Notes under the pieces: generated by a model
Seen by the model: the letters and a program-made list of their open reading frames with translations, nothing else
Database searches by the model: none
Told to the model about the DNA's origin: nothing
Shown here: piece after piece, positions 1-64,000 of the stretch
Numbering within the stretch: the first letter of the stretch is position 1
Layout: each line of letters begins with the position of its first letter
Position numbers and translations under genes: made by a program
Assembly (NCBI GenBank): GCA_030832605.1
Contig: JAURIU010000002.1
Span: forward strand, 1 to 64,000
Source of the DNA: Rhodoluna sp.
Lineage (GTDB): Bacteria; Actinomycetota; Actinomycetes; Actinomycetales; Microbacteriaceae
Reading direction: 5' to 3'
Length of the DNA: 64,000 nucleotides

Positions 1-2
1 TG

Positions 3-185
3 AGCGACCGCATCAAGCTGTCGGTCAGTGGCTCAGCCAGTGTTCTTGCTGCAGTAGCGGCTCATCGAGACCTTGTGATGGGCGAAACGCTGGCGCTCGA
101 ACTTGACGCCAGCGAGGCAGAACTTAGCGAAGGCTCAGAGCTTGGTGACGGCCAGCTGATCGCGGTTTCGGTAGTCAAATCTTGA
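3..185 (+). CDS. ileS: isoleucyl-tRNA synthetase, C-terminal fragment (5' end outside window)
   Basis: Reading frame 3 gives SDRIKLSVSGSASVLAAVAAHRDLVMGETLALELDASEAEL...VVKS*, resembling the actinobacterial IleS C-terminus; followed directly by folC. Confidence 0.75.
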   Translation, partial: SDRIKLSVSGSASVLAAVAAHRDLVMGETLALELDASEAELSEGSELGDGQLIAVSVVKS

Positions 186-1543
186 GCACCGAAGCACACT
201 GGGCACGCAAGGCCGCCGAGGTAGAGGCTGCGCTGGTTGCGCGCATCCCCGAGAACAAACTTCGCCCGCGCCTAGAGCCAACTCGCCGTGCCGTCGAACT
301 GCTCGGCGACCCGCAGCGTTCGTACCGCGTGATTCACATAACCGGAACCAACGGAAAAACTTCGACTACGCGGTTCATCGAGCGCTTGCTTCGTGAACAC
401 TGCCTTCGCACCGGTCGATTCACCAGCCCTCATCTGGTCAAGCTCAACGAACGCATGGCCATCGATGGCGAACCCGTTTCAGACCAAGTTCTGTGGGAGG
501 TTTACCAAGACATTGAGCCGGTTCTCGACATGGTAGACGCCGAATTAGCAGCAGCCGGCGACACCAGACTCACGTTCTTCGAGGCGCTTGCCGTTCTGGG
601 TTTCGCAGTGTTTGCCGATGCACCCGTTGACGTCTTAGTGCTCGAAGTCGGCATGGGTGGCGAGTGGGATTCCACCAACGTTGCCGACGGCGATGTCGCG
701 GTATTCACGCCCGTATCGCTCGATCACATGGAACGTCTGGGCAACACGATCGCCGAAATTGCCAAGACCAAATCAGGCATCATCAAGCCCGATGCGATCG
801 TGGTCAGCAGTGCACAAACAACGGATGCTCTGACCGTGATCGACGCAAAGGCGGCGTCTACCGCCTCAGGTTTCAAGTTGCTCGGCCGTGACGCCAAGGT
901 TTTGAGTGCCGAAGTTGTTCCCGGTGGACAACGAATCACGGTGCAAGGTTTAGCGGGGGAGTACCGCGACCTATTTTTGCCTCTCTACGGAGAATTTCAG
1001 GCTGAGAATCTAGCCACCGCCATCATGTCGGTCGAGGCTTTCTTAGGCGGCGGCAGTTTGGCCATCCCCGATGACGTGATTCGAGTCGCGGTTGCCGACA
1101 TGTCTTCACCAGGGCGCCTGCAGATCGTTAGCACCGACCCGCTGACCATTCTCGACGGAGCCCACAACCCGGGTGGCGCGGAGTCGCTGGCCAAAGCTCT
1201 CGCTACTCACTTTGATGCGCCTAAGACCATTGGCATCATCGGAGTTCTTGGCGAAAAAGACGCGGCCGCAACTCTGACTCCGCTGGCTAAGTCGTTCGAT
1301 CACGTCATAGTCGCAGCATCCAGTTCGCCGCGCGCCGTCGCCGCCGAGGAGCTAGCCAAAGTTGCAGAAACTGTGTTCGGTGCCGAAAACCTTTCGGTCG
1401 CCGAATCGGTTGCCGATGCATATGAAATCGCTCAAACCATGGTGTTTGAGGGTGGAGCAATCGTTGTTACCGGCTCACTGAGCATGGTTGGCGATATGCT
1501 GAAACTGGTACAAACCGAAATGGAAGAAGACGATGAAGCCTAA
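182..1543 (+). CDS. folC: folylpolyglutamate synthase / dihydrofolate synthase
   Basis: HITGTNGKTSTTRFIERLL, LEVGMGGEWDSTNV and ILDGAHNPGG motifs of the Mur ligase/FolC family. Confidence 0.95.
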   Translation: MSTEAHWARKAAEVEAALVARIPENKLRPRLEPTRRAVELLGDPQRSYRVIHITGTNGKTSTTRFIERLLREHCLRTGRFTSPHLVKLNERMAIDGEPVSDQVLWEVYQDIEPVLDMVDAELAAAGDTRLTFFEALAVLGFAVFADAPVDVLVLEVGMGGEWDSTNVADGDVAVFTPVSLDHMERLGNTIAEIAKTKSGIIKPDAIVVSSAQTTDALTVIDAKAASTASGFKLLGRDAKVLSAEVVPGGQRITVQGLAGEYRDLFLPLYGEFQAENLATAIMSVEAFLGGGSLAIPDDVIRVAVADMSSPGRLQIVSTDPLTILDGAHNPGGAESLAKALATHFDAPKTIGIIGVLGEKDAAATLTPLAKSFDHVIVAASSSPRAVAAEELAKVAETVFGAENLSVAESVADAYEIAQTMVFEGGAIVVTGSLSMVGDMLKLVQTEMEEDDEA

Positions 1544-1958
1544 ATCGACCCAGCGAGCTCTCGGATCGATCGTTCTCGCGTTTCAATCGTTCGCCGTCTT
1601 TTTCGCAACACTCGTCTCATTTGGCCTCAAAGTTGCCGATGGCCCAACCGTTTGGATTGTTGGCCTGAGCCTTGCGGTAGTTACCATCGTGCTTCCAGGC
1701 GTTCTTGGCAGGCCAGGTAGTTACGCGGTTGGCTGGGCTCTGCAGTTAGCACTACTCGTGCTTTCGGTTGCCATCGCAACCTTCAACGGTGCCGGCATTT
1801 TCTTCGTCATCATCCAGGTGATCTTCATGGGTCTATGGATCTGGGGCATGGTGGCCGGTAGCACCGTCGACGCCGCCCGCCGAGCATGGATGCGTGAAAA
1901 CGGCCAAGACCCTGATGCAAACCCTGAGATTTTTGTAATCGAAAGCGAGAAAAACTAA
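1533..1958 (+). CDS. DUF4233-type small membrane protein
   Basis: About four hydrophobic helices; sits between folC and ndk, the usual DUF4233 position in actinobacteria. Confidence 0.75.
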   Translation: MKPKSTQRALGSIVLAFQSFAVFFATLVSFGLKVADGPTVWIVGLSLAVVTIVLPGVLGRPGSYAVGWALQLALLVLSVAIATFNGAGIFFVIIQVIFMGLWIWGMVAGSTVDAARRAWMRENGQDPDANPEIFVIESEKN

Positions 1959-2374
1959 TGACCGAAGTTATGCAAACCCTAGTTCTGATCAAGCCAGACG
2001 GTGTTGCTCGAAACCTGATCGGCGAGATCGTCTCGCGCTGCGAGGCCAAGGGCTACGTGGTGCGTGAGCTAAAGAGCATCCACGCTTCTCGTGAACTGCT
2101 CGAGCAGCACTACGCCGAGCACGTCGGCAAGCCTTTCTACGAGCCTCTGGTTGAGTTCATGCTTTCGGGCGCAATCGTGGCAATTCGCCTTGAAGGTCAC
2201 CGAGTCATCGAGGGCTTCCGCTCATTGGCCGGCGCTACCGACCCAACCGTTGCGGCACCGGGAACCATTCGTGGCGACATGGGCCGCGACTGGGGCTTGA
2301 AGGTTCAGCAGAACCTGGTCCACGGCTCAGACTCACCAGAGTCGGCGGCGCGTGAGCTTGGCCTCTGGTTCTAA
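1958..2374 (+). CDS. ndk: nucleoside diphosphate kinase
   Basis: TLVLIKPDGVARNLIGEI...GSDSPESAARELGLWF; active-site NLVHGSDS. Confidence 0.97.
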   Translation: MTEVMQTLVLIKPDGVARNLIGEIVSRCEAKGYVVRELKSIHASRELLEQHYAEHVGKPFYEPLVEFMLSGAIVAIRLEGHRVIEGFRSLAGATDPTVAAPGTIRGDMGRDWGLKVQQNLVHGSDSPESAARELGLWF

Positions 2375-2403
2375 ACCAAGAGAGAACATCGAAGGAACGA
2401 CAA

Positions 2404-3378
2404 ATGGTTGACTTTTCGAGTCTCGACACCGACGCCCAGGTGGCTTTGCTCACCGAACACGCCAGTGAGGTTTTGAAACACTACGAACTTGGCGAAGTTA
2501 CCGAGATTGAATCGATCAATCACGAATACAACTCGACCTTTGCGGTCAGGTGCGCCGATGGCACTCGCTATGCGCTGCGCATCAACATCAACTCACCGCG
2601 CAGTGCAGCCAACGCACTTGCCGAACTTGAGTTCATCAACCACCTGAGGGCTAACACCGACGTCAACTTTGCTTCACCGATCGCGAACAAGTCAGGCGAT
2701 TTCTTCACTGAGGTTGCCAATGATGCAATCGGAAAGCCTCTCTTGTCGGTCTTGTTCTCATGGCTCGAAGGCGAAGAGCTTGGTGACGAACCGACCGAAG
2801 AGCAGCATTTTGCGCTCGGTGCTGCGATGGCGAAAATGCACGATGCCGCAGCCGGTTTTGAGCTCAGTGAAGGCGCTGAGCTTCCAAACCTTCGTGACGT
2901 GCTCTGGGAAACCGAAGACCTATTGACCACCGAAGTTTCGCAGCTTTCGAGCGAAGACCAGGCGCTGGTGCGAGCTGGGCTAGAAAAGATCGACGGCGTG
3001 ATTGAGAACTTGTATGAGCGCGACTCGAAGCGCATCATCCACGCTGATATGCACGGTTGGAACCTAATGTGGCACGACGGCGAAGTGAGTGTTTTTGACT
3101 TTGATGACTGTGGCATCGGCCTGCCAATTCAAGATCTATACACCGCGTTGTACTACCTAGACACCCCAGAACAGGATGTTGCGCTGAAGTCAGGCTATGC
3201 CTCGCTTCGCCCGATTCCAGAGCACAGCGAATACGAGGCCAAAGCTCTGCTTCTGCAGAGAAGAATCATTTTGTTGAACTACCTGTTCGAAACCAGCACG
3301 CCTGAGCACCGCGAGATTCTGCCTAAGTACACGGTCGAGACCATGCGCCGAATCAACGAGTTTCTAGAAAATAGTTAG
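2404..3378 (+). CDS. phosphotransferase / aminoglycoside phosphotransferase-fold kinase (SrkA/RdoA-like)
   Basis: Brenner motif IIHADMHGWNLMW and DFDDCGIG. Confidence 0.85.
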   Translation: MVDFSSLDTDAQVALLTEHASEVLKHYELGEVTEIESINHEYNSTFAVRCADGTRYALRININSPRSAANALAELEFINHLRANTDVNFASPIANKSGDFFTEVANDAIGKPLLSVLFSWLEGEELGDEPTEEQHFALGAAMAKMHDAAAGFELSEGAELPNLRDVLWETEDLLTTEVSQLSSEDQALVRAGLEKIDGVIENLYERDSKRIIHADMHGWNLMWHDGEVSVFDFDDCGIGLPIQDLYTALYYLDTPEQDVALKSGYASLRPIPEHSEYEAKALLLQRRIILLNYLFETSTPEHREILPKYTVETMRRINEFLENS

Positions 3379-3981
3379 CCAGTCTTCCCAAAGCGCGAAG
3401 AAGATAATCACCACTGCAAGCACCTCGGTGGCGAGGCTAAACACCCATGATGAGCCAGACCAACGCATAAAGAATCCAAAGGTTCTAGTCGGCACTTCGA
3501 TTACGCCTTCGGCGGCAGCCCATAAGAAGGTCGCCCAGAAGATTGAAATCATCGCGACCCAGGCCAGCATGCAGTAAGGGCAGAGCACTCCGAGCACAAA
3601 GGTGCTGGTGATGAAGAGGTAAATCACAAAAATGAAGCCGAGGGTTACGCCCACCATGAATAGGCGCCAGAACCACTTGGCGAATTTGGCTCCAGCCAAA
3701 ATGGCTACACCGATTGCAATGGGTGCCACGAATGCGCCAAGACCGATGATTGGATTGGGGAATCCGAACATCGAAGCTTGAGCGCTTTTCATCACGGATG
3801 CGCAGCTGATGAATGGGTTCACATCACACGAGAGTGCCTCACCCGGATTGGTAAGCATGTGGATTCTTTCGATGACTAGCGAAAAAGCCGCGAACCAGCC
3901 GAGAATGCCGGCCCAGATCATCGTGATGGCAAACTTCTTGCCAGGCGATTCGATAGTTTCGATTCCACTTGCGTTGCTCAT
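3364..3981 (-). CDS. vitamin K epoxide reductase (VKOR) family protein
   Basis: Multi-TM protein with SCDVNPFISCASVM and CPYCMLAW cysteine motifs; start chosen at the internal Met (MSNASGIET). Confidence 0.9.
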   Translation of the reverse strand: MSNASGIETIESPGKKFAITMIWAGILGWFAAFSLVIERIHMLTNPGEALSCDVNPFISCASVMKSAQASMFGFPNPIIGLGAFVAPIAIGVAILAGAKFAKWFWRLFMVGVTLGFIFVIYLFITSTFVLGVLCPYCMLAWVAMISIFWATFLWAAAEGVIEVPTRTFGFFMRWSGSSWVFSLATEVLAVVIIFFALWEDWLTIF

Positions 3982-4244
3982 GGTTTCAAGTATCCCACTT
4001 GCTTGGGTGACTTTTGGGGGAGTAACTGTCATACTTGAAGCAAGTTGTTCTGGCCACACCAGAAACGACTAAAGGTTTATCGAGCGCGAACCACGCAATG
4101 TATAAGACCCATCGGGCAGCAGCTGGTTTTGAAATCCGACTCGAGTTTGAAGATTTAGTTATTCGCTGCGGCGGGTAACACGGAGATTTGAGCCAAGAGG
4201 CTGACGTGTGGCACAGCCCCAAGGCAGCTTGGAGTGCACCTTAA

Positions 4245-6482
4245 ATGGTGGAGAAAAAAACTTACCTAGACGCAACTAACGCGCCTGAATCCAAACCGAC
4301 TCGCTCACGCGCGAAGGCTACCGACAAGTCGGAGGCTCCTGCGCCAGCAGCTAAGCCTGCGTCTAAAACTTCGGCTAAACCCGAAGCCAAGAAGGCTCCG
4401 GCGCGAGCCGCTAAGTCCAAGAGCGAAAGTGCTGCGGCAGATACCACTGCTCCGGCCGAGTCAAATGACGCACCAAAGAAGTCTTCGGGTCGCTCACGCT
4501 CAAAGGCCAAAGCCACCGAGCCTTCGGTTGCCCCGCCGGTCGTGTCAGCGACATCCCTGCTCTTTCAAGCGCCAGATTTGCCAACCCCGGTCGTTGACCC
4601 GAAGCGTGGCAAAATCGTGGATGCTCCGTCCGATGGCGAGAGTCACCTTCGACGACGCAGCCGCCGTCGCGCCGGTGAAGAAGCCAACCTTGGCGATCTT
4701 CCAGAGAACGTAGTGGTGAAGGTTCGCACCCCGCGCGAACCGAAAGCTCCTAGTAACGAGCCACAGCGCGTAAAGGGCTCGACTCGTCTCGAAGCTAAGA
4801 AGCAGCGCCGCCGTGATGGCCGCGATGCAGGTCGCCGCCGCACTGTAATCACAGAGTCTGAATTCCTAGCCCGTCGCGAAGCAGTAGACCGCACCATGGT
4901 CGTGCGCTCTAAAGAGGGCAAGATTCAAATCGGTGTTCTCGAAGACAAGGTTTTGGTTGAGCACTACGTCGCTAAGGCGTCCGAGGCTTCACTGATTGGC
5001 AACGTTTATCTGGGCAAGGTGCAAAACGTACTTCCGAGCATGGAGGCAGCGTTCGTTGACATCGGCCGTGGCCGCAATGCCGTGCTCTACTCTGGCGAAG
5101 TTGACTGGGAGCTTGCCGAAACGGGCAACCAGCCCAAGCGCATCGAACTTGCTCTCAAATCTGGCGACACCGTTTTGGTGCAGGTCACCAAAGACCCAGT
5201 CGGCCAAAAGGGTGCTCGTCTAACTTCGCAGGTTTCGCTACCAGGTCGCTACTTGGTCTATGTGCCGAATGGCTCGATGAACGGAATCTCGCGCAAGCTT
5301 CCCGAAAGCGAACGCACTCGTCTCAAGAAGATTCTGAAAGAAGTCTTACCTGAAGACGCCGGTGTGATTGTTCGCACAGCATCCGAGGGCGCTACTGAAG
5401 AACAGTTGACCCTAGATGTTGCACGTTTGCAGAAGCAGTGGGAAGACCTGCAGGCTAAGGTTCAGAATTCACAAGCTCCGGTTTTGCTTCACAGCGAACC
5501 AGACCTGCTGATCAAAATCGTGCGCGATGTGTTCAACGAAGATTTCCAGAAAATGGTTATCTCCGGAGAAGACGCATCAGAGACCATCGAGGGTTACCTC
5601 GCCTCTGTTGCCCCAGATTTGCTGGAGCGCGTTGAGAAATACACAGGCAGCAAAGATGTATTCGACGAATTCCGCATCGGCGAACAAATTGCCAAGGCTC
5701 TAGATCGCAAGGTGTTCTTGCCTTCGGGTGGTTCGCTGGTAATCGACCGAACCGAAGCCATGACCGTGGTTGATGTGAACACCGGAAAGTTTGTTGGTTC
5801 GGGTGGAAACCTCGAAGAGACCGTCACCAAGAACAACCTCGAGGCAGCCGAAGAAATCGTTCGCCAGTTGCGTTTGCGTGACATCGGCGGAATCATCGTG
5901 GTTGACTTCATCGACATGGTGCTCGAATCAAACCGTGACCTAGTGCTTCGCCGTCTGATGGAATGCCTCTCGCGCGACCGCACCAAGCACCAGGTCGCCG
6001 AAGTTACCTCACTGGGTCTAGTTCAGATGACTCGAAAGAAGCTCGGTTTAGGACTACTCGAAACGTTCAGCGAAAATTGTGAAGTTTGCGCTGGCCGCGG
6101 CATCATCGTGAACAACGAACCACACATGCGAGCCAAGTCGTCGCACGAACAGCACTCACAGCCGAAGTCTGAAAACACGATCAGGCGCGGAAAGAACCAG
6201 AAGAAGCCTGAAGTGGCCAAGGTGGTAACACCTGAGCGTGCAATGGAAATCAATAACGTGGTCGCCCAGATCGCCGCATCCACTTTGAATAATCAAGACA
6301 ATGCGTCAGAAAAAGCTTCTGTATCGGCAGCCAAAGCTGCTGAAAACTCATCCGAGACCGTTCTAGATTCGGTTTTAGGTGCGCTTCCGGAGCCGGCAGC
6401 ACCGGGTCAGGGTCGCAAAAAGTCTCGACGGGTAACCACCGAGATGCTGAGCGGCGAAAATTCATCAGAAAACGCAGGCTAA
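4245..6482 (+). CDS. rne: ribonuclease E/G family endoribonuclease
   Basis: S1-like domain (GNVYLGKVQNVLPSMEAAFVDIG), catalytic GGIIVVDFIDM, Zn-link CEVCAGRG; disordered Ala/Lys-rich N-terminal extension. Confidence 0.95.
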   Translation: MVEKKTYLDATNAPESKPTRSRAKATDKSEAPAPAAKPASKTSAKPEAKKAPARAAKSKSESAAADTTAPAESNDAPKKSSGRSRSKAKATEPSVAPPVVSATSLLFQAPDLPTPVVDPKRGKIVDAPSDGESHLRRRSRRRAGEEANLGDLPENVVVKVRTPREPKAPSNEPQRVKGSTRLEAKKQRRRDGRDAGRRRTVITESEFLARREAVDRTMVVRSKEGKIQIGVLEDKVLVEHYVAKASEASLIGNVYLGKVQNVLPSMEAAFVDIGRGRNAVLYSGEVDWELAETGNQPKRIELALKSGDTVLVQVTKDPVGQKGARLTSQVSLPGRYLVYVPNGSMNGISRKLPESERTRLKKILKEVLPEDAGVIVRTASEGATEEQLTLDVARLQKQWEDLQAKVQNSQAPVLLHSEPDLLIKIVRDVFNEDFQKMVISGEDASETIEGYLASVAPDLLERVEKYTGSKDVFDEFRIGEQIAKALDRKVFLPSGGSLVIDRTEAMTVVDVNTGKFVGSGGNLEETVTKNNLEAAEEIVRQLRLRDIGGIIVVDFIDMVLESNRDLVLRRLMECLSRDRTKHQVAEVTSLGLVQMTRKKLGLGLLETFSENCEVCAGRGIIVNNEPHMRAKSSHEQHSQPKSENTIRRGKNQKKPEVAKVVTPERAMEINNVVAQIAASTLNNQDNASEKASVSAAKAAENSSETVLDSVLGALPEPAAPGQGRKKSRRVTTEMLSGENSSENAG

Positions 6483-6581
6483 TTGGTTTGACCTTCGGGG
6501 CAGAAGCAAGGTAAACTCAATCCTTGTTGCTCGCCTTGATGGCTGAGCCCATTCAAGTCTTAATGAACAAAGGGTAGATCT

Positions 6582-6890
6582 GTGGTTTACGCAGTAGTCC
6601 GCGCAGGCGGTCGCCAAGAGAAAGTGTCGGTCGGCACAATCGTTACGCTCGACCGCATTGCCGGCGACGCTAACGGCAAAATTCAGCTCCCAGCCGTATT
6701 GCTGGTTGACGGTGACAAAGTCACCACCGACGCCAAGGCTCTAGCCAAGGTTCAGGTAACCGCCGAGATCCTCGGCGACCTTCGCGGTCCTAAGATCGTG
6801 ATCCAGAAGTACAAGAACAAGACCGGTTACAAGAAGCGTCAGGGTCACAGACAAGACCTAACCCGCGTCAAGGTCACCGAGATCAAGTAA
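6582..6890 (+). CDS. rplU: 50S ribosomal protein L21
   Basis: [17 protein letters not shown]...[17 protein letters not shown] start. Confidence 0.97.
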
Positions 6891-6904
6891 AGGACTGACG
6901 AAAA

Positions 6905-7159
6905 ATGGCATCCAAAAAAGGTGTTAGCTCCACTAGAAACGGCCGCGACTCAAACGCACAGCGCCTAGGCGTAAAGCGTTACGCAGGTCAGGTCGTAAAC
7001 GCTGGTGAAATTATCGTTCGTCAGCGTGGAACTCACTTCCACCCCGGCGCAAACGTTGGCAAAGGCAAAGACGACACTCTGTTCGCACTTGCTGCCGGCG
7101 TTGTTGCCTTTGGTACTAAGGGTGGCCGTCGCGTTGTCAACATCGTAGAGGCAGCCTAG
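6905..7159 (+). CDS. rpmA: 50S ribosomal protein L27
   Basis: [26 protein letters not shown]. Confidence 0.98.
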
Positions 7160-7178
7160 AGCGTCAAAAGTTTTTGCG

Positions 7179-8782
<1,604 letters not shown>

Positions 8783-8784
8783 TC

Positions 8785-9573
8785 GTGGCCGTGCATGACC
8801 GAAGCGAGATTTTGACCGCAAAAAGAATTGTGGTCAAGGTTGGTTCGTCTTCGATTAGCGGCGAAAACGCCGGGCAGCTCGGCACTCTGGTGGCCACTCT
8901 AGCTAAGGTTCACGGTCGTGGCACTCAGGTTGTTTTGGTTTCGTCTGGCGCAATCGCCACCGGCATGCCACTTCTGCACATGGATGCCAAACCTGCTGAT
9001 TTGCCAACCTCTCAAGCCCTCGCCGCTGTTGGCCAAAGCCGACTCATCACTCGTTACCAACAGGTTCTCGAGCAGTTTGGCATCATTGCCGGTCAAGTTC
9101 TTCTGACCGCTGACGACCTAGAGGGCATCCTCACCAGAGCCAATGCAAAAAATGCCATGAACCGCTTGCTCGAACTCGGCGTTCTTCCAATCGTGAACGA
9201 GAACGACACCGTAGCTACTGCCGAGATCCGCTTTGGTGACAACGACCGTTTGGCAGCTTTGGTAGCAGAACTGCTGCAAGCCGACATCCTAGTTTTATTG
9301 AGCGACGTGGATGCTCTCTACACCGCACCGCCAACCGAACCAGGCGCAACCCGCGTCGTGACAGTCGCGGCTAACGATGACCTTGAAAACGTGAAAATCG
9401 GCGGTAGTAGCTCTACCGTTGGAACAGGTGGAGCAGAGACCAAGGTTTCGGCAGCCAAACTTGCCAACGCCTCGGGTATTCCTGTGCTGCTTACCAGCAC
9501 GGCTAATGTTTCGGTTGCCCTCGAAGGGCAAGACGTTGGTACTTGGTTTGAACCGGTTAGGGCAGGGGAGTAA
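8785..9573 (+). CDS. proB: glutamate 5-kinase (short form without PUA domain)
   Basis: AKRIVVKVGSSSISGEN...VSSGAIATGM...NENDTVATAEIRFGDND. Confidence 0.95.
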   Translation: MAVHDRSEILTAKRIVVKVGSSSISGENAGQLGTLVATLAKVHGRGTQVVLVSSGAIATGMPLLHMDAKPADLPTSQALAAVGQSRLITRYQQVLEQFGIIAGQVLLTADDLEGILTRANAKNAMNRLLELGVLPIVNENDTVATAEIRFGDNDRLAALVAELLQADILVLLSDVDALYTAPPTEPGATRVVTVAANDDLENVKIGGSSSTVGTGGAETKVSAAKLANASGIPVLLTSTANVSVALEGQDVGTWFEPVRAGE

Positions 9574-10817
9574 TGAGCGCTTTAGACAAGATTCGTCTAG
9601 CCAAGCAGGCTTCTGGTGCGCTGGCTCAGGCCAACACGCTACAGAAAAACGCTGCACTCGAAGCCATCGCCGTCGCACTCGAGGCCAACACCGCCGCGAT
9701 TATCGAAGCAAACAATCTAGACATCGAGGCGGGGGTTGCCAGTGGGCTCTCAGTGGGCCTGCAAGACCGCCTGACACTCAACGAACAGCGGATCAGTGCT
9801 CTTGCGCAGGCCGTTCGTTCCATCGCCACACTGCCCGACCCAATCGGTAACGTTGCCAAGGGTATGACGCTCCCAAACGGCCTAAAACTCACTCAGGTTG
9901 CCGTGCCATTCGGGGTAGTTGGCGCAATCTACGAAGCCAGACCGAACGTCACCATCGACATTGCCGCCTTGGCCCTAAAGGCTGGCAACGCAAGCGTGCT
10001 TAGAGGCGGTTCGGCTGCTGAGAACACCAACCTCTTGCTGGTCAAGATTCTTCAGCAGGCCATCGGCTCGGTTGGATTGCCTTCTGACAGCGTTCAAACC
10101 GTAGATGACTTTGGCAGGGCCGGCGCGGTTGAGATGATGCAGGCGCGTGGCTTGGTTGACGTGCTGATTCCTCGAGGCAGCGCAAGCCTAATCAAGGCCG
10201 TCGTCGAAGAGTCAAAAGTGCCAGTAATCGAAACCGGTGATGGCGTCGTTCACATTTTCATTGATGAATCGGCACGTCTCGACTGGTCGGTTGAGATTGT
10301 TCACAACTCAAAGGTTCAGCGTCCTTCTGTCTGCAATGCCCTCGAAACGCTTTTGATTCATGAAGCAGCTTTCGATCGCATTACCAAAGCCATTTTCGAC
10401 AAACTGAGCGCTTCGGGTGTCACCATCCACGGAGACGAGCGTGTCTGCGCTGCTTGGCCCGACGCTATTGCCGCGACAGAGGCTGATTGGTCGGCCGAGT
10501 ATTACTCGCTAGACCTAGCCGTTCGGGTTGTTGCTGACCTAGATGAAGCGCTAAGCCACATTGCAAAGTATTCGACCCACCACACCGAATCGATCATTAC
10601 CGAAGAAGTTGCAAACGCTGAGCGTTTCTTGGCGGAGGTCGATTCAGCCGTGGTCATGGTCAACGCAGCAACCCGCTTTACCGACGGCGGAGAATTTGGA
10701 TTTGGTGCCGAAGTGGGCATCTCTACACAAAAACTTCACGCTCGCGGACCAATGGGGCTCGCCGAGCTGACCAGCACCAAGTGGCTGGTTCGTGGCTCTG
10801 GCCAGACCCGTGTCTAG
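9573..10817 (+). CDS. proA: gamma-glutamyl phosphate reductase
   Basis: EARPNVTIDIAALALKAGNASVLRGGSAA; PRGSASLI; GPMGLAELTSTKW. Confidence 0.97.
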   Translation: MSALDKIRLAKQASGALAQANTLQKNAALEAIAVALEANTAAIIEANNLDIEAGVASGLSVGLQDRLTLNEQRISALAQAVRSIATLPDPIGNVAKGMTLPNGLKLTQVAVPFGVVGAIYEARPNVTIDIAALALKAGNASVLRGGSAAENTNLLLVKILQQAIGSVGLPSDSVQTVDDFGRAGAVEMMQARGLVDVLIPRGSASLIKAVVEESKVPVIETGDGVVHIFIDESARLDWSVEIVHNSKVQRPSVCNALETLLIHEAAFDRITKAIFDKLSASGVTIHGDERVCAAWPDAIAATEADWSAEYYSLDLAVRVVADLDEALSHIAKYSTHHTESIITEEVANAERFLAEVDSAVVMVNAATRFTDGGEFGFGAEVGISTQKLHARGPMGLAELTSTKWLVRGSGQTRV

Positions 10818-10846
10818 GCTATTCTTGAACAGTTGTAAGGAGAACA

Positions 10847-11029
10847 ATGTCTTTCTTGGCTAACGCGACCGAAGAGCACGGCGAGCACGCTGTAACGCTG
10901 CTCGACACAATGCCATATTTTTTGGTGGCGATGGGTGTCTTTCTACTTTTGGCATGGGTGACCTGGTCATACCGTGATGTGGCAAACCGTCACGACCACA
11001 AGAGCAAAGACTCTAAGGGACACCACTAA
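10847..11029 (+). CDS. small single-TM, His-rich hypothetical protein (60 aa)
   Basis: ORF with upstream AAGGAGAA ribosome-binding site; one TM segment; His-rich termini. Confidence 0.7.
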
Positions 11030-11049
11030 ACCGCATTCGCGGAGCATTC

Positions 11050-11646
11050 ATGACCAAGGTGCGTTTGGGAGTGATGGGTGGAACGTTCGACCCTATTCAC
11101 AATGGGCACCTCGTGGCAGCATCCGAGGCGGCAGCGGCTTTCAATCTCTCTGAAGTCATCTTCGTGCCGACCGGTGAACCTTGGCAGAAATCTCGCAAGG
11201 TAACCAAATCTGAAGACCGCTATTTGATGACTGTGGTTGCCACTGCATCAAACCCACGATTCAAGGTGAGCCGAGTCGACATAGATCGCGCTGGCCCAAC
11301 CTACACAATCGACACTTTGCTAGAGATACACGCACTTCACCCAGACGCTGATCTCTACTTCATAACCGGTGCCGACGCCATCGCTCAAATTCTTTCTTGG
11401 CGCGACGTTGATAAAATCTGGGGCCTAGCCCACTTTGTTGCGGTGAGCCGACCAGGTCACCAAATGAAGCTGCCCGAGCATCCAGAGGGTGCTATTTCTG
11501 TTCTTGAGATTCCCGCTTTGGCCATCTCGAGCACCGACATTAGGCAACGGGTTAGTGCCGCCAAGCCGGTTTGGTATCTCGTGCCAGATGGCGTGGTGCA
11601 GTACATCGCCAAGCACCAGCTCTATGTGGGGGAGAACCATGGCTAA
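11050..11646 (+). CDS. nadD: nicotinate-nucleotide adenylyltransferase
   Basis: [28 protein letters not shown]. Confidence 0.97.
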
Positions 11647-12412
11647 CGAAGTCGTTCCATACCCCTCGTACTCGCAAAAAGCGGCCTACCCGGTTTCGCA
11701 CAAATCTCCCGCCGCAGTGGTCGAGGTTGAGGCTGAGGCAGTTACGCCTGAAGAGCAGACTCCCAAATTCTTTCCGCTCGTTCCCGTCGGTTCTGCCGCA
11801 GTGACAGACACGGATGCTCCGACCGAGGACCAGACTCAAGCCGAACCAGAACAGCTCGCCGAGGAATTGCCTGAGGCGATAGTTGAGCTGGAGGTAGAGG
11901 TTGGGCAGGATTCAGAGGTCGAGCCTGAGCCTGTGGTCGAGCCTGAGCTTGTGGTCGAGCCTGAGCTTGTGGCCGAGCCTGAGCCGGTCGCAGAACTATC
12001 ACCCTTCCAGATTTCGGGATCGCTCGTTCTTGAGCCGCAAACCAACTCGATTGTGATCACTCAGGTTCCAGATGCTCTTTTGGCTGGCTCGATTGTGACC
12101 GAAACCGGAGAGATTCTTACCACTGGAGCGATTGACATCATTACTCCTCCGGCTACCGGTGAGATTGAGATCATTCCGGATTCTCCCGACGCCGACTCTG
12201 CCGATGCCATTGATTCGGCAACCGAGTACGTTTCTTCGGTTGCACCGATCAGGTCTTCTGGGGTTATGAACTCTAAGGCAAAGATCGGCGTGCTTCCTGG
12301 CAAGCTGCGAAAGTCGATGGAGCATGTGGTTCTAGCAACCACTCTTGCGGTATCGATTATCACCATCTCTTCACTTTTGGCACTTGCCTACATGTTCGGC
12401 ATCTTACGATAG
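11639..12412 (+). CDS. Glu/Pro/Val-rich protein with C-terminal TM helix, hypothetical
   Basis: ATG at 11639 ([13 protein letters not shown]...) overlaps the nadD end; acidic repeat [13 protein letters not shown]-terminal hydrophobic helix. Confidence 0.8.
11918..11989 (+). repeat. imperfect 18-bp tandem repeat (GTGGTCGAGCCTGAGCTT-like)
   Basis: Consecutive near-identical GTCGAGCCTGAGCYTGTG units inside the acidic repeat ORF. Confidence 0.8.
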
Positions 12413-12417
12413 ATGTA

Positions 12418-12792
12418 ATGACTGCAACTAAACAGGCCGTGGCCGCCACTCAAATCGCCGCAAATGCTGCTCTAGATAAACTCGCTGAAAATGTCGTCGC
12501 TCTCGACGTCAGCAACAACTTAGCCCTCACCGATGTTTTTCTTCTGGTGAGTGGGCGCAGTGAGCGCCAAGTAGCCGCAATCTCAGACTCGGTTGAAGAG
12601 AAAATGCTCGAAGCGGGCTACAAGACTCTTAGGCGAGAAGGCAAAACTCTCGCTCGTTGGATTCTGCTCGACTTCGGAGACGTCATCGTTCATGTGATGC
12701 ACGAAGAAGACCGAGTCTTCTATTCTCTAGAGCGCCTCTGGAACGACAGCCCTATCGTAAAGTTAGACGCTGCAACGGCTGCAAAACTGTAG
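12418..12792 (+). CDS. rsfS: ribosome silencing factor
   Basis: NVVALDVSNNLALTDVFLLVSGRSERQVAAISDSVEE; DFGDVIVHVM. Confidence 0.95.
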   Translation: MTATKQAVAATQIAANAALDKLAENVVALDVSNNLALTDVFLLVSGRSERQVAAISDSVEEKMLEAGYKTLRREGKTLARWILLDFGDVIVHVMHEEDRVFYSLERLWNDSPIVKLDAATAAKL

Positions 12793-12823
12793 TAATCTAA
12801 ACAAGTTGTCATCCTGGCAACTC

Positions 12824-12896
12824 GGGCCTGTGGCGCAGCTGGTAGCGCACCTGCATGGCATGCAGGGGGTCAGGGGTTCAAATCCCCTCAGGTCCA
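12824..12896 (+). tRNA. tRNA-Ala(GGC)
   Basis: Cloverleaf: GGGCCTG/CAGGTCC acceptor, CCTGC-ATGGCAT-GCAGG anticodon arm, GGTTCAAAT T-loop. Confidence 0.95.
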
Positions 12897-12902
12897 CAAA
12901 TG

Positions 12903-12935
12903 AAAAAGGAACTCCTCACGGAGTTCCTTTTTTTG
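12903..12935 (+). terminator. intrinsic terminator after tRNA-Ala
   Basis: AAAAAGGAACTCC-TCAC-GGAGTTCCTTTTTTT. Confidence 0.9.
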
Positions 12936-13031
12936 TTTAAACGAGCCAATTCAGCCACCTTGGTCGATCATGAATGAAGCCAAAAAACCAACGGGTTCTG
13001 GCAAGCGCGGCATCAAACCTATACTGCTCTT

Positions 13032-13733
13032 ATGACCACAAGCTATCGCGGCTACACCTTTGAACAAGTCGCTAAGACCATTGACCACTCGGTTCTAAAG
13101 CCAGACGCAACCAAGAACGACATCATCGCCGCTTGCTCGTTGGCCGCCAAGTATCACGTCGCCACCGTCTGCATTAGGCCCATGGATGTTGCCCTCGCGG
13201 CATCCCTCCTGGCCAACACCGACGTTGGCGTGGCTACCGTAATCGGTTTTCCGCATGGCACCACCACCACCGCAACCAAGGTTTTTGAAGCCGTTGAAGC
13301 TATTCGAAACGGTGCAACCGAACTAGACATGGTGCTCAACGTTTCGGCGTTAATCTCTGGCGATTACCAGTTGGTTGAGGAGGACATCCGCGCTGTTGTT
13401 TTAGCGGCTAAAGGACAACTCGAAACCGCCAGCATCAAGGTGATTTTTGAAACTGCGTTGCTCACCCCAGAGTTGATCGTGAAGGCATGTGAGCTTTCTG
13501 AAAAGGCACGCGCCGACTATGTGAAAACTTCGACCGGATTCGCAAGCGAAGGCGCCACTATCGAAAACGTGCGTCTGATGAAAGCGACCGTGGGAGACCG
13601 CATGAAGGTCAAGTCTTCGGGCGGAGTGCGCACGTTGGATCAACTCATCGACTTCATGAACGAAGGGGTTACTCGTTCGGGTTGCTCGGCAACCGAGGCC
13701 GTGCTCTCGGAGTTTTTGGCGAACGCTCGCTAG
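13032..13733 (+). CDS. deoC: deoxyribose-phosphate aldolase
   Basis: IDHSVLKPDAT; KVIFETALLT; YVKTSTGF; VKSSGGVRT. Confidence 0.97.
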   Translation: MTTSYRGYTFEQVAKTIDHSVLKPDATKNDIIAACSLAAKYHVATVCIRPMDVALAASLLANTDVGVATVIGFPHGTTTTATKVFEAVEAIRNGATELDMVLNVSALISGDYQLVEEDIRAVVLAAKGQLETASIKVIFETALLTPELIVKACELSEKARADYVKTSTGFASEGATIENVRLMKATVGDRMKVKSSGGVRTLDQLIDFMNEGVTRSGCSATEAVLSEFLANAR

Positions 13734-13803
13734 CTCCAAGCGCGTTATCGCGTCTGGCTGTTCTTCACAGCGGTTTTTCAGGTTCTTGCTTAGACTAAAA
13801 ACT

Positions 13804-14562
13804 ATGAGTAACTCACACAACCCAGTATTCAACCGCGTGCTTAAGGCGCCGACCGTAAACCAAGAGGCCGTTGACGCTCAGTTTGAGCAAATCACCAGTG
13901 GCAACAAGATGACCTTTGAAGGCACCTCGGTAAAAATCGCAGGTCTTTTCATCGTTCTTTTGGCAGCTGCTGGAGCAACTTGGCTTTTCGCTCCTATCGA
14001 AACTCAAATCGCTCTGCTGCTTCCGGCAGCGTTGGTCGGTTTCGGTCTAGCCCTTTGGCTTACCTTTAGCCGCAAAATCAACCCGGTTGGCGTTGTCGTC
14101 TATGCCGCAGTTGAGGGCGTTTTCTTGGGTGGACTCTCGAGCCTGTTCGAGCAAATGTACCCAGGCATCGTCTACACCGCAGTGATGGCTACTTTGGTCA
14201 CCGCTGGTGGAATGTTTGCCGCTTACTACTTTGGGCTAATCAAGGTGGATGCTCGCTTCACCCGCATCATGTTCGCATCGCTCATCGGCTATGGCCTTTT
14301 CGCTCTGGTTAACTTCGGTTTCTCGATGTTCACCGGTGGTTCGATGAATGCATACGGAACCGAATGGGGCTGGGCGATTGCTCTAGTTGGTGTCGGTCTT
14401 GCAGCATTCACTTTGAACCTTGACTTCGAAGACATCAAGCAGGGCGTGGCTAAAGGCCTACCAGCCGAATACGAGTGGCGTGCGGCCTTTGGTCTTACCG
14501 TGACTCTGATCTGGCTTTACGTCGAGATTCTTCGACTACTTTCGATTCTGCGCCGCGACTAA
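13804..14562 (+). CDS. Bax inhibitor-1/YccA family membrane protein
   Basis: Seven-TM profile, AYYFGLIKVDARF, EWRAAFGLTVTLIWLYVEILRLL. Confidence 0.92.
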   Translation: MSNSHNPVFNRVLKAPTVNQEAVDAQFEQITSGNKMTFEGTSVKIAGLFIVLLAAAGATWLFAPIETQIALLLPAALVGFGLALWLTFSRKINPVGVVVYAAVEGVFLGGLSSLFEQMYPGIVYTAVMATLVTAGGMFAAYYFGLIKVDARFTRIMFASLIGYGLFALVNFGFSMFTGGSMNAYGTEWGWAIALVGVGLAAFTLNLDFEDIKQGVAKGLPAEYEWRAAFGLTVTLIWLYVEILRLLSILRRD

Positions 14563-14579
14563 TCCTCGCTGCAGTTTGG

Positions 14580-17500
14580 TCAAGAGGCATCCGCGAAGGC
14601 GGGTGCCTCTTTGCTTTGCTGCTGCGATTGCCAGTTGGCCCAGAGTGCTTTTAGATCCCACGCGTTTTCTGCCATGAGTGACACCCCGCGAACTCCGGTT
14701 CGACGGGTTTTCGCCGAGATCAGCAGCAACTTGGTGTTGAAGAGAGTCGAAGCGCAGCGCTGCTGGGCTTCGTCGAAGAACGTTGAGTCAGAGCATCCGT
14801 GCCCGTCGTCGAGGGTGATGAACACCACTCGTTTGCCCGAGCGCATCGGTGGAGTTTGGGTGGCCACTCGCACCCCGGCCACCAACACCTCGGTCTTGCT
14901 GCGCAGGTGAACCAACTCGTCTGAACGGGTGACTCCCATTGCGTCTAGCATCGGTCGGTATTTATCGAGGATGTGCCCCGAGATGTCCATCTTGAGAATG
15001 GCTAACTCGGCCGCCACGCGATCTTCTGTAGATATTTCGGCGTTTCCGGTAGGCATTCGTTCGGTGACGGTGAAATCGAGCATCGGCTGGTTTGGGTCGA
15101 GGGTTGGGCGCTTGACCACCGAGTTGAGCTCGCGAACTCGCATGACTATGTCGCCACGGGTGTGGCTATCGACATTGGCCAGTTGGTCTAGCGCGCCAAT
15201 GGTGGCTAAACGCTCTAGGGTTCGACGGCTTGGCTTGGCTCGCAGGTAGAAATCGGCTACGTCGGTGTAGGGCTGATGCTCTATGACGCGCTTTATCTCT
15301 GCCTCACTAACTCCCTGAATTTCGGTCAGCGCCATTCGAATGCCGAACGCTGGCTCATTCGGGTCTGTGGTTACCCGAGGTGCCGGTTGCACCAGGTATT
15401 CGTCGGTTGATTGATTCACATCGAGCGGAAGTAGGCGAACACCCAAACGCCTGGCTTCGGCGAGTAGCAAACGTCTCGGATACATTCCCGGGTCGTGGGT
15501 GAACAGTCCGGCCATGAACTCGGTGGGGTAGTGAGTTTTGAGCCAGGCGCTTTGGTAGGTGGGCATCGCGAATGCTGCTCCGTGAGCTTTGCAGAAGCCG
15601 AACGATCCAAACCCCTCGAGCGTCGCCCAAACCTTGTCGATGGTTTCTTGGGTGTAGCCCTTCTCTCTGGCCTTTTGTTTGAAGAACGTTGCTACCTGCG
15701 GCGCAAGCCTAGGGTTTTCGAGGTTTCTTCTGAACTCATCGGCCTTGGCCAAACCGCATCCGGTCATCACATTGAAAATGCGCAACACGTGCTCGTGAAA
15801 AATCACCACTCCGTATGTCTCTCGAAGAATGGGCTCGAGATCTGGGTGTAGGTATTCGGGAGTAGCGAACCCGTGTCGGCCATCTAGGTATGGCGCAATC
15901 ATGTTGCCCTTCATCGGGCCCGGTCGAAACAGCGAGATTTGAATGGTCAGGTCGTTGAACTCGGTGGGCTGATGTTTGCCGGTTAGTTCGCGTTGGCCGG
16001 GGCTTTCGATTTGAAAAATGCCCAAGGTGTTGGTGGTTCGAATCTGCTTGAAGGTTTCTGCGTCGTCCCGGGGTATCTCGTCTAGTTCGAGTTTTTCTCC
16101 TTTCACTCGCTCGAGTTCTCGAACCGCATAGGCCATCGCGCTCTGCATGCGAACACCCAGAACGTCGAGTTTCAGAAAGCCCATGGGGTCCATGTCGTCT
16201 TTGTCGAACTGACTCATCGGCAGCCCCATGCCGCTGGTTTCTACCGGGGTCAGATTGAGTAGCGTTGCGTCGCCTAGAATCACACCGCACGGATGCATCG
16301 AGATATGTCTAGGCAATCGATCGAGCCGCTCGGTGATATCGACCAGCAGGTTCATTTGGCGGTCGCTTTCGACCGATTGGGCGAGTGCGGCCAGTTCGGG
16401 TTTGGTCCCCAGCGCGTTTCTGAAAGTTCTTGCACTAAACCGCCACATGTTTTTGGCGATGTCATCGATTTGGTCTTCGTCTAAGCCGAGAGCCAGCCCT
16501 GAGTCTCGCATAGCCCCTCGGCCGCGATAGGTGCTTTGCATCGAGAGCAAGGTCACTCTGTTGCTGCCGTAGCGTTTGAAAATCTCTCGATAAATGTCGT
16601 GCCGCCTGGCCGATTCAACATCGATGTCGATATCTGGCAGGCTGCTGCGCTCGGTGCTCAAGAATCGCTCAAAAAGCAGCTCGTGCTCTATCGGGTCAAC
16701 CCCGCTGATGCCCAGCAGGTAGTTGGTAAGCGAGCCAGCACCCGAACCTCGCGCCGCAATTCGTATCTTCATGTCGCGAATCATTTGGGTCACGTCGGCA
16801 ACGGTGAGAAAGTAAGTGGCAAATCCGAGGCGGTTGATGGTGATCAGTTCTTGGCTTAGTCGGTGTCGAATCGAAGCAAGCTGATTATCGGATGCACGTG
16901 GGTAACGCCACTCAATCGCACCGTTTGCCTTTTGCCAAAGCACTTCGAAAGGGTTGCCATCGATTCCGAGGGTGCTCTTCTCTGGGGTTTTTGGCTTGCC
17001 CCAGCCGCAATCGTTCGGTGGGTTTAGGCGAGCATGGTCGGCCAGTGTCATCGTGGTTTCGATCAGGCTCTTGGCGCGTGCCTGATCTTGGGTTATTTCG
17101 ATTGCCAGCGCTCGCATTTTGCTGGCCGGTTTGAGCCAGGCTTGGGCGTTGGGTTGCGGTGTAAACATTCCGAGCGGTTCGAGATGCCTAGCAGCGTCGA
17201 GCACATCGGCTGTAAGGGCGTCGTCTGGTTCGAGATAGCGAACGGCGTTGGTGAGAACCGTGGGGATTCCCATCGAATCGGCCAGCTGTAGCAATCGGTT
17301 CGCCTGCAGGTTGCAAAACGGTGAACCCGGTTCGGTTAGGTGACTGGTGATTTCTACGACAAGAGCCCGAGTCGAGATGAAAGCTTTTCGCCAGTTTTTG
17401 AGGCGTTCGGCTGTGAGGGTGCGATCGCCGGCTAAGGCAGCTTCGCCCACGTCGCTGTTGTTACCGACTAACACGCTGACCAAAGCGACTCCATCACGCA

Positions 17501-17876
17501 CAGCTAATCGAGCAAGCTCGCTCCGCTTGATTGCCGGGTTTTGTTGCTTACGCGTTTTCTGATGAGCGGTTGAGACTATGGCGCAGAGCGCAGACCAACC
17601 CAAGCCGCCATCGTGACCGTGTGCGAGCACCACCACACGGCCGAGCGACATACCGGCGTCATCGACCGCTTCAAGATCAACGCCAACTATCGGCGAAATG
17701 CCCATCTTGAGACACGCGCCAATGTGCTTCACCGCGCCGTAAAGACCATCTCGGTCGGTAATCGCCAGGGCGCTCTCACCTCTCGAAGCGGCGGCCTCGA
17801 CCATGATTTCGGGGCGTGTGACCCCGTAGTGCCCCGAAAACGCTGAAGCCACATGCAGGTGAATGAATTCACTCAT
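14580..17876 (-). CDS. dnaE2: error-prone DNA polymerase III alpha (DnaE2/ImuC)
   Basis: PHP domain (FIHLHVASAFSGHYGV), catalytic PDIDIDVES, GFGSFGFCKAHGAAFA; about 1100 aa as in DnaE2. Confidence 0.93.
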   Translation of the reverse strand: MSEFIHLHVASAFSGHYGVTRPEIMVEAAASRGESALAITDRDGLYGAVKHIGACLKMGISPIVGVDLEAVDDAGMSLGRVVVLAHGHDGGLGWSALCAIVSTAHQKTRKQQNPAIKRSELARLAVRDGVALVSVLVGNNSDVGEAALAGDRTLTAERLKNWRKAFISTRALVVEITSHLTEPGSPFCNLQANRLLQLADSMGIPTVLTNAVRYLEPDDALTADVLDAARHLEPLGMFTPQPNAQAWLKPASKMRALAIEITQDQARAKSLIETTMTLADHARLNPPNDCGWGKPKTPEKSTLGIDGNPFEVLWQKANGAIEWRYPRASDNQLASIRHRLSQELITINRLGFATYFLTVADVTQMIRDMKIRIAARGSGAGSLTNYLLGISGVDPIEHELLFERFLSTERSSLPDIDIDVESARRHDIYREIFKRYGSNRVTLLSMQSTYRGRGAMRDSGLALGLDEDQIDDIAKNMWRFSARTFRNALGTKPELAALAQSVESDRQMNLLVDITERLDRLPRHISMHPCGVILGDATLLNLTPVETSGMGLPMSQFDKDDMDPMGFLKLDVLGVRMQSAMAYAVRELERVKGEKLELDEIPRDDAETFKQIRTTNTLGIFQIESPGQRELTGKHQPTEFNDLTIQISLFRPGPMKGNMIAPYLDGRHGFATPEYLHPDLEPILRETYGVVIFHEHVLRIFNVMTGCGLAKADEFRRNLENPRLAPQVATFFKQKAREKGYTQETIDKVWATLEGFGSFGFCKAHGAAFAMPTYQSAWLKTHYPTEFMAGLFTHDPGMYPRRLLLAEARRLGVRLLPLDVNQSTDEYLVQPAPRVTTDPNEPAFGIRMALTEIQGVSEAEIKRVIEHQPYTDVADFYLRAKPSRRTLERLATIGALDQLANVDSHTRGDIVMRVRELNSVVKRPTLDPNQPMLDFTVTERMPTGNAEISTEDRVAAELAILKMDISGHILDKYRPMLDAMGVTRSDELVHLRSKTEVLVAGVRVATQTPPMRSGKRVVFITLDDGHGCSDSTFFDEAQQRCASTLFNTKLLLISAKTRRTGVRGVSLMAENAWDLKALWANWQSQQQSKEAPAFADAS
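14582..14619 (+). terminator. intrinsic terminator for the Bax1-like gene, embedded in the 3' coding end of convergent dnaE2
   Basis: 13-bp stem AAGAGGCATCCGC-GAAG-GCGGGTGCCTCTT followed by TGCTTTGCT. Confidence 0.7.
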
Positions 17877-17904
17877 GATCGCTCAACCAGCCCCTCTTTG
17901 CGCT

Positions 17905-18195
17905 CTATTCGAAAACTCGCACCAGCCGCCAAATGCCGTCTGAGGTGTTGTGAATTAGTTCGAACTGGCTCTTTGCTTTGGTCACCCCAGAAGCTAAGAG
18001 TCGCCACATTTCTACTTCGAGCACTCCGGCACCGATGCCGCGCTGAACCCTGGCCGCTTCGTTCCACCATTCACGCCGAGCAAACCAGCGAATCGGGGGA
18101 GCAGAAACAAGAAAACTCTCGTTACGCCAAGAAAAACCAATCGGCTGACCATTTTTGTCGACTGCTACGGTGACGATCTCGTCTACCCTGAGCAT
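17905..18195 (-). CDS. DUF6504-like protein
   Basis: 96-aa ORF (RWFARREWWNEAARVQRGIG...VFE) directly upstream of dnaE2; family assignment by recollection of synteny. Confidence 0.7.
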   Translation of the reverse strand: MLRVDEIVTVAVDKNGQPIGFSWRNESFLVSAPPIRWFARREWWNEAARVQRGIGAGVLEVEMWRLLASGVTKAKSQFELIHNTSDGIWRLVRVFE

Positions 18196-18213
18196 TTTGA
18201 AACCTCTTTCTAT

Positions 18214-18229
18214 TCGAAAATCTGTTCGA
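18214..18229 (-). promoter_or_regulatory. SOS box (LexA site)
   Basis: TCGAAAATCTGTTCGA, one mismatch from the actinobacterial consensus TCGAAC-N4-GTTCGA; 19 bp upstream of the DUF6504-like start codon. Confidence 0.85.
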
Positions 18230-18298
18230 ATAACAAGAGTGTATGAACCCCCTCGGACATATCAAATTGACTACGGCGTGTCGGCCTGAAATGGGCGA

Positions 18299-19030
18299 TT
18301 AAAGTGCAGAAATCAGGCTTGGCTCGTTTACTCGAACCTTGCCGACCTCGCTTGAAACCTTGTGGAAAAGTGCCTCGGCGGCTACTTCGTCAGAACCGGC
18401 GGCAATCGCATCCAAGAGGTCTTGATCGCCTTCAATGTGCGGGTCGATCCATGCTTCGAAGGTTTCAGGGGTGAGCAAAAGCGGGTTTCGGTCGTGAATG
18501 TGCGAAAGCTCAGGCGCGCTGTCTTTGGTTAGCGTAGTGGCCGAAAGTAGCCACCTGGTCGGGTCATTGGCCGCCTTAGACGGGTCTAGCCACCACTCGT
18601 ATAGCCCGGCGAGAGCAAAAACCCCGTCGTCGCCCGCGTGAATGTAAAAAGGCTGCTTCGAGCCATCGGCCAGCACCTGCCATTCGTAGTAGCCCGAAGC
18701 AGGAATCACGCAGCGCCGGCGCACCACCGATTCTTTGAACGATGGCTTCTCGAGAATCGTCTCGATGCGACCGTTGATCAGGGGAGCACCGTCGATCGCC
18801 TTTGCCCAACGCGGCACCAGCCCCCACCTAGCGGCATGAAATTCGCGGTTGAGCTCGCCAACCGGCGCCCCGGCCTCGTCTTTCTCAAAAGAACGGTCAA
18901 CCAAGATGGCGATGTTCTGGGTCGGGGCAACGTTGTATGAAATGCCAGGCATCTCGCCAACAACCTCGTCTGCCTCAAAAATCGTGAGCAGTTCGCCAAC
19001 CGTTCTGGCAACTACGAAACGTCCGCACAT
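18299..19030 (-). CDS. SOS response-associated peptidase (SRAP/YedK/HMCES family)
   Basis: MCGRF catalytic Cys2 start; RRCVIPASGYYEW; FALAGLYEWW; HDRNPLLL. Confidence 0.96.
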   Translation of the reverse strand: MCGRFVVARTVGELLTIFEADEVVGEMPGISYNVAPTQNIAILVDRSFEKDEAGAPVGELNREFHAARWGLVPRWAKAIDGAPLINGRIETILEKPSFKESVVRRRCVIPASGYYEWQVLADGSKQPFYIHAGDDGVFALAGLYEWWLDPSKAANDPTRWLLSATTLTKDSAPELSHIHDRNPLLLTPETFEAWIDPHIEGDQDLLDAIAAGSDEVAAEALFHKVSSEVGKVRVNEPSLISAL

Positions 19031-19043
19031 AAAGACTCCCGAA

Positions 19044-19838
19044 TCAGTCGATGCTCGCGCTGAGCAATCTCAAGCGCTTTCTAAAGGTTTCGGCATGCAC
19101 GGGTGCTGCGGGGCCGCTCGGTAGAGCATCCCAGCCGGTAACCACACGGATGCCCTGCAAAGAGCTCAGCACCCAAATCTCTAACCCGTCCAGGTCGGCT
19201 GGTTTTGCCAATTCGGTTTGCGTGGCGTAGCCGGCTTGGCTCGCCAGTGCAAAAACTTCGTTTCTGGTGATCGACTCAAGCCAGGGCACCTCATCGCCAG
19301 GGGCGCACAGCACATCGCCGCGCCACCAAACCAGAGACGAGAGCGCGCACTCGCTAATGAACCCCTCAGAGGTCAGCAAAACGGCCTCATCAGCCCCGTG
19401 CAGGTTGGCACGGCGGCGCAGTTGCTGACCAAGGCTGAGGTCTGGGCCTTTGATTGTTGGCCTGACTCTTGGGTCGGGTTCGTCGAGGGTCCAGAGCGTA
19501 ACCGTTGGTGTTGTTTCTGGTGCGCTTCGAAGCCTAAGTCTGAGATGGCTGTCGGTGTTTTCGTCTACGTGATACTCGATTCGGGGAAACCATCGACCGG
19601 TTCGGGGTAAGAGTTTTCGAACCTGCTCTAGAAAGTCATCTAGCAAGTAGGCGTGATCTGGGGCGACCTGATCAATTGCTTTTCTGAACCGAGCCTCGTG
19701 ATCGGCAAGGCTTCTAACTCGACCTTCGTCAACCAACCATGAGTCGGCGGCGGCCAAACTGACGTCTGGGTTATCGTCTACCTCGATCAAAACGAGTTGA
19801 CCGTTTCGATAGCAGTAGAAATCAGCGTCCAGCTGCAT
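19044..19838 (-). CDS. pabC: aminotransferase class IV, probable aminodeoxychorismate lyase
   Basis: Class IV PLP fold features (EAVLLTSEGFISECALSSLVWWRGD), next to divergent pabB. Confidence 0.75.
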   Translation of the reverse strand: MQLDADFYCYRNGQLVLIEVDDNPDVSLAAADSWLVDEGRVRSLADHEARFRKAIDQVAPDHAYLLDDFLEQVRKLLPRTGRWFPRIEYHVDENTDSHLRLRLRSAPETTPTVTLWTLDEPDPRVRPTIKGPDLSLGQQLRRRANLHGADEAVLLTSEGFISECALSSLVWWRGDVLCAPGDEVPWLESITRNEVFALASQAGYATQTELAKPADLDGLEIWVLSSLQGIRVVTGWDALPSGPAAPVHAETFRKRLRLLSASID

Positions 19839-19921
19839 CGGTCACCTCCCGTTTCGCGCTTAGTGTCTAATCTATAAGTTGTTGGCGGTCGCAAAATGCA
19901 CCGAGGTCAAGACGAGGAACG

Positions 19922-21223
19922 ATGAAGCTCTATACGCACGTGCTAGAGGGATGGGTGCATCCCTCAGATGTGTTTATCGCGCTTCACGGCGGCGACTCAA
20001 ACGCCTTTTGGTTAGACCGAGAATTCAACCTTGACAACCGCTTTTCGGTAATCGGTGGCGCTTCAGAGTTGCACACCGAACTGGAAAGAACCGAGCTGGC
20101 GGCGGTTCTGAGTGGCTTGGAGTTTGAGGACCATGCTGCGCTTCCGTTTGATTTTCGCCCCGGCTTGGTTGGCGTGCTCGGCTACGAAAGTGACCAAGAT
20201 GCGTGGATGCTCGTTGACCGCGCTCTGGTGTTCGATCACGATCGTCGACACATCCATTTCATTGGGGCTTTCGACGATGACGCCGAGTTCGAGCACTTTC
20301 TAAACGCGGCTCTGCTTCGATTGGCCCTGGTTGGCGGGGAGCAGGCGGCCTATCGACTTCGACACACCGGTGGTCGTTCGACCAACAGCACGCTCAGACA
20401 TTCGGCAGGTACTTATCTGGCTCTGATCGAGCGGGCTCAGCACTTCATCAGCCTCGGCGATGTTTATCAGCTGTGTCTAACCAACCAGATTTCGATTGAC
20501 ACCACACTCGATCCTTTACTCACCTATCTGCGGCTCAGGGAGCACAACCCTGCGCCTTACGCGGCATTCTTGCGTCTCGGTTCGCGGTCGGTTGTTTGCG
20601 CTTCACCAGAGCAGTTCTTGCTCGCTCACGTTGATGGCACGGTTTCGACCAAGCCGATCAAGGGCACCAGGCCAAGAGGTTCGAGCGATGCCGAAGACCG
20701 CGCTATTGCTTTTGACCTGCGCGCCGATCAAAAAGAGCGCGCCGAGAACCTGATGATTGTCGACCTGATGAGAAATGACCTTGGTCGGGTTTGCGAAGTT
20801 GGCTCGGTGGACGTGCCGAAGTTGTTTGAAATCGAAACCTACGCAACCGTGCATCAGCTGGTAAGCACCGTGGTCGGTAAGCTGCTTCCCGAAGCATCCG
20901 TGTTCGATGCCGTTGAATCGGCTTTTCCGGGTGGCTCGATGACGGGTGCTCCAAAATTGCGCGCCATCGAGATTATTGGTGAGCTCGAAGCAGGCCCGCG
21001 TGGGGTTTACAGCGGGGCAGTAGGTTTCATCGCAAGCAATGGGGCGGCGGAACTCGGAATGACCATTCGAACCATTGTTTTTGAAAACGGGCGCGCTACC
21101 ATCGGCGTGGGTGGTGGTATCACCATCGACTCGGTGCCCGAAGCCGAGCTCGAAGAGACCAAATTGAAGGCAAAGGCGCTACTGCTTGCTCTCGGTGCCG
21201 AAGACCCTTGGCTGGTAACCTAG
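19922..21223 (+). CDS. pabB: chorismate-binding enzyme, probable aminodeoxychorismate synthase component I
   Basis: KPIKGTRPRG, ENLMIVDLMRNDLGRVCEVGSV, FPGGSMTGAPKLRAIEII. Confidence 0.9.
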   Translation: MKLYTHVLEGWVHPSDVFIALHGGDSNAFWLDREFNLDNRFSVIGGASELHTELERTELAAVLSGLEFEDHAALPFDFRPGLVGVLGYESDQDAWMLVDRALVFDHDRRHIHFIGAFDDDAEFEHFLNAALLRLALVGGEQAAYRLRHTGGRSTNSTLRHSAGTYLALIERAQHFISLGDVYQLCLTNQISIDTTLDPLLTYLRLREHNPAPYAAFLRLGSRSVVCASPEQFLLAHVDGTVSTKPIKGTRPRGSSDAEDRAIAFDLRADQKERAENLMIVDLMRNDLGRVCEVGSVDVPKLFEIETYATVHQLVSTVVGKLLPEASVFDAVESAFPGGSMTGAPKLRAIEIIGELEAGPRGVYSGAVGFIASNGAAELGMTIRTIVFENGRATIGVGGGITIDSVPEAELEETKLKAKALLLALGAEDPWLVT

Positions 21224-21268
21224 TAACCACGCCATTTCTAGGCGGGCATCACACGAAAAAGCGAGCAA

Positions 21269-23752
21269 ATGCAAGAGCAAAACACGTCTGAAAACGAATA
21301 CGACATCGTCGCTATTCAAGACAAATGGCTACCTATTTGGGATGACATCAAGCCATTCAACTCTGGCCTCGCCGACGACACCCGCCCGACCAAATACGTT
21401 CTCGACATGTTTCCTTACCCATCGGGCGATCTGCACATGGGGCATGCCGAGGCTTATGCACTTGGTGACGTCATCTCTCGCTACTGGGCGCAAAAGGGTT
21501 TCAACGTTCTTCACCCAATCGGCTGGGATGCCTTCGGCCTACCGGCAGAAAACGCGGCCATCAAGCGTGGCCTCGACCCACGCGGCTGGACCTACGAAAA
21601 CATCGAGCAGCAAAAGTCTTCGATGCGTCGTTACGCCTGTTCTTTCGACTGGGACCGCGTGCTTCAAACCTGCGACCCGATTTATTACCGCTGGAACCAG
21701 TGGCTGTTTCTTGAGTTCTACAAGCGTGGCCTGGCCTACCGCAAGAACTCGAACGTCAACTGGTGCCCTTCATGCCAGACGGTTTTGGCGAACGAGCAGG
21801 TTGTTCAGGGCCTTTGCGAACGTTGCGACAGTGTAGTTACCAAGAAGGCTCTTACTCAGTGGTACTTCAAGGTCACCGAGTACGCCGACCGCCTGCTAGA
21901 CGACCTAGACACCCTCGAGGGCAACTGGCCTTCAAAGGTGCTAACAATGCAGCGCAACTGGATCGGTCGCTCGCACGGTGCCGAAGTTGACTTCGAAATC
22001 GAAGGTCGCACCGAACCGGTTACCGTTTTCACCACTCGACCTGACACTCTGTTCGGTGCAACCTTTATGGTTGTCGCGCCAGACAGCGACTTGGCTGCCG
22101 AATTGGCTTCGGGTTCAACCCCAGAGGTTCGAATGGCTTTCCAGGCTTACCTAGACGACGTCAAAAAATCTAACGACATCGACCGACTTGCCACCGACCG
22201 TGAAAAGACCGGCGTTTTTCTAGACCGATTCGCGATCAACCCGGTCAACGGCGAGCGTCTGCCAATCTGGGCTGCCGACTACGTACTTTCTGACTACGGA
22301 ACCGGCGCAATCATGGCTGTTCCGGCCCACGATGACCGTGACATGGCTTTCGCAGTCAAATTCGAATTGGATGTTCGCACCGTGGTCGACACCGGCGAAG
22401 ACGACCCCTCGGTAACCAAGGTTGCCACCACATCCGAAGGCGTTTTGGTCAACTCGGGTGAATTCAACGGCCTGCCTAAGGCCGACGCCATCAAGGCCAT
22501 TACCGAGTACCTCGAAATCTCGGGCAAAGCGAAGCTCGCTAAAAACTTCAGACTTCGCGACTGGTTGATTTCGCGCCAGCGTTACTGGGGCACTCCGATT
22601 CCAATCATCCACTGTGATGATTGTGGCGAGGTGCCTGTTCCGGCTGACCAGTTGCCAGTCGAACTTCCATCTGCTGCTGGGCTGGATCTCAAGCCAAAGG
22701 GTTCGTCTCCGCTAGGTGCTGCCGAAGATTGGGTCAATGTTGCTTGCCCTAAGTGTGGAGCCGCCGCGAAGCGTGATTCAGACACCATGGACACCTTCGT
22801 CGATTCATCCTGGTATTTCCTACGTTTCTTGTCGCCGAACAGCGAAGAAGTGCCTTTCCCTAAAGAAGAGGCGGCTCGCTGGGCACCGGTCGATCAGTAT
22901 GTCGGCGGAGTAACCCACGCGATTTTGCACCTGCTTTACGCACGCTTTTTCACCAAGGCGCTGCACGACATGGGAATGATTAATTTCGAAGAGCCATTCA
23001 CCAGATTGCTAAACCAGGGCATGGTTTTGATGAACGGTTCGGCTATGTCGAAATCACGCGGCAACCTAGTTGCACTTAGCGACCAGCTAGACGAGCACGG
23101 CGTTGACGCCATTCGTTTGACCATGGCTTTCGCTGGTCCACCAGAAGATGACATCGACTGGGCGGATGTTTCGCCATCAGGTTCGGCAAAATTCTTGGCC
23201 CGCGCCTGGAGAACCGCCAATGATGTTCGAAGCGAAGTTGGTGTTGATTTCGCAAAGGGTGATGCCACCCTGCGCAAGGCTACCCACTCGTTCCTTCGCG
23301 ATTTTGGACCACTAATCGAAAACTTCAAATTCAACGTTGGCGTGGCCAAGGTTATGGAGTTGGTCAACGCGCTTCGCAAGACCATCGATGGAGCAGCTGG
23401 GCCAACCGACCCTGCCGTGCGTGAGGCCGCCGAGGTCGTTGCCAAAGCGCTATCGCTCTTCTCGCCTTACACCGCTGAAGACATGTGGAGCAAACTCGGT
23501 CATCAAGCGCCAGTGGCATTGGCCGGACTGCCTGAGGCAGATTTGTCACTCGTTGTTGAGAGTTCGATCGTTGCCGTGGTTCAGGTTGACGGCAAGGTTC
23601 GTGACAAGTTCGAGGTAGCCACCAACATCTCGGCAGACGCACTTCGTGAATTGGCTATGGGTTCAGACGCGGTCAAGCGCTCCATCGGTGATCGCGAGAT
23701 CGCCGCAGTAATCGTTCGCGAACCAAAACTGGTCAACATCGCTACCAAGTAG
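21269..23752 (+). CDS. leuS: leucyl-tRNA synthetase
   Basis: [17 protein letters not shown] (HIGH), [18 protein letters not shown] (KMSKS), editing domain. Confidence 0.98.
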
Positions 23753-23814
23753 TCGTTTTCCACAGTTATCCGACCCTTCGGTTTCGCGCCCGCCCGATGC
23801 CTTAGTTTCGCCAT

Positions 23815-24450
23815 GTGAATCGAATTCGAGAGTTTCTATCGAAGGCTAAAGCTGGCGACAAAGCATCTCGCATCGCGCTAATCGCACCCGTAGTGGCTTT
23901 CGTTTTTGCACTCGGATGGTTCAACTCGGGTGTTCCTCCAACTCAAGTAGTCGAACCAACCCCATCGCTCTACGCCGATTCTGGTGAGCTGAACGAAACC
24001 GAAGTGTCAGTGAGTACAGACATTTTTGTGCATGTCACAGGGGCTGTGGCGAAACCAGGTGTCTACGCGACCGAAGTTGGTTCCCGCGTATTCGATATTG
24101 TCGCGATGGCCGGAGGATTCACCAAAAAGGCAGATCAGGCCAGTGTCAATCTCGCTCGTTTGGTTTCTGACGGCGAGCAGCTCTTGGTTTTTGAGCGAGC
24201 AACTTCATCGAACACGGCAACTGCGACATCGAACGCACCCACCGGTTCAATGGCCGGCACCTTGGTTAGTTTGAATCGTGCAACGCAAAGCGAACTCGAA
24301 GAATTACCGGGGGTAGGCCCGACTCTGGCCCAGCGAATCATCGATTGGCGAAGCGCAAACGGAGGTTTCAAATCTTTAGAAGACCTTCTTGAAGTAGGTG
24401 GCATCGGCGATAAGTTGTTCGCCGGCATTCAAGGCAAGGTAGCGCTGTGA
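23815..24450 (+). CDS. comEA: ComEA family DNA-binding competence protein
   Basis: N-terminal TM, SLBB-like HVTGAVAKPGVY, C-terminal helix-hairpin-helix ELEELPGVGPTLAQRIIDWR. Confidence 0.93.
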   Translation: MNRIREFLSKAKAGDKASRIALIAPVVAFVFALGWFNSGVPPTQVVEPTPSLYADSGELNETEVSVSTDIFVHVTGAVAKPGVYATEVGSRVFDIVAMAGGFTKKADQASVNLARLVSDGEQLLVFERATSSNTATATSNAPTGSMAGTLVSLNRATQSELEELPGVGPTLAQRIIDWRSANGGFKSLEDLLEVGGIGDKLFAGIQGKVAL

Positions 24451-26702
24451 TTCCATTCGTGTGGGCAGGTGCGCTATCAATCGCATTGTTAGCTCAGAGC
24501 ATGGTTTCTGAAACCTGGGCAAAGTGGCTGATACCAATTGCGGTGGTGACATTGGCCATGGCGGTTTCTATGAAATTTCACCCCAAGTCAGCAAACGCAA
24601 CGATGACACTGATTGTCGGGCTTTCGCTGATTTTTGCAGTTGCCAGCGCAGGTGCGGCGATTGCAGGACAAACTAATTCGCCGGTCGAAGTTGTCACGCA
24701 GGCGCGGTCTTACTCAACTGTTGATTGCACCGTTCGAGTGACGCAAATCGACCGATTTCAAGCGCTAGGTGAGGTCACGTTAAGCGCTCTGCCAACCTTC
24801 TCGGCGTCGGTGGTTTTCAAAGATGATGTTCGTGCAGCACTTAAGGTTGGTCAACGCTTCGAAGGCTCTTTTCGCCTCAAACCCAGCCATCGCGATTCAC
24901 CCAAGTTTGCGCTGGTTCAGACAGGCTCGCTCAAAGTGCTTTCACCGAAAACGAGTTGGCTCGACTGGCTTCGCGAGAATTTTGCATCGACAGCTAAGTC
25001 GATTAGTCCAGACTCGGGCGCTTTGGTTGCGGGGCTTGCCATCGGAGACGATTCAGCTTTATCCGACCAAATGCTCACCCGCATGAAAACCCTCTCGCTG
25101 ACCCACCTCACCGCCGTTTCTGGAGCGAACTGCGCCATTGTGATTGGCGGCGTGTTTCTTCTGCTCAAACGAGCCAGTAGCAGACGATTTGTGACGCTCT
25201 CGCTCTCCCTTGTCGCACTCGCTCTCTATGTCGCGGTAGTGGGTTTTGAACCCTCGGTCATTCGTGCCGCGATCATGGCCTCGGTGGTTTTGCTGTGCGC
25301 CTTCGCCGGTCGGAGAATTCCACCGACCGTCGCTCTTTCTTGGGCCGTGATTTTGGTTTTGAGCCTCTGGCCAAGCATGGTTACAAGCCTCGGCTTTTGG
25401 TTGTCGGTCGTGGCGACGGCAGCCATTTTGCTTATCGCGCCTGCGCTTTACAGGAAATTGGCTACTCGCATGCCAGCCGGTTTTGCCTTGGGTTTGGCCG
25501 TTGTCGTTTCAGCTCAGCTTTGGTGTTTGCCGATGCTCTTGAACCTCTCTGGCGGTTTGCCAACCTATTCGATTGTCGCCAATTTGCTGGCCGAGCCACT
25601 GGTTGCACCCATCACGGTGCTTGGAATTCTGGCGCTGGTTGCTGCCATCGTGTTTCCGCCACTAGCCGCACTGCTCTACTGGCTCGCGTCCTTTGCCGCC
25701 TATGGCATCGAATTGATAAGCAACCTAGCGCTGTTGCCAGCAGCCACTATCTGGTGGCCAGAAGGTGCGCTAGGCATCCTGCTCATGGTGGTTACGGTTG
25801 CCGCAATCAGCCTCATGATCATTTCTCGGATGCGCAAGCAAGCCATTTTCGCGATTGCTCTCGTTGCACTCACCTTCGTTTCGTTTTCGGGCTCCGCCGT
25901 GGCCAGATCTCAAACCTGGCCAGGCACCGACTGGCAGGTTGTGTCTTGCGACGTGGGTCAAGGCGATGCCACGGTCATCCGCTCTTCGGGTCAGACGATG
26001 TTGATCGATGTTGGCCGAGACCCAGAGCCGATAGCCAAATGTTTAGAGACACTCGGTATCTCACAAATCGAAGTGTTGTTACTCACGCACTTCGATGCCG
26101 ATCACGTGGGTGGTTTGGCTGGTGCCCTGAAACGGGCGCAGGTGAGCCAGGCGCTGATCAGCCCTTTTGATGATGAAAGGCCTCAAGTTGCGGTGGCACT
26201 TGCCCAACTCGCAGAAGCAGGCGTTTCGGTTTCAACCGCAGAGGTCGGCGACCGAGGCACGCTCGGAGCTGCAACTTGGATAGTCGCTGCACCAGAGCCC
26301 AGGGCCGCGGGCGCAGAAGACAGCAACGATGCAAGTGTCATACTGAGGGTCGAAACGAGCCAATGGCTGATGCTGGCGTTCGCTGATGCAGGTGAGCGCG
26401 CCCAAATGCGAACTGTTCGATTACGCAATTCACTACTCAACCGAACCCCTGGCAAGCCGCTCATCGTGAAGGTGAGCCACCACGGTTCGGCCGATCAATA
26501 CGCCGAACTTTTTGAAGACCTGAGACCCGAGGTCGCATTGTTTTCGGCGGGGGAGTCGAATAGCTACGGGCATCCGACAAAACGAGCGCTCGAAATCTTT
26601 GAAAAGGCCGGTTCTGCGATCTTTCGAACCGATCAGCAGGGTGCGATTGCTCTGACCATGCTCGATGGTTCCCTGAACGTATTGACCGAACGTGAAAGAT
26701 AA
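24447..26702 (+). CDS. comEC: ComEC/Rec2 competence channel with metallo-beta-lactamase domain
   Basis: HLTAVSGANCAIV, multi-TM competence domain, DVGQGDATVI and LLTHFDADHVGG. Confidence 0.95.
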   Translation: MIPFVWAGALSIALLAQSMVSETWAKWLIPIAVVTLAMAVSMKFHPKSANATMTLIVGLSLIFAVASAGAAIAGQTNSPVEVVTQARSYSTVDCTVRVTQIDRFQALGEVTLSALPTFSASVVFKDDVRAALKVGQRFEGSFRLKPSHRDSPKFALVQTGSLKVLSPKTSWLDWLRENFASTAKSISPDSGALVAGLAIGDDSALSDQMLTRMKTLSLTHLTAVSGANCAIVIGGVFLLLKRASSRRFVTLSLSLVALALYVAVVGFEPSVIRAAIMASVVLLCAFAGRRIPPTVALSWAVILVLSLWPSMVTSLGFWLSVVATAAILLIAPALYRKLATRMPAGFALGLAVVVSAQLWCLPMLLNLSGGLPTYSIVANLLAEPLVAPITVLGILALVAAIVFPPLAALLYWLASFAAYGIELISNLALLPAATIWWPEGALGILLMVVTVAAISLMIISRMRKQAIFAIALVALTFVSFSGSAVARSQTWPGTDWQVVSCDVGQGDATVIRSSGQTMLIDVGRDPEPIAKCLETLGISQIEVLLLTHFDADHVGGLAGALKRAQVSQALISPFDDERPQVAVALAQLAEAGVSVSTAEVGDRGTLGAATWIVAAPEPRAAGAEDSNDASVILRVETSQWLMLAFADAGERAQMRTVRLRNSLLNRTPGKPLIVKVSHHGSADQYAELFEDLRPEVALFSAGESNSYGHPTKRALEIFEKAGSAIFRTDQQGAIALTMLDGSLNVLTERER

Positions 26703-26711
26703 GGTTATTCA

Positions 26712-27695
26712 GTGAGTTCAGCAAAGCAAGTGCAATGGAGACGGGCGCAGCCCGCGCCAATCATGCTCATTTCGGGTGCTGAACAGTATTTTGCTAGTGT
26801 TGCCACTCGCTCGATTAGAGATCAGCTACGACAAAAATACGCAGACCTAGAAATCAGTGAGATAAACGCTGGCGACTACCGCTCTGGGCAACTGCTAAAC
26901 GTTGCTAGCCCATCTCTCTTCGCCGAACCTCGGCTTATTCTCATCGACGACGCTGACCGTTGCACCGACGAGTTCATCGAAGATGGCAAGGCCTATGTGC
27001 AAACCCCCGCTGCTGACACTTTTGTTCTAATTCGTCACCACGCGACGAGTGTTCGAGGCAAAGCCCTGCTCGATTCCATTCGCTCGAGCGACCAGGCCAT
27101 CGAGGTGGTGTGCCCAAAGTTCGACAAAGATTACAGCCGCACAGACTTTCTCAACGGCCATTTTCAAGACGCTGGCAGGCAAATTTCTGCTGGGGCCATC
27201 AAAGCACTCGTAGATGCGTTCTCGGGTGATGTCGCCGAGTTAGCTGCCGCTTGCAATCAACTGCTCGCCGACAACGAAGGCGCAATCACTCAAGACATGG
27301 TGGACCAAAACTTTGGTGGTCGTGTAGAGACAAGTTCATTCAAAATCGCCGATGCAGCGCTGGCTGGCAGGCCTTCAGAAGCACTAACTTTGCTTCGTCA
27401 CGGCTTGTCCACGGGCCTAGAAGCTGTACCACTAGTTGCAGGGCTTGCCGTTCGTGTGCGTCTTCTAGCCAAGATGTCAGCAGATCCGAGAGCTACTCCG
27501 GTTGCACTCGGTGTCGCACCTTGGCAGTTGAACAAAGCACGTGCTGAATTGCAGGGATGGTCTGACGAGGCCTTGGGCAGGGCCTTGCAATTGGTTGCCG
27601 ACGCCGACGCGGCTGCGAAGGGTGCAGAAAAAGACACTACTTATCGTCTTGAACGATTGATTCACTTTCTGGCCGTCAAGGGCCGAGAGCTTTGA
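26712..27695 (+). CDS. holA: DNA polymerase III subunit delta
   Basis: Follows comEC; SLFAEPRLILIDDADR; KIADAALAGRPSEALTLLR. Confidence 0.93.
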   Translation: MSSAKQVQWRRAQPAPIMLISGAEQYFASVATRSIRDQLRQKYADLEISEINAGDYRSGQLLNVASPSLFAEPRLILIDDADRCTDEFIEDGKAYVQTPAADTFVLIRHHATSVRGKALLDSIRSSDQAIEVVCPKFDKDYSRTDFLNGHFQDAGRQISAGAIKALVDAFSGDVAELAAACNQLLADNEGAITQDMVDQNFGGRVETSSFKIADAALAGRPSEALTLLRHGLSTGLEAVPLVAGLAVRVRLLAKMSADPRATPVALGVAPWQLNKARAELQGWSDEALGRALQLVADADAAAKGAEKDTTYRLERLIHFLAVKGREL

Positions 27696-28888
27696 CCAAA
27701 CGATTTGGGGTATGGCTCGCGCTAGCCGCGGTGTTGATGTATTCCCTAGTGCTTCGACCGCCTTTGGCAGCGGTCGGGCCGTTGCTGCCGCTAATCGATG
27801 AGGACTTGGGGCTATCTCTAGCGCAACAGGGTTTTCTCACCGCCATTCCGGTTTTCTCGTTTGGCATAGGTGCATTCGCTGGCCCTACCCTAGCCAAGAG
27901 GCTCGGTTTGGAACGCGCGCTGTTCTGGCTTCTCGCACTACTTACTCTGGCCATCGGCCTACGGGGCTGGTTTGGCTTTACCTCGCTCGTTATCGGCACA
28001 ACCGTTGCTGGGCTGGCCATCGCAGTTTCGAATGTGCTTCTGCCTTCGGTAATTCGTGGGCGGTTCTCGAAACATGTTCCGCAGGTCACGGCTCTCTTCA
28101 CAACCGTCTTGGCCATATCTGCAAGCGTCGCTGCGGCCAGCGCCGTGCCAATTGAGAGTTCACTTGGCAGCTGGAACCTGACGCTCATGGTTTGGATCGC
28201 ACCGGCCGTTCTCGCGCTGGTGCTTTGGAAGCTTGCGCTCAAGGTTCCCATTCAAGTGGAATCATCGAGCACCGAAACCGAGCCAGGTCAGGCACGACCC
28301 GCTTCGAACGATTTTGGCTTGGTTCTCCGCTCAAAAGTGACTTGGGCGATCTTCGGCTTCTTCGGCATTCAGTCGGCCGGTTTTTACGTTCTGCTTTCGT
28401 GGCTGCCAACCATTCTTATCGAGCGCGGATACACGGCTGAGGCGGCCGGTTCACTACTTGGCCTGGCAACCATCGTTGGCGTTCCGACCGGTCTGCTGCT
28501 GGCCAGTTCATTCGCCAAGATCAAACGCCTCGATTGGTTGGCGTTCTCGGTAACGCTTGTGACCGCGGCTGGTTTTCTTGCCCTCGAGGTGGAGCAGTCG
28601 CTTCTGGCCTGCATTCTGATTGGCCTTGGCCAAGCAGCTACATTCCCGCTTTCGCTCACGATGATCAGCACCAAGGCTGACAAATCAATCACGCCAACGC
28701 TCTCAGCGACGACTCAAGGCTTGGGTTACGTTTTTGCCGGAATCGTTGCCTTCTCGATGGCCGGAATTCGCGAAGTCAGTGGCAGTTGGTCACTAGGAAT
28801 CTGGATCATCTTCGGACTTACTCTGGCGCAGGCCTATTGCGGGTTTGCTGCAGACCGTGCAAAGCCAATCTCGGTTTCGCGAATCTAG
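27692..28888 (+). CDS. MFS transporter (CynX/NimT-like)
   Basis: 12-TM pattern; RPPLAAVGPLLPLI N-terminal signature; TTG start overlapping holA. Confidence 0.9.
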   Translation: MTKRFGVWLALAAVLMYSLVLRPPLAAVGPLLPLIDEDLGLSLAQQGFLTAIPVFSFGIGAFAGPTLAKRLGLERALFWLLALLTLAIGLRGWFGFTSLVIGTTVAGLAIAVSNVLLPSVIRGRFSKHVPQVTALFTTVLAISASVAAASAVPIESSLGSWNLTLMVWIAPAVLALVLWKLALKVPIQVESSSTETEPGQARPASNDFGLVLRSKVTWAIFGFFGIQSAGFYVLLSWLPTILIERGYTAEAAGSLLGLATIVGVPTGLLLASSFAKIKRLDWLAFSVTLVTAAGFLALEVEQSLLACILIGLGQAATFPLSLTMISTKADKSITPTLSATTQGLGYVFAGIVAFSMAGIREVSGSWSLGIWIIFGLTLAQAYCGFAADRAKPISVSRI

Positions 28889-28894
28889 AGCGCA

Positions 28895-28931
28895 TAAAAA
28901 AACACCTCGAGAATACCTCGAGGTGTTTTTT
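28895..28931. terminator. bidirectional intrinsic terminator between convergent MFS gene and rpsT
   Basis: AAAAAAACACCTCGAG-AATAC-CTCGAGGTGTTTTTT, A-tract and T-tract on both flanks. Confidence 0.92.
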
Positions 28932-28942
28932 GAAGTTTCGAT

Positions 28943-29203
28943 TTAGAGAGCGGAAACCTTCTTGGCGATGGCCGACTTGCGGTTCGCTGCCTGGTTCTTG
29001 TGAATAACGCCCTTCGAAACGGCCTTGTCGAGCTTCTTGGTTGCAACCGCTAGAGCTGCAGACGCTGCTGCCTTGTCTCCGTTGGCGGCTGCCTCTTTCG
29101 CTGCGCGAACAGCGGTCTTTAGCTCGCTCTTTACAGCCTTGTTACGCTCGGCTGCCTTGCGGTTCGTGCCGATACGCTTCAACTGTGACTTGATGTTTGC
29201 CAT
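28943..29203 (-). CDS. rpsT: 30S ribosomal protein S20
   Basis: [30 protein letters not shown]. Confidence 0.98.
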
Positions 29204-29403
29204 GTTTCACTTTCAATTTTGGATTTTCACGTGGAAAACCCTCGAATGTTTTTTAGGGGGTTTTGGATGGAGACACTCATCCGCTACTGAAGTAAATGCT
29301 ACCAGCACACACGGCTACAAGGCAACAAGTCGGGGGAGTTGTGCGAGAATAGTCAGGTTGCAATCGCAACCACTAACGCCACTGATACTCAACGAGGTTT
29401 AAC

Positions 29404-31263
29404 TTGTCGCCACGCGCAAAGCGGAGTCTGGAGCCATCCAAGACCGACCCCTCGTTCATTCGCAATTTCTGCATCATTGCGCATATTGACCACGGAAAGT
29501 CGACCCTCGCCGACCGCATGCTGCAACTAACCGGAGTCGTCGACGATCGATCAATGCGCGCGCAATACCTCGACCGCATGGATATCGAACGTGAGCGCGG
29601 AATCACCATCAAGTCGCAAGCCGTGCGTATGCCATGGGAAGTCGACGGGCAAACCTACGCACTGAACATGATCGACACACCGGGTCACGTGGACTTCACC
29701 TACGAGGTATCCCGCTCACTTGCTGCCTGTGAGGGCGCTGTTCTTCTAGTTGACGCGGCTCAGGGCATCGAAGCTCAAACCTTGGCCAACCTTTACCTCG
29801 CCATGGAGAACGATCTGACGATCATCCCCGTTTTGAACAAGATCGACCTGCCGGCCGCCCAGCCTGAGAAGTATGCCGAAGAACTGGCGAACCTAATCGG
29901 CGGTAACCCAGAAGACTGCCTTCGCGTTTCGGGTAAGACCGGCATCGGCGTGGATGCACTGCTCGACAAAATCGTTGCCACCGTGCCAAATCCGGTCGGC
30001 GACCCAAACGCCCCAGCTCGAGCCATGATCTTTGACTCGGTTTACGACTCCTACCGCGGCGTGGTCACCTACGTTCGAATGATTGATGGTTCGTTCTCGC
30101 CTCGCGAGCGCATTCAGATGATGTCGACCAAGGCAATCCACGAATTGCTCGAAATCGGAGTTTCATCGCCAGAACCTGAGCCAACCAAGGGCCTAGGTGT
30201 GGGCGAAGTGGGCTACATCATTACCGGTGTGAAAGATGTTCGCCAGTCAAAGGTTGGTGACACGATTACCACCCAGGCTAAGCCGGCAACCGTGGCGCTA
30301 AAGGGTTACAGCGAACCTAAGCCGATGGTGTTCTCAGGCATTTACCCGATTGACGGTAGTGATTACCCGAACCTACGCGAGGCTTTAGACAAGCTCAAAC
30401 TCTCAGATGCAGCGCTGGTCTATGAACCAGAAACCTCGGTCGCCCTAGGCTTCGGCTTCAGATGTGGCTTCTTGGGGCTACTGCACCTCGAAATCGTCAC
30501 CGAGCGTCTTGAGCGCGAATTCGGCCTAGACCTAATCGCCACCGCTCCATCGGTGGTTTACGAAGTGACCATGGAAGACCTGAAAGAGTTCACCGTAACA
30601 AACCCGAGCGAGTTTCCGACCGGCAAGGTGAAAAAGGTGCTCGAGCCTATGGTTCGCGCCACGATCTTGAGCCCGAAAGACTATGTCGGCACCATTATGG
30701 AGCTCTGCCAGACTAGACGCGGCGTCATGATCGACATGCAGTACCTAGGTGAAGACCGTGTGCAGTTGCGCTACACCCTTCCGCTTGCCGAAATCGTTTT
30801 CGACTTCTTCGACCAACTCAAGAGCCGAACCCAGGGTTACGGATCGCTCGACTACGAAGAGGCGGGTTTGCAACAGGGTGACCTCGTCAAGGTAGACATT
30901 CTGCTGCAAGGCGACCAAGTGGATGCTTTCAGCGCCATCGTTCACCGTGAAAAGGCCTATGCCTATGGCGTGATGATGACCGGCAAGCTTCGTGAGCTGA
31001 TTCCTAGGCAGCAGTTTGACGTGCCGATTCAGGCGGCCATCGGCGGCAAGGTGATTTCGCGCGAGACCGTGAAGGCCAAGCGCAAAGACGTGTTGGCCAA
31101 GTGTTACGGCGGCGACATCACCCGTAAGCGCAAGCTACTCGAAAAGCAAAAAGAGGGTAAGAAGCGCATGAAGATGGTTGGCCGCGTAGAGGTTCCGCAA
31201 GAAGCATTCATTGCCGCGCTCTCATCAGATAGTGAGAAAAAGGGCGAGAAGAAGGGCAAGTAG
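29404..31263 (+). CDS. lepA: elongation factor 4
   Basis: [23 protein letters not shown]; LepA C-terminal [34 protein letters not shown]. Confidence 0.98.
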
Positions 31264-32493
31264 TTGGCTGGCCCACTGCCGATTGGCGAGGCTGTTCCCG
31301 CTGATGGCTCGCTTCCAGCATCCGTGCAGACAAACTCTGCCAACAAAACCTTTCACGCCTATGTTCACGTGCCTTTTTGCCGGGTGCGCTGTGGCTACTG
31401 TGACTTCAACACCTATACCTCGGCAGAGTTGCCTGGTTATGGTCCAGGCGACTTCGTTGGCAATCTGCGCGCCGAGCTAGCCTTCTCGCAGCGAGTGCTT
31501 GAGGAAGCCGGCGTAGCCAATCGCGAACTATCTACCGTGTTCTTTGGCGGAGGGACCCCCACCCAGTTAGAGCCGACTCAACTCACCGGTGCTCTTGCCT
31601 CACTCAGAGAGGCCTTTGGCATAAAGGCTGAGGCTGAGATCACCACCGAGGCGAACCCTGACAATGTAGACGAGCCCTATCTTGAGGCTTTGGCAGCGGC
31701 TGGCTTTACTCGCATCTCGTTCGGTATGCAGTCGGCCATCCCAGAGGTTCTAAAGACTCTGGAGCGCACTCATAAGCCTGAAAATGTGCCATTTGCCGTG
31801 GGTGCGGCCAAGCAGGCGGGTCTCGGCACCTCGGTAGATCTCATTTATGGCGCTCCGGGTGAAACCATGACGCAGTGGCAGCAAACCGTAGACAGCGCCT
31901 TGGAGCTAGAGACCGACCACATCTCTGCCTATGCGTTGATTGTTGAGCCCGGCACCAAGTTGGCTAGGCAGATTCGCTCTGGTGAGTTGACCGAGCCCGA
32001 TGACGACCTAACTGCCGATAAGTATGAATACTTGGATGCAGCGCTAAGCGACGCCGGCTTCGAATGGTACGAGTTGAGCAACTTCAGTAGAAGCGCTCAG
32101 ACTCGTTCGGCTCACAACATGGCTTATTGGAACACACAGGACTGGTGGGGCTATGGGCCCGGTGCTCACAGTCACGTGGGTGGTGTGCGTTGGTGGAACC
32201 AGAAGCACCCAACCGGATACGCGGCAGCGCTCGCCGAGGGTGTGACGCCGGCGGCTGGGCGTGAGTTACTCAGCGACACAACTCGCTTAGAAGAGCGACT
32301 GCTTCTCGAGCTGCGGTTGCGCTCCGGCTTAGCTATCGACGTCGTCAAAGCCATTAACCCGAAGGCAACCGGGGTGGTAGCGACTCTGATTGCCGATGGG
32401 TTGGTCGAAGCATCCGCCGCGCTCGCGGGTTCACTAGTGCTAACCCTCAAGGGCCGCTTGCTAGCCGATGCGGTTGTTCGACGCCTTATCTAG
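31264..32493 (+). CDS. hemW: radical SAM heme chaperone HemW / coproporphyrinogen dehydrogenase-like
   Basis: YVHVPFCRVRCGYCDFNTY, FFGGGTPTQL; TTG start. Confidence 0.96.
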   Translation: MAGPLPIGEAVPADGSLPASVQTNSANKTFHAYVHVPFCRVRCGYCDFNTYTSAELPGYGPGDFVGNLRAELAFSQRVLEEAGVANRELSTVFFGGGTPTQLEPTQLTGALASLREAFGIKAEAEITTEANPDNVDEPYLEALAAAGFTRISFGMQSAIPEVLKTLERTHKPENVPFAVGAAKQAGLGTSVDLIYGAPGETMTQWQQTVDSALELETDHISAYALIVEPGTKLARQIRSGELTEPDDDLTADKYEYLDAALSDAGFEWYELSNFSRSAQTRSAHNMAYWNTQDWWGYGPGAHSHVGGVRWWNQKHPTGYAAALAEGVTPAAGRELLSDTTRLEERLLLELRLRSGLAIDVVKAINPKATGVVATLIADGLVEASAALAGSLVLTLKGRLLADAVVRRLI

Positions 32494-32551
32494 CGCTCGC
32501 CGAAGGCTGCTGGGGTAATATTGGCACTCAAGGCCCCTAAGTGCTAACGAG

Positions 32552-33577
32552 GTGAAGATGCTCCAAGACCGCACCCTAGAAGTGCTGCGCGCTATTGTTC
32601 AGGACTACATCAACACCAAAGAGCCGGTTGGTTCAAAAACCCTCGTCGATCGACACAATTTCGGCGTCTCATCGGCAACCATTCGCAACGACATGGCGCT
32701 TCTTGAAGAAGAGGAGCTCATAGTCGCCCCGCACACCTCGAGTGGGCGTGTTCCGACCGACAAGGGCTACCGACTGTTTGTTGACCGCTTGAGCGAGGTT
32801 AAGCCGCTCTCGAACGCCGAACGCTCTGCCATTGAGACCCTGCTCACCGCCAGCAGCGACCTTGAAGACACTCTTGCCAAAACGGTTCGCCTGCTGTCTC
32901 ACCTAACCAACCAGGTTGCGATGGTTCAATTTCCAACTCTGGGTAAGTCACAGGTCAGAAACATCGAGTTGCTTTCAATCACCGATGGCAAAGTTTTGAT
33001 TTTGCTGGTGGCCGACAACGGTCGTATCGAACAGCACATGATTGAAACCCCTGGTGGGTATGAACTGGATGACTTGGCTGAGATTCGGGCGAGGCTGAAC
33101 GCCTCCCTGGCTGGTAAACAACTTGCCAGTGTTGAAGGGCTACTCGCCACATTTGCCGAAAACTTTGCTCCAGATCGTCGTGCTTTGGTCACCCGAGTTG
33201 TGAACGGTCTGCTCGAGAGCGTTGACGCCAACCGAACCGAGAAACTGCTTCTCGCCGGAACCGGAAACTTAGCCAGGCGCGAAAATGACTTTGCCGGTTC
33301 CATCACCCCTGTTCTTGACGCGATTGAAGAGCAGGTGGTGTTGCTCCGCCTAATGAGCGAAATGCAGTCGGAGCAGCACGGTGTTGGCGTTCGAATCGGT
33401 CGTGAAAGCGGAGTCATCGGATTAAACGAAACATCGCTGATGGTTGCCGGCTACGAAAACCAAGGCGCAGAAGTTGCCAAACTCGGAGTTCTCGGCCCAA
33501 CCCGCATGGATTACTCGGGAAACATTGCGGCCATTAGAGCGGTTGCCCGCTACCTAACCAAGATTCTCGGAGAATAA
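32552..33577 (+). CDS. hrcA: heat-inducible transcriptional repressor HrcA
   Basis: [39 protein letters not shown]. Confidence 0.97.
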
Positions 33578-33578
33578 C

Positions 33579-34658
33579 TTGAGCGACCACTATGAAGCCC
33601 TAGGTGTCGAGCGCGGTGCCAGTGATGAGCAAATCAAGAAGGCTTACCGCAAGCTGGCCCGCGAATTACACCCTGATGTAAATCCAGAACCCGCCGCTCA
33701 GGAGCGCTTCAAGGCCGTCACGCACGCCTACGAGGTGCTCAGCGACCCCGACGCCCGTCGAAACTACGACATGGGCGGTTCTGACCCGTTTGGTGGAGCG
33801 GGCGGTTTCGGTTTTGGAGACATTTTCGATTCATTCTTTGGTGGTGGCGGTTCGCGAGGGCCTCGTTCGCGAGTCGAAAGGGGCCAGGATGCGCTGCTGC
33901 GCGTTGACCTAACCCTTCGTGAAGCGGTGTTCGGTATTCAAAAGTCGGTCGACATCGACACGGCTGTGCTTTGTAAAACCTGCACCGGTAGCTGCTGCCA
34001 GCCGGGAACTTCGCTGAAAACCTGTGACATTTGCCGTGGCTCTGGTCAAATTCAGCGCCAGGTTCGCTCGCTCCTGGGCAATGTCTTGACCACAGCGCCG
34101 TGTAACTCTTGTCAGGGGTACGGCCAGACCATTCCTTCACCGTGTGTCGACTGCCGCGGGCAGGGTCGCGTGCGTTCGCGCAGAACTCTAGATCTGAACA
34201 TCCCAGGTGGTGTCGAAGACGGTTTGCGGCTGCAACTTGCCGGCCAAGGCGAAGTTGGTCAGGCCGGTGGCCCAAACGGCGACATCTACGTCGACATTTC
34301 GGTGCGAACGGACGAAATTTTCAGCCGACAGGGCGATGACCTGCATTGCACACTCGAAGTTCCGCTTCACGATGCTGTGCTTGGTGCAATGGTGAACATC
34401 GAAACCTTCGATGGTGACGAAAAGGTCGATATCGAGCCAGGATTCCAAACCGGCGATGTGGTCACGCTCAAAGGCAAGGGAGTTAGCCACCTGCGTTCGG
34501 CTGGTCGCGGAGACCTGAAGGTAACGCTTCAAGTGGTCACTCCAACCAAACTCGACAATAAGCAAAAAGAGTTGTTCCGCCAATTGCAAAAGCTGCGCAA
34601 AAATGATGAACCTAAATTGGTTCGCCACAAACAGGGCACCTTCAGGTCGAAGCGCTAA
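33579..34658 (+). CDS. dnaJ: molecular chaperone DnaJ
   Basis: J-domain HPD, Gly-rich region, CxxCxGxx zinc-finger-like repeats. Confidence 0.97.
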
Positions 34659-35392
34659 TGGTTGAGCCGCTATTTCGCTTCAACGAACCACTTGTGCCGG
34701 GGCAAGAGGTTCAGCTAACTGGCACTGAGGGTCATCACGCAGCTGCCGTTCGACGCATGCGAGTGGGTGAGGCAATCGCGTTGACCGATGGTCGAGGGCT
34801 AAAAGCCAGGGGAGTAGTGCGCGCTGTTGCGCCTAAGCAGTTGACCGTCGCAGTTCACTCCGTCGAGACAATCGAATCGCCTGTCGTCTCATTCACCCTT
34901 GTTCAAGCGGTTGCCAAAGGCGACCGTGACGAGCTCGCTATACAGGCAGCGACCGAACTTGGTGCCGGCAAGGTTGTGCCCTGGCAAGCAGACCGTTCGA
35001 TTTCAAAATGGGATGGCAAAGAAGAGAAAAACCGCGAACGTTGGCAGCAGATTGTTGACGAAGCTGCAAAGCAGGCACTTAGACCTTGGTTTCCACCTGT
35101 CACCCAGGTGCAGTCATCAAAATCGTTGGCAAAGCAAATTGCCGAATCTGCCGGTACTTTTCTGGTGCTTGATCCAACTTCACCGATTTCACTTAACCAA
35201 GTCGAGCTCTCGAAATCAGGTGAGGTTGCTCTCATCGTCGGCCCTGAGGGTGGCATCACCGAGGCCGAACTTGCGCTAGTCGAAACAGCTGGGGCAAAAC
35301 GCGTTCACCTTGGCACAGGAATCTTGAGAACCTCAACCGCTGGAATGGCTGCCATCTCAGTACTCGCCGCCAAGTCTGGCTACTGGGATTAG
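34658..35392 (+). CDS. rsmE: 16S rRNA (uracil1498-N3)-methyltransferase
   Basis: GPEGGITEAEL; HLGTGILRTSTAGMAAI. Confidence 0.95.
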   Translation: MVEPLFRFNEPLVPGQEVQLTGTEGHHAAAVRRMRVGEAIALTDGRGLKARGVVRAVAPKQLTVAVHSVETIESPVVSFTLVQAVAKGDRDELAIQAATELGAGKVVPWQADRSISKWDGKEEKNRERWQQIVDEAAKQALRPWFPPVTQVQSSKSLAKQIAESAGTFLVLDPTSPISLNQVELSKSGEVALIVGPEGGITEAELALVETAGAKRVHLGTGILRTSTAGMAAISVLAAKSGYWD

Positions 35393-35411
35393 ATTGGTTC
35401 AGGAGGAAAGT

Positions 35412-35750
35412 TTGGACAACTGCATTTTTTGCAAAATCGTAGCCGGTCAGTTTGGCACGGAATTGATTGCCGAGTCAGAGCATGCCATTGCATTCAAAGA
35501 CATTTCACCTCGCAAACCGATTCACGTTCTAGTGGTTCCTAGAGAACACCACCGTGACGTTTCAGAGCTTTCGGCGGCGAACCCAGTGGCACTTGCCGAC
35601 CTTGTTGCACTCGGATGTCGCGTTGCAGAGCAGCTCTCAACGGGCTCGTTCCGGCTCACCTTCAACACCGGCGAAGCCGCTGGTCAATCGGTGTTTCACG
35701 CCCACGGGCATATCACCAGCACCACGCCTAAGGCAGCCAGTGCCAGCTAG
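35412..35750 (+). CDS. HIT domain protein
   Basis: DNCIFCKIVAGQ..., HxHxH as FHAHGH; start placed at TTG 35412 after AGGAGG. Confidence 0.9.
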   Translation: MDNCIFCKIVAGQFGTELIAESEHAIAFKDISPRKPIHVLVVPREHHRDVSELSAANPVALADLVALGCRVAEQLSTGSFRLTFNTGEAAGQSVFHAHGHITSTTPKAASAS

Positions 35751-36738
35751 TAAAAAAGAAGTCGTTAGCGATCAGTTTGAACTCGCCGTAACCGACCTAG
35801 CTTCGGTTTTTGGGCCTGGCGACCAGCTGGTGCGCGAACTCGAGTCTATTTTCGCCGAGCTCCGAATCTCGGCCAGAGGCAACAAGATCAAACTCGAAGG
35901 CTCTGCTGTCGCCGTTGCAACCTCTCGACGTGCCATCGATGAACTGGCCACCATGGTTACCAACGGACGCATACCGACGGCCGAAGATGTAAACCGAGTG
36001 GTCGCCATGCTGAAAACCAACTCGGGGGCGAAAGCCGCCGAAGTACTGAGTCAGAGCATCCTCTCGTCTCGTGGCAAAACCATTCGACCAAAAACTGAAG
36101 GTCAAAAGACCTATGTGGATGCGATTGACCAACACACCATCGTGTTTGGCATCGGCCCGGCCGGTACCGGTAAAACCTACCTAGCCATGGCAAAGGCCGT
36201 GCAGGCTCTTCAGCGCAAAGAAGTTAGCCGAATCATTTTGACTCGTCCAGCTGTTGAAGCGGGCGAGCGCTTGGGCTTTTTGCCCGGCACGCTCAACGAC
36301 AAAATCGACCCTTATCTTCGCCCATTGTTCGACGCGCTCGGTGAAATGCTCGATGCCGATGCAGTTCCAAAATTGATGGCCGCTGGAACCATAGAGGTGG
36401 CACCGCTTGCCTACATGCGCGGGCGCACTCTCAATGACTGTTTCGTGATTCTCGACGAGGCCCAGAACACCACGCCAGAGCAGATGAAAATGTTTCTGAC
36501 TCGACTGGGCTTCAACTCAAAAATGGTTATTACCGGCGACATTACCCAAGTCGACCTTCCTGCCGGAGTTTCAGGCTTGAAGACGGCCGAAGCCTTTCTG
36601 CAGAACATCGACGACATGTACTTTGCCACTTTGACCAGCGCAGACGTTGTGCGTCACTCGCTGGTAGCCAGAATCGTGGATGCTTACACAAAGTTTGAAC
36701 AAAAGAACCTGGTCAACGCCTCAAGGAGCAAGCGATGA
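35740..36738 (+). CDS. phoH: PhoH-like ATPase (YbeZ type)
   Basis: GIGPAGTGKTYLAMAKAV; ILDEAQNTTPEQMKMFLTRLGF; GTG start 35740 preferred over the 35554 ORF start. Confidence 0.95.
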   Translation: MPASKKEVVSDQFELAVTDLASVFGPGDQLVRELESIFAELRISARGNKIKLEGSAVAVATSRRAIDELATMVTNGRIPTAEDVNRVVAMLKTNSGAKAAEVLSQSILSSRGKTIRPKTEGQKTYVDAIDQHTIVFGIGPAGTGKTYLAMAKAVQALQRKEVSRIILTRPAVEAGERLGFLPGTLNDKIDPYLRPLFDALGEMLDADAVPKLMAAGTIEVAPLAYMRGRTLNDCFVILDEAQNTTPEQMKMFLTRLGFNSKMVITGDITQVDLPAGVSGLKTAEAFLQNIDDMYFATLTSADVVRHSLVARIVDAYTKFEQKNLVNASRSKR

Positions 36739-37193
36739 GCGTCGAATTGAACAACGAATCTGGTGTTGAGGTAGACCAGCCTCGGGTGTTGGCACTTGCA
36801 ACTTACGCGCTCGATTACATGAACATCCACCCTGATGCCGACTTGGCGATTTCGTTCACCGATGAAGCGACGATGGAAAAACTTCACATAGAGTTCATGG
36901 ACGAACCGGGTCCAACCGACGTTCTCTCGTTCCCGATGGACGAACTGAGGCCAGGAACGCCTGAAGACATGACTCCGGCCGGTCTGCTAGGCGACATCGT
37001 GGTTTGCCCAACGGTTGCCGAGCGTCAAGCGGTTACAGCCGGGCATGAAACCATCAACGAAATCCTGCTGCTAACCACGCACGGCATTTTGCACCTTCTC
37101 GGGTTCGATCACGCCGAACCAGAAGAAGAGAAAGAAATGTTCGGTCTGCAGCGCGAGATTCTCGAAAGCTTCTATGTCGCGGAACGAAGCTAA
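36735..37193 (+). CDS. ybeY: endoribonuclease YbeY
   Basis: TDVLSFPMDE; THGILHLLGFDHAEPEEEKEMF. Confidence 0.97.
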   Translation: MSVELNNESGVEVDQPRVLALATYALDYMNIHPDADLAISFTDEATMEKLHIEFMDEPGPTDVLSFPMDELRPGTPEDMTPAGLLGDIVVCPTVAERQAVTAGHETINEILLLTTHGILHLLGFDHAEPEEEKEMFGLQREILESFYVAERS

Positions 37194-38321
37194 GTGGTCA
37201 CCGTAGCCATTTGGGTCGCCGTCATTCTGGCCGTTACATCGGTTTTGACCGCTGTGTTGGCTGCGGCCATCGAACGCGACGAACTTATCGAGCAGGGCAA
37301 CGAGTCAATCACATTTCTTAGGCTCACCCTCACCGGTCTTTTTGGTGCAGTGATCGGCGCTGCCATTGCTCCGGCAACACCAACCTGGTGGTGGACGGCA
37401 ATCATTACGTCGCTGCTCATGGCTGCTCTAATCTTGGGTTCACAACTGGCAGCCCGCTTTATGGGGCATTCAAACTTTGGCCGCGTTCTGGCCAAGGTGT
37501 TTGCCAGATCCATGAAGTCACTTGACCTGCTGTTCACACCTCTAGCGATGCCAAAACAAGAGCAACCAGACGAGTTTGAGCAAGAACTCCTCGAATCGGT
37601 TGACGAGTTTGGTGAAACGATTGTTCGCGAGGTAATGGTTCCGCGCATCGATATGGCAACCGTTTTGGCCGATTCACCGCTTTCGATCGCGCTCGAAACA
37701 TTTTTGGCTAGCGGTTACTCACGTCTACCAATTCAAGGCAAGAGCGTAGATGACATTGTCGGCGTCTTGTACCTGAAAGATGTCGCTCGCATTCTCTCGA
37801 AAGATCCGGCTTCGCTCGAGACCACCACTGTTTCGACCAAGGGTCGCAAGCCGACCTTTGTTCCAGAATCGATGCCGGTCGATGATTTGTTGCGTCAGAT
37901 GCAGAAAAGTGCCACTCACATCGCCATCGTGGTTGATGAGTATGGTGGCGTTGCTGGTTTGGTGACTATGGAAGACGTGATCGAAGAAATTGTCGGTGAC
38001 ATCGCTGACGAATACGACCGCGAGATTCCAGAGGTAGAAGAACTAGAGGATGGCCAACTGAGAGTATCTGCCAAGTTCTCGTTGTTCGACTTGGGCGAAC
38101 GTTTTGGCCTCGAGCTTGAAGACGAGGATGTCGATACCGTGGGTGGCATGTTGAGCAAGTTGCTCGGCAAGTTGCCCGCAAAAGACGATTCGGTTACGTT
38201 CTCGGGATTGACCTTGAAGGCCGATCGGCTAGAGGGCCGCCCAAAGCGCCTGATCACCGTCATTGTCGAACCAAACCAAGAATTGTTAGAGGCACAGGCT
38301 GCCTTCGAAGGAGAAAACTAG
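37194..38321 (+). CDS. hemolysin-family/CorC-type protein (CNNM, CBS pair, CorC-HlyC domain)
   Basis: VREVMVPRIDM; AIVVDEYGGVAGLVTMEDVIEEIVGDI. Confidence 0.95.
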   Translation: MVTVAIWVAVILAVTSVLTAVLAAAIERDELIEQGNESITFLRLTLTGLFGAVIGAAIAPATPTWWWTAIITSLLMAALILGSQLAARFMGHSNFGRVLAKVFARSMKSLDLLFTPLAMPKQEQPDEFEQELLESVDEFGETIVREVMVPRIDMATVLADSPLSIALETFLASGYSRLPIQGKSVDDIVGVLYLKDVARILSKDPASLETTTVSTKGRKPTFVPESMPVDDLLRQMQKSATHIAIVVDEYGGVAGLVTMEDVIEEIVGDIADEYDREIPEVEELEDGQLRVSAKFSLFDLGERFGLELEDEDVDTVGGMLSKLLGKLPAKDDSVTFSGLTLKADRLEGRPKRLITVIVEPNQELLEAQAAFEGEN

Positions 38322-39212
38322 ATGACCGAGCACAGATCGGGATTCGTCTCTTTCGTAGGGAGACCGAACGTCGGTAAATCGACGCTCACCAACGCCCTGG
38401 TTGGCGAGAAGATTGCCATTACGAGCGCTAAGCCGCAAACCACGCGCCGCGCCATCCGCGGAATTGTTCACCGTGAACACGGTCAAATCATCGTCGTCGA
38501 CACACCTGGTCTTCATCGCCCGCGCACACTGTTGGGCAAGCGTTTGAATGACCTTGTCGACACCACCCTCAGCGGCGTCGACGTGATTGGCTTCTGCATT
38601 CCGGCGAATGAGAAAATCGGCCCTGGTGACAATTTCATCAACGAGCAGCTCGGTGAATTCAGACGTGCCAAACTCGTTGCCGTTGTCACCAAGTGCGAAC
38701 TTGTTAGCAAGACCGCCCTTGCAGACCAGTTGCAGGCCGTCTCTAAACTTCGCGACTGGGCTGAAATCGTGCCGGTCTCGGCTCTGGGTGATGAACAACT
38801 TGACGTTTTGACCGATGTGCTGATCGGGTTGCTCCCAGTTGGCCCCGCACTCTACCCGGCCGACGCCGTGACCGATGAAACTATCGAGTCGCGCATCTGT
38901 GAACTTATTCGTGAGGCCGCGCTAGAGGGAGTTCATGACGAACTGCCACACTCGCTTGCGGTAACCATCGACGAGATGAACCAGCGCGAAGGTAGGAACA
39001 TGGTCGACATCCATGCCAACGTTTGGGTTGAACGAGACAGCCAAAAGGGCATCATCGTAGGTCACGGCGGGGAGCGCATCAAAGATGTGGGTAGCAAATC
39101 TCGCATCGAAATCGAGAAACTGATTGGCCAAAAAGTGTTTTTGAACATCCGAGTCAAGGTTGCTCCCGATTGGCAGCGCGACCCGAAGCAACTTGGGCGA
39201 CTTGGCTTTTAG
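38322..39212 (+). CDS. era: GTPase Era
   Basis: GRPNVGKSTLTNALVG; KH-domain QKGIIVGHGGERIKDVG. Confidence 0.97.
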   Translation: MTEHRSGFVSFVGRPNVGKSTLTNALVGEKIAITSAKPQTTRRAIRGIVHREHGQIIVVDTPGLHRPRTLLGKRLNDLVDTTLSGVDVIGFCIPANEKIGPGDNFINEQLGEFRRAKLVAVVTKCELVSKTALADQLQAVSKLRDWAEIVPVSALGDEQLDVLTDVLIGLLPVGPALYPADAVTDETIESRICELIREAALEGVHDELPHSLAVTIDEMNQREGRNMVDIHANVWVERDSQKGIIVGHGGERIKDVGSKSRIEIEKLIGQKVFLNIRVKVAPDWQRDPKQLGRLGF

Positions 39213-39237
39213 CCAGCAAAAGGGCTAACCTGAACTC

Positions 39238-41101
<1,864 letters not shown>

Positions 41102-41141
41102 TCTGCCGAAGTTTCGCGACTCGGTTAGGCATACTTGAGGC

Positions 41142-41867
41142 GTGCCCCTATATCGTGACGAAGCCGTGGTTTTGCGAACCCACAAGCTTGGCGAAGCCGA
41201 CCGCATCGTCACCATGCTCAGCAAAAACCACGGGCAGATTAGGGCGGTAGCCAAGGGAGTTCGGCGAACAGCATCCAAGTTTGGATCAAGGCTCGAGCCG
41301 TTCATGGTGGTCGATGTGCAACTGTTCGAAGGTAAGAATCTAGACACCGTGAGTCAGGTTGAAACGCTGGCTTCTTATGGAGCTTCAATCATCGAAAACT
41401 ACGCTGCATACACCTCGGCCAGTGCCATGGTTGAAACGGCCGAAAAGCTCACCGGCGATGTCGGCAGCCCACAGCAGTATCTTCTGCTACTCGGTGGCTT
41501 GAGGTCTCTTGCCAATCAAGATCACGATCCTTCACTGATTCTCGACTCCTACCTTTTGCGCGCCCTCTCGGTTGCCGGTTGGGCGCCTAACTTTGCCGAT
41601 TGCTCACGTTGCAGCGCCCCTGGGCCTCATCGGGCCTTTGTGTTGCAGCTCGGCGGAGTGGTTTGCGCCGACTGCAAGCCGGCCGGTGCCGCGGTCATCG
41701 ACGATGACACGGCAAAACTGCTTGGCGCGCTGCTCAGTGGTGAATGGGATGTCGCCGACGCAAGTTCACCGCGCTCACGCACCTCGGCGGCCGGTATCGT
41801 GGCCGCCTACAGCCAGTGGCACATCGAACGAGGGCTAAAATCGCTTCAACACGTGGAGCGAGAATGA
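41142..41867 (+). CDS. recO: DNA repair protein RecO
   Basis: [43 protein letters not shown]...CADC zinc motif. Confidence 0.95.
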
Positions 41868-42637
41868 CCCAACTAGAACCGGTATCCAAGCCCGGAGTAA
41901 AGCCGCCAAAATTCGGCTCGCTTCCTGTTCCCGCGCACGTTGCAATCGTCATGGATGGCAACGGTCGTTGGGCAAATGCCCGAGGTCTAACCCGTGTTGA
42001 AGGCCACAAGGCTGGCGAGGTGGCGCTACTCGATGTGGTCGCCGGCGCCATCGAGGCGGGTGTGAAAAATCTAACCGTCTTCGCTTTCTCGACCGAAAAC
42101 TGGAAGCGCTCGCCCGAAGAAGTGCGCTTTCTAATGGGCTACAACGTCGAGGTGCTGCGCCGCCGCCGTGATCAGCTGAACGCCTGGGGAGTCCGCGTTC
42201 GCTGGGCTGGCCGACGTCCAAGGCTCTGGTCGAGCGTGATTCGCGAACTTGAAGCCGCCGAAGCTCTCACCGCCAAGAACAAAACCCTTACGCTCACCAT
42301 GTGCGTGAACTACGGCTCCCGGGTTGAGATGCTCGACGCCATCAATGCCATGAGCGCGGATGTCGCATCCGGCGTTCTAAAGTCTGGCTCGGTCACCGAG
42401 AAAACCTTGAGCAAGTACCTCAACTCAGGATTCTTGCCAGACGTAGACCTTTTCATCAGAAGTTCGGGGGAGCAGCGCATCTCAAACTTCCTACTTTGGC
42501 AAAGTGCTTATGCCGAACTGGTCTTCGACGACACCCCGTGGCCCGATTTCAACCGCAAATCTCTTTGGAACGCCATAGTCGCATTCACCAATCGGGATCG
42601 TAGATTTGGTGGCGCGGTAGACAAGCCCGCCAAGTAG
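41864..42637 (+). CDS. uppS: isoprenyl transferase (undecaprenyl diphosphate synthase family)
   Basis: [56 protein letters not shown] 41864 preferred over upstream ORF start. Confidence 0.96.
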
Positions 42638-42688
42638 ACTGATAACTTCCCACAGAGTCGTCTTAGCAGCCAGCTAGACGCTAGAAAC

Positions 42689-44080
42689 ATGGAGTTCAAA
42701 GTGGCCAACCCAAATCGTCTCGATTCAGTTATTTCGCTTGCAAAGCGCCGCGGATTCGTCTTTCCAGCCGGAGAAATCTATGGCGGAACCCGATCGGCAT
42801 GGGACTACGGACCCTTGGGTGTAGAACTCAAAGAAAACATCAAGCGTCAGTGGTGGCGCACGGTTGTTGCCAGCCGTGAAGACGTTGTCGGACTTGACTC
42901 ATCGGTCATCCTGCCACGTAAGGTTTGGGAGGCTTCTGGCCACGTTCGCGAGTTCGTCGACCCACTAATCGAGTGCACCTCTTGCCACAAGCGCTTTCGC
43001 GCCGACCACCTAGAAGAAGCCTTTGAAGAGAAGAAGGGTCGCGCACCTGGCTCACTAAACGAGGTTCCTTGCCCAAACTGTGGAACCAAGGAATCTTGGA
43101 CCGAACCGAAAATGTTCAACGGTCTTCTGAAGACTTACCTCGGACCGGTTGAAGACGAGAGCGGAATGCACTTTCTTCGCCCAGAAACCGCTCAGGGTAT
43201 CTTCGTAAACTTCGCCAACGTGCTTGGTTCTTCGCGCATGAAACCCCCATTCGGCATCGGCCAGATCGGCAAGTCGTTTCGCAACGAAATCACCCCGGGT
43301 AACTTCATCTTCAGAACTCGCGAGTTCGAGCAGATGGAGATGGAATTCTTCGTAGAGCCTGGCACCGACGAGCAGTGGCACGATTACTGGATCGAGCAGC
43401 GGATGGCTTGGTACACCGACCTAGGCATAAACCCAGACAACCTGCGCCTGTTCGAGCACCCGAAAGAGAAGCTTTCGCACTACTCCAAGCGCACGGTAGA
43501 TATCGAATACCGTTTCGGTTTTCAGGGCAGCGAGTTCGGCGAGCTCGAGGGTATCGCCAACCGTACCGACTTCGACCTGTCGACTCACTCTAAAGAGTCG
43601 GGTGTTGACCTGTCTTACTTCGATCAGGCCAAGGGCGAGCGCTGGGTTCCTTATGTAATCGAGCCGGCTGCCGGTCTAACCAGATCGCTCATGGCTTTCT
43701 TGGTCGACGCTTACGCCGAAGACGAAGCGCCAAACACCAAGGGTGGCGTGGATGTTCGCACCGTACTTCGACTCGACTACCGTCTTGCGCCGGTCAAGGC
43801 CGCTGTCTTGCCACTGTCGCGCAACGAAGACCTCTCACCGGTTGCTCGCAACCTGGCTCAAGAGCTTCGCCGCTACTGGAACATCGACTTCGATGACTCG
43901 GGCGCCATTGGTCGCCGCTACCGTCGTCAAGACGAAATCGGAACCCCGTTCTGCATCACCGTTGACTTCGACTCACTTGAAGACCAGGCGGTTACCGTTC
44001 GTGAGCGCGACACCATGGCTCAGGAACGCGTATCGCTGACCAACCTTCGCGGTTATCTAGCGGAACGCTTGATCGGCTAA
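42689..44080 (+). CDS. glyS: glycyl-tRNA synthetase (dimeric type)
   Basis: [53 protein letters not shown]. Exact start uncertain (42689 or GTG 42701). Confidence 0.97.
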
Positions 44081-44084
44081 CTAA

Positions 44085-45260
44085 GTGACACTAACCGCCA
44101 AGCCGGCGTTGCAGTACGGCAAGATTTCGATCGCCACTCCGGTGGTGCTGGCTCCCATGGCTGGCATCACTAACACTGCGTTTCGACGTCTGTGCCGCGA
44201 ATTTGGCGGTGGCTTGTACGTTTCAGAAATGGTCACCTCAAGAGCGCTCGTGGAGCGCACCGAGGAGTCTTTGCGCCTGGTTGGGCATCACGAAAGCGAA
44301 GACATTCGTTCGGTGCAGCTTTATGGTGTCGACCCGAAAACCATCTCCGATGCAGTGACGATGTTGGTCGCCGAAGATCGAGCCGACCACATTGACCTCA
44401 ACTTTGGCTGCCCAGTGCCCAAGGTGACTCGAAAGGGCGGCGGCGCTGCCTTGCCCTGGAAGCAAGATTTGTTCGCCTCGATTGTGACCGCTGCGGTACG
44501 TGCGGCCGGGGAGGTTCCGGTCACAGTCAAGATGCGCAAGGGTATCGACGCCGACCACCTCACCTACATCGACGCCGGTAAAGCGGCCAGAGATGCCGGA
44601 GTGGCAGCCGTTGCGCTTCACGGCCGCACCGCATCCGATTACTACAGTGGCACCGCCGACTGGAACGCGATTGCAGAGCTGCGGCAGGCCATCCCAGATG
44701 TTCAGGTGCTTGGCAACGGTGACATTTGGTCTGCTGGTGATGCAATTCGCATGATGCGCGAAACCGGGGTAGACGGAGTAGTTGTAGGTAGAGGTTGCCT
44801 TGGCAGGCCTTGGCTATTTGGTGATTTGCAGTCTGCGTTCGATGAATACCTTCGCAACCCAAATTCAGACGCCGCAATAAACCCGATTCAGCCGAGCCTG
44901 GGCGAAGTTGCCGACGCGTTCAAGCGCCACGCCGAGTTGTTGGTGGAATTCTTCGAGAGCGAAGAGCACGCCTGTCGCGACATTCGCAAGCATGTCGCCT
45001 GGTATTTCAAGGGATACCCGGTTGGTGGCGAGTTTAGAGCCGCGCTTGCACAGGTCGAAAGCCTCGACCACATGGATGAAATCTTGAGCCGACTGGACCG
45101 CAACCAGCCATACCCTGGCGAAGAAGCCGAAGGCCCGCGCGGTCGACTCGGTGGAGCAAAGTCATGCGCTTTGCCAGAAAACTGGCTCGGTTCGCGTGAG
45201 CTGGTCGGCGACCAGCGTCGAATGCTAGCCGAAGCCGAGCTGGGGGTGTCTGGCGGATGA
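44085..45260 (+). CDS. dusB: tRNA dihydrouridine synthase DusB
   Basis: VLAPMAGITNTAFRRLCREFGGGLYVSEMV; DLNFGCPVPKVTRKGGGAAL. Confidence 0.96.
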   Translation: MTLTAKPALQYGKISIATPVVLAPMAGITNTAFRRLCREFGGGLYVSEMVTSRALVERTEESLRLVGHHESEDIRSVQLYGVDPKTISDAVTMLVAEDRADHIDLNFGCPVPKVTRKGGGAALPWKQDLFASIVTAAVRAAGEVPVTVKMRKGIDADHLTYIDAGKAARDAGVAAVALHGRTASDYYSGTADWNAIAELRQAIPDVQVLGNGDIWSAGDAIRMMRETGVDGVVVGRGCLGRPWLFGDLQSAFDEYLRNPNSDAAINPIQPSLGEVADAFKRHAELLVEFFESEEHACRDIRKHVAWYFKGYPVGGEFRAALAQVESLDHMDEILSRLDRNQPYPGEEAEGPRGRLGGAKSCALPENWLGSRELVGDQRRMLAEAELGVSGG

Positions 45261-46528
45261 CCGAGTTTCTAGACGGCTCATACGGGGCAGCCGACCAAGA
45301 GCGTTTTGTTGCAGAGAACAGATCTGGTTTCGAGCGTCGCACCGAATTCGCGCGCGACCGGGCTCGTGTTCTGCACAGTTCTGCATTGCGTCGTTTGGGC
45401 GCGAAAACCCAGGTGCTCGAGCCGGCCGGGGGAGATTTCGCCAGAACTCGCCTGACCCACTCGCTAGAAGTAGCTCAGGTTGGGCGTGAAATGGCTTCAG
45501 AACTTGGCGTAAGCCCAGATGTCGTTGACATGGCTTGCTTGGCTCACGACCTCGGTCACCCGCCATTTGGCCACAATGGTGAACGCGCTCTGACTGAGTG
45601 GGCCAGCGACATCGGCGGATTCGAAGGCAATGCCCAAACCCTTCGTTTGCTTACCAGGCTTGAGCCAAAGGTTTTCTCAGATAACGGGCTTCCGGCAGGC
45701 CTGAATCTGACCAGAGCCGCACTTGACGCAACCTGCAAATACCCATGGCCTGCCGAGCGTGCTGTGATCGATAGCGGTGCCGACCGTTCATCCAAGTTCG
45801 GTGTTTATCAAGACGACATGCAGGTCTTCGAGTGGATGCGCGCCGGCGCCCCAGAGGGCAAGAAGTGCATCGAAGCGCAGATTATGGATTTCGCTGATGA
45901 CGTCGCCTACTCGGTGCACGATTTTGAAGACGCCATCGTCTCTGGCTTCATCAAGCTTGAAGAAGTCGCCTCACCAAGCCAGCGCGACTACCTGCTTTCG
46001 CAAATCAAAGCTTGGGCCGGCGATCAGTTGTCGTCCGAGCAACTCGACCAAGCACTAGCTCGATTGCAGGCATCGCAGTATTGGCCGAGCGAGTTCGACG
46101 GTTCAACGCGCGCGCTGGCTAGCCTCAAGAATCTAACCAGTGCCATGATCGGCGCGTTCGTTGGTCGGGTTACCGATGCAACCATGGCAAACGCCAGCAG
46201 CGTCACACTAACGCGTTACCGAGCCAACGTCGTCGAGACCCCAGAAGTTTTGGCTGAAATTTCTGTTTTGAAGGGCCTAGTTTCGGTTTTCTTGATGTCT
46301 CACGAATCACGTCGTCCGTTCTACGAGTGGCAGCGCGCGATTTTGAAAGAGCTTGCCGACGCGCTGTTGAACCGTGAAGGTGTTGGCCTAGACCAGGTTT
46401 GTCAATCGGCGTGGATGCTCGCGCAAACCGACATCGAAAGAAAGCGCGTCATCGTTGACCAGGTTGCGTTGCTGACCGACCAGAGCGCTCTAGCCATGCA
46501 CGACAAACTTGTCACCCGCGGACTCTAG
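45257..46528 (+). CDS. dgt: deoxyguanosinetriphosphate triphosphohydrolase
   Basis: HD motifs RTRLTHSLEVAQVGR and ACLAHDLGHPPFGHNGE. Confidence 0.95.
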   Translation: MTEFLDGSYGAADQERFVAENRSGFERRTEFARDRARVLHSSALRRLGAKTQVLEPAGGDFARTRLTHSLEVAQVGREMASELGVSPDVVDMACLAHDLGHPPFGHNGERALTEWASDIGGFEGNAQTLRLLTRLEPKVFSDNGLPAGLNLTRAALDATCKYPWPAERAVIDSGADRSSKFGVYQDDMQVFEWMRAGAPEGKKCIEAQIMDFADDVAYSVHDFEDAIVSGFIKLEEVASPSQRDYLLSQIKAWAGDQLSSEQLDQALARLQASQYWPSEFDGSTRALASLKNLTSAMIGAFVGRVTDATMANASSVTLTRYRANVVETPEVLAEISVLKGLVSVFLMSHESRRPFYEWQRAILKELADALLNREGVGLDQVCQSAWMLAQTDIERKRVIVDQVALLTDQSALAMHDKLVTRGL

Positions 46529-46531
46529 GAT

Positions 46532-48406
46532 TTGACTATGGCTGGCAAAATTTCGCAGAAAGACATCGAAGAGGTTCGCGCTAGAACCAATATGGTCGAT
46601 GTCGTTGGCGAATATGTTCAGCTCAAGTCGGCCGGGTCTGGCGAATTCAAGGGGCGTTGCCCGTTTCATGACGAAAAGTCTCCGTCGTTTACCGTTTCTG
46701 CAACCAAGGGCTTTTACCACTGCTTCGGTTGCAAGGTGGGTGGCAACCTTTTCGATTTCGTTGCCGCCATCGAATCCATCGGGTTTCCAGAGGTTGTCGA
46801 GCGACTAGCCTCAAGACTCGGCATGACGCTGACCTACGAAACCGGGGGCGCTGGCAATGCCGAACACAACGCCCGGGCCCGGGTGCTCGAGGCCAACAAG
46901 GCCGCAGCCGACTTCTACCGAGCTCAGTTTTCAACCCCAGATGCAGCACCTGGCCGTGAATTATTGGCGAGCCGAGGGTTCGACGACGCTGCCTGTGAAC
47001 CTTTTGGCATTGGCTGGGCACCCAAGGGCTGGTCAGCTCTCACCAACCATCTAAAAACACTCGGATTCACCGACGACGAACAGGTCTTGGCAGGTCTTGC
47101 CACCAAGGGTGACCGTGGGCTATTCGACAAGTTTCGCGGTCGAGTAATCTGGCCAATTCGCGACGCTACGAACGCAGTGGTTGGCTTCGGAGCACGAAAA
47201 ATTTTTGAAGATGACAACGGCCCTAAGTACCTGAACACCTCTGAGACGCCGGTCTATCACAAGTCGCGAGTGCTCTACGGAATCGATCTTGCCAAGCGTG
47301 AAATTTCAAAGCAGCAGCAGGTTGTTGTGGTCGAGGGCTACACCGACGTAATGGCGTGCCACCTGGCCGGCGTAACCACCGCGGTCGCAACCTGCGGCAC
47401 CGCGTTTGGTGACGAGCACATTCGGCAGTTGAACCGCATTTTGTCAGACGACCCGGCAAACCCGGCAGCCGTGATTTTCAACTTTGACCCAGATGAGGCG
47501 GGCCAGAAGGCTGCGATGCGAGCATTCAACGACGCATCCAAGTTCAATGCTCAAACCTTTATGGCAATCGGCCCTGACGGGTTAGACCCTTCAGATCTCA
47601 GAACCCAGCGCGGCGACGCCGCAGTGGTTGAAATGATCGCAAACAAGAAGCCACTTCTCGAGTTCGCCATTGGTCGAAGCATGTCAAAATTCGACCTTGC
47701 ATCTCGCGAGGGGCAGGTGGGAGCAGCGAGAGCAGCTGCGGTGTTGCTGGCGCAGATTCAAGATTCGGTGATGCGTTCGGTTTATGAAAAGTTTGTCGCC
47801 GACTCTACGTCGCTCGACCGTTCAGACATCGCGGCCCTGGTTGCCGACGCCTCAAAGACACAACGCAAGACGGCGGTTGCAGCGCTTCGAACCTCCGACC
47901 CAACCGAGCCAGTTGGAGCGGATACAGAACAAGATGTTGAGCTAAATCTCAACGACCCGGTAACCAACGCCGAGCGCTGGCTGCTAATCGCGCTGACCCA
48001 AGTGCCGCAGGCCTGTGACATGGTCAGCTTCGCTCGCATCGGAAAAACTCACTTCTCTTCACCCTGGTACAAAGACATCGCACGTGCGGTTTACCAAGTC
48101 AGATCATCCGTGGGTGATCAAGATCTAATGCAAAACGTTCTCGAACGCCTTGAGCCGAAGTTGCACGCGGCATTCCGCGATGTGGCCATGGCGCAAATTC
48201 CGGCTTCTGACGAAGAAGGGCGTGAAAAGTTTGCAGTTGGTGTGCTGAACCGTGCGCTCGAAAAAACCATCGAGTACGAAAAGAACACACTCAGACAAGA
48301 TCGCCGTCAGGCCGATGCCTTGGGAGAAACCGAGAAGATCGACGAAATTGATCGTCAGATCGCGGCGCTTGATGCCGAGGGTCACTCACTTCGAAAGTCG
48401 CGATGA
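46532..48406 (+). CDS. dnaG: DNA primase
   Basis: Zinc finger CPFHDEKSPSFTVSATKGFYHCFGC; Toprim VVVEGYTDVMACH. Confidence 0.98.
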   Translation: MTMAGKISQKDIEEVRARTNMVDVVGEYVQLKSAGSGEFKGRCPFHDEKSPSFTVSATKGFYHCFGCKVGGNLFDFVAAIESIGFPEVVERLASRLGMTLTYETGGAGNAEHNARARVLEANKAAADFYRAQFSTPDAAPGRELLASRGFDDAACEPFGIGWAPKGWSALTNHLKTLGFTDDEQVLAGLATKGDRGLFDKFRGRVIWPIRDATNAVVGFGARKIFEDDNGPKYLNTSETPVYHKSRVLYGIDLAKREISKQQQVVVVEGYTDVMACHLAGVTTAVATCGTAFGDEHIRQLNRILSDDPANPAAVIFNFDPDEAGQKAAMRAFNDASKFNAQTFMAIGPDGLDPSDLRTQRGDAAVVEMIANKKPLLEFAIGRSMSKFDLASREGQVGAARAAAVLLAQIQDSVMRSVYEKFVADSTSLDRSDIAALVADASKTQRKTAVAALRTSDPTEPVGADTEQDVELNLNDPVTNAERWLLIALTQVPQACDMVSFARIGKTHFSSPWYKDIARAVYQVRSSVGDQDLMQNVLERLEPKLHAAFRDVAMAQIPASDEEGREKFAVGVLNRALEKTIEYEKNTLRQDRRQADALGETEKIDEIDRQIAALDAEGHSLRKSR

Positions 48407-49311
48407 CCTCGATTGCATTAGAGCCAACTCAACCTGCGCAGTTCGTTTCGGCAATCGAATCGGGCGGCGGCAAAGTTGCAGCGCTTTCGCCAGAGGTCAA
48501 AGGCTTGGTCTGGACCGACTATCACCGCCCCGACCTACTTCGTCAGGTGCTAGGTGAAAACCCACAACTCACCTGGGTGCAGTTGCCATTCGCCGGCGTC
48601 GACGTCTTTGTTGACATCTTGGATGCTCCGCCAACCTTCACCTGCGCCAAGGGGTCATACAGTCAGCCGGTCGCAGAACACGCACTTGCCCTAATGCTCG
48701 CCTTAGGTCGCACCATTCCAGAGCGTGTGCGCGCTACCAGTTGGGGCGATAAGTTCGCGGTCAGCCTGTATGAGTCCAAAGTGCTCATCGTCGGAGGGGG
48801 AGGCATCACTGCCGAGCTGCTCCGTTTGCTCGAGCCCTTTTTGTGCCCGGTCACCGTGGTGCGAAACTCGGGTGCACCAATGCCGGGTGCAACGTTGACT
48901 ATCGGCCTAGACGAACTAGACGAACACTTGCCCGATGCCGACTTCGTAGTCGTGGCCGCGGCCCTCACACCGCAGACCGAAGGACTTTTCGATTCAAAAC
49001 GGTTCTCGAAGATGAAGTCAACCGCTTATCTGATCAATGTAGCCAGGGGTAAGCACGTTGTGACCGGAGATCTCATCAATGCTCTCAACTCTGGTCAAAT
49101 TTCCGCCGCCGCACTAGACGTTACCGATCCCGAACCGCTTCCTGACGGGCATCCGCTCTGGTATCTGAGTAACTGCCTGATTACCCCGCACACCGCCGAC
49201 ACTCCGGCTCAAGTGACTCGAATGCTGGCTGAGCGAATTTTGGTAAATGTGAAAGCGTTCTGCACAGGTGGCGTAATGGTCGGCTTGGTCGACAAAAAAC
49301 TAGGCTACTGA
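48403..49311 (+). CDS. D-isomer specific 2-hydroxyacid dehydrogenase
   Basis: VLIVGGGGITAELL; INVARGKHV; ALDVTDPEPLPDGHPLW. Confidence 0.92.
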   Translation: MTSIALEPTQPAQFVSAIESGGGKVAALSPEVKGLVWTDYHRPDLLRQVLGENPQLTWVQLPFAGVDVFVDILDAPPTFTCAKGSYSQPVAEHALALMLALGRTIPERVRATSWGDKFAVSLYESKVLIVGGGGITAELLRLLEPFLCPVTVVRNSGAPMPGATLTIGLDELDEHLPDADFVVVAAALTPQTEGLFDSKRFSKMKSTAYLINVARGKHVVTGDLINALNSGQISAAALDVTDPEPLPDGHPLWYLSNCLITPHTADTPAQVTRMLAERILVNVKAFCTGGVMVGLVDKKLGY

Positions 49312-49395
49312 GCCTTCTCGTTCATCCGTGCCTCGAATATCGACCCGAAGTTTCCTGCGGTACATTTCTTTGGTATTGTTAGACGCGTTGTTCAT

Positions 49396-49471
49396 TCCTC
49401 GGTAGCTCAATTGGCAGAGCAATCGGCTGTTAACCGATAGGTTCTTGGTTCGAGTCCAAGCCGGGGAGCCA
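49396..49471 (+). tRNA. tRNA-Asn(GTT), CCA encoded
   Basis: TCCTCGG/CCGGGGA acceptor, CGGCTGTTAACCG anticodon arm, GGTTCGAGTCC T-arm, GCCA end. Confidence 0.95.
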
Positions 49472-49512
49472 GTTCTTTTCTAAACACCGCCAGCGGTTTT
49501 TCAGGAGGCCAC

Positions 49513-50775
49513 GTGATTAAGTGGTTTCTGCAGCGAGAATGGCTCTCGGTTTCAGTAGTCGGCACAGCCGCAATCATTGTTTTCGTATCAATCGACTTTC
49601 TCTTTCAAGGCCCCTTAGCAATCGGTCCGGCCGCTCTAATCGCCTCCAGCCTCTTTTTCAGCAGACGTTGGCCCTATGTCGGCACGGCATTGGTCGCAGC
49701 AGGCACAATCTGGCAGCTAAACAGCGTGGCTGCTCCTCTCGTGTCTGGTGCTGCGAGTGCGCTTTCTCTTCTACTGGTCGCGGCCTTTGCAAGCTCTTTC
49801 TGGCGTCAGGTTGCCGTAATCGTCACCAACATCCTCGGAATTCTGGTGGTTTGGCAGTCAACCTTTGGCGCTAGCCCCGTGCTGCGTGAGTTTGGCATCT
49901 CGCTGACCGGCGAGAACGCGACATGGCTTACCTTTTTGCTTGGCTCGACTGCCGTTGTGTCGGTGAACAGCCTCAGCTGGATTCTCGGTCGCTTTCTCAT
50001 CACGAGAGACACATACGTTGGTACGCCGCTAGACCGCGCCGTCATCACTCACACCCAGGCCAAACTTTCGCTCGACGTAGCCACCGCCAAGGAGCGGCTA
50101 TCGATAGTCAGCGATTTGACCGACCTACTCATTCAGCGAATCTCAGCGGTGGTTAGCTTGGCAGAGGGTGCAAAGTTTGCCTCAAAGCGAGACCCAGAGT
50201 CGGCAATTCGCTCGCTTGATCGTATCGAATCATCGGCGCAATCAGCTCAGAGCGAGCTACGCAAACTCTACGACCTGCTACAAAAAGGCGCAGATCTTTC
50301 GGCCGCGCCGCCGAACATTGAAGACCTTGGACTACTCATGGTCCTAATGCGCGAATTGGGCTACAACGCCAAGATAAGCGTCGACGGAGAGCCCTTTGCC
50401 ATAAATGAGGGTGCTCAGCTATGCGTTTACCGAATCGTGTTTGAGGCGCTCGAAAATGTAAAGAAAAATTCGGTAATCGGTGCAGATGTCACAGTTGACT
50501 TCTACTGGACCGCCGAAGGGCTTCAGGTTCTGGTTAAGGACAATGGCATTGAGGCTGCCCGCCGAACCAAAACCTCAACGGTAGAAGATTTGGCGAGCTA
50601 CACGGTCGAAGACGACGTGGATGCACTGGTCAAGCCAATCACCGGTGCGACGTTGAACGCGATCAAGGAACGCGCATCTCTCTATGAGGGCAACATCGAA
50701 GTAACCAAGGTGCCAGGTGTCGGTTTCACTCTGAGCGCGATGTTCCCACACTTGAAAGCCGTCGCTGGTGAATAA
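49513..50775 (+). CDS. membrane sensor histidine-kinase-like protein with degenerate DHp/ATPase motifs
   Basis: Several N-terminal TM helices; HisKA_3-like segment KERLSIVSDLTDLLIQRISAVV; HATPase-like YRIVFEALENV and VKDNG. Confidence 0.75.
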   Translation: MIKWFLQREWLSVSVVGTAAIIVFVSIDFLFQGPLAIGPAALIASSLFFSRRWPYVGTALVAAGTIWQLNSVAAPLVSGAASALSLLLVAAFASSFWRQVAVIVTNILGILVVWQSTFGASPVLREFGISLTGENATWLTFLLGSTAVVSVNSLSWILGRFLITRDTYVGTPLDRAVITHTQAKLSLDVATAKERLSIVSDLTDLLIQRISAVVSLAEGAKFASKRDPESAIRSLDRIESSAQSAQSELRKLYDLLQKGADLSAAPPNIEDLGLLMVLMRELGYNAKISVDGEPFAINEGAQLCVYRIVFEALENVKKNSVIGADVTVDFYWTAEGLQVLVKDNGIEAARRTKTSTVEDLASYTVEDDVDALVKPITGATLNAIKERASLYEGNIEVTKVPGVGFTLSAMFPHLKAVAGE

Positions 50776-51445
50776 CACCATCCGCGTAGGCGTTGTCAAC
50801 GCCGACGCAGACATCACCGCTGGTCGAAAGCTGGTTCTAGAGTCGACCGGCCGCATAACCCTCGTTCTCGACGAACAAAAACCCGAAGACCTACTCGATA
50901 AATTCGAAAACTATTTGATCGACGTTCTCTTGGTAGATCAGCGTTTGCGCGGAATGTCTGGAGTTGAACTTTGCGAAAGATTGACCAAGATCAAAATCGA
51001 GCAAGGAGTCGAGACTCGCCTTTTGGTGACCGCCGCGTTCGGGTCTCCGAGGCTGACCTTTGACGCACTTGTAGCCGGAGCGAATGCCGTTGTGACCCAA
51101 GACCAAGGACCTAAGGCGCTAATCGAGACTCTTGTCTCGTTGAATTCTCGCAAGCAACAGCAGAACTTTGAAGAGTTGAAAAAACTCGTGTCTAATTTAG
51201 ACATCGACGCGAAAGAAGACCCTGTGGTTCAAGTGCTGCTCGAGTCATTCGATGAATTCGAAAAGAAACTCTTTGCAGAGATCGTTTCGGGCAATTCGAT
51301 CGCCTCGGTCTCGGCAGCAAATGAAGTCGCCGGCTACCGAATCAGAAAAATCATGCAGCGCGCGATGGATCAACTCAAGTTAGCCACTCTGGAGCAACTT
51401 CAGTTGAGGTTGATTCAATCGGGAGAAGACCTTGGCAAAAACTAA
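50768..51445 (+). CDS. response-regulator-like protein (atypical receiver)
   Basis: IRVGVVNADADITAGRKLVL, phospho-acceptor-like LLVDQRLRGMSGVEL, LLVTAAFG; degenerate C-terminal HTH. GTG start overlaps kinase stop. Confidence 0.8.
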   Translation: MNNTIRVGVVNADADITAGRKLVLESTGRITLVLDEQKPEDLLDKFENYLIDVLLVDQRLRGMSGVELCERLTKIKIEQGVETRLLVTAAFGSPRLTFDALVAGANAVVTQDQGPKALIETLVSLNSRKQQQNFEELKKLVSNLDIDAKEDPVVQVLLESFDEFEKKLFAEIVSGNSIASVSAANEVAGYRIRKIMQRAMDQLKLATLEQLQLRLIQSGEDLGKN

Positions 51446-52118
51446 CTCTCTGTTGGTGACATCAGTCTCGGTCGGTCTAGCCACGGGTCTTTATGGCATC
51501 TCTTTCGGCGCGCTGTCGGTTGCGGCGGGCTTGGATGTCTGGCAAACCTGTGTTCTGAGTCTCTTGATGTTCAGCGGCGGCTCCCAGTTCGCCTTCGTTG
51601 GAGTCATAGCCGGTGGCGGCGTGGCGGCAATACCAGCGGCCATAGCCAGCGCTTGGATGATGGGTGTTCGCAACGGTTTTTACGCTGTGGCAATGGCACC
51701 AATTTTGCAGTTGCGAAAGCTGCAACGCGTCGCAGGCGCACAACTCACCATTGATGAATCAACGGGTGTGGCGCTAAGCCAAGCCGACACGGCTAAACAG
51801 AAGTTTGGCTTTTGGGCAACCGGAATCTCGGTTTTTGTCTTCTGGAATCTGCTGACCCTGCTTGGCGCTTTGCTGGGCGAACTGATGTCAGACCCTGCGG
51901 TCTGGGGGCTCGATGCCGCTGCTGCAGCCGCGTTCGTCGCGCTCGTCTGGCCTCGGTTGACTGATTCACCGATTCGGGTGGTGGCGATCTTGGCCTTCGC
52001 CGTAGCTATCTTGAGTAGCCCTTATGTGCCGCAAGGCATTCCAGTGCTATTGGCCGGCTTGGTTGCTGTGGCTGTTTGGGCGGCCGTTGGTTTGCGAAAT
52101 CCGGAGAGTGAATGCTAA
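51432..52118 (+). CDS. azlC: AzlC family branched-chain amino acid transporter subunit
   Basis: GLYGISFGALSVAAGLDVWQTCVLSLLMFSGGSQFAFVG; TTG start overlapping upstream gene. Confidence 0.95.
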   Translation: MAKTNSLLVTSVSVGLATGLYGISFGALSVAAGLDVWQTCVLSLLMFSGGSQFAFVGVIAGGGVAAIPAAIASAWMMGVRNGFYAVAMAPILQLRKLQRVAGAQLTIDESTGVALSQADTAKQKFGFWATGISVFVFWNLLTLLGALLGELMSDPAVWGLDAAAAAAFVALVWPRLTDSPIRVVAILAFAVAILSSPYVPQGIPVLLAGLVAVAVWAAVGLRNPESEC

Positions 52119-52423
52119 TGGAGCTCTGGATTGCGGTAGTTGTTGCCTCGCTGTCCGTCTACTCATGGAAAATACTCGGATCAACCCTGCCCGAGCGTGT
52201 TCTGAATCATCCGAAAGTTAGCCGGCTAGCAACGTTTTTGACAGTGGCACTAATGGCCGGTCTGGTTGGCGTTCAAGGGTTTGTCGATAATCGAGAAATC
52301 ACTCTGGATGCGCGGCTACCAGCGCTACTTATCGCTGTTGTTTTGGCAATCCTGCGCGTGCCGTTTATCTTGATTGTGATTGCCGCAGCTGCTACCGCCG
52401 CGGGAGTGCGCTTTTTCTTTTGA
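52112..52423 (+). CDS. azlD: AzlD family transporter subunit
   Basis: Small multi-TM protein following azlC; LDARLPALLIAVVLAILRVPFILIVIAAAATAAGVR. Confidence 0.92.
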   Translation: MLMELWIAVVVASLSVYSWKILGSTLPERVLNHPKVSRLATFLTVALMAGLVGVQGFVDNREITLDARLPALLIAVVLAILRVPFILIVIAAAATAAGVRFFF

Positions 52424-52424
52424 T

Positions 52425-52991
52425 CTAGTCTTCTAGGTGATCTTTACCGGGAAGCCAGGTGAGTCCATCCTCGCCCCATCCGTTTTCGTTGATGATTTCT
52501 TTGGCATCAGAGAAGTGTGGTTCGGCAAGCCTGTCAACATATAAAGTGCCGTCGAGGTGGTCGTATTCGTGTTGAAAGATGCGAGCAAACCATCCGGATG
52601 CTTCAATCGACACGGGGTTCTGCTGCAAGTCAACGCCGGTCAGTCTGGCCCAATCGGCGCGTTTGAGTGGAAACCTTTCGCCAGGTACCGAAAGACAGCC
52701 TTCAAGTTCGGTATCCCAATCCGCTTGACCCGACTCAATCTCTCCGATTTCAAGCGACGGGTTGATCACAACGCCGCGCCGAGGGTTGCCCTCGTCGTCG
52801 TCATAGTCATATACGAACACTCGCAGGCCGATACCCACCTGGGTCGCCGCCAAGCCAACACCAGGCGCTTTATCCATGGTGTCGAACATGTCTTCAACCA
52901 GCGTTTTCAATTCGTTGTCAAAAACAACAACCTCGCGGGCACGATTGTGAAGAACTGGATTTCCAGTGATACAGATTGGTCGTATAGCCAT
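52425..52991 (-). CDS. def: peptide deformylase
   Basis: GVGLAATQVGI; EGCLSVPG; QHEYDHLDG. Confidence 0.98.
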   Translation of the reverse strand: MAIRPICITGNPVLHNRAREVVVFDNELKTLVEDMFDTMDKAPGVGLAATQVGIGLRVFVYDYDDDEGNPRRGVVINPSLEIGEIESGQADWDTELEGCLSVPGERFPLKRADWARLTGVDLQQNPVSIEASGWFARIFQHEYDHLDGTLYVDRLAEPHFSDAKEIINENGWGEDGLTWLPGKDHLED

Positions 52992-53091
52992 TAGAGAAGT
53001 TTACCTATTTGGGGAAAGGCGCTTACCCCGGATTTGCTCCAGAAAAAGGTAGGCTTTGGCTGATGGGAAGGTTTATCAGGGTGGCAATCTC

Positions 53092-53970
53092 ATGCGTCTT
53101 TTAGCTATTTGTCTTTCGTTGGCCGCCGCCGTGGCGTTGGCGTTCGGGGCGCAATATCAGAACATGGCCGTCGCTGGGGGTCAGTCGAAGAACTCTGACG
53201 GCAAGCGAGTCGGTTTTCGAGCGCTAGCAAAGTTGATTAGCAACCCTCGCTGGCTCATCGGCATGGCTTTTCTGGCGACCGGGGCCGGGCTTCAAATAGC
53301 CGCCTTGTCGCTCGCCCCGCTAATCGTGGTTCAACCACTGGGCGCAATAGCGCTCGTGATCACGGCGCTGTTGAACTCGAGGTCGACCAAAACTGTCATC
53401 ACAAAAGCGACCTGGTTGGCAATCACACTTTGCACGGTTGGCATTGCAATCTTCGTGGCTGTCGCGGCAAATGTGGCTGGTGAGAAACCGAATCTAAACG
53501 ACGGCGACCTGGCTCAAATACTTTTGGTACTCGGTGTTGTTGTCGCTGTTTTCACTGTTGGCTTCTTCACCTTCGCCAAGCGTGCCAAAGCGATCACCTT
53601 CATTCTCGGGGCCGGTATTCTCTATGGCTTCGTGGCTTCGCTGATCAAGGCCGTCGTGCAGCGTATTTCGCAGCAAGATTTTTCACTTCTCACGCTTGTT
53701 TGCCTTGTGGTAATCGGGCTCGCTATCTTGCTGGGCGGCTGGTTCGTGCAAAACGCCTATGCCAGCGGCCCACCTGACCTTGTCATTGCTGGACTAACCG
53801 TTGTCGATCCTATGGTGGCCATCATGGTGGCCATCGTGATTTTGGGCGAGGCACAATCGGCGGATGCTCTGACTCTCGCCATTTTCATCGCCACCGCTCT
53901 CGTTGCCATCGTCGGCGTTTGGCTGCTGGCCAAGGTTCACCCAGAGCTCAGAGAGAAAGCGGCAGACTAA
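53092..53970 (+). CDS. DMT-family/NIPA-like integral membrane transporter
   Basis: About nine TM helices; ALSLAPLIVVQPLGAIALVITALLNS; start chosen at internal ATG 53092. Confidence 0.85.
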   Translation: MRLLAICLSLAAAVALAFGAQYQNMAVAGGQSKNSDGKRVGFRALAKLISNPRWLIGMAFLATGAGLQIAALSLAPLIVVQPLGAIALVITALLNSRSTKTVITKATWLAITLCTVGIAIFVAVAANVAGEKPNLNDGDLAQILLVLGVVVAVFTVGFFTFAKRAKAITFILGAGILYGFVASLIKAVVQRISQQDFSLLTLVCLVVIGLAILLGGWFVQNAYASGPPDLVIAGLTVVDPMVAIMVAIVILGEAQSADALTLAIFIATALVAIVGVWLLAKVHPELREKAAD

Positions 53971-53972
53971 GC

Positions 53973-55448
53973 ATGCCGAGCCGTTATCCAGCTCCGAAGC
54001 CGTTAGTCGTGGTGATTGGTTGCGACACCTTTCCTCCAGACATTAACGGTGCCGCGAGATTCGCAGAACGCCTGGCCGCCGGACTACAGGGCCGAAATCA
54101 CGAGGTGCACGTGATAGCACCTTCGACAAACAAACGTTATGGCGTCTACCGCGAGGTGCACGCTGGAGTTCCAATCGTGGTGCACCGCCTGAAGTCATAC
54201 CCCGTGCCTCAACATAAGTTTTTACGTTACATTTCACCATTTGGGCTTCGCAGTCGCTTGGTGAAACTAATTAAGAACATCGCGCCCGACGTGATTCACA
54301 TTCAATCTCACCTGATGGTCGGTCGATTCCTCACCAGTGTTGCGCGACAACTCGACATTCGTCTGGTTGCGACCAACCACACCATGCCCGAGAATTTGGT
54401 TCGCTACTCGTTGTTGGTACCCAAGCTTTTCGAGCGTTTGGCCATGCGCTTAGCCTGGGCAGACACCGGCAACATCGTGAGCCGCGCATCCGTGGTCACG
54501 ACGCCCACGCGAAAAGCAGCAGAGATACTGAACCGAGCCACAGGAATCGACGGTATTTACGCCATCTCATGCGGAATCGATTCGCGCCCATTCGCTTCGG
54601 CGACCCCTGTTTCGAACCGGAAACCGAGAGCATTGTTTCTAGGGCGACTCGATTATGAGAAACACGTCCACATTCTCATCGAGGCCTTCTCAAAGTTGCC
54701 CTCCAGCTCAGATGCAGTTCTAGAAATCGTGGGCGATGGCTCAGAACGAGAAAGCCTCGAATCCTGGGCGCAGGAGTGCGGCATAGCAAACCGAGTGGTT
54801 TTTTCTGGTTCGATTCCAGACAGTGAACTTGCGGCGGCTTATGCTCGCGCATCCGTGTTTGTCATGCCATCGATTGCAGAGCTTCAGTCGATTGCAACCA
54901 TGGAGGCCATGGCCAGCGGACGACCTGTGCTAGCCGCAAACGCAGCAGCATTGCCGCACCTAGTTCATGATGGCGAAAATGGGTTTCTATTCGCACCAGA
55001 CAACGTCGAGCAGCTGACCGATCTTCTTGACCGAGTCTTTGCTATGAACGACGCTGAGTTGCAGACTCTCGGTGATAAGTCGCTTCACCTCATACAGTCT
55101 CATGACATCAATCGCACGCTCGACGCTTTCGAAAAGATTTACCAAAACCAGATGGCCGATCTAAGTGACACAGTCGACAACGAACCCGATTATCAACTGG
55201 CGACCAGCTCAATAGCCATAGTCAAAAGCAGTGCAAGTTCGGCCAGAGCTGCCGCGGCCACGGCTCGTGGCAACTTGACGAATCTCAGGTCAGGTGTCGT
55301 TGAACGACTAAACGGGGTCAGAGGTGAAACGTTAGAAAGATTTGATGACCTAAGGTTCGAGGTCACCCGGCACACCTCAAAGGCAACACGCAAGATTACG
55401 AAATCTATTGCACGTGCGTTGGATAGATTCCGCAACAGAGACGAGTAG
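53973..55448 (+). CDS. GT4-family glycosyltransferase with basic helical C-terminal tail
   Basis: GCDTFPPDINGAARFAERLAAGLQGRNHEVHVIAP; FLGRLDYEKHVHILIEAF; MPSIAELQSIATMEAMASGRPVLAANAAALPHLV. Confidence 0.93.
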   Translation: MPSRYPAPKPLVVVIGCDTFPPDINGAARFAERLAAGLQGRNHEVHVIAPSTNKRYGVYREVHAGVPIVVHRLKSYPVPQHKFLRYISPFGLRSRLVKLIKNIAPDVIHIQSHLMVGRFLTSVARQLDIRLVATNHTMPENLVRYSLLVPKLFERLAMRLAWADTGNIVSRASVVTTPTRKAAEILNRATGIDGIYAISCGIDSRPFASATPVSNRKPRALFLGRLDYEKHVHILIEAFSKLPSSSDAVLEIVGDGSERESLESWAQECGIANRVVFSGSIPDSELAAAYARASVFVMPSIAELQSIATMEAMASGRPVLAANAAALPHLVHDGENGFLFAPDNVEQLTDLLDRVFAMNDAELQTLGDKSLHLIQSHDINRTLDAFEKIYQNQMADLSDTVDNEPDYQLATSSIAIVKSSASSARAAAATARGNLTNLRSGVVERLNGVRGETLERFDDLRFEVTRHTSKATRKITKSIARALDRFRNRDE

Positions 55449-55464
55449 TCTTTATCTGGTGACG

Positions 55465-55538
55465 GGGGCGTTAGCTCAGCCGGTTAGAGCAGCGGACTCA
55501 TAATCCGTCGGTCGCGGGTTCAAGTCCCGCACGCCCCA
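55465..55538 (+). tRNA. tRNA with CAT anticodon (elongator Met or Ile2)
   Basis: GGGGCGT/ACGCCCC acceptor, GGA-CTCATAA-TCC anticodon arm, GCGGG-TTCAAGT-CCCGC T-arm. Confidence 0.95.
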
Positions 55539-55601
55539 CTTAGACGATCGTCTACACCGCACGGCTGAATGCAGTCGAAACTTTGTGTAATACCATTACG
55601 C

Positions 55602-56675
55602 ATGACTTCAATTGCAGTGATCGGCGCTGGTTGGCGCGCACAATTCTTCATTCGACTGGCACAAATGATGCCCGAAAAGTTCGAAATTGTCGGAGTGGTA
55701 GCCCGAAAAGAAGATGTGAGAACGGCACTTAGCCTCGAGTTCGGCGTTCAGACCTTTTCTTCAGTCAGCCAATTGCTCAGCCACAAAAAACCCGACTTCG
55801 CGATTAGTAGCGTGTCATGGGACGCGAATCCTGGAATTGTTCAAGAACTAGTCAAGGCAGGCGTTCACGTGCTGTGCGAAACGCCACCGGCTCCAACGCT
55901 CGAGGCTCTTCAAGAACTATGGAAACAGGTTGGTTCGTCGGGGCTGGTTCAGGTTGCAGAACAGTACCTCTATCTGCCAGGCCACCGCGCTCGCTTGGCA
56001 ATAACCGAATCGGGCGAGATTGGCGAGATAGGCTCGGTTGAGATTTCTTCGACACACGGATATCACGCTGTATCGATAATGCGTGGTTTTCTGAAGCCCG
56101 GCTATGAGCCCACCACGATCACGACACGACAATTTGAGGCCCCCTTGGTCGACCCGCTCTCACGCGCGGGATGGAATCAAGATTTAAGTCCGAAGAACGC
56201 AAAAACCACAATTTCCCTGCTCGATTTTGCTTCTGGCAAATCTGGCCTCTATAACTTCGTAGACAATCAATGGCACAACCAACTGCGCCACCGTCGAATT
56301 GTCGTTCGCGGCAGCAGGGGAGAGCTAGTCGATGATGCAGTAATTCGATTGACCGATGGTCCGGCAATCACGAAATCCCGAATTGAAAGATATCAGCTCG
56401 GATATGACCTCAATTTGGATGGTTTTGACACCGAACATCTTTCGTTCGACGGCAAGGTTGTTTTCCAGAACCCGTTCACCGGACTGCGCCTTATGGATGA
56501 AGAGATCGCCATCGCCCAACTTATGTCTCAAATGGCTGATTGGCTCGAGGCTAAAGCCGAAGCACCATACCCTTTGGCCGAGGCCTGCCAGGACCATTTG
56601 ATATCCCTTGCAATCGATGAATCAATCTGCACCGGCAACAACGTGACCACCCAAAAGCAAGCTTGGGCAAGCTAG
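55602..56675 (+). CDS. Gfo/Idh/MocA family oxidoreductase
   Basis: IAVIGAGWRAQFFIRLAQ; VHVLCETPPAPTLEAL; QVAEQYLYLPGHRA. Confidence 0.88.
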   Translation: MTSIAVIGAGWRAQFFIRLAQMMPEKFEIVGVVARKEDVRTALSLEFGVQTFSSVSQLLSHKKPDFAISSVSWDANPGIVQELVKAGVHVLCETPPAPTLEALQELWKQVGSSGLVQVAEQYLYLPGHRARLAITESGEIGEIGSVEISSTHGYHAVSIMRGFLKPGYEPTTITTRQFEAPLVDPLSRAGWNQDLSPKNAKTTISLLDFASGKSGLYNFVDNQWHNQLRHRRIVVRGSRGELVDDAVIRLTDGPAITKSRIERYQLGYDLNLDGFDTEHLSFDGKVVFQNPFTGLRLMDEEIAIAQLMSQMADWLEAKAEAPYPLAEACQDHLISLAIDESICTGNNVTTQKQAWAS

Positions 56676-56726
56676 TTCTCCTCAACCAACTAGTAGTTCT
56701 GGCAGGCATGAACAATTGAACGGATA

Positions 56727-56802
56727 GGGGCTTTAGTTCAGCTGAATAGGGCAGGGGACCGATAATCCATCGGTTGCGGGTGCAAGTGCCACACCCCCAC
56801 CA
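56727..56802 (+). pseudogene. degenerate tRNA-like sequence (GAT anticodon, C33), paralogous to the tRNA at 55465
   Basis: Ungapped hand alignment to 55465-55536 gives 57/72 identities; mismatches break acceptor, anticodon and T stems; genomic CCA retained. Confidence 0.75.
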
Positions 56803-56915
56803 CTTTCTATTACGTTTTGATAACACCGCGCGCTGAAATCGCTTCCAATTCTTTCATTTCACGAGCCGCAACTTAGGCTAGAGACATCCATCTCAAGCAA
56901 TCGGAGAAATCAAAG

Positions 56916-59618
56916 ATGTCTTCTACCTTCAAGCGCGCCATCGGCTTTTTTGTCAGCCTCTTTATGGCCTTCGGATTCATCTCGGCGACCGCAAGTTCTG
57001 CAAGCGCTCTGCCAGAGAACGTCACTCTAACTGTTCACTACAACCGCACGGCGGGGGACTACGAGGGCTGGAATGTTTACCTCTGGCGCAACGTCGATGG
57101 CAATGGTGACAAAGAGGTAAAGGCGGCAGGTTTTGATTTCACTACCGAAGATGATTTCGGCAAGATTGCCGTTGCGCAAGTAGACGCCATGGCCGCATTC
57201 AAGGACCTTGGTTTCATTATTCGTAAGGGCGCTTGGGTAAAGAAGGAGGGCCCGGCCTGTGGCCCAACCAAGAACGGTGACCGCTTCGCGACCATCGCAG
57301 AGTCTGGAATTGCAGAGATTTGGATCAAGCAAGACGACTGCACCATCTACACCGAAGCACCGACTGTAGAACCTCCAAAGCCAGCAATCGTTAGCGCAAG
57401 CATCGACGACCTTAACAAAATCACCGTAGTTCTCAACCAGCAGTTCCAGCCAGTCGCCAACAGCGCCAACGGTTTTACCGTCTCTGGTGGATTGACCGTC
57501 ACATCGGTCGCACTAAAGGGTGGAAACGGAACCTCTTCGAGCATGCTCACTTTGACACTCAGTGATGAGATCGAGTTCGGTACCAGCTACACGGTCACCC
57601 ACACCGGACCTGATGCCGATTCAACCTTTGGAACCAAAGCTGCCTCTGTAGGTAACGTTATGAACTCTGATGGTTTCAACGACGCCTTCCACTACACCGG
57701 AAACGACCTCGGTGCAACGTACACCAAGGCTTCAACTACTTTCCGTGTTTGGGCACCAACCGCTTCTGACGTCAAACTAGCTACCTTCGAGTCGGCTACT
57801 TCGTCATCGGCTACCGCTACCGAGTACCAGATGGTCAAGGGACTCAAGGGAACCTGGCTTGTTACGCTTCAGGGCGACAAGGCCGGAACTATCTACGCCT
57901 ACCGAGTCACTCGAAACGGCGAAAAGGTCGGTGTAATCGACCCGTATGCTCGCGCCAGCACCGTAAATGGCGGACGTGGAGTGGTGGTTGACCTTGATGC
58001 AACCAACCCAGCGAACTGGTCAGAGACTAAGCCTGCATTCAGCGGCCGCAACGTGGATGCTTCGTTCTATGAGCTTCACGTTCGTGACTTCTCGAAAGAC
58101 GCTTCCAGCGGAATCTCGGCTAAGAACCGCGGTAAGTACACCGCGTTCACCGAGAACAACACCAGCTTCAGCTGGTCGGTAACTACGACCGACTCGAAGA
58201 CCAAAAAGAAGGTAACCAAGAAGTACACCACCAAGACCGGAATTTCAGCGATCAAGGACCTGGGCATCACGCACGTTCAGTTGCTACCGATCTACGACTT
58301 CGCATCTGGTGGAGACGAAACCAGTCCTTCCTTCAACTGGGGCTACGACCCAGACAACTACAACGTTCCAGAGGGTCAGTATTCGACCGACCCAACCAAC
58401 CCAACCAAACGCATCAACGAGTTGAAGCAGGCCGTTCAGGCAATGCACGACAACAAGTTGCGCGTGATCATGGACGTTGTTTACAACCACGTAGCCAATG
58501 CCGGCAACTTCTCGTACGAGCAGATCGTGCCTGGCTACTTCTTTAGAACCGATGACACCGGAGCGCTTCTAAACGGCACCGGCTGTGGCAACGAAGTTGC
58601 TTCGGAGCGAGCCATGGTGAGCAAGTTCATCGTCGACTCTGTCAAGTACTGGGCGACCGAGTACAACCTAGACGGCTTCCGTTTCGACCTGATGGGCATC
58701 CTAGATGTAACCACCATGCAGAACGTTCGTGAAGAGCTAGACAAGATTGACCCAAGCATCATCGTTATCGGTGAGGGCTGGAACATGGGTGGGCTGCCTG
58801 AAGACCAGCGCGCGACCCAGGTCAACATTTCTAAGCTCGACGGAATCGCCGCCTTCAACGACCAGATTCGCGATGGCATCAAGGGTTCTGTGTTCAACGC
58901 AGACGAAAAGGGCTGGGCAACCGGCAACACCGGACGCCGCGGTGACGTTGTTGCCGGTATCACCGGAAACGTGGCATACAGCGCCTCAGTAACCGCCAAC
59001 TGGATTACTAATGACCCGGGCCAGTCGGTTAGCTACGTTGAAGCTCACGACAACCTAACCCTTGCCGACAAGCTGTTCTCTTCGGTAAACACCAACGCAA
59101 CAACTCGTTCGAAGTTGCACCGCTTTGCATCGTCGATTGCGTTCCTAGCTCAGGGTCTGCCGTTCATTCACGCAGGTCAGGAGGTTGAGCGCACGAAGGG
59201 TGGTGATGACAACTCCTACCAGTCGAGCGACTCTGTGAACTCGATGAAATACAAGCAGCGCGTCACCTACGCGACTTCGTTGAACTACTTCAAGGGTTTG
59301 ATTTCGCTTCGCAAGGCACACCCTGCGTTCCGCATGGCAACCACCAGCGACATCAAGAAGAACCTAACTTTCTTGAACACCTCTGACACCGTGATTGCCT
59401 ACAAGCTAAACGGTGCCGGTGTTGGCGACAAGTGGGGAACCATCGTGGTTATTCACAACGCGGGCAATTCAAGCGCAAGCGTGACTTTGCCAGGCGGAAA
59501 GGCCAACTGGAAGGTCGTTGTGAACGGCGACAAGGCCGGAGTTGCGACACTGGCTACCTTGAAAGCCACAAACAAGGCTACGGTTCCAGCAGGAACCACC
59601 TTGGTGGTTTACAAGTAG
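56916..59618 (+). CDS. pulA: secreted type I pullulanase
   Basis: Signal peptide MSSTFKRAIGFFVSLFMAFGFISATASSASA; PUD/CBM41-like N-domain; GH13 motifs VIMDVVYNHV, GFRFDLMG, GEGWNMGG, EAHDNLTL. Confidence 0.94.
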   Translation: MSSTFKRAIGFFVSLFMAFGFISATASSASALPENVTLTVHYNRTAGDYEGWNVYLWRNVDGNGDKEVKAAGFDFTTEDDFGKIAVAQVDAMAAFKDLGFIIRKGAWVKKEGPACGPTKNGDRFATIAESGIAEIWIKQDDCTIYTEAPTVEPPKPAIVSASIDDLNKITVVLNQQFQPVANSANGFTVSGGLTVTSVALKGGNGTSSSMLTLTLSDEIEFGTSYTVTHTGPDADSTFGTKAASVGNVMNSDGFNDAFHYTGNDLGATYTKASTTFRVWAPTASDVKLATFESATSSSATATEYQMVKGLKGTWLVTLQGDKAGTIYAYRVTRNGEKVGVIDPYARASTVNGGRGVVVDLDATNPANWSETKPAFSGRNVDASFYELHVRDFSKDASSGISAKNRGKYTAFTENNTSFSWSVTTTDSKTKKKVTKKYTTKTGISAIKDLGITHVQLLPIYDFASGGDETSPSFNWGYDPDNYNVPEGQYSTDPTNPTKRINELKQAVQAMHDNKLRVIMDVVYNHVANAGNFSYEQIVPGYFFRTDDTGALLNGTGCGNEVASERAMVSKFIVDSVKYWATEYNLDGFRFDLMGILDVTTMQNVREELDKIDPSIIVIGEGWNMGGLPEDQRATQVNISKLDGIAAFNDQIRDGIKGSVFNADEKGWATGNTGRRGDVVAGITGNVAYSASVTANWITNDPGQSVSYVEAHDNLTLADKLFSSVNTNATTRSKLHRFASSIAFLAQGLPFIHAGQEVERTKGGDDNSYQSSDSVNSMKYKQRVTYATSLNYFKGLISLRKAHPAFRMATTSDIKKNLTFLNTSDTVIAYKLNGAGVGDKWGTIVVIHNAGNSSASVTLPGGKANWKVVVNGDKAGVATLATLKATNKATVPAGTTLVVYK

Positions 59619-59632
59619 TTCAAAACTAAAGA

Positions 59633-61237
59633 TCAGTGGCGGGTGAACAGTGTTTGCCCGCCACTTATCGTTTTAACCACGTGGATGCTCGGCAGCAGCG
59701 TCGCGTCTTCGAACGGGTCAGCATCCAGCACCACAAAGTCTGCGGCGTTACCCGGTAGCAGTGAACCGCGGTTGGTTATACCGATTTGCTCAGAGCTCGC
59801 TGCACTGTAGGCGTTGAGAGCTTGCTCGAGAGATATCGCTTGTTTTACGTTGTGTCGCTCGGTCTCGCCTGGAACCTGCCTTTTTACGGCCGTAAACGCT
59901 CCGAGAAGCGGATTTGGGTCGCTAACCGGCCAGTCACTTCCAAAGCTGATCTTCGCGCCTGCGTCGACCACATCGCGAATGCGATAAAGCTCTTCGACTC
60001 GGCTACCTAGGTGCGGGCGGCAAGAGTTCAACATGCCGTCTGGTCTGCCCCAGAGTGGCTGAAAATTTGCGACAACGTCGAGTTTTGCGAAGCGGTCGAC
60101 ATCTTGGTCGTGAACCAGTTCGAGGTGAGCCATCACGGCAGGCAAGGGGAGCGAGCCCAACTGCTTAGTGCAATGCTCAACGGCATCTAGAGCGAGCGTG
60201 CTGGCCGCGTCGCCAATGGCGTGAAGGTGCAGCTGAAAACCCGCCCTCGAGGCAGCTAACGTCGCCTCAAGAAGGTTCTCGCGGGTCCAAACCGGGTTAC
60301 CAAACTCACCGGTCGACTCATAGGCCTGCGAAACCGATGCGGTAGCGCTGCCGAATACGCCGTCCAAGAAAAACTTCACCGTCCGGGCGTGCAGCAGGGG
60401 GTTGCCAATTCGCACGGCTTCGGCGCGAGCATCCGTGCTCTCGGTCAGACGGGTATGCCAATTGCTTGGTTGCCACCAGAACCCCAGGTTGGTGTAAACC
60501 TTGAGCCTCGCCTGAGCTGCGGCTTGCAAATAAACCCCCGCCAAGTCATCATCAACCCAGGCGTCTTGCACCGCCGTTATGCCTAACCGAAGCATTTCGT
60601 CGTGTGACCATTCGAGAGCCGCGAACTCCTGCGCGAGCGAAGGCTTGGGTTGGTGGTTGAAAATCAAGTCTTTTGCATCGGTCTCGCGAAAGACTCCCGT
60701 TGGTCTTCCATCGGCGTCAACATCGACAACACCTTCAGAAACTTCAGACGCACGTTCACTAACGCCGGCGCGACGCATGGCCTCGGTGTTCACCCAAATG
60801 GTGTGGTGGTCGTCGCCGTGCAGAATGACTGGTCGATCTGGCGCAACTTCGTCGAGCCAAGTTGCCAAAAACTTTCCGTCAGGCAAAATGCTTCGGTCAT
60901 AAGCGCCGCCGATTACCCAGTCATCGCCCGGGTTTGCTGCCATCCAAGCGGCGACCGCTTGCTGAATTTCTCGGATGCTGCGAGCCGTTGTAATCGCCGG
61001 CCCGGCGTGTTCGCGCCCTGCCAGAACCGGATGCGCGTGGCCGTCGGTGAACGCTGGAACGATGACCGCACCGGCGCAGTCGATTACCTCATCGCAATCA
61101 ATCTCGTTCGAAGCAATCTGTTTGCCGTCAACCGTTAGGCTGTGCGAAAAACCTAGCCCAGCACCGAGCCAAACCTTGGCGTTACTGTAGCGGGTTGGCA
61201 CCAGCGGCCTCGCACTCTTTGAAGTAGCAGCTGGCAC
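59633..61237 (-). CDS. amidohydrolase (YtcJ-like)
   Basis: PAFTDGHAHPVLAG; QLHLHAIGDAAS; SFGSDWPVSDPNPL. Start codon uncertain (61237 or GTG 61201). Confidence 0.92.
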   Translation of the reverse strand: MPAATSKSARPLVPTRYSNAKVWLGAGLGFSHSLTVDGKQIASNEIDCDEVIDCAGAVIVPAFTDGHAHPVLAGREHAGPAITTARSIREIQQAVAAWMAANPGDDWVIGGAYDRSILPDGKFLATWLDEVAPDRPVILHGDDHHTIWVNTEAMRRAGVSERASEVSEGVVDVDADGRPTGVFRETDAKDLIFNHQPKPSLAQEFAALEWSHDEMLRLGITAVQDAWVDDDLAGVYLQAAAQARLKVYTNLGFWWQPSNWHTRLTESTDARAEAVRIGNPLLHARTVKFFLDGVFGSATASVSQAYESTGEFGNPVWTRENLLEATLAASRAGFQLHLHAIGDAASTLALDAVEHCTKQLGSLPLPAVMAHLELVHDQDVDRFAKLDVVANFQPLWGRPDGMLNSCRPHLGSRVEELYRIRDVVDAGAKISFGSDWPVSDPNPLLGAFTAVKRQVPGETERHNVKQAISLEQALNAYSAASSEQIGITNRGSLLPGNAADFVVLDADPFEDATLLPSIHVVKTISGGQTLFTRH

Positions 61238-61799
61238 AAAGCGACTCGTAGGTCACCACATCGCCGTCAATGGCGACCTGGTTGCCGGTGAAGATAAAGT
61301 CACCGCCGAGCTTGCGTGCGTTGAACATGGCCTTCTTGCCACAGCGGCAAATGGTCTTCAGCTCTTCGAGTGTGTGGGCAATCTCCAGTAGGCGCAGAGA
61401 GCCAGGAAATCCCTTGGTCTGAAAGTCGGTGCGAATGCCGTATGCGAGAACCGGCACACCGTCTAGAACTGCAATCTCGAGTGCTTGGTTCACCTGGTCG
61501 CGAGTCAAAAACTGCGCTTCGTCGATTAGCAGGCAAGAGATGGGGGAGTTGCTTCTGGCTCGATGCTCGTTGGCCAACAAGGTGAATTCGACCCGAAGGT
61601 TTTCATTCGGCGAGACCAGCAGGTCAACGCTGCGTTCGACGCCGAGGCGAGACACAATCGCGTCTTCGCCTTTGCTGTCGGTGTTTGGCTTTGCCAGAAT
61701 CACGGCTTGACCGCGCTCCTCATAGTTGTGGGCAACTTGCAACAGCGCCGTACTCTTTCCAGAGTTCATCGCACCGTGTCTGAAGTAAAGTTTCGCCAT
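61182..61799 (-). CDS. tdk: thymidine kinase
   Basis: FRHGAMNSGKSTALLQVAHNYEERG; LLIDEAQFL; CRCGKKAMFNAR; ATG at 61799. Confidence 0.97.
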   Translation of the reverse strand: MAKLYFRHGAMNSGKSTALLQVAHNYEERGQAVILAKPNTDSKGEDAIVSRLGVERSVDLLVSPNENLRVEFTLLANEHRARSNSPISCLLIDEAQFLTRDQVNQALEIAVLDGVPVLAYGIRTDFQTKGFPGSLRLLEIAHTLEELKTICRCGKKAMFNARKLGGDFIFTGNQVAIDGDVVTYESLCASCYFKECEAAGANPLQ

Positions 61800-61918
61800 C
61801 TCGTAGCCTCCTAGAAACCACCCTAAACGACTTTGACAGCAGCGCATCGAAGGCGTAACCTAGAGCCTCACGCATTGGTCGCTTAGGTCGTAAGGGAAGA
61901 CGTACCTAGAAAAGCGAG

Positions 61919-62395
61919 GTGTGTGCGTTGAGCAATAACAACTGCTCGTTCCTGATCGTGCACGAAGCCGATTCGGGTCGACTTGGGCTGATTCGAGCTC
62001 TCATTCAATCGCGTCTTCCTGACGCCGACTTTGGCGACTCATCCGCTCTTGTAGAGGCATCTTTTGCCGCAACTTCAACTCAGGCTATCGATTTAGTAAC
62101 CGCCATTTCCAAACTTGGCGACGTGACTTTCGAGATGATTTGCCTAGACGGCACGGATGCTCGCCGCTGGGTCTTCGTGCCAACCCTCGGCCTTGGCTCG
62201 GTAGCCATCGACCAAGCGGGCAACCACATCCTGGGTGAAAACGAGTTGCTCGAGCTCGTGCGTCGCGCGAACCACAACGGTCTCAAATTGGAACGACTAA
62301 TTCGGCAGGCGCTGTTGAGCTCATGGGATGAGTGTCTCGAAGAACTTCGCGAAAAGCAGCTTGACTATGCCGGTTCGGCTCGTCGTGTTGGCTAG
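61919..62395 (+). CDS. conserved-looking hypothetical protein (158 aa)
   Basis: Long ORF between tdk and fabF with GTG/TTG start options; coding-like composition; no family recognised. Confidence 0.65.
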   Translation: MCALSNNNCSFLIVHEADSGRLGLIRALIQSRLPDADFGDSSALVEASFAATSTQAIDLVTAISKLGDVTFEMICLDGTDARRWVFVPTLGLGSVAIDQAGNHILGENELLELVRRANHNGLKLERLIRQALLSSWDECLEELREKQLDYAGSARRVG

Positions 62396-63627
62396 TACTT
62401 TCTGAACGCTATAACGGCGTTGTGGCCACCAAAGCCAAACGAGTTGCTGATGGCGAGTAGGTTCTCACCTTTGAACTCGCGCGGGCTGACCACAACATCC
62501 AACGGAATCTCAGGGTCTTGATCGTCAAGGTTGATGGTCGGTGGAATCACGCCTTCGTGCAGTGCCAAAACTGTGAAGATTGCCTCGATTGCACCAGCGC
62601 CGCCTAGCAGGTGGCCGGTCGATGACTTGGTTGCTGTTACGGCAATGCCCGGCAGTAGGTCTCCAAATACTCGCTTTAGCGCGTTGTACTCAGCGATGTC
62701 GCCAACCGGGGTAGAGGTAGCGTGCGCATTGATGTGCTTGACGTCTTCGATCGTCGCGCCAGCCTGCTTCAAGGTGGCTAGAACCGCACGTGCAGCGCCC
62801 GAACCTTCAGGGTCTGGAGCTGTGATGTGATACGCGTCAGAGGTGACGGCACCGCCGGCTAGTTCGGCATAAATCTTTGCGCCGCGAGCCAGGGCGTGTT
62901 CTTCGGTTTCAAGAACAAGAGCTGCGCCACCTTCACCCATCACGAATCCGTCTCGGTTCGAGTCGTATGGGCGTGATGCTCGAGCGGGTTCATCGTTTCG
63001 CTTTGAGAGCGCGTGCATCGCTGCGAACGCAGAAACAGGCAGTGCGTGAATCGCGGCCTCACAGCCACCGGCAACAACGATGTCAACTTCGCCGGTTTGC
63101 AGGCGGTTGTATGCGTTGGCGATCGCTTCGGTAGAGGATGCACACGCAGACACTGCGGTTCGAACTCCGCCGCGCGCGGCGATGTCCATTCCAACCGCAG
63201 CAGCAGGGCCGTTAGGCATAAGCATTGGAACCGTCATTGGTAGAACGCGGCGTGGGCCACGTTCTTTCAGTGTGTCGAATGCGTCGAGGAGCGTCCAGAC
63301 ACCACCGATACCGGTTGAGAACTCGACCGCGAGGCGCTCGGGGGCGACTTCGGGGCTACCCGCGTCGGCCCAAGCCTCTCGGGCTGAGATCATTGCGAAC
63401 TGGCTCGATGGGTCAAGACGTTTTACCTCTTGTGGGGTTAGCACGTCGGCCGAAGCAACCGCTGCCTGACCGGCAAAGGTGACTGGCACCTCATACTGCG
63501 CGATCCATTCCTTTTCGATGGTTGAGATGCCAGACTCGCCGGCCAGCAAACGCTGCCAGGTAGTTTTGACGTCACCACCTAGAGGAGTGGTCGCACCGAT
63601 TCCGGTGACAACGATTTTCTTCGACAC
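62392..63627 (-). CDS. fabF: beta-ketoacyl-ACP synthase II
   Basis: VVTGIGATTPLGGDVKTTW; VSACASSTEAIANAY; HINAHATSTPVGD; KSSTGHLLGGAGAIEA. Confidence 0.98.
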   Translation of the reverse strand: MSKKIVVTGIGATTPLGGDVKTTWQRLLAGESGISTIEKEWIAQYEVPVTFAGQAAVASADVLTPQEVKRLDPSSQFAMISAREAWADAGSPEVAPERLAVEFSTGIGGVWTLLDAFDTLKERGPRRVLPMTVPMLMPNGPAAAVGMDIAARGGVRTAVSACASSTEAIANAYNRLQTGEVDIVVAGGCEAAIHALPVSAFAAMHALSKRNDEPARASRPYDSNRDGFVMGEGGAALVLETEEHALARGAKIYAELAGGAVTSDAYHITAPDPEGSGAARAVLATLKQAGATIEDVKHINAHATSTPVGDIAEYNALKRVFGDLLPGIAVTATKSSTGHLLGGAGAIEAIFTVLALHEGVIPPTINLDDQDPEIPLDVVVSPREFKGENLLAISNSFGFGGHNAVIAFRKY

Positions 63628-63648
63628 GGTTGCTATACCCGCGTGTGA

Positions 63649-63894
63649 CTAGCTAGCGCTAACGATGAAGTTAACGGCGTCGCCAACGGTCTCGAGGTTC
63701 TTTACCTCTTCGTCAGGAATCTTGACGCCGAACTTGTCTTCGCAGTTCACAACGATGGTCATCATCGAGATCGAGTCGATGTCGAGGTCGTTGGTGAAGT
63801 GCTTGTCTAGAGCTACGGCGTCGGTTGCGATGCCGGTTTCTTCGTTTACGATCTCGGCCAGACCAGCGAGAACTTCAGTCTGCGAAAGTGCCAT
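63649..63894 (-). CDS. acpP: acyl carrier protein
   Basis: DLDIDSISMMTIVVNCEDKFGVKIPDEE (phosphopantetheine Ser). Confidence 0.98.
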   Translation of the reverse strand: MALSQTEVLAGLAEIVNEETGIATDAVALDKHFTNDLDIDSISMMTIVVNCEDKFGVKIPDEEVKNLETVGDAVNFIVSAS

Positions 63895-63933
63895 GGGGGT
63901 TTCTCCTTATTGGTTGATTTACCATTACTGATT

Positions 63934-64000
63934 TTAGGGCAGGACTACCACTTGGGCGGCGAAGGCAAGCCCTGCGCCAAAACCAATTTCAAGTGCGTAC
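63934..64000 (-). CDS. fabH: beta-ketoacyl-ACP synthase III, C-terminal fragment (rest outside window)
   Basis: Reverse strand reads ...YALEIGFGAGLAFAAQVVVLP*, typical FabH C-terminus; synteny with acpP-fabF. Confidence 0.85.
   Translation of the reverse strand, partial: YALEIGFGAGLAFAAQVVVLP

Follow-up and report, generated by a model that had tools for sequence, protein, structure and literature searches.

A maintained pseudo-histidine kinase and its degenerate partner regulator downstream of tRNA-Asn in Rhodoluna

DesK-DesR of Bacillus subtilis, a HisKA_3 kinase with a NarL-type regulator, is the two-component system that provides the best PDB matches for both partners of the Rhodoluna pair described here. 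DivL of Caulobacter is a further point of comparison, being a kinase-like protein that has been repurposed for protein contacts rather than kinase activity (PMC4211667). Its architecture differs, and Tyr occupies its acceptor position. DivL controls another kinase, whereas the Rhodoluna pair is accompanied by no other HisKA_3 kinase in nine genomes and its adjacent regulator is also degenerate. In Corynebacterium glutamicum, a variant of the membrane histidine kinase ChrS has become a pseudo-kinase, with altered exporter expression (PMC9491836). The ChrS variant arose in laboratory evolution through a frameshift in the CA domain, in contrast to the natural and family-wide loss of the acceptor in the Rhodoluna orthogroup, where the CA motifs are kept. 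Pseudo-kinases acting through docking or heterodimers are known (DivL, PMC4211667; the ChrS variant, PMC9491836) and offer a precedent for the docking model proposed below.

On the side of the regulator, BldM and WhiI of Streptomyces have been described as orphan, atypical regulators (PMC4125116), and pseudo-receivers in general lack key residues, the manner in which they are switched having been termed a mystery (PMC12632262). Unlike BldM and WhiI, the Rhodoluna regulator is not an orphan but has a conserved pseudo-kinase beside it. Pseudo-histidine kinases and pseudo-receivers are each already known; what is notable here is that His was lost independently many times, with His-bearing and His-less orthologs at one locus, and that in one genus kinase and regulator are degenerate together under strong selection. 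The locus represents a natural experiment on the roles of histidine kinases beyond phosphotransfer, much of which is testable with purified proteins.

The locus and its chromosomal setting

The window, a 64,000-nucleotide stretch of DNA from a freshwater Rhodoluna (Microbacteriaceae), contains four overlapping open reading frames at 49513-52423, all on the forward strand, encoding a kinase homolog, a response regulator and the adjacent exporter subunits AzlC and AzlD (Table 1). Frames and overlaps (8 nt between kinase and regulator, 14 nt between regulator and azlC, 7 nt between azlC and azlD) lie where the initial annotation had placed them. The order of kinase and regulator and their tight spacing are both kept across loci. 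The kinase starts 18-67 nt past tRNA-Asn in 48 of 50 Rhodoluna loci, after a Shine-Dalgarno-like sequence. As the spacer in the window is too short for a typical promoter and contains no terminator-like site, the kinase is probably co-transcribed with tRNA-Asn.

Of 60 Rhodoluna genomes, 51 contain a kinase ortholog and the other nine are fragmented; orthologs were also gathered from many other genera of Microbacteriaceae; many of these genomes are MAGs, and the sampled loci were picked by score. No such gene was found in certain genera with small genomes. At nearly every locus checked, the pseudo-kinase is located between tRNA-Asn and, farther on, tRNA-Met, with def and a transporter gene between it and tRNA-Met in most loci read; def lies downstream, with or without azlCD, in most loci inspected. 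The kinase is a member of a Microbacteriaceae-wide orthogroup that occupies a single, constant position on the chromosome (tRNA-Asn ... def ... tRNA-Met).

Table 1. Features of the locus, in positions of the window
Feature	Position	Strand	Basis or remark
tRNA-Asn(GTT), fixed upstream neighbour	49396..49471	+	ARAGORN; 3' end 41 nt before kinase start
41-nt spacer with Shine-Dalgarno-like AGGAGG	49472..49512	+	between tRNA-Asn and kinase
Pseudo-histidine kinase, 420 aa, GTG start	49513..50775	+	HisKA_3 34.3 bits; HATPase_c 21 bits, under cut-off
N-terminal membrane part, about six helices, residues 1-167	49513..50013	+	AlphaFold secondary structure; outgroup alignment
DHp domain (HisKA_3), residues 194-259	50092..50289	+	profile match
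Thr203 (ACC) at phospho-acceptor position	50119..50121	+	profile alignment to DesK
Asp204...Gln208, HisKA_3 phosphatase motif DxxxQ, kept	50122..50136	+	ortholog alignment
Asn315, N-box	50455..50457	+	54/55 Rhodoluna, 77/77 other sequences
D343-N-G345-I-E347, G1 box, Glu replacing second Gly	50539..50553	+	ortholog alignment
Lid insert with near-invariant Y363, D368, L372	50554..50643	+	ortholog alignment
Degenerate G2 (G378ATLN) to invariant G3 (PG402VG404F)	50644..50724	+	ortholog alignment
NarL-type response regulator with pseudo-receiver, 225 aa	50768..51445	+	Response_reg 35.7 bits, above cut-off; AlphaFold; Foldseek
N11-A12 replacing receiver acidic pair	50798..50803	+	ortholog alignment
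Asp57 (GAT), kept	50936..50938	+	Rhodoluna regulator alignment
Gln111 (CAA) replacing conserved Lys	51098..51100	+	never Lys in 54 regulators
HTH core helices, LuxR/NarL type	51254..51373	+	model helices 163-173, 178-185, 189-202
azlC, exporter subunit, optional neighbour	51432..52118	+	AzlC 92.5 bits
azlD, exporter subunit	52112..52423	+	AzlD 32.4 bits
Peptide deformylase gene (def), convergent downstream neighbour	52425..52991	-	sequence

Residues lost and kept in the two partners

The kinase has a DHp domain by the Pfam profile HisKA_3 (PF07730, cut-off 24 bits), and in an alignment to DesK that is free of gaps through the acceptor, T203 falls on the DesK His; the acidic residue at +1 and the Gln at +5 are shared with DesK. 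The Thr initially annotated at the phospho-acceptor position is therefore correct. Relative to DesK-DesR, the Rhodoluna pair has no acceptor His, no receiver Lys and no receiver acidic pair; the second Gly of its G1 box is replaced and it carries a lid insert.

Across 55 distinct Rhodoluna sequences in which the site is covered, the acceptor is Asn (25), Ser (17), Thr (12) or Ala (1) and never His. The corresponding figures for 77 sequences from other Microbacteriaceae are His 35, Gln 29, Gly 7, Leu 2, Asp 2 and Asn 2, where one of the 35 with His (L144) proved on later inspection to be a canonical kinase and was omitted from the trees. All Rhodoluna pairs lack the His as well as the receiver Lys, whereas many orthologs from other genera keep the His, which is retained in slightly more than one in four members of the orthogroup. 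The DHp domain of the window kinase contains no alternative His, there being only two His in the entire protein, and no conserved column of His takes the place of the acceptor among the orthologs. The Rhodoluna pseudo-kinase cannot transfer phosphate by way of the usual His. A published survey found His to be missing in 56 of 16,025 HisKA_3 domains (0.3%) (PMC12632262).

The ATP site has both kept and altered motifs. The HATPase_c profile (PF02518) scores below its cut-off of 26.4 bits for the window kinase, but the N-box Asn, D343, G345, G378, G402 and G404 are almost invariant throughout the orthogroup. The initial annotation was right in recognising the N-box Asn and the DNG motif but not in reporting the third glycine box as lacking, since this is present as PGVGF with G402 and G404 invariant. 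The second glycine box is indeed degenerate in the window (GATLN), but a GxG is found there in 33/55 Rhodoluna and 74/77 other sequences. The second Gly of G1 is replaced in all members of the orthogroup, by Glu in Rhodoluna and mostly by Arg elsewhere; we considered this loss as proof of inactivity and set it aside, because upstream canonical kinases also vary at that position. Between G1 and G2, a lid insert of about 25 residues is conserved across the orthogroup. An AlphaFold model of the kinase (pLDDT 80, pTM 0.58) comprises the membrane part, the DHp hairpin and the HATPase fold, with DesK as its best solved structural match. The residues retained suggest that the pseudo-kinase probably still binds nucleotide. 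For the membrane part, we also considered a chimeric origin, with the canonical kinase that lies upstream in other genera as the donor, and rejected it on negligible domain scores (-2 to 7 bits).

In the regulator, retention of the receiver Asp and substitution of Gln for Lys were both as initially reported. The second acidic residue and the Lys are absent from 54/54 Rhodoluna regulators. Position 57 in these is Asp in 40, Glu in nine, Gly in three and Ala and Asn in one each, the Asp having been lost about 9 times. In the window, the acidic pair of the receiver is gone as well, a substitution that had escaped the initial annotation. The LuxR-type HTH had been called barely recognisable; its sequence signal is weak, but the AlphaFold model (pLDDT 93.5) displays an evident receiver and a clear four-helix HTH, and its Foldseek matches are full-length DesR, VraR and NarL (4ldz, 4gvp, 1a04). 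At two Rhodoluna loci (L032, L078) the HTH part is lost. Both the His and the Lys are present in two further kinase-regulator pairs that were read from Rhodoluna genomes, so degeneration is, as far as checked, specific to the pseudo-kinase and its regulator.

Origin of the pair and selection upon it

Canonical DUF7134-HisKA_3 kinases with NarL regulators, from other families of the order (L238-L244), are the nearest outgroup. In common with the Rhodoluna pair they have a membrane part that can be aligned, being the region of DUF7134 in these kinases, together with adjacent kinase and regulator genes and a well-matched regulator. They differ in possessing the acceptor His, a G1 box reading DDGRG and a short lid; by score, the regulators beside them are ordinary receiver-HTH proteins. 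Rooting on canonical kinases, all with His, gave a tree that supports the orthogroup at 100/99 and Rhodoluna at 100/99. The non-His state requires 8 changes on this tree, of which 6 are forced by well-supported branches, and 8-10 changes in bootstraps; a larger, quick tree requires 10. A single non-His clade is rejected (p-AU 1.8e-5). This reconstruction gives at least 6-10 independent losses of His in the orthogroup.

Both genes evolve under strong constraint. Using the simple method of Nei-Gojobori, dN/dS between the window and its nearest distinct relative (94%) was 0.027 for the kinase and 0.046 for the regulator, with dS high; for an unsaturated pair of loci (L068/L070), the values were 0.041 and 0.018 respectively. 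With every ratio within 0.018-0.046, none is near 1; the pair is maintained by purifying selection and decay is excluded. A gene under selection whose product is missing the acceptor is a pseudo-histidine kinase in the broad sense, in which a homolog is retained although one or more kinase functions are lost. Low dN/dS, the absence of an alternative conserved His, and an acceptor that is never His in Rhodoluna, uphold the initial view of a maintained, non-canonical signalling module as opposed to decay. On the remaining point, canonical residues in orthologs, the outcome is mixed, given the many orthologs of other genera with His.

Proposed mode of action and its alternatives

We lean, by a modest measure, towards a maintained pseudo-two-component system that acts by docking and conformation and not by phosphotransfer. 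The membrane protein would be a dimeric HisKA_3 pseudo-kinase carrying no phosphate on the usual His, in which an input to the membrane part, the nucleotide state, or both would alter the conformation of the DHp domain. The DHp domain would then dock the regulator, resulting in its sequestration or allosteric activation, and the regulator would act on DNA through its HTH or, in the sub-lineage without an HTH, through protein contact. Transcription would probably start at tRNA-Asn, and azlCD, where present, may be an optional passenger or a target. The pseudo-kinase is the only HisKA_3 protein in 9/9 Rhodoluna genomes (four of them single-contig), making another HisKA_3 partner kinase unlikely there. 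Asp57, present in 40/54 regulators, and DxxxQ, present in most Rhodoluna, count against a phosphate-free model, since it requires neither. Asp57 could be phosphorylated by other kinases or by acetyl phosphate, and phosphotransfer may persist in some of the His-bearing lineages of the orthogroup. A wider reading is that the conserved job of the orthogroup never was phosphotransfer, or long ago ceased to be, the His being dropped again and again while the ATP site and the lid insert hardly vary. On this reading the Rhodoluna pair, whose regulator has lost its receiver chemistry too, would make up an entire two-component system that works without phosphate and is transcribed as part of a tRNA operon; this we consider quite possible but would not presently back.

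The same retained residues lend some credit to the main alternative, a sensor that has lost its kinase activity and acts only as a phosphatase, setting the signal by dephosphorylating a regulator that acetyl phosphate or another kinase has charged. DesK H188V retains phosphatase activity, the His not being needed and the Gln one turn after it being catalytic (PMC5231405), and Rhodoluna retains both the acidic residue at +1 (54/55) and the Gln at +5 (44/55), as well as the Asp in most regulators. Such a sensor is nonetheless unlikely, because the receiver is without the Lys and acidic pair that efficient phosphorylation requires. Furthermore, the regulator Asp was lost while the +5 residue of the kinase was kept in six independent comparisons; these bear on one direction of coevolution (Asp changed without +5 in 6/6 independent pairs), the +5 Gln having changed once only. 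Among the His-less proteins of Cryobacterium type, Leu is frequent at +5 and an adjacent receiver is often missing, and the published survey holds that pseudo-histidine kinases are unlikely to act generally as phosphatases (PMC12632262).

The initial annotation had tied the module to branched-chain amino acid export, and a dedicated regulator that senses branched-chain amino acids and controls AzlCD would agree with the arrangement in the window. azlC follows the pair in 29/50 Rhodoluna loci, usually overlapping it by 4-14 nt, and many other genera likewise have azlCD after the pseudo-kinase. This tie was not supported, however. azlC is absent genome-wide from 11/18 Rhodoluna genomes with the pseudo-kinase, a set enriched for loci without adjacent azlC, and likewise from 6/20 other genomes that keep the pseudo-kinase, a set enriched in the same way. 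Two of the Rhodoluna genomes lacking azlC are complete (G017, G048) and are the source of the unsaturated pair of loci above, whose low dN/dS indicates that the module is kept for some reason other than azlCD. The exporter genes are an optional neighbour and not an obligate partner, and a dedicated AzlCD regulator is improbable, although AzlCD may be one target in some species. Within the titles and abstracts of the literature consulted, no relevant AzlC-linked histidine kinase appeared, and the passages searched in the literature on Rhodoluna/Luna-1 and Pontimonas do not mention such a pair.

Somewhat more doubtful still is an auxiliary subunit of another histidine kinase, engaged by heterodimerisation or cross-talk as the ChrS pseudo-kinase variant is with HrrS. 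A canonical kinase-regulator pair is situated directly upstream in many other Microbacteriaceae, but no such pair occurs upstream at the Rhodoluna loci inspected, and the nine Rhodoluna genomes have no further HisKA_3 protein. Kinases with other types of DHp domain do exist in Rhodoluna, so the idea is weakened rather than eliminated.

A decaying, functionless gene pair might be expected from the loss of several catalytic residues and from small-genome genera in which the gene was not found, but is very improbable given intact frames, dN/dS of 0.02-0.05, the near-invariant ATP-site residues and the occurrence of the gene in most Rhodoluna genomes (51/60). Autophosphorylation by the HATPase domain of a hydroxyl residue at the acceptor site is scarcely credible, since Thr or Ser is found there in 29/55 Rhodoluna sequences but the remainder include 25 with Asn, and other genera have Gln, Gly, Leu or Asp; no such residue could take the phosphate in this way. 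In some other genera (L119, L124, L133), the gene at the place of the regulator encodes a receiver alone, in which the Asp and the Lys are canonical.

Spacing of tRNA-Asn and the pseudo-kinase gene

The gap between tRNA-Asn and the pseudo-kinase gene, whose product lacks the phospho-acceptor His, is merely 18-67 nt in 48 of the 50 Rhodoluna loci, and this short interval includes an AGGAGG-like site. The two genes are likely to share a tRNA-mRNA co-transcript.

Two-component genes in Rhodoluna and related genera

The pseudo-kinase is the sole HisKA_3 protein in the complete Rhodoluna genomes G006, G017, G048 and G300, each of which has six GerE/LuxR-type matches; at least some of the remaining NarL regulators in these genomes adjoin kinases with other DHp types. 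Many non-Rhodoluna Microbacteriaceae have a canonical histidine kinase and NarL regulator between tRNA-Asn and the pseudo-kinase gene, upstream of the latter (loci L106-L112, L118, L121, L122, L133, L135, L137, L139 and L140); in L113 and L117 this pair lies on the opposite strand. Immediately 3' of the pseudo-kinase gene in L119, L124 and L133, and preceding azlC or def, are receiver-only genes, the products of which possess the canonical Asp and Lys.

Further losses in Rhodoluna

In two related species (L032, L078) the partner regulator is shortened to 127 aa and lacks the HTH. In the L047 pseudo-kinase the losses extend to the N-box Asn and the G1 Gly (RYFALS, DNS), and this protein therefore may not bind ATP at all. 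In one MAG (L053), azlC is divided between two frames, reflecting either a true frameshift or an assembly error.

Coordinates of features in the window and at ortholog loci
Locus	Feature	Position	Strand
Window	tRNA-Asn to kinase	49396-49513	+
L119	Stand-alone receiver	6365-6736	
L124	Stand-alone receiver	5706-6089	
L133	Stand-alone receiver	5232-5606	
L047	Pseudo-kinase	170-1423	
L053	Divided azlC	5506-6116	-
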